Positions 1 to 34,890 of a DNA stretch of 34,890 bases are shown here, in pieces. Source of the DNA: Armatimonadota bacterium. GTDB taxonomy: Bacteria > Armatimonadota > Zipacnadia > Zipacnadales > FEN-943. Position numbers and translations under genes: made by a program. Position 1 is the stretch's first letter. Each line of letters starts with the position of its first letter. The stretch lies in the NCBI GenBank assembly GCA_026419655.1, contig JANZZA010000274.1:1-34890 (forward strand), given 5' to 3'. The notes below the pieces were generated by a model, which was given only the letters and a program-made list of their open reading frames with translations, ran no database searches and was not told the origin of the DNA.

Positions 1-8
1 CGGCTGCC

Positions 9-635
9 CTATCGGTGGTCTTCGTGCCACTGCTTGATTGCTTCGAGGGCTTCGGGGGTGCCGATTTTGTCTAAGGCTGTGAGGGCTGCTTGCTGAATTG
101 CCGGGGCCGGGTCGTTGAGAAGGTTGATCAGGGCAGGCACCGCGGCAGGATGACCTATTTCTCCGAGGGCATCAATGGCGGCTTCCCGTGTAGCCAGACT
201 CTCGGCATGGGCGCACTCCAGCAGCGGCTTTAGCGCTCTCAGGTCCTTGATAAGTCCGAGAGCTTCCGCGGCGCCGGTCCGGACCAGCTCGTCGGGGTCC
301 TTCAGCCGACTGATAAGAGCCGGCACAGCGTCTTCTCCAAAATCCTCCAGCGCATCCCGCGCGGCGTCGCGGACGATTTCTTCAGCGTCGCCAAGGCGCT
401 CAATGAGGGCCGCTACGGCTTGGGGCGGCCGCAGGCGCCTAAGTATTAGTGCCGCCCCGACCCGCGCTCTGGAGTTTCCCTGCCGCAACTGCTCAAGCAC
501 TGCTGGCACCGCCGCGGCGCCCAAGGCCGCGAGACCACTTACAGCCTCTTCCCGCTCCTGCTGTTCTCTGCTGCCAAGCTTCGCGATGAGCTGGTTCAAC
601 TTCCACCGCGTGAGCAAGTCCTTCAGCCCGCCCAT
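9..635 (-). CDS. HEAT-repeat domain protein
   Basis: 208-aa ORF made of ~31-residue alpha-helical repeats (e.g. 'DAVPALISRLKDPDELVRTGAAEALGLIKD', 'AAVPALINLLNDPAPAIQQAALTALDKIG') typical of HEAT/PBS-lyase repeats. Confidence 0.9.
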   Translation of the reverse strand: MGGLKDLLTRWKLNQLIAKLGSREQQEREEAVSGLAALGAAAVPAVLEQLRQGNSRARVGAALILRRLRPPQAVAALIERLGDAEEIVRDAARDALEDFGEDAVPALISRLKDPDELVRTGAAEALGLIKDLRALKPLLECAHAESLATREAAIDALGEIGHPAAVPALINLLNDPAPAIQQAALTALDKIGTPEALEAIKQWHEDHR

Positions 636-752
636 CGTGCGTCCCCCTTGCCTGCAAGGCTTTAAGACGCGCTCGCGCCGCGCGCCTCCCCATTGTTAAT
701 GTTATACCCGCTGTGGATGCTCTAATCCGCCAAATAGACAAAAATCCGGACA

Positions 753-785
753 CACGCTTCAAGTGCCACGCTTGAAGCTTGCGTG
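753..785. repeat. Inverted repeat/hairpin (GCTTCAAG-N7-CTTGAAGC, extended by CACGC/GCGTG)
   Basis: Perfect 8-bp arms at 756-763 and 771-778 in the intergenic region between the HEAT gene and the transporter; possible terminator of the minus-strand transporter gene, but no adjacent T-tract. Confidence 0.45.
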
Positions 786-965
786 AACTTCTGCGAGAAC
801 GGTCCGGAGGGTCCTTGTGGAGTTAACTCATAAAGAGGGGGGCTTTAGCACTGCCTTCTCGGGGCGTCGCCGGCTCTACGCCGGGCACGCTGTGGCGCTC
901 GCGGACGCGGCAGGTGGCGGCTCACCCGTCGCGTAGTGGTTCACTTCCCAATGGGGCTGCCGACG

Positions 966-3023
966 CTAGAAGGGCATCTGGGAAATGCTCTGGGACACGA
1001 GGGTGAATGCTATAGCCAGCATGCCGATTAGACCCATTCCGCAGGTGAAACCCGCGTAAAGCACCGGCGTCCACCGCCGCCAGTTATCTTCTCCGAAGCG
1101 ATGCCGCAGGTACAGGTGGCCTATCAGGGCGCCGATGAACTGGGGTATCGCAAAATGGGGGATCATGCCCAGGCCTCGAATGAAGCCATAGATAAGCAGC
1201 ACCGGCAGGCGCAGGAGATTCAGTACCCCGTAGGCTCCCACGCCAAACACCAGCCCAGCTACCATCAGCCAGGGCTTTATCGCCCGCAGGAAAATCTCCT
1301 TGTGGCCGCCCTCTGTCGTCGCCGAGAACCAGAGCCACTGGTTTAGCGCAGTGAAGTCCCAATATTTTTGCGCATAGGGATAAGCTTCGGACGGGATTGG
1401 GCGCAGCTTCCAGATATAGCTCCAGAACAGGAAGCTGCAGAAAAGCATGACTGGGAACATGAGAAGCTCTGTCTTCACGATGCTGGTGATGCGCGTGCCT
1501 GTCAGCTCGATCTCCCGGAAGCGCTGGGCCTGGGCTCCGTAATTGGCAAGCGGGATGGGCGCAAACCAGATGTCAACGCCCTTGTAGCCGCTGAGGATAA
1601 AGGTGGCTTCTCGGATCATTGGAAAGGCCACAAATTGGCCCGTAAGACCGATCATGCGAGCATTGATGTACGACTCCACTGGCGTCCAAATAAAGCCATA
1701 AAGCACGACCCACCAGACGGGGAAGCGTGGTACCAGCTTGGCGCACAGCACCACGTACCCAACGGTGGCCACCAGCCAGATGCCCAGCATCGCCCAAACG
1801 TTATAATCACCTCGGCCGGCGGGCGGTTGGCCGAGGGTAAAGCCGCCGCGGACGCCCTGCCGCGCTGCTTCCCGCCACTGTACCCACATCTTCCACATCC
1901 CCAGGAAGGCCACTGCGAAAGCTGTCCCGATGCCGAAAGACAGCCAGATGTCAATGGACGCCGCCCAGACTGTGCGGGTGGTCTCCATCCCCGGGCGCCA
2001 CGTTGGCATGTGACCGGTGACCTGAGCGATGGGATTGATGATGATTGTGGCGATTGCCGCGGCAAAGCTGCCGGCTACCATCCAGAAGGGCAGAACAAGG
2101 CCCACGAGGACGTCGGCCAGATTTGTGCCGATGCCTGTGGCCGCTGCTGGCAAGAACCGCTCGGTACCCTGCGTGAAGTCTATCCACGGGATGGGCAGGA
2201 TCTGCAGAGGCTTGAGAAGGACGACGCTCGTCAACGTAGGAATGGCCACGTAAATGACGCCAAAAACAATGCCCATCATGGTGCCGATGGAGAAGATGCG
2301 CCAGCGCCAGGTTTCCTCTTTGCGCGAGGATTCGGCGAGGGCCGTGGCGCCCTGGGCGGTGACCGGCGCCAGAGGAAAAGGCAGCTTTTCGCCGTCCGAG
2401 ACCAGTCGGAACAGAACGTAGCCGAAGGAGAACCAGGCCAGGCGGCTGAGGATGGTGGTCCCTATCGCCACCGCAATGGCCGGGTACCAGTCAGGATGAA
2501 GGAAGGTGCGGTTGCGGACGGCCCAGGAATCGGGCGGCGGAGCCACCCAGATCGGGACTTGCTCGCCCAGGCCGGCAGGTGCATTAGCCCGCAGAAACTG
2601 GGCCCAGATGAGCCCCGCGAATAGGCCGCCGGAAAGCTGCAGTACCCCGCCGATGGTGCTGGAGAGCCCGTCGGCCATGTAGTAGAGCACGTAGATTTCC
2701 TGGCGGCTCAGGATTTGGAAGGAACGCCGGGCGACTTCTGTAAAGAGGATAATAGTTGTCCACTGCGCCGCCGGACCAAGGGACTGGCCAACCACGAGGC
2801 CCAGGTAGATGGACCCGGGCATCATCACAAAGCCCACAAACAGGGCGCCCAGGACCGTCTTCCAGTTGAACCCCTCACGGTACTCAGTCGGCGTCTCGAC
2901 AAGGTCACGATAGATAGCCAGTTCTTCAACTTCTCGCATGGGCAAGCCGCAATCACCCACCGAGGGAGGCTTGTCTGCCTCTTCGCCGCCCGGCCCGGCT
3001 TTCCTCCGGGCGCGGCGCAACAT
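966..3023 (-). CDS. Polytopic membrane protein, DUF6785/OPT-like transporter family
   Basis: 685-aa ORF with many hydrophobic segments; N-terminal 'YREGFNWKTVLGALFVGFVMMPGSIYLGLVVGQSLGPAAQW' resembles the DUF6784/6785 family. An internal start at 2939 (MREVEEL...) is plausible. Confidence 0.75.
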   Translation of the reverse strand: MLRRARRKAGPGGEEADKPPSVGDCGLPMREVEELAIYRDLVETPTEYREGFNWKTVLGALFVGFVMMPGSIYLGLVVGQSLGPAAQWTTIILFTEVARRSFQILSRQEIYVLYYMADGLSSTIGGVLQLSGGLFAGLIWAQFLRANAPAGLGEQVPIWVAPPPDSWAVRNRTFLHPDWYPAIAVAIGTTILSRLAWFSFGYVLFRLVSDGEKLPFPLAPVTAQGATALAESSRKEETWRWRIFSIGTMMGIVFGVIYVAIPTLTSVVLLKPLQILPIPWIDFTQGTERFLPAAATGIGTNLADVLVGLVLPFWMVAGSFAAAIATIIINPIAQVTGHMPTWRPGMETTRTVWAASIDIWLSFGIGTAFAVAFLGMWKMWVQWREAARQGVRGGFTLGQPPAGRGDYNVWAMLGIWLVATVGYVVLCAKLVPRFPVWWVVLYGFIWTPVESYINARMIGLTGQFVAFPMIREATFILSGYKGVDIWFAPIPLANYGAQAQRFREIELTGTRITSIVKTELLMFPVMLFCSFLFWSYIWKLRPIPSEAYPYAQKYWDFTALNQWLWFSATTEGGHKEIFLRAIKPWLMVAGLVFGVGAYGVLNLLRLPVLLIYGFIRGLGMIPHFAIPQFIGALIGHLYLRHRFGEDNWRRWTPVLYAGFTCGMGLIGMLAIAFTLVSQSISQMPF

Positions 3024-3330
3024 TGGATAGGCTTTCTTCGTTTTCCCTTCATCTGTCGGCTTTCGCCAGGCGCCGCTTGCTGTGCGTTCCTACCGGCCTA
3101 CAGGCACAGTCGTGGCTGGCAGGTGCCGGGGGTAGAGCGGCAAGGGAGCTGGTCAGTCAGCGCCCAGGGTCGAAGCAGCAGGAGAGAGTATCGGACAAGA
3201 GCTACGGCACCACGTCTCCCCGGGCACCTCCCTGCCTTCACAAAAACCTGTTCTGGATCAGCCTGAGCCATTTCGCATGACCGCCTTAAGGAATGTCCGT
3301 GAGACAGTTACGCAGCGGGCAAACCAGGGC

Positions 3331-4290
3331 CTAATCGCCGCCGGGCAGTCTTTCGGGCAATCTTTCCCCGCGGCGAAGGAGAGCCTGCACTTGGTCGAGA
3401 GTGGGCAAGCCCGCACGGCCGCCAAGGGCCTGACAACTCAGAGCCGCCGTGGCCGAAGCGAAGCGCATCGCATCTGGCAACGCCATCCTCCTGGCGAGGC
3501 CGAAGGCAAAGGCGCCATGATAGACATCGCCAGCGCCCGTGGTGTCAACAACGGGCTGCACTTCGAAGGCTGGCTGGTAGACTATCTCTCCGCTTGTGTC
3601 GCAGGCCACGCTCCCGCGGGCACCCATAGTCACCACAGCTACGCCACCGGCTTGCTTAGCTATTGCTGCTGCCGCAGCTTCGCAGGATTGTTCGCCGCTC
3701 CAGTTGAGGGCGCAGTCCTGTGGAAGGATTGGATAGTCCACCAGGCGCAAAAGCTGTGCGGTATGCTCGCCAAGGTGTTCTATGTCGGCCACAGTCGGGA
3801 TGCCCAGTTCGCGGCAGCGCTGGACAAGGGCAGTGGCAGCGGCAAGATGGTGAGTGTCCACCAGGACCACGCGGGCATTGCTGGCCCGGTCGTAGTCAAG
3901 CTCTTCGGGGGCTATGGTGCCGGTGGCCGGGGGCCGCCACAGGATTGCCCGCAGCCCCGTCGCCTTGTGTGCAACACAGAAGGCCCACTGGGAGCGGGCG
4001 CTGGGAATGACCTGCAGGCCCCAGGAGGCGTCTACGCCGACATGTTCAAAAGCCTCGCGGATTTTGCGCCCATAGTCGTCATCGCCGACGCGACCGATAA
4101 AGGCCACGCGGCCTCCCAGGCGCGCAATGGCAGCCGCGGCCGTAGCTGCCGGGCCCCCGCCCTGCTCTTCGAGTGCCAGCAAGGGGCGCTTCTGGTCGAG
4201 CTGTGGCCACTCCTCGCAGATACCGAGTGTGTCCCAGCAGCACGTGCCCAGGCACACTACGTCATATGCTGGTGCACAAGTGGCCTTCAT
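3331..4290 (-). CDS. PfkB/ribokinase-family carbohydrate kinase
   Basis: 'GGGPAATAAAAIARLGGRVAFIGRVGDDDYG' and the C-terminal signature 'DTTGAGDVYHGAFAFGLA'. ORF extends to 4344; start chosen at 4290 because of GGGGAG just upstream. Confidence 0.9.
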   Translation of the reverse strand: MKATCAPAYDVVCLGTCCWDTLGICEEWPQLDQKRPLLALEEQGGGPAATAAAAIARLGGRVAFIGRVGDDDYGRKIREAFEHVGVDASWGLQVIPSARSQWAFCVAHKATGLRAILWRPPATGTIAPEELDYDRASNARVVLVDTHHLAAATALVQRCRELGIPTVADIEHLGEHTAQLLRLVDYPILPQDCALNWSGEQSCEAAAAAIAKQAGGVAVVTMGARGSVACDTSGEIVYQPAFEVQPVVDTTGAGDVYHGAFAFGLARRMALPDAMRFASATAALSCQALGGRAGLPTLDQVQALLRRGERLPERLPGGD

Positions 4291-4324
4291 AAGTCTCCCC
4301 GTCAGTGGAACTGGGAGCAATAAG

Positions 4325-5155
4325 CTAGTCGTTTGGTTCGCCAATGAGCCGCAGGATGTTGCCGCCGAGAATCTTGGCGGTGTCTTCGCGGCTCAGGCCC
4401 CAGCTGCGAATCCAGGCCAGGTCCTCGGCCAGCGCTGCCTGGTTATCGGGGTTCCACGGATAGTCCAGGCCATAAATGATTCGGTCTGGCCCAACGGTGT
4501 CGAGCAGCACGTCAATTCGCTGCCAGGTAATGCGGTAAACATTCGCCCGTCCCGAGCACTGGGTGAGGCCAGCGTAAACATTTCGGTTATTGTGCAGCAC
4601 GGCTAGTGCCTCATCGAAAAGGGCGTAGCCCCCGAGGTGGTCCATGATAATCTTAAGACAGGGGTGGCGCTGAGCGACTTCGTCAAGAAGCATGGGCCGA
4701 TAGGTATTCAGCAAGCCGCCGTGGGTGCCAGTGTGGATGTGCAGGGGGACGTTCAGCTCTTCAGCCGCCGCCCAGAACTCGTCAAGGGAAGGGTCGTTGA
4801 CCGCGATACCATGGACCGGTGGATGGACCTTGACGCCCTTGAGGCCCGCGCGGATGAGCTGGGCCAGCCTTTGTGCAGCGTCGCGCTGCGCGGGGTTGAT
4901 GGTGGCGAAACCGCGCAAATGTGGGTAGTCTTGCAGCTCGGCCAAAAGCCAGTCATTGGGGTCGGCGAAAGTCTGAGCCGCCTGCCCACCCCAGCCAAGG
5001 TTCTCGTGCTCAAAGGGCGCAAAGACCACGGCCCCGTCAACCTCATTCGCTTGCAGGATTTCAGCCAGCCGGGGCAAGGTCCCGTCTTGAGGGTTCGCGG
5101 ACAGTCCAAAGTGTGTTGCGCCGGTGTGGCAATGGCTGATAAAAACCTTCATCAT
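4325..5155 (-). CDS. Amidohydrolase family protein (Amidohydro_2/COG2159-like TIM-barrel metal hydrolase)
   Basis: 'GLKGVKVHPPVHGIAVNDPSLDEFWAAAEELNVPLHIHTGTHGG', 'IIMDHLGGY', 'DRIIYGLDYPWNP' motifs. ORF reaches 5296; internal start at 5155 (MMKVFISHCHTG) is more likely. Confidence 0.85.
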   Translation of the reverse strand: MMKVFISHCHTGATHFGLSANPQDGTLPRLAEILQANEVDGAVVFAPFEHENLGWGGQAAQTFADPNDWLLAELQDYPHLRGFATINPAQRDAAQRLAQLIRAGLKGVKVHPPVHGIAVNDPSLDEFWAAAEELNVPLHIHTGTHGGLLNTYRPMLLDEVAQRHPCLKIIMDHLGGYALFDEALAVLHNNRNVYAGLTQCSGRANVYRITWQRIDVLLDTVGPDRIIYGLDYPWNPDNQAALAEDLAWIRSWGLSREDTAKILGGNILRLIGEPND

Positions 5156-5283
5156 GGTGTCACCATCCGATCTTGCTGTCGGGGCACAGTTGTCATGCGT
5201 TCTCTGGCCGGATATTGTTTTCGTGTATTGGCCGGAGCGGAATGTTCCTGGCCAGAACACCATTATATATGCAAGCAGGTTAC

Positions 5284-7023
5284 ATGCCAAAGCCAACCCG
5301 CGGGGAGATTGTTTTTGTTCTTCTCTGGGCGGCTTTCGTGGTAGTCCTCGCCGGCCTGCCCTATGTTATAGCTGCTTCCTGGGCCGGGCCTGACCGATAT
5401 TTCAGTGGCTTCATCGCCGCTGTGGACGACAGCAATGCTTATCTTGCGTGGACCCGCCAGGCTGCCGAAGGAAACCTGTTTCTGGCCAACCAGTACACCA
5501 CCGCTTTCCAAAATCCTCGCTTCTTCAGCCTGTTTTTCCAGGCCACGGGCTGGCTATGTCGGGTCTTCGGCCTGCAGCCCATAGAGGCTTTTCATCTAGC
5601 CCGGCTTGTTGGCGTCCCTGTGGCCCTTTACAGTTTCTACTGCCTCTGCGCCTTCGTGACAGCTCGGCGGCTTATCCGCGTTGCTGCTCTCGTTATCGCG
5701 TCGCTGTCGTCCGGCCTCGGCTGGTTGTTCGTACTGCACGCTTATGGCGGCGGCAGACCGAAAGCTTTCCCAATAGATTGCGCGGCCAACTGGCTGGTGA
5801 TGCCCGAGGCGGTGACTTATCTAAGTTTTCTCATCAATCCGCTGTTCACGTGGTCGCTGGCTCTACTTAGTGCCGGTTTGTTGTGGGCATGGGCGGCGTT
5901 GGCTGAAGGCAACTGGCTCCGCGGTCTTGTTGCTGGTCTCATCGTCCTGGTGCTCGGCAACATCCATACTTACGACATTCCTGCCGTCTGGCTGTCGGTG
6001 GTCTTTGGGGCCTGGCTTGCGGTAGTCTATTCCGGCCTGAAGCTGCCACGCGCAGTTGCCCTTGTCTGCTTGATCATTGCGGTATCTGCCCCTGGGCCCC
6101 TGTGGGCGTGGTACACATCTCAGGCGGATCCGGCCTGGCTGGCAAAAATAAACACGCCCACTCTCTCCCCAAGGCTGCTCGACTACGCCTTAGGGTTCGG
6201 GCTGGTGTTGCTGGCCGCGGTCGTTGGTGCGGCAGTTGCTTGGGCGCAGCGCCGAAAGAACTGGCGTCCCATGGCCGTAGTTTTTTGGGCCACAGTAACT
6301 TTCGCCCTGGCGTATGCCCCTGTAAGCTTTCAGCGCAAAATGATAGAGGGGGAACACCTGGCCTTGTCTTTGCTGGCAGCTATCGGTCTGGTGACAACGG
6401 CGGAAAGCCTCATGGGCCAGCGCCTGAGGAAAGGCTCAGCGGCGACAGCTCCTCGGCGGTCTCGCGCCGCTAATGTGCTCGTTGTTCTTGCTCTGTTCGT
6501 GGTCCTGACCGCGCCTTCTAATCTGGTATTTGTCGCAGATGCTCTTGGTCATGTGGCAGCGAACAATGCTGACCTGCTGGGCGTCCTTATGCCGCCAGTG
6601 TACTTGACCCATGATGAGGTGGTCGGGCTGGAGTGGCTTGCGTCCAACACTACCTTCGCCGACGTGGTCATGTCGTCGTCGCTCATTGGCAATCACATTC
6701 CTGCGTGGTCTCGTGCGCGGGTGGTGGCCGGCCACTGGGCTGAAACACTTAACCCGCGTGCCATGCTGCGAACTGTGACGACCTTTTACGCTCCCGGCAT
6801 TGACCCCACCATCCGCGAGGAAATACTGCGCAATACCGGCGCAACCTATGTGTGGTGGGGACAGTACGAGCGGCTAATACAGCGCTCCATGCAGGCGGCC
6901 GCCGAGCGGGCTGTCGGCGGGCCTGTAGAGACCCCTGACCCACCCCACAGGGGGCTTGCCAGCCTTGTTGAGGTCTTTTGCCAGGGCGATGTGGTGATCT
7001 ACCGCGTGCTTGCTCGCGACTAA
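5284..7023 (+). CDS. Polytopic membrane protein, probable GT-C-like glycosyltransferase
   Basis: ~580-aa multi-TM protein with an acidic loop after TM1 ('FIAAVDDSNAYLAWTRQAAEGNLFLANQYTT') as in GT-C/PMT-like glycosyltransferases. ORF opens at 5173; start MPKPTRG at 5284 precedes TM1. Confidence 0.65.
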   Translation: MPKPTRGEIVFVLLWAAFVVVLAGLPYVIAASWAGPDRYFSGFIAAVDDSNAYLAWTRQAAEGNLFLANQYTTAFQNPRFFSLFFQATGWLCRVFGLQPIEAFHLARLVGVPVALYSFYCLCAFVTARRLIRVAALVIASLSSGLGWLFVLHAYGGGRPKAFPIDCAANWLVMPEAVTYLSFLINPLFTWSLALLSAGLLWAWAALAEGNWLRGLVAGLIVLVLGNIHTYDIPAVWLSVVFGAWLAVVYSGLKLPRAVALVCLIIAVSAPGPLWAWYTSQADPAWLAKINTPTLSPRLLDYALGFGLVLLAAVVGAAVAWAQRRKNWRPMAVVFWATVTFALAYAPVSFQRKMIEGEHLALSLLAAIGLVTTAESLMGQRLRKGSAATAPRRSRAANVLVVLALFVVLTAPSNLVFVADALGHVAANNADLLGVLMPPVYLTHDEVVGLEWLASNTTFADVVMSSSLIGNHIPAWSRARVVAGHWAETLNPRAMLRTVTTFYAPGIDPTIREEILRNTGATYVWWGQYERLIQRSMQAAAERAVGGPVETPDPPHRGLASLVEVFCQGDVVIYRVLARD

Positions 7024-7113
7024 TTTGCCATTCGGGAAGCAGGCCGGCGCAAGCGGGGAGGACAGAGGGCGCTGCGGCGCAAGGCTCTAGCGGGCGGCTC
7101 TTGGCGAGCTAGA

Positions 7114-7941
7114 TTAGGTGTCCCCATCGTTTGCCAAGCCGACTGCCAGGTTATCCAGGTTCAGGGTCATTCCATCTGACGCCGCCCGAACTTCAAGGCC
7201 GGTTTCCTGGCTCATGCGCTCGGCGATTTCCCATGGCTTGTTGCGAAGTACGTTCATACCAAAGTGAGTTATTATCGCCAGCCCTGGGGCTGCTTCGGCG
7301 ATGAGCCGAGCCGCTGAGGCTGGGTTGAGGTGCGGCACGGCTGGCCCGTGGTCGCTGAAGAGCACAACGTTGACCAAGAGCAACTCGCACTCGCTGAAGG
7401 CCCGGCCGAGACCTTCGTGGTAGTAGGTGTCCGCAACGACCCCCACGCGGCCTCTGGCGTCGTCAAAGATGAGCCCGTAGGTCTCCACGCCGTGGTGAAG
7501 AGCTGCGGCGGTGCGAATAAGGAGGTCGCCAAGCTCATGCACGCTGCCAGGCGCCAGAGTCTCCCGGCGCGACACGAAACGCTGGACATACCGGCATAGG
7601 GGAGAGTCATCCTCGTAGGCGGCGCGAGGGGCCAGCAGCAATCCATTGCGGTATGTGCCGCCGTCGGTCATGGCCTCTATCATTACGTTGGCGTCGTTGG
7701 CGTGGTCCAGATGGTGGTGCGTGAGCACGACGGCATCTAGGGTGGTGGGGTCGAGCTTGGGCCGGCTGGCCCAGCAGCGCACCAGGCTGCCAGGGCCAGG
7801 ATCGAGAATGACGTTGCGTCCACCCATGCGCAGCCAGATGCCGCCAGAAGCCCGCAACTGCCGTGCCACGACGAACCTTGCCCCAGCCGTGCCTAGGAAC
7901 TTGAGGAAACGTTCCGGGTAGCGCTCAGCTGTACGGGGCAT
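7114..7941 (-). CDS. MBL-fold metallo-hydrolase
   Basis: 'VVLTHHHLDHAND' HxHxDH motif, N-terminal 'FLGTAGARF', 'VGVVADTYYHEG', 'AIITHFG'. ORF extends to 7980, overlapping the upstream gene; start 7941 has GAGGG upstream. Confidence 0.85.
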   Translation of the reverse strand: MPRTAERYPERFLKFLGTAGARFVVARQLRASGGIWLRMGGRNVILDPGPGSLVRCWASRPKLDPTTLDAVVLTHHHLDHANDANVMIEAMTDGGTYRNGLLLAPRAAYEDDSPLCRYVQRFVSRRETLAPGSVHELGDLLIRTAAALHHGVETYGLIFDDARGRVGVVADTYYHEGLGRAFSECELLLVNVVLFSDHGPAVPHLNPASAARLIAEAAPGLAIITHFGMNVLRNKPWEIAERMSQETGLEVRAASDGMTLNLDNLAVGLANDGDT

Positions 7942-7957
7942 GGCAGGGCCCTCGCTA

Positions 7958-10900
7958 CTACTCGCCAGCAGTGGGCTCAAAGGTCAGTGACGGCAGTTGG
8001 GCTTCGGCGGCTTCCCCCGCGGCCCGACGGTGCATGAACTCTCGCGCCTGATGCATGAAGGCTTCCATGCGGGTAGCTGCGGTGGCCTGCTCCAGGCCGT
8101 CGTAGACCATGTTGAGGAATGGAATGCCGCCGAAATCCTGCCGCACATATTTTAGAATGGCGTGTGAGATTGTGCCGGGCATGCAGGTGAAGGGCATGAC
8201 AGCGATGATGCCTGACAGGCCCTTGCGGGCGAAATCCACGGCTTTGCCGACGGTCATTATGGCCTCGCCTTCGAAGGTGTGGTGCACGTAGGGCGCAGCA
8301 TACCAGAGAACCATGTCTGTAGGCGGCTCGTGAGCGTTCCGCAAGAAGCCGTCGAAGACCTCCACCAAAGCATGTTCGTCGTGCTTCATGACCTTATCGG
8401 TGAGCTTGTTTTTGATGACCAGGCCCCACTGCCGGCGCTGCCGCGCCCTCATGTCGCGCCGGAAGTTGCGATACAGGAACCATTCATACACCGGCGCCAT
8501 CCACACTTCGCCGCCCAGTGCCTCGACCTGGCCAATAACGTTCTGGTTGGAGAAGCGATTGGCCCGCACGTAGAACTCGCCAACGAGGCCAATGATTGGC
8601 TTGGGCACAGAGCGGTCTACAGGCACAGCCTCGAAGCGGCGTCGGGCGCTCTCGAGGGCGGCGGCGATGTCGTCGAGTTTTCCGCCCTGCCGTATGGCTT
8701 CGCAAACTTCGTCGAGGGACTCCCAATAGGCCTGATTTGCCATTCCGGGAACTGTTTCGTATGGGCGCGTTTCCAGAAGAGCTTTCTCCACAAGGTCAGC
8801 CGCCACCACGCCGCGCCAGCCCAGATGGATAAACTTGCGGCCCACAATGCCCAGGTCGTTATAAAAGCTGGCCGCCTGATTGGGTGCGTAGATGGGCACG
8901 TCCTCGTAGCCAAGCTCATCGAGCACCAGTCGCTGGAGGGCATTGTATTGGCCGAAGCGGCACGGCCCACCAGAGCCGCCCATGAAGAAGGCGTACCGGT
9001 CGCGGTCGAAGTCGGGCTGCTTGACGCGCTTGACCATGTCGCCGGTAGTGACGATGGCCGGGAAACATTCCTTGCCCGTGGTATAGCGGCGGCCCCAGTA
9101 GAGGGTCTCCTCGTCTGGTTCTGGCAGCACCTCGGCGTTCATGCCGCACGCCTGGAAAGCAGCCGCCAGAGCATAGGCGTGGCCGCTCATATTCGGGATT
9201 AATACCGTCCGCTGCATACCGCGCTCGATGGTGAGGCGCCGAAACACCTTCTGGCCTCCGAACTTGCGCCCGTGGACTTGTTCAATCGAATCCAAGAAGG
9301 CCTCGCAGCGGGTGATCATGCCGGCGTCGGCCGAGTGCTCATCAATCTCGATTATAAGCGTTGGCTTTTCGCCGAGGCGCTCCTGGAAGAATCTTTGCAG
9401 GAAGCTATCGGGGCCGCACCCGAAGTTTGTCAGATAGAGGGGGTACAGGCGGGGGTCGTCGGCCACAATCTCAGCCGCCGCCAGTATCCTCTGACCATAC
9501 CGCCAGTACATATTGAACCAGTCCCCACGCAAGCGCACCTTCGCGAGCGGCAGGCAGTCCAGAGGAATGGCCAGCACACCCATATCGCGCAGCTTCTGAG
9601 GGATTTCCAGGTTGGCGCCGGGGTCGCACGCATTATAAGCACGGCCCACGATGACGATGGCAAACTTGTCCTCAGGGAGGCTTTCGAGGATTTCCTGGCC
9701 CCGCCGCCGCATGGTTTGCTCAAATTCCCGCTGCGCCTGCAGGGCTTTATCCACTGCTGCCCGGAGCTGGCGCATCGAGGCGCCAAGCGCCTGGGCTGTA
9801 TCTGAAAGCGCTTCTACTAGATGGTCTGGCCCGTAGTCGAAGTAAAGCACAGGCGTCAGCACTTGCACGCCGCGCTCCGTGAAGCCTACTGCAGACCGCA
9901 GCCAGTACGGTGAGCTTTGCACATAGGGACAAACAAAGCTGTCAGTCATTCCGGGGTCGGCTTTCGGCAAATTTACTACGCTGGGCAGGAACAGGTAATC
10001 AATCTCCTGGTCTAGCAGCCACAGTACATGGCCGAGGAAAACTTTGCACGGGAAACACCATTCCGCAGTGGACTGCTCGACGCCGTCGTGGATGATGGCT
10101 TTGTTGGTCGGCGGCGAGAGCACCACGCGGCAGCCCAGCTCGTTGAAGAAGGTGTGCCAGAAGGGATAGAGGTCGAAGAACAGGTGCCCGCGGGGCAGGC
10201 CTATGCGCGGAGCATCGTCGGGCAGGTCCTGCTGAGCAGTGTAGGACTTCAGCAGCGCGCGCTCGCGCTCCCGGAACAGGTCCGGAAGGTCGGGGCGCTT
10301 GCGGGCTGTGCGCTCGACATCGTACTTTTCACAGCGGCTTCCGTAATGTAAGGGCTTCTCGCCCTCGATCTTCACGACCTTGATTTCGCAGCGGTTGGCA
10401 CAGTCCTGGCACTCGAAGGTTTCAATAGCATAGGGGCGGCGAGACAGGTCAAAGCCCTTGAACTTTGACGGCTGGCCGTGGTCGTTTTCGAGGGCAATGA
10501 CGGCGCAGCCGATGGCACCGGTAACCTCATTGTGGGCTGGCACGGTGATGGGCTTGCCGGTTACCTGCTCGAAGGCCGCCACGACGGCCCGGTTGAGGGC
10601 CGTCCCGCCCTGGAAGAAGATATGCTCCCCGACGCGCTTGCGGCCCACGACGCGGTTGAGATAGTTGTAGACAATGGAGTACGCTAGGCCGGCCACCAGG
10701 TCTTCCACAGGCGCCCCGGCTTGCTGCTGGCGTGTCAGCTCTGTCTCCATGAAGACCGTGCACCGCTCGCCCAGGTCCGCGGGAGTCTTTGAACGGAAGG
10801 CCAGTTCGGCAAACTCGCCCTTTATTGAGATGCCCAGCCGCTCGGCCTGCTCTTCTAAGAAGGACCCCGTGCCGGCGGCGCAGACCTTGTTCATCTCAAA

Positions 10901-12217
10901 GTCCACCACATGACCGTGGTCGAGGGAAATGAATTTACTGTCCTGGCCGCCAATCTCGAAGATGGTGTCTACTTGCGGGGAGACTTCCAGGGCCCCGCGA
11001 GCTTGGGCCGTAATCTCGTTCTTGACCACGTCGGCGCCGACGAAATCCGCGATCAGGTACCGCCCGGAGCCTGTTGTGCAGACGCCACGAATCTCCACCA
11101 GGTCGCCTATTTCGGCTCCAATTTCTTCCAGGCCTTGCCTGACGGCCTCAATCGGCTGGCCGGCGGTCATCAAGTAACGCTTGGCGAGAACACGCCGGTG
11201 TTGGTCAATGACTACCAGGTTGGTGCTTATGGAGCCTACGTCAATGCCCAGATACGCCGGCACGCGCTCACCTGGCGGCGGAGATGGGCGATGGACCTGG
11301 CCCTCCATGATGACCGACCGGCGTAGCTCAAGGGGCGGGAGATTCTTAGCCGGCCGTTGGGCGACGTACTGTCTCAGTTCTTCGAGTCTGCTCCAATCGG
11401 GTGCCGAAAGACTCCCGGCAGCACGGGCGTGCAGCACCGCTCCAATAGCGCCCATCGAGGCGAAGTGACGCGGGATGATAAAGTTATCCTCGTCCAGTTC
11501 AAGCACGTCGCGCAGGGCCTTGACTATCCCTGGATTGGCCGCGACGCCGCCTTGGAAGGATACGGGCGGCTCCAGGGGTGCGGATGACCCGACGGTGCTT
11601 TTGAAGTTTCGCGCCAGCGCATAGCACAGGCCCGCCACGATGTCGTGAGTGGGGGTGGCTTCCTGCTGCAGGTGTATCATGTCGCTCTTGGCAAAGACTG
11701 AGCAGCGGCCTGCCACCCGCGGCGGATGCTCGCTTTTCAGGGCGAGCTGGCCGAACTCCTCGATGGTCAGGCCCAGCCGGGAGGCCTGCTGGTCAAGGAA
11801 GGACCCGGTCCCGGCGGCGCACATGGCGTTCATGGCGAAGTCACCGATTTCAACGCCGCCGTCCGTCTCTCTGTGCAGAAAGATGAGCTTGGAATCCTCT
11901 CCGCCTATTTCTATTATTGTGCGGACCTCAGGGTAGAGGGAGCCGGTGGCGGTCGTCTGTGCCACCACTTCATTTACGAAGGCGCCGCCGAGGATGCTGG
12001 CGACGACTTTTCCGCCGGCGCCGGTGGCGGCCAGGCCCGTGATGGCCTCCTCGCCGTAGCGCTCCAGAAGGCTGCGAAGAGCCTCGGCGGCCACGCGCAT
12101 GGGCTGGCCGTGGTGGCGCAGGTAGTGCTCTTCAACCACCCGGCCTTCTTCGTCTATAAGCACGACGTTGACGCTCACCGATCCAACGTCAACGCCCGCA
12201 TGATACTCTCGCGACAT
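7958..12217 (-). CDS. Large acyl-CoA dehydratase activase-related protein: two BcrAD/BadFG ASKHA ATPase domains plus DUF2229 and HgdB-like region
   Basis: Two ASKHA repeats ('GVDVGSVSVNVVLID' and 'LGIDVGSISTNLVVID'), each with a cluster-ligand motif ('MCAAGTGSFLDQQ'+'GRCSVF'; 'VCAAGTGSFLEEQ'+'GERCTVF'); C-terminal 'IGLPRGHLFFDLYPFWHTFFNELGCRV' (DUF2229-like) and 'GRRYTTGKECFPAIVTTGDMVK' (HgdB-like). Confidence 0.93.
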   Translation of the reverse strand: MSREYHAGVDVGSVSVNVVLIDEEGRVVEEHYLRHHGQPMRVAAEALRSLLERYGEEAITGLAATGAGGKVVASILGGAFVNEVVAQTTATGSLYPEVRTIIEIGGEDSKLIFLHRETDGGVEIGDFAMNAMCAAGTGSFLDQQASRLGLTIEEFGQLALKSEHPPRVAGRCSVFAKSDMIHLQQEATPTHDIVAGLCYALARNFKSTVGSSAPLEPPVSFQGGVAANPGIVKALRDVLELDEDNFIIPRHFASMGAIGAVLHARAAGSLSAPDWSRLEELRQYVAQRPAKNLPPLELRRSVIMEGQVHRPSPPPGERVPAYLGIDVGSISTNLVVIDQHRRVLAKRYLMTAGQPIEAVRQGLEEIGAEIGDLVEIRGVCTTGSGRYLIADFVGADVVKNEITAQARGALEVSPQVDTIFEIGGQDSKFISLDHGHVVDFEMNKVCAAGTGSFLEEQAERLGISIKGEFAELAFRSKTPADLGERCTVFMETELTRQQQAGAPVEDLVAGLAYSIVYNYLNRVVGRKRVGEHIFFQGGTALNRAVVAAFEQVTGKPITVPAHNEVTGAIGCAVIALENDHGQPSKFKGFDLSRRPYAIETFECQDCANRCEIKVVKIEGEKPLHYGSRCEKYDVERTARKRPDLPDLFRERERALLKSYTAQQDLPDDAPRIGLPRGHLFFDLYPFWHTFFNELGCRVVLSPPTNKAIIHDGVEQSTAEWCFPCKVFLGHVLWLLDQEIDYLFLPSVVNLPKADPGMTDSFVCPYVQSSPYWLRSAVGFTERGVQVLTPVLYFDYGPDHLVEALSDTAQALGASMRQLRAAVDKALQAQREFEQTMRRRGQEILESLPEDKFAIVIVGRAYNACDPGANLEIPQKLRDMGVLAIPLDCLPLAKVRLRGDWFNMYWRYGQRILAAAEIVADDPRLYPLYLTNFGCGPDSFLQRFFQERLGEKPTLIIEIDEHSADAGMITRCEAFLDSIEQVHGRKFGGQKVFRRLTIERGMQRTVLIPNMSGHAYALAAAFQACGMNAEVLPEPDEETLYWGRRYTTGKECFPAIVTTGDMVKRVKQPDFDRDRYAFFMGGSGGPCRFGQYNALQRLVLDELGYEDVPIYAPNQAASFYNDLGIVGRKFIHLGWRGVVAADLVEKALLETRPYETVPGMANQAYWESLDEVCEAIRQGGKLDDIAAALESARRRFEAVPVDRSVPKPIIGLVGEFYVRANRFSNQNVIGQVEALGGEVWMAPVYEWFLYRNFRRDMRARQRRQWGLVIKNKLTDKVMKHDEHALVEVFDGFLRNAHEPPTDMVLWYAAPYVHHTFEGEAIMTVGKAVDFARKGLSGIIAVMPFTCMPGTISHAILKYVRQDFGGIPFLNMVYDGLEQATAATRMEAFMHQAREFMHRRAAGEAAEAQLPSLTFEPTAGE

Positions 12218-12255
12218 ACTGACTCCGCCCTTCCGGGGGCAAAATATGCACAGGG

Positions 12256-12284
12256 ATTATATTGTCCGTGCCTATTTTCGGCAA
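12256..12284 (-). promoter_or_regulatory. Sigma70-type promoter for the activase gene: -35 TTGCCG, 17-bp spacer, -10 TATAAT
   Basis: Reverse strand reads TTGCCG-AAAATAGGCACGGACAA-TATAAT; perfect -10, 4/6 -35, optimal spacing, ~40 bp upstream of the ATG at 12217. Confidence 0.6.
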
Positions 12285-12550
12285 ACGGCGGGCTGACTGG
12301 CACTGGGCACCGCCCCGTTAGCGCGTCTAGGTAACGCGACCGGCCAGAAGCACGGCTGGGGCCGGCGGCCTGAAAAGGGGCAGCAAGACAGTACGGCTGG
12401 AGGCGGTCTTCAAGGTGTTTCCCCACGAAGAGGTGTTTAGCAGCCCCTTGCCTGCAAACGGTCCGCCTGCGTGGTTTCCCTCTCTAAAGGTTTCAGCTTG
12501 GCGCAGGGGAAACAAACAACTGCCGCTTATGTATCTTTCCAGGAGGTGTG

Positions 12551-15500
12551 ATGAAGTTGGCGCTGAGGGTCGTGTCTGTTGTTTTCCTATCTTGCGTGAC
12601 CGCTGCCCACGGGCAGAACTCTCAAGGGGTTGAGATAGGCGGCGTGGTATACGAATACGTGGACCCTGGGGAGCCTTTCACTGAGGCGCCACGGCCCGCC
12701 CAGCCGTGGGCGTCGCCGGTGCCAAACCAAGCCGAAAACGAGGCCGGAATGATCCCCTTCGTCACGCCCGACCCTGGTGATTACAGGCCCTATCGCCGCC
12801 CCAAACCTGAGGAGCGTGTGGAAAGCCTCAGTGCCTTCCTCACGCCGGGCGAAGACGAACCACTATGGGTCGGTGTATGGGCGCTGGCTGACCTGGAAGG
12901 CCTGCGCGCAGAAGTGAGCCTGCCCAATGCGCCCCTTTCCGTAGACATTCGTCATCTTCACTGCTGGCCCCAGCGCACCGGCTGGCGCAGCCGCCAGTTC
13001 TATATCACTCCCGAGCTAATCCTGCCTTGCTCGGACGGTCGCAAGGTAGTCCCCGGGCGTCGCGGCGTGCTTGAGGAACGTCCCTTTGACGTGAAGGCCG
13101 GCGAGACGGCGGCCTTCTGGTTCACCCTCACCGCCCGCGACGACGCGCGACCGGGCGCATATAAGGGCACGGTGACCATTGCTACTGCTGGACGCCGGCA
13201 GTTGACTTTACCTCTCACGGTAGAGGTGCTTCCCTTTCGTCTGCAGCGTCCAGCCGACCGCTACTGGCTGCTCTACGCTGACGTGGCCCGCTGGCAACTG
13301 GGCAACCTTACCGATGAGCAAATTCTGTCAGAGTTGCGTGACTTCGCCCGCCATGGCATGACTGGCCTGGTTGAGGTGCCCCTCGGCAAGCCTGATTTGT
13401 CCGGCCTGAAGGAAGGCCGCGTGCAGTTTGACGCAGCTCCCTACAGGCGCCTGGCTGAGCTTTGCCAGCGCGCTGGCCTGCCCGGCCCGCACGTCTGCTC
13501 TTACGGCATCGCCTATCAGGTCATGGAGGCTCTTGGCATCCAGGCCGACCTGATGAAGGACCAGTGGCCGGAAGAAGTCAAAAAGGGTGTCTCAGCCGTT
13601 GCCAGGGCCGCCGTCGAGGCCACTGCCGGCCTGCCGCGCTGGTATTTTTACGGCTGGGACGAGCCAAGCGGTGACAATACTTATGCCGTTCAGGACTACC
13701 AGGCCTGGCATGACGGCGGCGCCCTCACCTATGCTACCTTCTACATGCTAGGTTTTCTGGAAAAGGCCAAGGACTACCTAACAGCACCGTGTTTCGGAGT
13801 TGGCCTGGTCAGCGGCGAAGATTCAGCCCGTGCAGCCCGCGAAGCTTGCGAAAAGACCGGTGCCGAGTTTTGGTGGTACGGCACCGGCTCCTACGTCAAT
13901 CCTTATCCGCAGGAAAGCGGCCTTTTCTACAACCGCTACGGAGCCGGCTTTCTCTTTTGGAAAACCGGGGCCAAAGCCCAGGTCTCCTGGACCTTCTGTC
14001 GGCCGCACGAAGACGTCTTCAATGACTTCGACGGCTCCCCGCACAACGCCGCAGAGCCAAAAGAACAGGTTACGGCCTATCCGCATCTCCTCCGGCCCGA
14101 CGACTGGAGCACGTATCAGGGCGCTATTCCGACGATTGCCTGGGAAGCTTTGCGCGAAGGCTGGGACGACTACCGTTATCTATACACTCTGACGCAGGTC
14201 ATAGCCCAGGCGCGGGCCAGTCGGGATAGGGCAGCCCGGCGTGCTGCTCGCCAGGCCCAGGAGCGCCTCGATGCCCTGGTAGAAGCAATCCCCTGGGCCA
14301 ATCCAATGCTGCCGGCGGCCTTTCCAACCGACGTGATGCAGAAAGCGCGGCGTGCCGTAGCCGACGAGATACTTGCCCTGCAGGATCTGCTATCCGGCCG
14401 GCGCGAGCGCACCACAGCAGCGCCAGAGGCGCGCGTAAGACTGACCGTGCGCACTCTGGCGGCAGGTGATGCCGTCCCTTTATCCCTGCCGGCGGCGGTG
14501 GTAGCGACCGCCTCGGGGCCACCCCGAGTGGACGGCGTTCTGGATGACGCCTGCTGGGAGCAAGCTCAGGCAGTCTCGGACTTTGTGGACCACGCCACCG
14601 GCAAGCCAGCCCCCATCGAAACGCTCGCACGAATCTGCCAGGACGATGATGCTTTGTACGTGGCCTTCGACTGCGCCGAGCCGCGCATGGACGCCCTTGT
14701 TGCCAGGCGCGGCGGCCGGGACGCCGACGGCGTCTGGCTGGAGGACAGCGTCGAATTTTTTCTTGCAGGCCCGACCCGGCGGCCCTATGCCCACGTGATA
14801 GTGAACGTTGAGGGTACCCTCTACGATGAAGTCGGCCAGGACTCATCCTGGAACGCGGACATCAAAGCAGCCGTCGGCCGGCGGCGGGATGGCTGGAGCG
14901 TGGAGATAGCTTTGCCCTGGAAGGACCTGGAAGCCGCGGGCATTAAACGGGCGCCTCTCATGACGGGGAATTTTTGCCGCAACCGCTTCGCTGGCCGGGA
15001 GACCAATGTAAACCCGCATAGCGCATGGTCTTTCCCCAACGGGTACTTCCATACTCGTGAGCGCTTTGGAATTCTCCAGCTTGCGCCCGGGCCGGTGGTA
15101 CTCTCGCGGGTGATGGTGCCGGGCTACTGGGGGCCGCAGGAGATGCAGGTGGTACTCAGCAATACCGACACTGCTGAGCGTCTGGCCTGGGTTCTCTTTG
15201 ACGGCCGGCGCCAGGCCAAAGCCCTCCCCCCACGAGCGGCAGGTGCCTTTTTCTTTCCGGTGAACCTGTCGCAGCCCGGACCAAAAACACTAACGTTCAC
15301 TTATGGCGCCGAGAGTCAGGCCCATCAGCGTGCGGAAGTCGTTGTCCCGGTTCCCCATCCTCTCTCTGTCGCCCAGTGGCCCTCCCTGGTCGAGGACGGC
15401 CACGAGGCGCTGGTGGTCGTGACGGTCGGTACCTCTCCGCAAGACCCCAGCTCATTCCGATTGCGGGTAACCGTCTCCGACCCGGCAGACCGTCACCAGT

Positions 15501-15649
15501 TGGAAATGGCGGCAAAGCCGGGCCGCCTGCGGCGAGTGGCCTTGTCTCTCCGCGGTCTCGCCACCATCCGCGCAGAGCTTCTTGATGCAGACGGAAAGGC
15601 CGTGGCGCTGCCCATCGAGCGCCGTGCGGTGGTACTGGGCGGGCTTTGA
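12551..15649 (+). CDS. Secreted DUF4091 (GH123-like) protein with C-terminal CBM9-like domain
   Basis: AGGAGG at 12541-12546 before ATG; signal peptide MKLALRVVSVVFLSCVTAAHGQ; 'YFYGWDEPSGD' and 'TIAWEALREGWDDYRYLYTL' typical of DUF4091 proteins; 'PPRVDGVLDDACWEQAQAVSDFVDHATG...DDALYVAFDCAEP...WLEDSVEFFL' typical of CBM9/DOMON-like domains. Confidence 0.85.
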   Translation: MKLALRVVSVVFLSCVTAAHGQNSQGVEIGGVVYEYVDPGEPFTEAPRPAQPWASPVPNQAENEAGMIPFVTPDPGDYRPYRRPKPEERVESLSAFLTPGEDEPLWVGVWALADLEGLRAEVSLPNAPLSVDIRHLHCWPQRTGWRSRQFYITPELILPCSDGRKVVPGRRGVLEERPFDVKAGETAAFWFTLTARDDARPGAYKGTVTIATAGRRQLTLPLTVEVLPFRLQRPADRYWLLYADVARWQLGNLTDEQILSELRDFARHGMTGLVEVPLGKPDLSGLKEGRVQFDAAPYRRLAELCQRAGLPGPHVCSYGIAYQVMEALGIQADLMKDQWPEEVKKGVSAVARAAVEATAGLPRWYFYGWDEPSGDNTYAVQDYQAWHDGGALTYATFYMLGFLEKAKDYLTAPCFGVGLVSGEDSARAAREACEKTGAEFWWYGTGSYVNPYPQESGLFYNRYGAGFLFWKTGAKAQVSWTFCRPHEDVFNDFDGSPHNAAEPKEQVTAYPHLLRPDDWSTYQGAIPTIAWEALREGWDDYRYLYTLTQVIAQARASRDRAARRAARQAQERLDALVEAIPWANPMLPAAFPTDVMQKARRAVADEILALQDLLSGRRERTTAAPEARVRLTVRTLAAGDAVPLSLPAAVVATASGPPRVDGVLDDACWEQAQAVSDFVDHATGKPAPIETLARICQDDDALYVAFDCAEPRMDALVARRGGRDADGVWLEDSVEFFLAGPTRRPYAHVIVNVEGTLYDEVGQDSSWNADIKAAVGRRRDGWSVEIALPWKDLEAAGIKRAPLMTGNFCRNRFAGRETNVNPHSAWSFPNGYFHTRERFGILQLAPGPVVLSRVMVPGYWGPQEMQVVLSNTDTAERLAWVLFDGRRQAKALPPRAAGAFFFPVNLSQPGPKTLTFTYGAESQAHQRAEVVVPVPHPLSVAQWPSLVEDGHEALVVVTVGTSPQDPSSFRLRVTVSDPADRHQLEMAAKPGRLRRVALSLRGLATIRAELLDADGKAVALPIERRAVVLGGL

Positions 15650-15715
15650 CAGCTATTTCCAGGCTTGGCGCTCAGCCGGCCACCCGGCGAAAGGGCGTGT
15701 GGGGTGGAAACAACG

Positions 15716-15779
15716 TAGAAAGTTTGGGAGGGGGGCTGGGGGGGGCAACCCTTTTCAAAGGGTTCCCCCAGAAAAGAAG
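15716..15779 (+). repeat. Intergenic hairpin element copy 1 (G-rich 5' part, stem GGGGG(c)AACCCTTT / AAAGGGTTCCCCC)
   Basis: TAGAAAGTTTGGGAGGGGGGCTGGGGGGGGCAACCCTTTTCAAAGGGTTCCCCCAGAAAAG, 67 nt after the stop of the upstream + strand gene; aligns with a second copy at 17011-17069 on the opposite strand. Confidence 0.7.
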
Positions 15780-15837
15780 GCGCCTCTAAAGTCGGGTAGG
15801 TCTGCTCCCCAATCTTCGGCGTGGCCATCGCGGCATA

Positions 15838-16917
15838 TCAGCCGCCCGAAAAATTCAGGCCTTCATCCAGCATAGCTAGGAAGTTTTCCACCGGGACGTA
15901 GTTGGTGACGGAGTTTCCGGATCCCAGTAGATAGCCGCCTGCCGGTGCACACTCGTCCAATATGCCGCGCACGTACTCACGCAGGCGGTCCTCGGGCCAC
16001 CGCGCAAGCTTATCCACGTCCACGCCGCCGCAGATGGCTATCCTGTCGCCCCACCGCCGTTTGGCCTCGGTCACGGGCATTATCGCGTCCTCGAAGGAAT
16101 GCTTGGCGTCTATGGCGCAGTAGTCTATTAGCTCGTCCATTATCTCGGTCAGGTTTCCGCAGGAATGGAGAATATAGGGTTTGCCGTAGCGGTGGGCGGC
16201 GTCAGCCATGCGCTTGTGCCACGGCATGACGTGCTTCCGGATTATCCCCGGTGCGACCAGGGTTCCGTGTCGGTGGCCCATGTCATCGCCGATAATTATC
16301 GCGCCCACATATTCGAAACTCGCCATGGCTTCCACGGCGGCCAGCAAGATTTGTCCTATCCGCCGAATCAGCTCTGCCACGAGGTCTGGAGCGTCATAAA
16401 GCGCATAGGAAAAAGGCACGTAGCCCATCAGCCACATGGACCATTCCAGCACGCCGCCGTGGGTGGAGGCGCTGATTTTCATGCCGTCGGGGAGGTGATG
16501 CGCGGCGGCTTCCAGGGCGCGGAAATCAATCTGTTCAGGCTGCGGCCAGGGGTAGCGCTCCAGGTCTTCCCACGTACTTATTAGGCCCTCGGTTTCGGGC
16601 TGCCAGGAGCGCTGGCCGCGGCTGTAAACGGCCGTATCGTTGGCCGGGACGAAACGGCGGGCCAGGGGAATGTCGCAGCCCACCCGCACGTCGTCATAGC
16701 CCAGCGCCGCCAGGCATCGCACCCAGTTTCCCCAGTAAGCATCCAGGACATCATCTTCTGGCGTCCCCTGTGGCACCAGAGGCTCTTCAAGCACCGCTTC
16801 TACAATCTCGGGGTCGTGCTTTAGCTCGCAGAAGGGCACCTGGGCAGGCTTGCCGCGCCGCAGGGCCGTCAGGTAGCGGTCGAAGTCTGGTTCCCGGCGT
16901 ATCTTTAATGCTTTCAT
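15838..16917 (-). CDS. Uroporphyrinogen decarboxylase (URO-D) family protein, methyltransferase-like subgroup
   Basis: 'GKPYILHSCGNLTEIMDELIDYCAIDAKHSFED', 'ICGGVDVDKLARWPEDRLREYVRGILDECAPAGGYLLGSGNSVTNYVPVENFLAML' are URO-D/MtaA-like. ORF extends to 16995; start MKALKIRRE at 16917 likely. Confidence 0.85.
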   Translation of the reverse strand: MKALKIRREPDFDRYLTALRRGKPAQVPFCELKHDPEIVEAVLEEPLVPQGTPEDDVLDAYWGNWVRCLAALGYDDVRVGCDIPLARRFVPANDTAVYSRGQRSWQPETEGLISTWEDLERYPWPQPEQIDFRALEAAAHHLPDGMKISASTHGGVLEWSMWLMGYVPFSYALYDAPDLVAELIRRIGQILLAAVEAMASFEYVGAIIIGDDMGHRHGTLVAPGIIRKHVMPWHKRMADAAHRYGKPYILHSCGNLTEIMDELIDYCAIDAKHSFEDAIMPVTEAKRRWGDRIAICGGVDVDKLARWPEDRLREYVRGILDECAPAGGYLLGSGNSVTNYVPVENFLAMLDEGLNFSGG

Positions 16918-17010
16918 GCCGCTCACGACCGTGCCAGCAAAACTGCTTTTTGGATCACTGGCTGTAGAGTTACCTTCGCCCGGACCGTCATGCAAAACGG
17001 CCGGTCACGT

Positions 17011-17069
17011 CTTTTTCTGCGGGAAAGTCTTTGACAAGACCCCCAGAGCCCCGTTACCAAAACTTTCTA
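17011..17069 (-). repeat. Intergenic hairpin element copy 2 (diverged)
   Basis: Reverse strand TAGAAAGTTTTGGTAACGGGGCTCTGGGGGTCTTGTCAAAGACTTTCCCGCAGAAAAAG shares TAGAAAGTTT, GGGGCT, GGGGG, TCAAAG, TTCCC and CAGAAAA in order with copy 1; lies 33 nt after the stop of the upstream minus-strand gene. Confidence 0.6.
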
Positions 17070-17101
17070 GACTGTCGCGAGTTCGCCGCCCCGCCTGTGC
17101 G

Positions 17102-18223
17102 TTATCCCTTCATCCCGCTGAGCACGACGCCCTGGACGAAATAGCGTTGGCCGATGAGGAACACAAGTATGACCGGCCCCATCACCATAACTGAAGCCGC
17201 CATGAGGTAATGCCATTCCGCCGAGTACTGACCCATGAACGAATACAGGCCCAGCATGAGCGGCATCTTCTCGGTTGAGTTCATTACAATGAGCGGCCAC
17301 ATGAACTGGTTCCAGGTTCCCAGGAAAACAAAGGTGCCCAGAGCCGCCAGCGCCGGGCGCGACAAAGGCAAGATCACTCGCCGGTAAACGTCCCACGGAC
17401 CGCAGCCGTCCAGCCGCGCTGCATCTTCCAGGTCCTGCGGGACGCTGAGGAAAAATTGCCGTAGCAGGAAAGTCCCGTAAGCCGAAAACATGAGCGGCAA
17501 AATCATTGCCCAGTACGTGTCAATCATCCGCAGCCAGCGCAAAAGAACGAACACCGGAATCATGGTCACCACGTGCGGGACCATGATGGTGGCCAGATAT
17601 CCCAGGAAAATGCCGTCGCGGCCCGGAAACCGCAGCCTTGCAAAGGCAAAGGCCGCCAGGGAGGACGTGAATAGCTGCCCCAGCGTGACGATGACCGTGA
17701 CAATTAGCGAGTTGAGGTAGAAAGCCAGAAAGCCATCTCGTATGTGTATTCCGGGACATTCCCAGCGGCCAATGCGGAAGGCCATCCATGGCCGTTCGAG
17801 CTGTATGGCGTGCCACGCTTCAGGGTAGTTTGCCCAGCGGAAATAAAGTCGTTTGGCCGGCCGCAGGGTCTCGACAGCGCCGTGTGGTCCCTCTCGCGTG
17901 AGCGGCACGGTAAGTGTCCGTCTTGCGAGGTCTGGTGGTTCCAGGACGCGCACGACTGCCGCTCCCTTGAAGATGCGCAGTCTAGCCACCTTGGCCCGGC
18001 GGCCATCTACGTCGCACCAGAACAAAGGCAGTAGCTCGCCATTGGTTGGATTGCGCCATGTCTCGTGGATGCGGGGCAGAAACTCTGGGGGGAAGCTCAT
18101 CGCTGCACTGGGGTCCTTCAGCGACGTGGCCACCATCCACACCAGCGGTACCAGCATCGTGGCACCGCCGATGCCCAAAACCGTGTATGCGGCTACGTTG
18201 CCGAAAATCAACGCACGTTTCAC
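17102..18223 (-). CDS. Carbohydrate ABC transporter permease, MalG type, with enlarged TM1-TM2 extracytoplasmic loop
   Basis: 'FYLNSLIVTVIVTLGQLFTSSLAAFAFARLRFPGRD', EAA motif 'EDAARLDGCGPWDVYRRVILPLSRPALAALGTFVF', C-terminal 'FVQGVVLSGMKG'; ~80 extra residues before 'ANYPEAW'. Confidence 0.92.
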   Translation of the reverse strand: MKRALIFGNVAAYTVLGIGGATMLVPLVWMVATSLKDPSAAMSFPPEFLPRIHETWRNPTNGELLPLFWCDVDGRRAKVARLRIFKGAAVVRVLEPPDLARRTLTVPLTREGPHGAVETLRPAKRLYFRWANYPEAWHAIQLERPWMAFRIGRWECPGIHIRDGFLAFYLNSLIVTVIVTLGQLFTSSLAAFAFARLRFPGRDGIFLGYLATIMVPHVVTMIPVFVLLRWLRMIDTYWAMILPLMFSAYGTFLLRQFFLSVPQDLEDAARLDGCGPWDVYRRVILPLSRPALAALGTFVFLGTWNQFMWPLIVMNSTEKMPLMLGLYSFMGQYSAEWHYLMAASVMVMGPVILVFLIGQRYFVQGVVLSGMKG

Positions 18224-18351
18224 TCTCGCGGCCCTCGCTTACCCAAGGCCCGCAGCGAGATACAGGAAATGCTCAGACCAACAGATACATGTCGATGGGC
18301 CGCTTCGCCGCGGACCTATCGCTAAGAGCCGACGCATGTCCATCAGTTTGC

Positions 18352-19350
18352 TCAAAACATGACCTGTGCTGCCTCACGACCGTACCGCCAGTTGAGCAGC
18401 GTCAGTACCAGAACAATAGCGAACAGTATCATGGCCAGCGCAGAGGCCCGTCCCATCTCGTGGTAGACGAAGGCTGTCTGATAGATGTGGTACAGGAGCG
18501 TAGTTGTGCTTCCTGCTGGGCCCCCGGCAGTCATGATGTGGATGCTGACGAAGAAACCCTGGAAGCCCGAGATGATTGACGTGACGAGAATGAAAAAGGT
18601 GGTGGGCGCCAGCAGGGGCCAGGTGACGTGTCGCAGCCGTGCCCACCATCCCGCTCCGTCCAGCCGGGCGGCTTCATACATTTCCTCTGGTATATTCTGC
18701 AGCCCGGCCAGGTACAGGACACAGTTATAGCCGCCGACGCCCACCCAGAGGCCCATGAGGATGAGCGCTGGCTTTGCCCAGGCCGGGTCGCCCAGCCAAT
18801 TGGGTGTGTTCTCAATGCCCGCCAGGCGCAGGGCTTCGTTCAGCAGGCCGTAGTCGGGCTGGTAAATCCATCGCCAAAGTACGGCAACGGCTACCGCAGA
18901 GCACACCGTCGGGATGAAGAACACGGTACGGAAAAGAACAACGCCGCGCATTGGCCGGTTAAGCAGAAGAGCTGTAACCAGGGAAAGGGCCATGCCGATG
19001 GGTATGCCGAGCATGAGATAGACGGTGTTGTAGAGGTAATACCAGAAGCGGTCGTCGTTGGGCAGAAGGGCGCCTGTTGTTGGGTCTCGGTGGAAGCCCA
19101 GTATCTCCACGTAGTTGCTGAGTCCCACCCACTGGGCTTGTCGCCAGGGGCTAATGGCGTCCCAGCGCACGAAAGACAGCAGCATTGCGGCGATGACGGG
19201 CACCAGGGTAAATACCAGGAAGCCTACCAGGTTGGGCAAGAGAAAGCCGTAAGCTGCTGCCCACTGGCGCAGGGCTTTCGAGCGAGGCCTGGTCCCGCCA
19301 GCCATAGAAGGAATTGTAGGTTGTTCTTTTCGCACCTGGTCGTCGTGCAT
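18352..19350 (-). CDS. Sugar ABC transporter permease, MalF/UgpA type
   Basis: 'FLLPNLVGFLVFTLVPVIAAMLLSFVRWD', EAA motif 'EEMYEAARLDGAGWWARLRHVTWPLLAPTTFFILV'. Confidence 0.92.
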   Translation of the reverse strand: MHDDQVRKEQPTIPSMAGGTRPRSKALRQWAAAYGFLLPNLVGFLVFTLVPVIAAMLLSFVRWDAISPWRQAQWVGLSNYVEILGFHRDPTTGALLPNDDRFWYYLYNTVYLMLGIPIGMALSLVTALLLNRPMRGVVLFRTVFFIPTVCSAVAVAVLWRWIYQPDYGLLNEALRLAGIENTPNWLGDPAWAKPALILMGLWVGVGGYNCVLYLAGLQNIPEEMYEAARLDGAGWWARLRHVTWPLLAPTTFFILVTSIISGFQGFFVSIHIMTAGGPAGSTTTLLYHIYQTAFVYHEMGRASALAMILFAIVLVLTLLNWRYGREAAQVMF

Positions 19351-19403
19351 TTCTCTGCCTCAGCCACGCGGGGCGAGGCTTTATCAGCCAGCGCAGGGCC
19401 AGT

Positions 19404-20174
19404 TCAGGTTACATCTGCGGCCGCCGATGTTTCGCTGCGCCGGACGCGAATGCAAGCAGCCAGTTCGTCGTCGAGGGCCAGAGTAGTGCCGCCGATGCGC
19501 ACAACGTAAGTGGGCGCCGTCTGCAGCACCGCGATGGGCTGGCCTGGAAAAAGTCCCACTGAAGCCATTTGGCCGATCCTCCGCCCGCCCCGACGGCGCA
19601 TTTCGGCATCGTCTTTTGCAGCCGCTTGGGGTGGAGGTCCGCCCCAGCCGCGCGGTCCCCCCCGGATAGGTCCTGGCACGCACGTGATGTATGCAACCGT
19701 GCCGGCCTGGCCAGCTTTCATTTCTGTTAGTGGGACCACCGCTGGCCGGACGGCCATAGCTCCCGCCTGGCAGCACGGCCCTGGAGGGATGCGGTGACGG
19801 TGCGGGCACTCGGTTGGGTGGCCCAAAAGCGTGCAGATGCTGTCGGCCAGCTCCGGGCTTACGATGTGCTCCATCTCGCCGGCTATATAGTCGCCGCTAT
19901 CTGGCTCCATTCCCAGCACGTCCGCCATCAGTCTTTCCGCGAGACGGTGGCGCCGTACTACGTCGCGTGCACGTTCGACGCCGGCCTCGGTTAGCGACAG
20001 CTTGCCCTCGTGCTCTGTAACCGAGCCGTCTTCCGCGAGGCTCTCTACAGCTTCGCCGTTGTGGCGCATTATCTCCGGGTGAGACCGGTCTACCGGTCCT
20101 TCATTCTGCTCAATCTCCAGGTAGTATAGTGCATGCAGCAGGTGGTCTTTTCTTTGCGAAAGCGGTTCGCTCAT
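19404..20174 (-). CDS. DtxR/MntR-family metal-dependent regulator fused to C-terminal FeoA (SH3-like) domain
   Basis: N-terminal wHTH plus 'RRHRLAERLMADVLGMEPDSGDYIAGEMEHIVSPELADSICTLLGHPTECPHRHRIPPGPCC'; C-terminal FeoA-like 'IGQMASVGLFPGQPIAVLQTAPTYVVRIGGTTLALDDELAACIRV'; 12-nt gap from feoB. Confidence 0.88.
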   Translation of the reverse strand: MSEPLSQRKDHLLHALYYLEIEQNEGPVDRSHPEIMRHNGEAVESLAEDGSVTEHEGKLSLTEAGVERARDVVRRHRLAERLMADVLGMEPDSGDYIAGEMEHIVSPELADSICTLLGHPTECPHRHRIPPGPCCQAGAMAVRPAVVPLTEMKAGQAGTVAYITCVPGPIRGGPRGWGGPPPQAAAKDDAEMRRRGGRRIGQMASVGLFPGQPIAVLQTAPTYVVRIGGTTLALDDELAACIRVRRSETSAAADVT

Positions 20175-20186
20175 GGCCCTCCCCCG

Positions 20187-22601
20187 TCAAAAGCTTATGC
20201 CCAAAGCTCGAAAGGCGAAGTTGGCGACAGAACCCGTCAACACAGCAAGCCCCATAATTATGACAGCAAGGGATGCTGTCCGCCGAAGCCCTTGTTCCTT
20301 GACAATGACTAATAAATTCGCCAGGCACGGGACGAAAAGTGTGATGACTATCAGAGCTACGACTACCTGAAGATTGTCCAGTTTTCCCTGTTGCTGCAAG
20401 TCATAGAGGCCAGCGGCTGCGTAGTCCCGGCGCAAAAAGCCGACAATGAATGCGAAGGTTGCCTCATGTGGTAAGGATAGCAGCCTGACAACTACCGGGG
20501 CTGCTGCCCGCTCCATTGCCTTCAGGCCGCCAAACCAGGCCAATACCGCCAGGGCCGCTGTGCCTATCAGGAAGTAAGGGACGGCCTCGCGCAAGAACCA
20601 CTCGGCCCGCTGCCAGGTCTTGCGCAGGACGTTGCGGGCCAGCGGTAGGCGCAAGGGTGGTATTTCGCAAAGAAAATCCGTGCTTTCACCCGGCAACAGT
20701 CGGTTTGCCAGCCAGCCGGCCAGAAAAAGCTGAGCCAGGACGACGCCAAACACAGCTAGAACTACCCTCGGGCCGACAGCGCCACCCAGGGCGAGAATGA
20801 TGCCCAACTGGGCCGAACACGGAGTTGCAAAGGCAAGAAGAAACGTCGCGATGATGCGCGCCTTGGGGCTTTCAAGGACACGGGCCGCCAGGGTGGCCAT
20901 GGTCACACATCCCAGCCCCAGCACGAAAGGTACCACTGCCCGCCCGCTAAGCCCTATCTTGGTAAAGAAGCGATTCGCCAGCACCGATAGCCGCGCGATG
21001 TATCCCGAGTCTTCCAGCAGGCCCAACAGCAGGAAAAAGAAAACGATGATGGGCAGGACAATGCCGAAAGCGTAACGCAGGCCCATGGAGAAAACTCCGT
21101 ACTGGCCCACAAGGCAGTATCGGAGAAACTCCGAGTCTATTCCACCCGTCACAAGAGCGTAAATCCGCGGCACGACAAGCCCTTGCCCGCGGCGTACTAA
21201 AGCTGCCTCTGCTACGCTGGCACCCTGTCCCGGGGCGAGCTGGAGCACGATAGCGTATTCCACTGCATCTTGCGATGGGGTGAAGACTGCTCGGTAAAAC
21301 GAAGCACCGGCGCCTGCCACCGAGGGAGCCATAGTAAACTGTTCCCTCTGGCCGTCGCGCAGTCGCAGGGCCACCCTAGCCTTTGGGGCGGGGCCACCCG
21401 ACGGCCTAGCGGCCAGCCTGGCCTCAAAGGTCGCGCCGGCAGGCAGCCTGGTTGGGCAGCCTGGGCCCGGCAGGAGTCTAATCCTCAGCGCGACGTCAGG
21501 CCTTTGGGGTCTGATGACCGCTTCTGTGCCCGTCACTTGCAAGGCGGCCGCTGGTTCAGTTTCCACGTGCGCTGGAAGCTCGCGCTCGCCTAAGACCATC
21601 ACCGGCTCCGGAGGTGTCCCGATCACGCTGTTTGCCATCCAATCTGCCACCGTGCCCGCTCCAAGCCTGCCAACCACCACGTACAGGATGATCAGCACCA
21701 ATGCAAGAATTATCGGCCCCAGGATTGGGTTCATTGTGGCAGCGGAAGCCACTGCGCCCAACCGGCTTACCGAAACTCTTCGCTGCGTTGTCACCTGCCG
21801 GGCCAGCTCGTCAGCCATCCGCCACCGTGCCTGTCCAACAACCCAGCCTGGACCGTCCGCGTACTTTGCCAGAAGCCTTCGGCGCACTGCCTCGGCTGCC
21901 TGAACGACCTCGGGCCCCCCGTGTTCTGTTAGCCATTTCTCCAGCTCGGCATCATCGCTGGCCAGCAGAGTCAATGCCACGCCGCGCTTATCTAGCGGCA
22001 GGTCAGGGAGCAAGGCTGCCACCTGCTCGGCAGCCTTCTCAATCTCCGGCGGATAGGGCACGGCAAGCTTGGGTGGTCTTGCTCGGCGCAGCGCATGGAA
22101 AAGCTCCGTAATGCCCCGACGCTCGACGGCTACTGTGGGCACTACCTCTACCCCAAGAGCGTGGGCGAGCTTGTCATGGTTTATGCTAATGCCGTCTATG
22201 GCGGCCTCATCCACCATGTTGAGGGCCACAACGACGGGCACGCCCAGCTCGGCCAGCTCTGCGGTGATACGCAGGCCGCGGTTGAGGTTCCGCGCATCTA
22301 TCACCTGAAGGACTACATCAGCGCCGCCAAGTACCAGCTCGCGCGTCACCAGCTCGTCCACGCTCACCGGCACCAGGCTGTTTATGCCCGGCGTGTCAAT
22401 GACTTCTGGCTGGTGGCCGCGGCCGCGCAGGCGTCCACGGGCCATTTCTACTGTCGTGCCCGGATAGTTTGAAACTGTTGCGTAACGTCCCGTCAGGAGA
22501 TTGAAAAGCACGCTCTTGCCGACGTTGGGATTCCCAACCAGGAGAATCCGCTCTGGGGCGTGCGTTTGAGACTTCTGACAGGGTTCTGGTGTGTCGGTCA
22601 T
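20187..22601 (-). CDS. feoB: Ferrous iron transport protein B (FeoB) with inserted extracytoplasmic domain
   Basis: N-terminal G domain (G1 GNPNVGKS, G3 DTPG, G4-like NMVD); membrane part 'VFFFLLLGLLEDSGYIARLSVLANRFFTKIGLSGRAVVPFVLGLGCVTMATLAARVLESPKARIIATFLLAFATPCSAQLGIILAL'. Residues ~329-474 are an insertion. Confidence 0.93.
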   Translation of the reverse strand: MTDTPEPCQKSQTHAPERILLVGNPNVGKSVLFNLLTGRYATVSNYPGTTVEMARGRLRGRGHQPEVIDTPGINSLVPVSVDELVTRELVLGGADVVLQVIDARNLNRGLRITAELAELGVPVVVALNMVDEAAIDGISINHDKLAHALGVEVVPTVAVERRGITELFHALRRARPPKLAVPYPPEIEKAAEQVAALLPDLPLDKRGVALTLLASDDAELEKWLTEHGGPEVVQAAEAVRRRLLAKYADGPGWVVGQARWRMADELARQVTTQRRVSVSRLGAVASAATMNPILGPIILALVLIILYVVVGRLGAGTVADWMANSVIGTPPEPVMVLGERELPAHVETEPAAALQVTGTEAVIRPQRPDVALRIRLLPGPGCPTRLPAGATFEARLAARPSGGPAPKARVALRLRDGQREQFTMAPSVAGAGASFYRAVFTPSQDAVEYAIVLQLAPGQGASVAEAALVRRGQGLVVPRIYALVTGGIDSEFLRYCLVGQYGVFSMGLRYAFGIVLPIIVFFFLLLGLLEDSGYIARLSVLANRFFTKIGLSGRAVVPFVLGLGCVTMATLAARVLESPKARIIATFLLAFATPCSAQLGIILALGGAVGPRVVLAVFGVVLAQLFLAGWLANRLLPGESTDFLCEIPPLRLPLARNVLRKTWQRAEWFLREAVPYFLIGTAALAVLAWFGGLKAMERAAAPVVVRLLSLPHEATFAFIVGFLRRDYAAAGLYDLQQQGKLDNLQVVVALIVITLFVPCLANLLVIVKEQGLRRTASLAVIIMGLAVLTGSVANFAFRALGISF

Positions 22602-22613
22602 GGTGTTGTCTTA

Positions 22614-23840
22614 TCAGTGCCCGACCTGCATCTTCCGGACTGGGCGGCGCACGGTGAAACTTTTGGCCCCTTCGCCCCACAGCACCGTTACAAGGCATGT
22701 CAGGTTCGCCAGAGCCTTTTCAGGGTCACCGGCCGCAAGCGAAAACACCAGTTCCTTCGCCTCTCCGGGCGGCACCGACACGGAAACATCTAGTGGGTCG
22801 AGTTTGTCGCAGTAAGCCAGGCCTTCCCACCGCAGCCAGGCGCGGATTGTACTGTCCGTCTCGTTTGTTATAGGTAGGGTGAGCGTCACGACATCCCGTT
22901 GCCGAGGGTGCACAGCTTGCAGCGAGCCTATCCCGGCGGCCATACGGCGCACCACTTCCGCCTGCTCCTGGGTGACCGCATCTTCGGCTTCGACGGCCCC
23001 GGTCTTGATGACGGCCCAGTGTACTGCATCCCCCTTCACGCTCACCAGCAGATAGTGATGAAAATCCCCAGCTTCAGGCAGCGGGCCTGTCTCTGAGCCG
23101 CCGCCCCCGCAAATTACGTATCGCACGCCATCGCGTTCCGGTAGCAGATTGTAGACGTGATGGTGTCCAGCAAAGCAGACTTTGGTCAGCGCCGGGTGCC
23201 TTCTCAGCAGCTCGTGGATGGCGTCCCAGCGCGTCTGCGGCCCACCGATAAACAGAGGTTGGTGTACGAAGACGAACAGTTGGCGTGCGTCCTGGTGCGC
23301 CTCAAGCTGAGCCGCTACCCACTGCTCCTGTTCGGCGCCGATCATACCGGGGTTTGCGGCCTCATCTGACGCCAGGCACAGGAAAAGCGCACTGCCATAC
23401 CTGAAGGCATAGTACATCGGCCCGACCAGCTCTCTCCACAGTTCTTCGTGCATTGGCTTGGATACGTCGTGGTTGCCTACTACCGGAAATAAGGGAACCC
23501 GACAGCGCTCCACTACTTCGAAGTACGCGTCCCACATTCGCTTGAGCTGCGCGCGGTCGTCGGAATAGCCAAAGATTAGGTCGCCGATGATGACTGCAAA
23601 GTCTGGCCGGAGGACATTGATCTCGGCCACGGCCCGCTCGAATACCGGCGATGGGACGATGGGCATGAAGTGGCGCACGTCGGCCATGACGACGAAGGCC
23701 CAGCGGGGGCCTGGATCGCGCTGGAGGGATAGGGCATTGAGGGCGTCCGCTATAGTATGGCCGGCCAGAGCCACCGACGAAAAAACACTCGCGAACGAAA
23801 GAATGGCCGTCAGCAAGAATATCAGGGCCACGCGCTTCAT
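22614..23840 (-). CDS. Exported calcineurin-like metallophosphoesterase with C-terminal beta-rich domain
   Basis: Signal peptide MKRVALIFLLTAILSFASVFSSVALA; 'DFAVIIGDLIFG', 'PLFPVVGNHDVS', 'VCFAGHHHVYN' metallophosphoesterase motifs. Confidence 0.88.
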   Translation of the reverse strand: MKRVALIFLLTAILSFASVFSSVALAGHTIADALNALSLQRDPGPRWAFVVMADVRHFMPIVPSPVFERAVAEINVLRPDFAVIIGDLIFGYSDDRAQLKRMWDAYFEVVERCRVPLFPVVGNHDVSKPMHEELWRELVGPMYYAFRYGSALFLCLASDEAANPGMIGAEQEQWVAAQLEAHQDARQLFVFVHQPLFIGGPQTRWDAIHELLRRHPALTKVCFAGHHHVYNLLPERDGVRYVICGGGGSETGPLPEAGDFHHYLLVSVKGDAVHWAVIKTGAVEAEDAVTQEQAEVVRRMAAGIGSLQAVHPRQRDVVTLTLPITNETDSTIRAWLRWEGLAYCDKLDPLDVSVSVPPGEAKELVFSLAAGDPEKALANLTCLVTVLWGEGAKSFTVRRPVRKMQVGH

Positions 23841-23893
23841 CGGTATATAGTTTTCCCCCTCATAGGCTTAGTGCTGAATGAACTTGCCTCATT

Positions 23894-24898
23894 TTACCTT
23901 CCTGTGGGTGGCACCCACGGCCGGCAGTAGAAGCTCACGTCGCACCACCGTCCGCCGTAGCTAAACTGATTGCGCAACGTGGCCTCGCGCCAGAAGCCGG
24001 CCCGTGCCAGGGCCTCATGCCGTCCGGCCGCATCGTTGTCCATCGCCGCCTGCACTTTTCGGTCGTCTGGCCAGGCCAGCGCAGCCAACAGAACTTCGGC
24101 CTGCTCGAGGAACGCTGGATGCACGAAAAAATCAACCATCAGCGGGTGCTCCCTATAGGCTTTTTGGATCCAAAGCATCGCGTGGCCTACTATTGCACCG
24201 TCTTTGGTGCACAAGACCTTATTATCGGCGACGGTCCCTTGCTCCTGGGCTGCCATGAGGCTGAGGAACGGACCTTCCCAGAAACTTGGTCCATAGTGGC
24301 CGAAAAATAAATTGCGCAGCACCCAGCCGTCGGTCGCTGAATAAAGCGCTGTCAGCAGCGGCCAGTCGGCCCAGCAAACGGGCCGTACTTCACACGGCTG
24401 CGGTCGGAAGTAGTCTTGTTCAAAGCCCTCGTCTAGGGGCCAGAGCATTGCGCCATCATGGCCCAGCGCGTGGAAGCCGAAACGCTCGTAGAGCGTCGCA
24501 GCTACGGGATTGCCCGTGGCAAGATACAGAGCACGGCCATCGCGCGCCCGGAAGTCTTCACACGCCGCTGCCATGAGCACTACTGCAATACCTTTTTGTC
24601 GGTGCTCCGGCCTCGTGAAGACGTGCTGAAGGATCCCGATGGGCCGCTGCAAGGTATCTACTACTGTTATGTTGCCGCATAGCTCGTTCCGCACCACGCA
24701 CTCGAAAAAGCTCATGTTCAGCTCACCCAGGCCGCTATGCAAAGCCCGGCGCATCGCGCCCAGCCATGGTTCTCCCTTATGCGCCAGCAGCGGAAGTATG
24801 CGCTCTGCCCAGTCAGGGGCCGGTGCTCGCACGAGCCAGATTTCTGCATCCTCTCCGCTTTTAAGCTTGACTGTGTCAAGTAGCTTTTCCATTTGCAT
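23894..24898 (-). CDS. GNAT family N-acetyltransferase
   Basis: 'IGILQHVFTRPEHRQKGIAVVLMAAACEDFRARDGRALYLATGNPVAATLYERFGF' GNAT core (acetyl-CoA-binding loop and 'A..LYER.GF'). Confidence 0.85.
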   Translation of the reverse strand: MQMEKLLDTVKLKSGEDAEIWLVRAPAPDWAERILPLLAHKGEPWLGAMRRALHSGLGELNMSFFECVVRNELCGNITVVDTLQRPIGILQHVFTRPEHRQKGIAVVLMAAACEDFRARDGRALYLATGNPVAATLYERFGFHALGHDGAMLWPLDEGFEQDYFRPQPCEVRPVCWADWPLLTALYSATDGWVLRNLFFGHYGPSFWEGPFLSLMAAQEQGTVADNKVLCTKDGAIVGHAMLWIQKAYREHPLMVDFFVHPAFLEQAEVLLAALAWPDDRKVQAAMDNDAAGRHEALARAGFWREATLRNQFSYGGRWCDVSFYCRPWVPPTGR

Positions 24899-24913
24899 TC
24901 TCCCCGCGCTGCT

Positions 24914-25657
24914 TTAAGGCGCCGTGGCTACATGGATTGCGACGATTCCACCAACGCAGAATTTCACGGTGTTCACCTTCAGCCCTGCTGTCTCCATAAT
25001 ATCAGCCAGCTCCTCGGCTGACATAACCCGCGTCACCGATTCTGCCAGGAAACTATACGCCGCCCGGTCTACCAGCCCGCCAACGGTCGGCACCACTCGC
25101 CGCAAGTACGGCCTGAGCAGCCAAGACACGGTGCGGGGTGGCTGGGTAAACTCGATACATCCGACGTTGCCGCCGGACTTAACTACGCGGCCCATTTCCG
25201 CGAAGAGCTGCTGGGGAGAAGCTACGTCCCGCACTGCAAAGCCGACCATGGCGGCGTCGAAGACGCTGTCAGCAAAGGGCAGCGCCATAGCGTCGGCGAC
25301 GACAGCCCAGCCGGCTGCTGAGGCGTCTTCAGTCACATCCGGCCTCCGGGTGAGCATGGACTTTCTGTGCCGCAACATTACCTCGCTGGCATCCAGTTCG
25401 ACCACGACGGCTCCCCGTGCTCTTGCACGACGACTTAGCGCGCCCGTGCCGGAGCACACATCGAGCACAAGTTGTCCTGGCCTCAGTTTGATCTCCTTCA
25501 TGAAAAACCGTCGGGCGATCCGGTGCAGCCCGAAGCTGAGAATATCGTTGAGAAAGTCGTACCGGGCCGCGATCCGGTCGAACATAGCGGTGACAGCGCG
25601 GCGATGGGCGTTGGTTGTGTCGTCGCTACGGGCGGCCATGGTAATAGCTGCGGACAA
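24914..25657 (-). CDS. ubiE: UbiE/MenG-type methyltransferase (probable demethylmenaquinone methyltransferase)
   Basis: 'MFDRIAARYDFLNDILSFGLHRIARRFFMKEIKLRPGQLVLDVCSGTGALSRRARARGA...DAMALPFADSVFDAAMVGFAVRDVASPQQLFAEMGRVVKSGG' closely follows UbiE motifs. Confidence 0.85.
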   Translation of the reverse strand: MSAAITMAARSDDTTNAHRRAVTAMFDRIAARYDFLNDILSFGLHRIARRFFMKEIKLRPGQLVLDVCSGTGALSRRARARGAVVVELDASEVMLRHRKSMLTRRPDVTEDASAAGWAVVADAMALPFADSVFDAAMVGFAVRDVASPQQLFAEMGRVVKSGGNVGCIEFTQPPRTVSWLLRPYLRRVVPTVGGLVDRAAYSFLAESVTRVMSAEELADIMETAGLKVNTVKFCVGGIVAIHVATAP

Positions 25658-25747
25658 CGCGAGGTAAGGCTATCATGCATAAAGGTTATGTACAATGTAC
25701 CGGTTAACTGGCCCGTGCAATGAAAACAGTCCGAGAATGCTTAGCTA

Positions 25748-25810
25748 AAGCACTTGGCGAAAAGGCTTCTCAAAGCACATTACTCGGAAAAGCCTTATCT
25801 CCGAATGCTT
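25748..25810. other. Structured intergenic element (two nested inverted repeats) in the divergent ubiE / glcD-glcE region
   Basis: Outer arms AAGCACTTGG (25748-25757) / CCGAATGCTT (25801-25810), 9 of 10 pairs counting a G-U; inner perfect 7-bp arms AAGGCTT (25762-25768) / AAGCCTT (25790-25796). Confidence 0.4.
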
Positions 25811-25943
25811 GTGTTCTTGCCATGCCTTTTGATGCGAAATCAGGAAAGATAACCGCTCAGTGATGCCTGCGGCAGCGGAGCTAAGAAACAAGTGAAGGAG
25901 CAGGGCCAGCGGCGTGAGAGGCATTACCGTGAGCTGAGAAGAT

Positions 25944-28460
25944 ATGGCTTCGCGCTTTCCGCCCCAGCGCGTGGAAGTTATCAAGAAGGCCCTCCTTGGT
26001 TTCCTTCCACTCGACGGCGTTCTTTGGCGGCCGCGGGAGCTTGAAGTCTACAGTTACGACGCTGCTCGGGACGTGCACCGGCCGGACCTGGTGGTCCTGC
26101 CGCGTACCACCGAAGAAGTATTGGCCGCGGTTGCCGTCTGCCGTGACTTTGGCGTGCCGGTGACTCCGCGGGGCTCCGCTACTTCGTTGTCAGGTGGGCC
26201 AGTACCGGTCCGTGGTGGGGTAGTACTTAGCTTGACGCGCATGAACCGCATCCTGGAGATTGACGAGGGGAACTTGCGCGCGGTCGTCCAGCCCGGCGTC
26301 ATTAACCAGGACCTGGCCGACGAAGTTGCGCGTCGTGGGCTTATGTACGCTCCTGACCCTGCCAGCCAGATTGCTTGCAGCCTGGGCGGCAACGTGGCGG
26401 AGAATGCGGGCGGCCCCCATTGCCTGAAATACGGCGTCACGGCCAACCATGTCACTGGTCTGGTCGCCGTGACTGCTGATGCCTCCCTGTTGCGCCTGGG
26501 CGGCCAGGAATTGCTATCGCCAGGTCTTGATTTGCGCGGCCTCCTTATCGGCAGCGAAGGTACGCTCGCCGTGGTGACGGAGATTACTTGCAGATTGCTA
26601 CCTGCGCCGCCCGCGGTGGTGGCAGCTCTGGCGTGTTTCGCTAGCGTCGAAGATGCGGCCGACGCTGTCTCAGACATCATTGCCGCTGGCATGCTTCCGG
26701 CCACTATCGAGATGATTGACCGCACGGTCATCCAGGCCATCGAGATGTACGACCGCATCGGGTATCCGCAGGACGTAGAAGCCGTGCTTGTGCTTGAGGT
26801 GGATGGTCTCCCCGGCGCCGTGGCCGCCCAGGTGACCGTGGTCGAGGAAATCTGCCGGGCCCGGCGGGCGCTACGTTTCGAGTGGGCGGAGGCCGAGGCA
26901 GAACGTGAGCGTCTCTGGCGTGGCCGCAAGGGTGCAACCGCTGCTCTATCCTTCCTGGCGCCGGCCAAGCTCAGCACTGATGTGTCGGTGCCGCGTAGCC
27001 GCCTGGCCGAAGCTCTCTCCCAGGTTGCCGAAATCTCTCGCCGTTTCGACATCCCCATCGGCAACGTTTTCCATGCAGGCGACGGCAATCTTCATCCCCA
27101 GGTGCTTTTTGACCCTCGCGATCCGGATCAGGTGCGCCGCGCTACGGCCGCCGACGAGGCCATCACAGAAATGGCCTTGCGATTCGGCGGTGTCATCACG
27201 GGCGAGCATGGGATCGGGTCCGAGAAGCGCAAGTTCATGCCCCTCGCCTACACTGAAGACGAGCTGCGGGCCATGGCATGGGTGAAAGAGGCCTTCGACC
27301 CTGCTGGCATTCTCAACCCCGATAAGGTTTTGCCGGAGTTTAGCCCAGAGAAGCCGCCGGCCCGCGTTGACCCTGCAGGGACCTCGGGCCTACGAGAAGG
27401 CTTTGCGCGCCCGCAGTCCCTGGACGAGGTCGCCTCAATCCACCGTGCCTGCGAGGAGACGGCACACCGGCTAAACGTGTCTGCTCACTCCTTGATGCAT
27501 TCCGACGACGCCCTGGACGTTGACCTGTCTTGCCTTACGGGCGTTGTTGCTTATGATCCCGGAAACCTCACCGTTACCGTCCGCGCTGGCACGCCCATCG
27601 AAGAACTCCAGCAGGTTCTGGCTGAGTCTCGCCAGACCATTGGGGCCTGGCGAAGGCTCTCGGGCACCTCCGTCGGTGCTCTCGCTGCAACGGCGTGGCC
27701 AACGGCGGCCATTTCTCGTTACGGGGGGGCCCGCGATTTCATTCTGGGGATGACGGTTGTGGTGCGGGGGCGACTGTTGCGGCTTGGCAGCTCATGTGTA
27801 AAAAACGCTTCCGGCTATGCCCTGGAAAGGCTGTTTACGGGTAGCTTTTCCTGCCTGGGTGTGATTGCGGAGGTTACGCTGCGCACTCATCCTTTGCCCG
27901 ACGCCGAACAATCCCTGGTGCTTGTCGGTGCCGGGGAAGCCCTGCGCGCTTTTGTCGCCTGGCTACTTGTGTCCCCCTTGCCGTTTGAGCACGTCATTGT
28001 GAGACCTCTTGACGGCGACGGTTGTGCCCAGTGGTGCATTCAAGTGGCCGTCAGTGGTTTTGGGGCAGAGGTGCAAGAGGCTCTCTCTATCTTGCGGCCA
28101 GTGGCCAGGGATTGTGGTCTTGTCTGGGCCGATTCGTGTTTCCTTTCCTTCCCGCCGTCGGCTGACGTTCCTGGTCTGGGGGCCAGCCAAGAATCTCCAC
28201 CGGTGTTTTTTTGCTATCCGTTGCGCATGGCGCTCGACGAGGCGTTGCGGCTTCGTGAAAGGCTGCAGGAGTATTGGCCCCTGGCGGGCATCTTGCGTAC
28301 AGCGTCTACTGGCGAAACAATCAGTTCTTACCGTCTGGCCACTTCAGCCGAGGACCTATTTGTGAATCACCCGGCGGCCGAGACTGCTATTCTGACCCGG
28401 CTCAAGTCGCGCTTCGACCCCTTCTGCATCCTGCCGCCCTGGTTTTCCAGTGGAGCATGA
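25944..28460 (+). CDS. GlcD-GlcE fusion: FAD-binding glycolate/D-lactate-type oxidase subunits in one chain
   Basis: N-half 'VVLPRTTEEVLAAVAVCRDFGVPVTPRGSATSLSGGPVPVRGGVVLSLTRMNRILEID' and 'GEHGIGSEKRKFMP...FDPAGILNPDKVLP' (GlcD); C-half 'VKNASGYALERLFTGSFSCLGVIAEVTLRTHPLPD' (GlcE). Confidence 0.93.
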   Translation: MASRFPPQRVEVIKKALLGFLPLDGVLWRPRELEVYSYDAARDVHRPDLVVLPRTTEEVLAAVAVCRDFGVPVTPRGSATSLSGGPVPVRGGVVLSLTRMNRILEIDEGNLRAVVQPGVINQDLADEVARRGLMYAPDPASQIACSLGGNVAENAGGPHCLKYGVTANHVTGLVAVTADASLLRLGGQELLSPGLDLRGLLIGSEGTLAVVTEITCRLLPAPPAVVAALACFASVEDAADAVSDIIAAGMLPATIEMIDRTVIQAIEMYDRIGYPQDVEAVLVLEVDGLPGAVAAQVTVVEEICRARRALRFEWAEAEAERERLWRGRKGATAALSFLAPAKLSTDVSVPRSRLAEALSQVAEISRRFDIPIGNVFHAGDGNLHPQVLFDPRDPDQVRRATAADEAITEMALRFGGVITGEHGIGSEKRKFMPLAYTEDELRAMAWVKEAFDPAGILNPDKVLPEFSPEKPPARVDPAGTSGLREGFARPQSLDEVASIHRACEETAHRLNVSAHSLMHSDDALDVDLSCLTGVVAYDPGNLTVTVRAGTPIEELQQVLAESRQTIGAWRRLSGTSVGALAATAWPTAAISRYGGARDFILGMTVVVRGRLLRLGSSCVKNASGYALERLFTGSFSCLGVIAEVTLRTHPLPDAEQSLVLVGAGEALRAFVAWLLVSPLPFEHVIVRPLDGDGCAQWCIQVAVSGFGAEVQEALSILRPVARDCGLVWADSCFLSFPPSADVPGLGASQESPPVFFCYPLRMALDEALRLRERLQEYWPLAGILRTASTGETISSYRLATSAEDLFVNHPAAETAILTRLKSRFDPFCILPPWFSSGA

Positions 28461-28488
28461 AGGTCCCGGTGTCGGGTGGACCTTTTCT
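28460..28488 (+). terminator. Candidate rho-independent terminator of the glcD-glcE gene
   Basis: AAGGTCC-CGGTGTCGGGT-GGACCTT followed by TTCT, starting at the last base of the stop codon. Confidence 0.5.
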
Positions 28489-28590
28489 GTGAGGGAACCC
28501 GAAAAGACTGGTACCTAGCCTCTTTTCCCAAGCTTTTGCGGTGTCTCCGCCGCTTGTCTGCTGTTGGCCCTTTGATGGAGCAGCCGACAA

Positions 28591-29079
28591 TTAGTCACCA
28601 ACCAGGAGTCTCTCCAGCTCTTCCTTGTATTCGTCGGCCGTCGTTGTGAGTGTCTCGAAGACTGCCTTGAAGGCGTCATACCCGACGCCGTTTTCGGTGC
28701 TAAAGGTGAAAGTGATTCTTACTTCGCCGTAAGTTGGGTCCCATTCGAACTTGCCCACGTTCAGCTTCCAGTTCAGTTCCATGAGCCGGCGAAGCACCCT
28801 ATCACAGTTACGGTGGTCGGGCTTAACGGTCATGTAGTCGCTTATCACGATGAACGCGAGGGCGCTTTCGGTGTTCGCGATGACATAGGTATCGTAGTTG
28901 CCATGGTCACCAACCATGATCATGTGTGCGAATCCTTTCTCAGGGTCCGTCTCGTACTTCAGCCCCATTTGGTCCAGATATTTGGTCAGGTAGGGCAAAT
29001 CTACAGTCACCAGGGTTGCGGCCTGTGAGAAGGGCAACAAAACTACCAGCAAAACCAAGACTCCCACCGCCTTCTTCAT
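28591..29079 (-). CDS. Exported YbjN-domain-like protein
   Basis: RBS AAGGAGGAG upstream of ATG at 29079; signal peptide MKKAVGVLVLLVVLLPFSQAA; mature part 'YLTKYLDQMGLKYETD...DRVLRRLMELNWKLNVGKFEWDPTYGEVRITFTF' resembles YbjN. Confidence 0.7.
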   Translation of the reverse strand: MKKAVGVLVLLVVLLPFSQAATLVTVDLPYLTKYLDQMGLKYETDPEKGFAHMIMVGDHGNYDTYVIANTESALAFIVISDYMTVKPDHRNCDRVLRRLMELNWKLNVGKFEWDPTYGEVRITFTFSTENGVGYDAFKAVFETLTTTADEYKEELERLLVGD

Positions 29080-29226
29080 CGCGGCTCCTCCTTGTCCAGC
29101 ATGTTGTGGGATGTTGCTCGCCCAGGGATTATACTCTGTCAGTTGCTCTTCTGCCCCATTTGCTTGCATTATCCATGCCGGGGTAGGTTATTGTGCTGCG
29201 GCAATCTCGGGTGGCTGAGAGAGCTA

Positions 29227-30594
29227 ATGAGCAACGAGGTCAAGGATAGGCGGGTTGGTCCGGATTATCCGGGCTGGCCTGATTACGCTGCTCGGGCCCT
29301 GGATGAACTGCTGCGATGTAACCGCTGTGGGTTTTGCGTAAGTGTGTGCCCTACGTATCGCGCTACGCAGAAGGAACTTTTTGTGGCCCGGGGGCGCAAT
29401 TTCCTTGCCGGCAAGCTTTTGGGTAGCCCGGGTACAGGTGTGGGGGACCAAGCCGAGCCCGTGGGCGAGGAGGATTTTGTCGAGCCGCTGTTTCAGTGTC
29501 TTCTTTGCGGTGCCTGCGAGGTGGTGTGCCGCAGCAGCGTTAAGACCAATGAAGTTATGGTGGCCACCCGCAGTCATCACTGGGAAAAACGTGGCCGTCC
29601 GGCTTTCCTGCGCTTATTCTTTGACCAGTTACTGGCCAATCCGCGCTTGCTAAGGCGTGTTGTGCGTCTCCTGGGACTGGGCAAGCGGTCGGGCCTCTCA
29701 TCACTGGCCCGCGGCCTTGGCCTGCTGCGTTGGATAAACGCCCGCCTCGCGACGGCCGATGAGCTTGTGGCGCAGGTGCCCCGCAGCTTCCTGCGCGACC
29801 GACTGCACCACCTGGGCTTCCGACGCGACAAAGTTGGCGCCGGCGGGGCACGGGCATGGGTCCTGCCGCGGCCCCATGGCGCCACCGGTCCTCGCCTTCT
29901 CTACTTTATTGGCTGCGGTACGGATTTGCAGCAACCCCAGGCTGGCGAGGCTGCTCTGCGCGTTCTCAACGCGGGCGGCTGTGAGCTGATAGTGCCGGAG
30001 CATCTGTGCTGCGGTCTGCCGCCCTTTTCCTATGGCGACCTTGATGCTGCGCGCTCCCTTGCGGCGCGAAACGTGGAACTACTTTCTGCCTTCGACGCAG
30101 AGGCTATCGTAACCGACTGTGGCAGTTGTTCAGCCTTCCTGTCACGCTACGGCGAGCTTCTTGGGCTTGGCGCAGCAGCTATTTCGGCAAAAGTTCGCGA
30201 CTTCACCCAGGTGGCAATGGGTCTGGCTCTGCCGCGGCTTTCAGGGCCTGTTCGCGTGACCTATCACGATCCGTGCCACTTGGTCCGGGGCAAGGGCGTG
30301 CGCGATGAACCGCGGGAGCTTTTGCGGCGCGCCGGCTGCGAGCTGGTCGAGCTTGCCGAGGCCGACTGGTGTTGTGGCGGCGCTGGCACCTATAACATCA
30401 TGCACCCAGAGCTTTCTCTGGCCGTGCTGGAGCGGAAGATGGCCAATATTGCGGCCACCGGAGCGCCTGTAGTGGCTACATCCTGCCCGGCCTGCATCAT
30501 TCAGCTAAGCTACGGGGCACGCCGTTTTGGGCCAAAGATAGAAGTCATGCACATAGCCCAGCTTCTGGCGCGAGGGGTGACCTTGGCTGACTGA
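29227..30594 (+). CDS. glcF: GlcF-like iron-sulfur subunit (two 4Fe-4S motifs plus two CCG domains)
   Basis: 'CNRCGFCVSVCPTYRATQKELFVARGRN', 'CLLCGACEVVCRSSVKTNEVM', 'CCGLPPFSYGDLDAA', 'YHDPCHLVRGKGVRDEPRELL', 'CCGGAGTYNIMHPELS'. ORF opens at 29092; start MSNEVKDRR at 29227 likely. Confidence 0.9.
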   Translation: MSNEVKDRRVGPDYPGWPDYAARALDELLRCNRCGFCVSVCPTYRATQKELFVARGRNFLAGKLLGSPGTGVGDQAEPVGEEDFVEPLFQCLLCGACEVVCRSSVKTNEVMVATRSHHWEKRGRPAFLRLFFDQLLANPRLLRRVVRLLGLGKRSGLSSLARGLGLLRWINARLATADELVAQVPRSFLRDRLHHLGFRRDKVGAGGARAWVLPRPHGATGPRLLYFIGCGTDLQQPQAGEAALRVLNAGGCELIVPEHLCCGLPPFSYGDLDAARSLAARNVELLSAFDAEAIVTDCGSCSAFLSRYGELLGLGAAAISAKVRDFTQVAMGLALPRLSGPVRVTYHDPCHLVRGKGVRDEPRELLRRAGCELVELAEADWCCGGAGTYNIMHPELSLAVLERKMANIAATGAPVVATSCPACIIQLSYGARRFGPKIEVMHIAQLLARGVTLAD

Positions 30595-30933
30595 TGCTGG
30601 GCTTTGCATTCGTCGCGCAAACGGTACGAAAACGGTTGCGAAGGCAGGCTCGGCGATTATCTTCTCAAGGGTCAGTGCTGCAAAAGCTGCAGTTGGCTTA
30701 CGCAGCGTGCAGAAACTAGGCAGTCCCCCACGGACCTTTTCTCTGATGTGCGTCTGGGACGCCGTAAAGCGACATTTGCGACAGCCTCCACAGGATTGCC
30801 CGTTGGGAAACAGACTCTTTCCGCCGCTTCACGTCCCGAAGGTGCTGCCACACGATCGCTGATGCCGTCGAACTTCACTGTGACCGACGTCATATTGCCT
30901 TCGAGACCGATTAGTTTCCCCTGCGGCCTGGTC

Positions 30934-33900
30934 CTACCGTTCTCTGACGACTATACGTGCTGGGCCGGCCAGGCCTGCGGCGCGAGGATTCTTATCGAAG
31001 AGATTGGTCGCTGTGTTGGCTACTTCGACGCGGATTTCGTTGGCTCCGGCTTTGGCCAGTCCCGTAATGTCTACGGCCCATGGGCGCCAGAGCCGCACTC
31101 CGGCTTCCTGGCCGTTCACCACTACCCGACAGGAGTCGTAAACCCGGTCCAATTCCAGCGTCAGCCTGGCCCCAGAAGCGTATTTTGCAGCTATTTCAAC
31201 TCTTTGGCTGTATGCTGCTATGCCGGAGTAGTACGGATAGCCGTTTTCGTTCCACAGGCCGGTCATTGACGGCCGGGCTGGTTTCAGGACGCGGCCGTCT
31301 ACCTCGAAGCGCCCGATGATGTATGCCGGGCCGAAGAACCGCGGTATTTCTTCCAGTAGTGAGATCAGGGCTATCTGGAGAGTGTTCTCGCCGACGCGCA
31401 GATGTTCGTCCAGAGGTATCTCCAGGAAGTACGGGTCTACCCACGAGGACAATATAGGCGCTGGCAGAAGTTCTCCGTTTAGTAATACCTCAATGTTGCG
31501 GCGCCCGCTGAGAAAACCGACGTGTGACGGCAGCTCTGGCACCATGTCGTCTAGGACCAGCCGCAAGCCTTCGAGCCGTCCCTGCACCACGAAATGGGTT
31601 GTGTAGCTATTCGCCTGTCCCGGGAGGTTGGTGCCCAATTTTTCGCCGAGCTGCACGTCCCGCGGAGTAAATTGAAAGTCGTCGAGCACCAGCACGTTGG
31701 GACTGAGTGACTCGAAGTCCCACAGCTCGCCCAACTCTATCACGTTCACTACGCGGCCTTCGACAGGCAATGCTTTCCCACTCGGCTCAGCCTGCTCATC
31801 AATGACCAGGACTCTTGCCTCGCCGCCTTCCAGGGTCAAGTTCACGACGTGCCGGCCGTCCTCGATCCGCGGCGCAAGCTCCCGCGTCTGGCCGGTCTCC
31901 AGGTCCCATTCCTCGATGCGTCCGATAACTTCTTTCGGCCCGTGCCAGGTGACTTCCACGGGTTCGTGCTCGCGGCGGTTCATGGTGAAGAAAAGATGGG
32001 CCCGCCCGTCGGTGCGGTGACAGCAAATCACGTCTTCTGCTGCCTGGGCGTCGCTGCTTTCGACGATGATGTCCGGCTCCAGCATCGCGCCGAGGGTTTC
32101 AGCCAGCCAGGCCTGCACGTCGTTGACCTGGGCGGCGAATACGGCCTGTCCACCTGCATCGCTGCGGCCCTCGCGGCGCTGGTCGTCGCCGTCAGAAAAG
32201 ATTTCGGCCATTATCTCGCGCACGCGCTCGTCGTCGCCCCGACGGTCGGCTTCCAGCGGCAGGCAGCCCAAAGCCAGCACGTGCCCTCCCGAGCGGAAAA
32301 ACTGCAAGAGCTTCTCGGCCGCGAAACGCGAGATGACTTCCAGGGCTGGCAGGATGACCACGCGATACGTCTCACTGCTACCGTCAAAGCCGAGCACGCC
32401 GTCGCCAGTGCGGGCGCGCTCGAGCTGGCTCTCGTCCAGGTAGTCAAAGTCGTAATGCAGCCTCAGCAGCCGGTCGCTGAGTTGAGCATAGAGGCGGTCC
32501 TGAAGCAGGTCATGGTTCATTTGGCCGCTGCGCACCATGTTGAGTGCGACGGTCTTGACGGGCGACAGGATGGCCACGCCGCTGACGTGGTGCCCCTGCG
32601 TCTGCACCAGGCACACGCGTCCGATGTAGTCAGCCCATTTGCGATACCACGGCCAGAAGGGGGCATGATAAAACTCGCAGGGCGGCCAGTCGGTTTTCCG
32701 CAGTCCAACGAAACTATAGTAGAAGGCGTGTGGAATAATCATGTTCACGCCCAGGGCCGCCATGAAATTCAGGTCCAGACGCCGGTCAGCGAGAGTATGG
32801 CCGTGACCTGACGCGCCAAAAGCCTCAACCATCACTCGCGGCCGCCCCATGACGTGGGCCACCGACGATGCGCATTTGATGCCCAGCACGCGGAAGGGAT
32901 TGTCCTTCGTTCCGACTCCGTGGCCTAGATAATCCGCGCCCGGCCGGTGCATTTGCTCCAGGACCCGTGTCTGGTTGCCCTGCGTGCGCACCTGAGCAAA
33001 GAGCGGGTCTTCCAGTGTGTGGCCGATATATTCAAGTCCATGCTGACTGCACCAGGCAGAGAGTTGCTGGTGGTAGGCTTCTACGTACCACGACGAAACG
33101 GCATCAAAAAAGTCCAGCCGGACCTTGCGCCAGTCATCGCCCATCTCGTAGACCAGCTCGAGAAGCCTTGGGCGCAGGTCGTAGCCCTTGAGCCGCTCGA
33201 ACCTGGTGAAAAAGTCCCGTGTCCAGGGCAGCGTGATGCCTGGCAGGCGGCGGGCGGGGTTTTCCACAGTTCCGCGCACGGCCTCGTCGGAGAAGTATGC
33301 GTCATGAATCATCAGGCCAGGCTCGTCGGTGAACACACCCTTTATCGTGTCACCGAAGAACCGCTCGAAGCGGAGGTTCGGCTCATAGCAGGCCTCGAGA
33401 AACTTGCGCATGGCCGCCGGATTCATGGTGTCTATGTAGTAGCCGCGAAACCACGTCACGCGCTCGGCAACAGGGCACTCGAAGAACAGGGTGACCAGCC
33501 ACCTGCCGGGGGGTGCTGCCCACTTGAGCGCTCCGTCCGGCCCCATCTTGGCGCTGATGTCGCGGAAAGGCTCCGTTGGCAAGACCTGCCCGCGTTCGTC
33601 CTGCTGGTAATGGCTGGCCACCGCCGCGATAAGCGTGTTCTCTGCAGCCTCAATCTGGGCGCGAAAAGTGGCTCCTCCGGTCACGAAGAGCCGCTGGATG
33701 CGCAGATACCTCATCCGATTTTCTGGATATGGCCTGGTGAGCCGCCCGCCGAAAAACCCCGAAGGCCAGTTGTCTTCATCGTAGAGCCAGGCTTCCATGC
33801 CGTGGGCGGCCATTTCCTCCAGGCACACCTCCACCGCGTCAAGCCAGGCCTTCGACATGAAGGGAACCTTGAGGCCGTGGCGAGGATGAATAACCGCTCC

Positions 33901-34035
33901 GCCTACTCCTTTTGCAGCCATTTCCGCTATCTGGACGCGCAGCAGGTCGTGGTCCAGATGGTAGTTGAGGAACCAAAAAGGTTGGGGGCGGAAACTGTTT
34001 GGTGGGTCAAGAAAGGCTGCCTTAAGTTGCTCCAT
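30934..34035 (-). CDS. GH106-like glycoside hydrolase (alpha-L-rhamnosidase family)
   Basis: 'FRPQPFWFLNYHLDHDLLRVQIAEMAAKGVGGAVIHPRHGLKVPFMSKAWLDAVEVCLEEMAAHGMEAWLYDEDNWPSGFFGG', 'GVFTDEPGLMI', 'MVEAFGASGHGHTLADRRLDLNFMAALGVNMIIPHAFYYS', C-terminal GH2-like beta-sandwich. No signal peptide from the start at 34035. Confidence 0.82.
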   Translation of the reverse strand: MEQLKAAFLDPPNSFRPQPFWFLNYHLDHDLLRVQIAEMAAKGVGGAVIHPRHGLKVPFMSKAWLDAVEVCLEEMAAHGMEAWLYDEDNWPSGFFGGRLTRPYPENRMRYLRIQRLFVTGGATFRAQIEAAENTLIAAVASHYQQDERGQVLPTEPFRDISAKMGPDGALKWAAPPGRWLVTLFFECPVAERVTWFRGYYIDTMNPAAMRKFLEACYEPNLRFERFFGDTIKGVFTDEPGLMIHDAYFSDEAVRGTVENPARRLPGITLPWTRDFFTRFERLKGYDLRPRLLELVYEMGDDWRKVRLDFFDAVSSWYVEAYHQQLSAWCSQHGLEYIGHTLEDPLFAQVRTQGNQTRVLEQMHRPGADYLGHGVGTKDNPFRVLGIKCASSVAHVMGRPRVMVEAFGASGHGHTLADRRLDLNFMAALGVNMIIPHAFYYSFVGLRKTDWPPCEFYHAPFWPWYRKWADYIGRVCLVQTQGHHVSGVAILSPVKTVALNMVRSGQMNHDLLQDRLYAQLSDRLLRLHYDFDYLDESQLERARTGDGVLGFDGSSETYRVVILPALEVISRFAAEKLLQFFRSGGHVLALGCLPLEADRRGDDERVREIMAEIFSDGDDQRREGRSDAGGQAVFAAQVNDVQAWLAETLGAMLEPDIIVESSDAQAAEDVICCHRTDGRAHLFFTMNRREHEPVEVTWHGPKEVIGRIEEWDLETGQTRELAPRIEDGRHVVNLTLEGGEARVLVIDEQAEPSGKALPVEGRVVNVIELGELWDFESLSPNVLVLDDFQFTPRDVQLGEKLGTNLPGQANSYTTHFVVQGRLEGLRLVLDDMVPELPSHVGFLSGRRNIEVLLNGELLPAPILSSWVDPYFLEIPLDEHLRVGENTLQIALISLLEEIPRFFGPAYIIGRFEVDGRVLKPARPSMTGLWNENGYPYYSGIAAYSQRVEIAAKYASGARLTLELDRVYDSCRVVVNGQEAGVRLWRPWAVDITGLAKAGANEIRVEVANTATNLFDKNPRAAGLAGPARIVVRER

Positions 34036-34064
34036 CTTACACATCTCCTGCCATTGCGAATACA

Positions 34065-34093
34065 AAGCCCGCCGTCGCACTGGCGGCGGGCTT
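34065..34093 (-). terminator. Strong GC-rich hairpin between the DUF4432 gene and the GH106-like gene (terminator or attenuator)
   Basis: AAGCCCGCCG-N8-GCGGCGGGCTT, stem extendable by TACAA/TTGTA with one bulge; reverse strand continues TTTGTATTC, a weak U-tract. Confidence 0.5.
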
Positions 34094-34143
34094 GTATATA
34101 CTCTCCCCAACAAGGTTTTACAAGCAATGCTCTCGCCAAACCT

Positions 34144-34890
34144 CTACAGACTCCGTATCCGGCTGACCATCTCGTCAATCTCGGCCTGGTTCGTCAACAG
34201 ACCGATTTCCAGTTCATACTCCCGCGACTCCCCGGGCTGCAGAACGATAAGGCGGCCTTCTTCGCGCTCTTTTACGCGCCCGTCTACCTGATTGGTCGCC
34301 GGCTCGATGCCCGTCACGTAATGGCCCTGGGCGGGCATCTTCCACTGCACCAGCCAGGGAAGCTGGTGGATGTTATACCTCAGGTACACGCCTATGCCCT
34401 GGCCGCCGTTGAACTTGCGATTAACAAAGGCCACGTATACCGTGCCGTCCGCCGCTGACCGACACTTATGGTAATAGACCCATTCCTTTTCGTGCGGTAT
34501 TGGCGCAGGGAACTGTGACCATGTGTCAATGTGTTTGGCAGCCAGCTCCGTGCGGGGGATGGTTTCCTCGGCCGGAAAGACGTACTCGGCGCCTTCGTCC
34601 ACTACGGGAAAGCCCAGGTTCACGTGATACAGATACATATGCTCCTGCGGGTCCCAGCCCTCGTTGGTAACGACGTCGTGCAGCAGTATTCGGTTTTGAC
34701 CGAGCATGGCCGATATGCGGCGCGTGACGGCCATATTGGGACCGAAAACCATTGCCTCGCGCACCTTGCCCTGCACCCAAAAAACGTACTCGTCTCCGTC
34801 CCAGCGGCCGTCAACGTAAAGGTTCTTGGCGGGCGTATGCGAGAACCATCCGTGAAGCCCCAGGCTGCCGGTGGGCGACCACTCCAGGCA
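34144..34890 (-). CDS. DUF4432-family (aldose 1-epimerase-like) protein, N-terminus truncated by the window edge
   Basis: Reverse frame stays open to 34890: 'CLEWSPTGSLGLHGWFSHTPAKNLYVDGRWDGDEYVFWVQGKVREAMVFGPNMAVTRRISAMLGQNRILLHDVVTNEGWDPQEHMYLYHVNLGFPVVDEGAEYV' is DUF4432-like. Confidence 0.85.
   Translation of the reverse strand, partial: CLEWSPTGSLGLHGWFSHTPAKNLYVDGRWDGDEYVFWVQGKVREAMVFGPNMAVTRRISAMLGQNRILLHDVVTNEGWDPQEHMYLYHVNLGFPVVDEGAEYVFPAEETIPRTELAAKHIDTWSQFPAPIPHEKEWVYYHKCRSAADGTVYVAFVNRKFNGGQGIGVYLRYNIHQLPWLVQWKMPAQGHYVTGIEPATNQVDGRVKEREEGRLIVLQPGESREYELEIGLLTNQAEIDEMVSRIRSL

Follow-up and report, generated by a model that had tools for sequence, protein, structure and literature searches.

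The window analyzed is a stretch of 34,890 nucleotides, contig JANZZA010000274.1 of an Armatimonadota bacterium (GCA_026419655.1). Its minus strand carries at 20187..22601 a feoB gene, a single open frame that encodes an 804-residue ferrous iron transporter with an extra domain. The protein was identified as FeoB by its score against TIGR00437 (383 bits versus a cutoff of 315.65) and by the FeoB_N, FeoB_Cyto, Gate and FeoB_C domains, each of which scored above its Pfam cutoff. By use of an FeoB_C search, this protein was found to be the only FeoB of its genome. The cytoplasmic GTPase (FeoB_N) domain at residues 18-170 (22092..22550, minus strand) was assigned from PF02421 (E 4.4e-51) and the NFeoB crystal structures, and the Gate/FeoB_C membrane region at residues 502-804 (20190..21098, minus strand) from PF07670 and PF07664, with pLDDT values mostly of 84-98. 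The first transmembrane helix (TM1), which the first-pass annotation had placed immediately ahead of the extra domain, was confirmed to be present by hydropathy, with its extent now corrected to the predicted residues 294-327 (21621..21722, minus strand; a helix of pLDDT about 90 in the full-length model). Within the G-domain motifs and among the pore residues (GLGC, PCSAQ, EDSGY and RRD), every position without variation in 62 other FeoBs was found to be retained. A damaged pore was considered and rejected: V566 and A728 differ from the residues of the two insert-bearing relatives described below, but both occur in other FeoBs. V566 (20904-20906, minus strand) lies within the Gate motif GLGC-V-T and is replaced by D in both relatives, while A728 (20418-20420, minus strand) is replaced by G in both.

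The feoB gene is followed after 12 bp by a gene for an iron-dependent repressor C-domain fused to FeoA (DtxR-FeoA; 19404..20174, minus strand; PF02742 and PF04023). Homologues of DtxR-FeoA follow feoB at two further loci (L136:2360-3244 and L137:6590-7348), and many FeoBs of this type have such a neighbor. Of the 74 positions of the Pfam FeoA profile, the match covers only 27-73; the FeoA region contains a Gly/Pro-rich stretch in the window and genome G001 (His/Gly/Pro-rich in the latter), but not in genome G033. Upstream, a gene for a calcineurin-like phosphoesterase (22614-23840, minus strand) ends 12 bp before feoB; a different gene, a Fur-like ORF, occupies this position in G033, and the phosphoesterase-feoB pairing is thus not conserved. 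Elsewhere in the window, a 1033-residue protein (12548-15649, plus strand) bears a CBM9_1 domain at residues 661-794. Since the invariant pore residues are retained and DtxR-FeoA adjoins feoB as usual, the core of the window FeoB looks intact, and Fe(II) transport is its predicted function.

The departure from an ordinary FeoB lies in the loop after TM1, which is nearly constant in length in other FeoBs and is here enlarged by about 145 residues. The inserted segment begins directly after TM1 and spans residues 329-474 (21617 down to 21180, minus strand), in exact agreement with the first-pass annotation. That annotation had also described the loop as normally short, and alignment with 62 FeoBs from named genomes bore this out: the distance from G311 to Y501 is 191 residues in the window FeoB, compared to a median of 46 and a range of 42-98. 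No hydrophobic span was detected in the insert, for which the largest 19-residue Kyte-Doolittle mean is 1.25. The N- and C-termini of FeoB are described as cytoplasmic in PMC10353542 and PMC4847171; the established topology of FeoB would therefore place the loop after TM1 outside, and on this basis residues 329-474 are predicted to be extracytoplasmic. A short TM1-TM2 loop is a customary trait of FeoB that stands outside the TIGR00437 cutoff. The window protein lacks this trait but shares with the known family the full domain set, the pore residues that never vary and a DtxR-FeoA gene next door; the insert is an addition, with no defining feature lost. Smaller enlargements of the same loop, of about 30-52 extra residues and different in sequence, were found in Gemmatimonadota (L082 and L101), Ignavibacteriota (L128 and L131) and Planctomycetota (L076, L085 and L092), and are apparently independent insertions in separate lineages. 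Because a few FeoBs of these three other phyla carry smaller and different enlargements, the first extracytoplasmic loop is regarded as a permissive site.

Homologous inserts of 147-148 residues, with the same start and end junctions, were found in two independent assemblies (L003 and L004), which ruled out an assembly or frameshift artefact. The genomes in question are G001, of the same family (FeoB 53% identical to that of the window), and G033, of the same order (48%). Pairwise BLASTP of the three inserts with flanks trimmed gave E values of 2e-11, 4e-5 and 5e-4; the real score in each leave-one-out profile test was reached by none of about 930 shuffles. When an insert profile was searched against 291 Armatimonadota genomes, high significance was reached only in the window genome, G001 and G033, with no clear insert found in any other; G002, also of the same family, has a single close FeoB match, a fragment of the C-terminal part located at the end of a contig. 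When a tree was built from 85 FeoBs with the insert cut out beforehand, the three insert-bearing proteins formed one clade (SH-aLRT 99) with one inferred change, and a single gain is therefore the simplest history. No insert homologues were detected in 72,556 plasmids, none in 80 genomes of the phylum of L053 (a search that had no positive control), and none in a first scan of genome contigs with a single protein. Weak matches outside FeoB in the relatives were set aside after detailed reading, as they seem to reflect chance or a general likeness among strands. Taken together, the insert is genuine and inherited, and gives a known transporter a variant architecture that is confined to one lineage.

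To what fold the insert belongs was examined by AlphaFold2 and Foldseek. When modelled alone from its single sequence, without homologues, the insert was predicted to be all-beta with nine strands, at a mean pLDDT of 65 and a pTM of 0.62. Core blocks in this model reached 72-89 and the first 25 residues were below 50; the predicted beta-sandwich core spans residues 352-470 (21192..21548, minus strand). Only the best of the five models was decent (pLDDT 65, 52, 38, 33 and 32). In the full-length model, a run that used 62 homologues without this insert, the FeoB core was mostly at 82-98 and the insert at about 50, with most strands at places similar to those in the isolated model. The top Foldseek match among solved structures was a hyaluronan-binding module (4d0q; E 2.9e-5, TM 0.53), followed by Cry proteins and the CBM16 structure 2zey and, lower, by CBM29, CBM22 and CBM4-2. 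The TM scores of these CBM and jelly-roll matches were about 0.45-0.55, where values near 0.5 are borderline. Matches from a fold search of a viral library were for the most part phage tail and fibre proteins, and were uninformative beyond the fold class. The insert is thus probably a jelly-roll of the galactose-binding-like or CBM type, an assignment moderately supported by the models and in line with the fold proposed by the first-pass annotation.

The more specific part of that proposal, membership in CBM4/9, did not survive comparison by sequence. None of the three inserts matched a CBM family of Pfam at E values up to 10, which led us to reject CBM_4_9 (PF02018), and the insert had no match to any Pfam family and no credible relative of solved structure by sequence. 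Alignment by hhalign to the CBM_4_9 domains of relatives gave a probability of 23% over 29 columns, and the CBM_4_9 HMM scored the window insert at 4.6 bits, barely above shuffled sequences (7 of 1591 reached this score). The inserts have 0, 0 and 1 Trp residues, compared to a median of 5 and a minimum of 2 in the CBM_4_9 domains of the relatives. These genomes are rich in CBM_4_9 domains, with 13 matches in the genome of the window and 37 in G001, and a diverged copy of such a domain is a plausible source of the insert. The likeness to CBM4/9, 16, 22 and 29 and to related galactose-binding-like jelly-rolls is thus one of predicted fold; by contrast to the insert, which lies in a loop of a membrane transporter, the CBM modules are found in secreted enzymes.

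Several explanations of the insert were weighed against these data. A disordered or decaying linker, over-interpreted as a beta domain, would accord with the composition of the window insert, which is rich in Ala and Pro (26 and 17 of 144 residues), and with the low confidence of the insert in the full-length model and of residues 1-25 in the isolated one. We consider this improbable, as a coherent nine-strand sheet was predicted from a single sequence and the inserts can be aligned across genera with frame and length preserved; the all-beta prediction likewise speaks against the linker outcome that the first-pass annotation had named as one refutation, although with one of five models carrying it, and the other refutation that it had named, a length standard for the loop, is contradicted by the alignment. 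A second proposal, that the domain senses or pre-concentrates iron for the channel as Fe(II), Fe(III) or a chelate, draws on the position of the insert next to an iron channel and is conjectural. The three inserts share no conserved His, Cys, Asp or Met, and of their acidic residues just two Glu are conserved; the window insert has 1 His, 1 Cys and a basic pI of 9.8, unlike a cation-collecting surface. This pattern disfavors an iron-binding role, which we regard as very unlikely.

A folded domain that binds no ligand, and that stabilizes an FeoB oligomer or is merely tolerated in the loop as a passive cap, has more in its favor. Identity among the three genomes is 22-27% for the inserts compared to 53-60% for the FeoB cores, no surface motif is conserved among the three inserts, Trp is almost absent, and the same loop tolerates the smaller, unrelated inserts of other phyla. 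Given that evolution is much faster in the insert than in the core and that no surface motif is kept, a shared specific ligand is doubtful, and the absence of Trp from two of the three inserts disfavors a classical aromatic sugar platform. The length of 147-148 residues has nonetheless been kept over deep divergence, and in the pairs that include the window insert codon positions 1 and 2 are more alike than position 3 (0.41-0.49 versus 0.27-0.28), an excess less clear for the G001-G033 pair. Kept length and codon pattern together suggest selection for the fold, though not necessarily for binding, and the data accord with a fold that is maintained while its sequence is weakly constrained. A passive cap is possible but rather unlikely, and it is the main rival of the role that we infer to be most likely for the domain, docking or positioning at the mouth of the channel.

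The docking reading may be set out as follows. An ancestor of one Armatimonadota lineage would have gained, once, a self-folding beta-sandwich domain in a canonical GTPase-coupled Fe(II) channel. The domain would have been placed in the first extracytoplasmic loop, which links TM1 to the short helices ahead of the Gate domain, and would lie above the outer channel mouth. There it may serve as a docking or positioning module in contact with either a polymer of the cell envelope or a surface protein that delivers iron. Fe(II) would still pass through the conserved Gate pore, and the domain would tune the place and the source from which FeoB is supplied instead of carrying iron itself. Taken as a whole, this reading of a single-gain extracytoplasmic jelly-roll that docks or positions at the channel mouth is held with modest confidence. 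A narrower form, in which a lectin-like module tethers the Fe(II) channel to a specific partner, either a polysaccharide of the envelope or a surface protein that carries iron, is offered as speculation and is itself rather improbable.

Extracytoplasmic beta-rich domains between the TM helices of a membrane protein are found in MalF (P2) and YidC (P1), of which MalF P2 docks a binding protein. These domains differ from the insert in fold, family and transport mechanism, and the likeness is one of analogy only. The first-pass annotation knew of no FeoB described with such a domain; likewise, none is mentioned in the open literature searched, a set that excluded bioRxiv preprints and most subscription papers. 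The passages found in four FeoB papers (PMC4847171, PMC8980893, PMC8749426 and PMC10353542) address the cytoplasmic GTPase, FeoA/FeoC and the pore, and make no mention of an external domain.

The first extracytoplasmic loop of FeoB accepts the insertion of a whole domain, and the position of the insert might be used to tag the full-length protein in structural studies. A folded external module on a natural FeoB would provide a handle on events at the outer channel mouth. If the lectin-like tether were true, iron would be drawn from a bound reservoir instead of from free solution.
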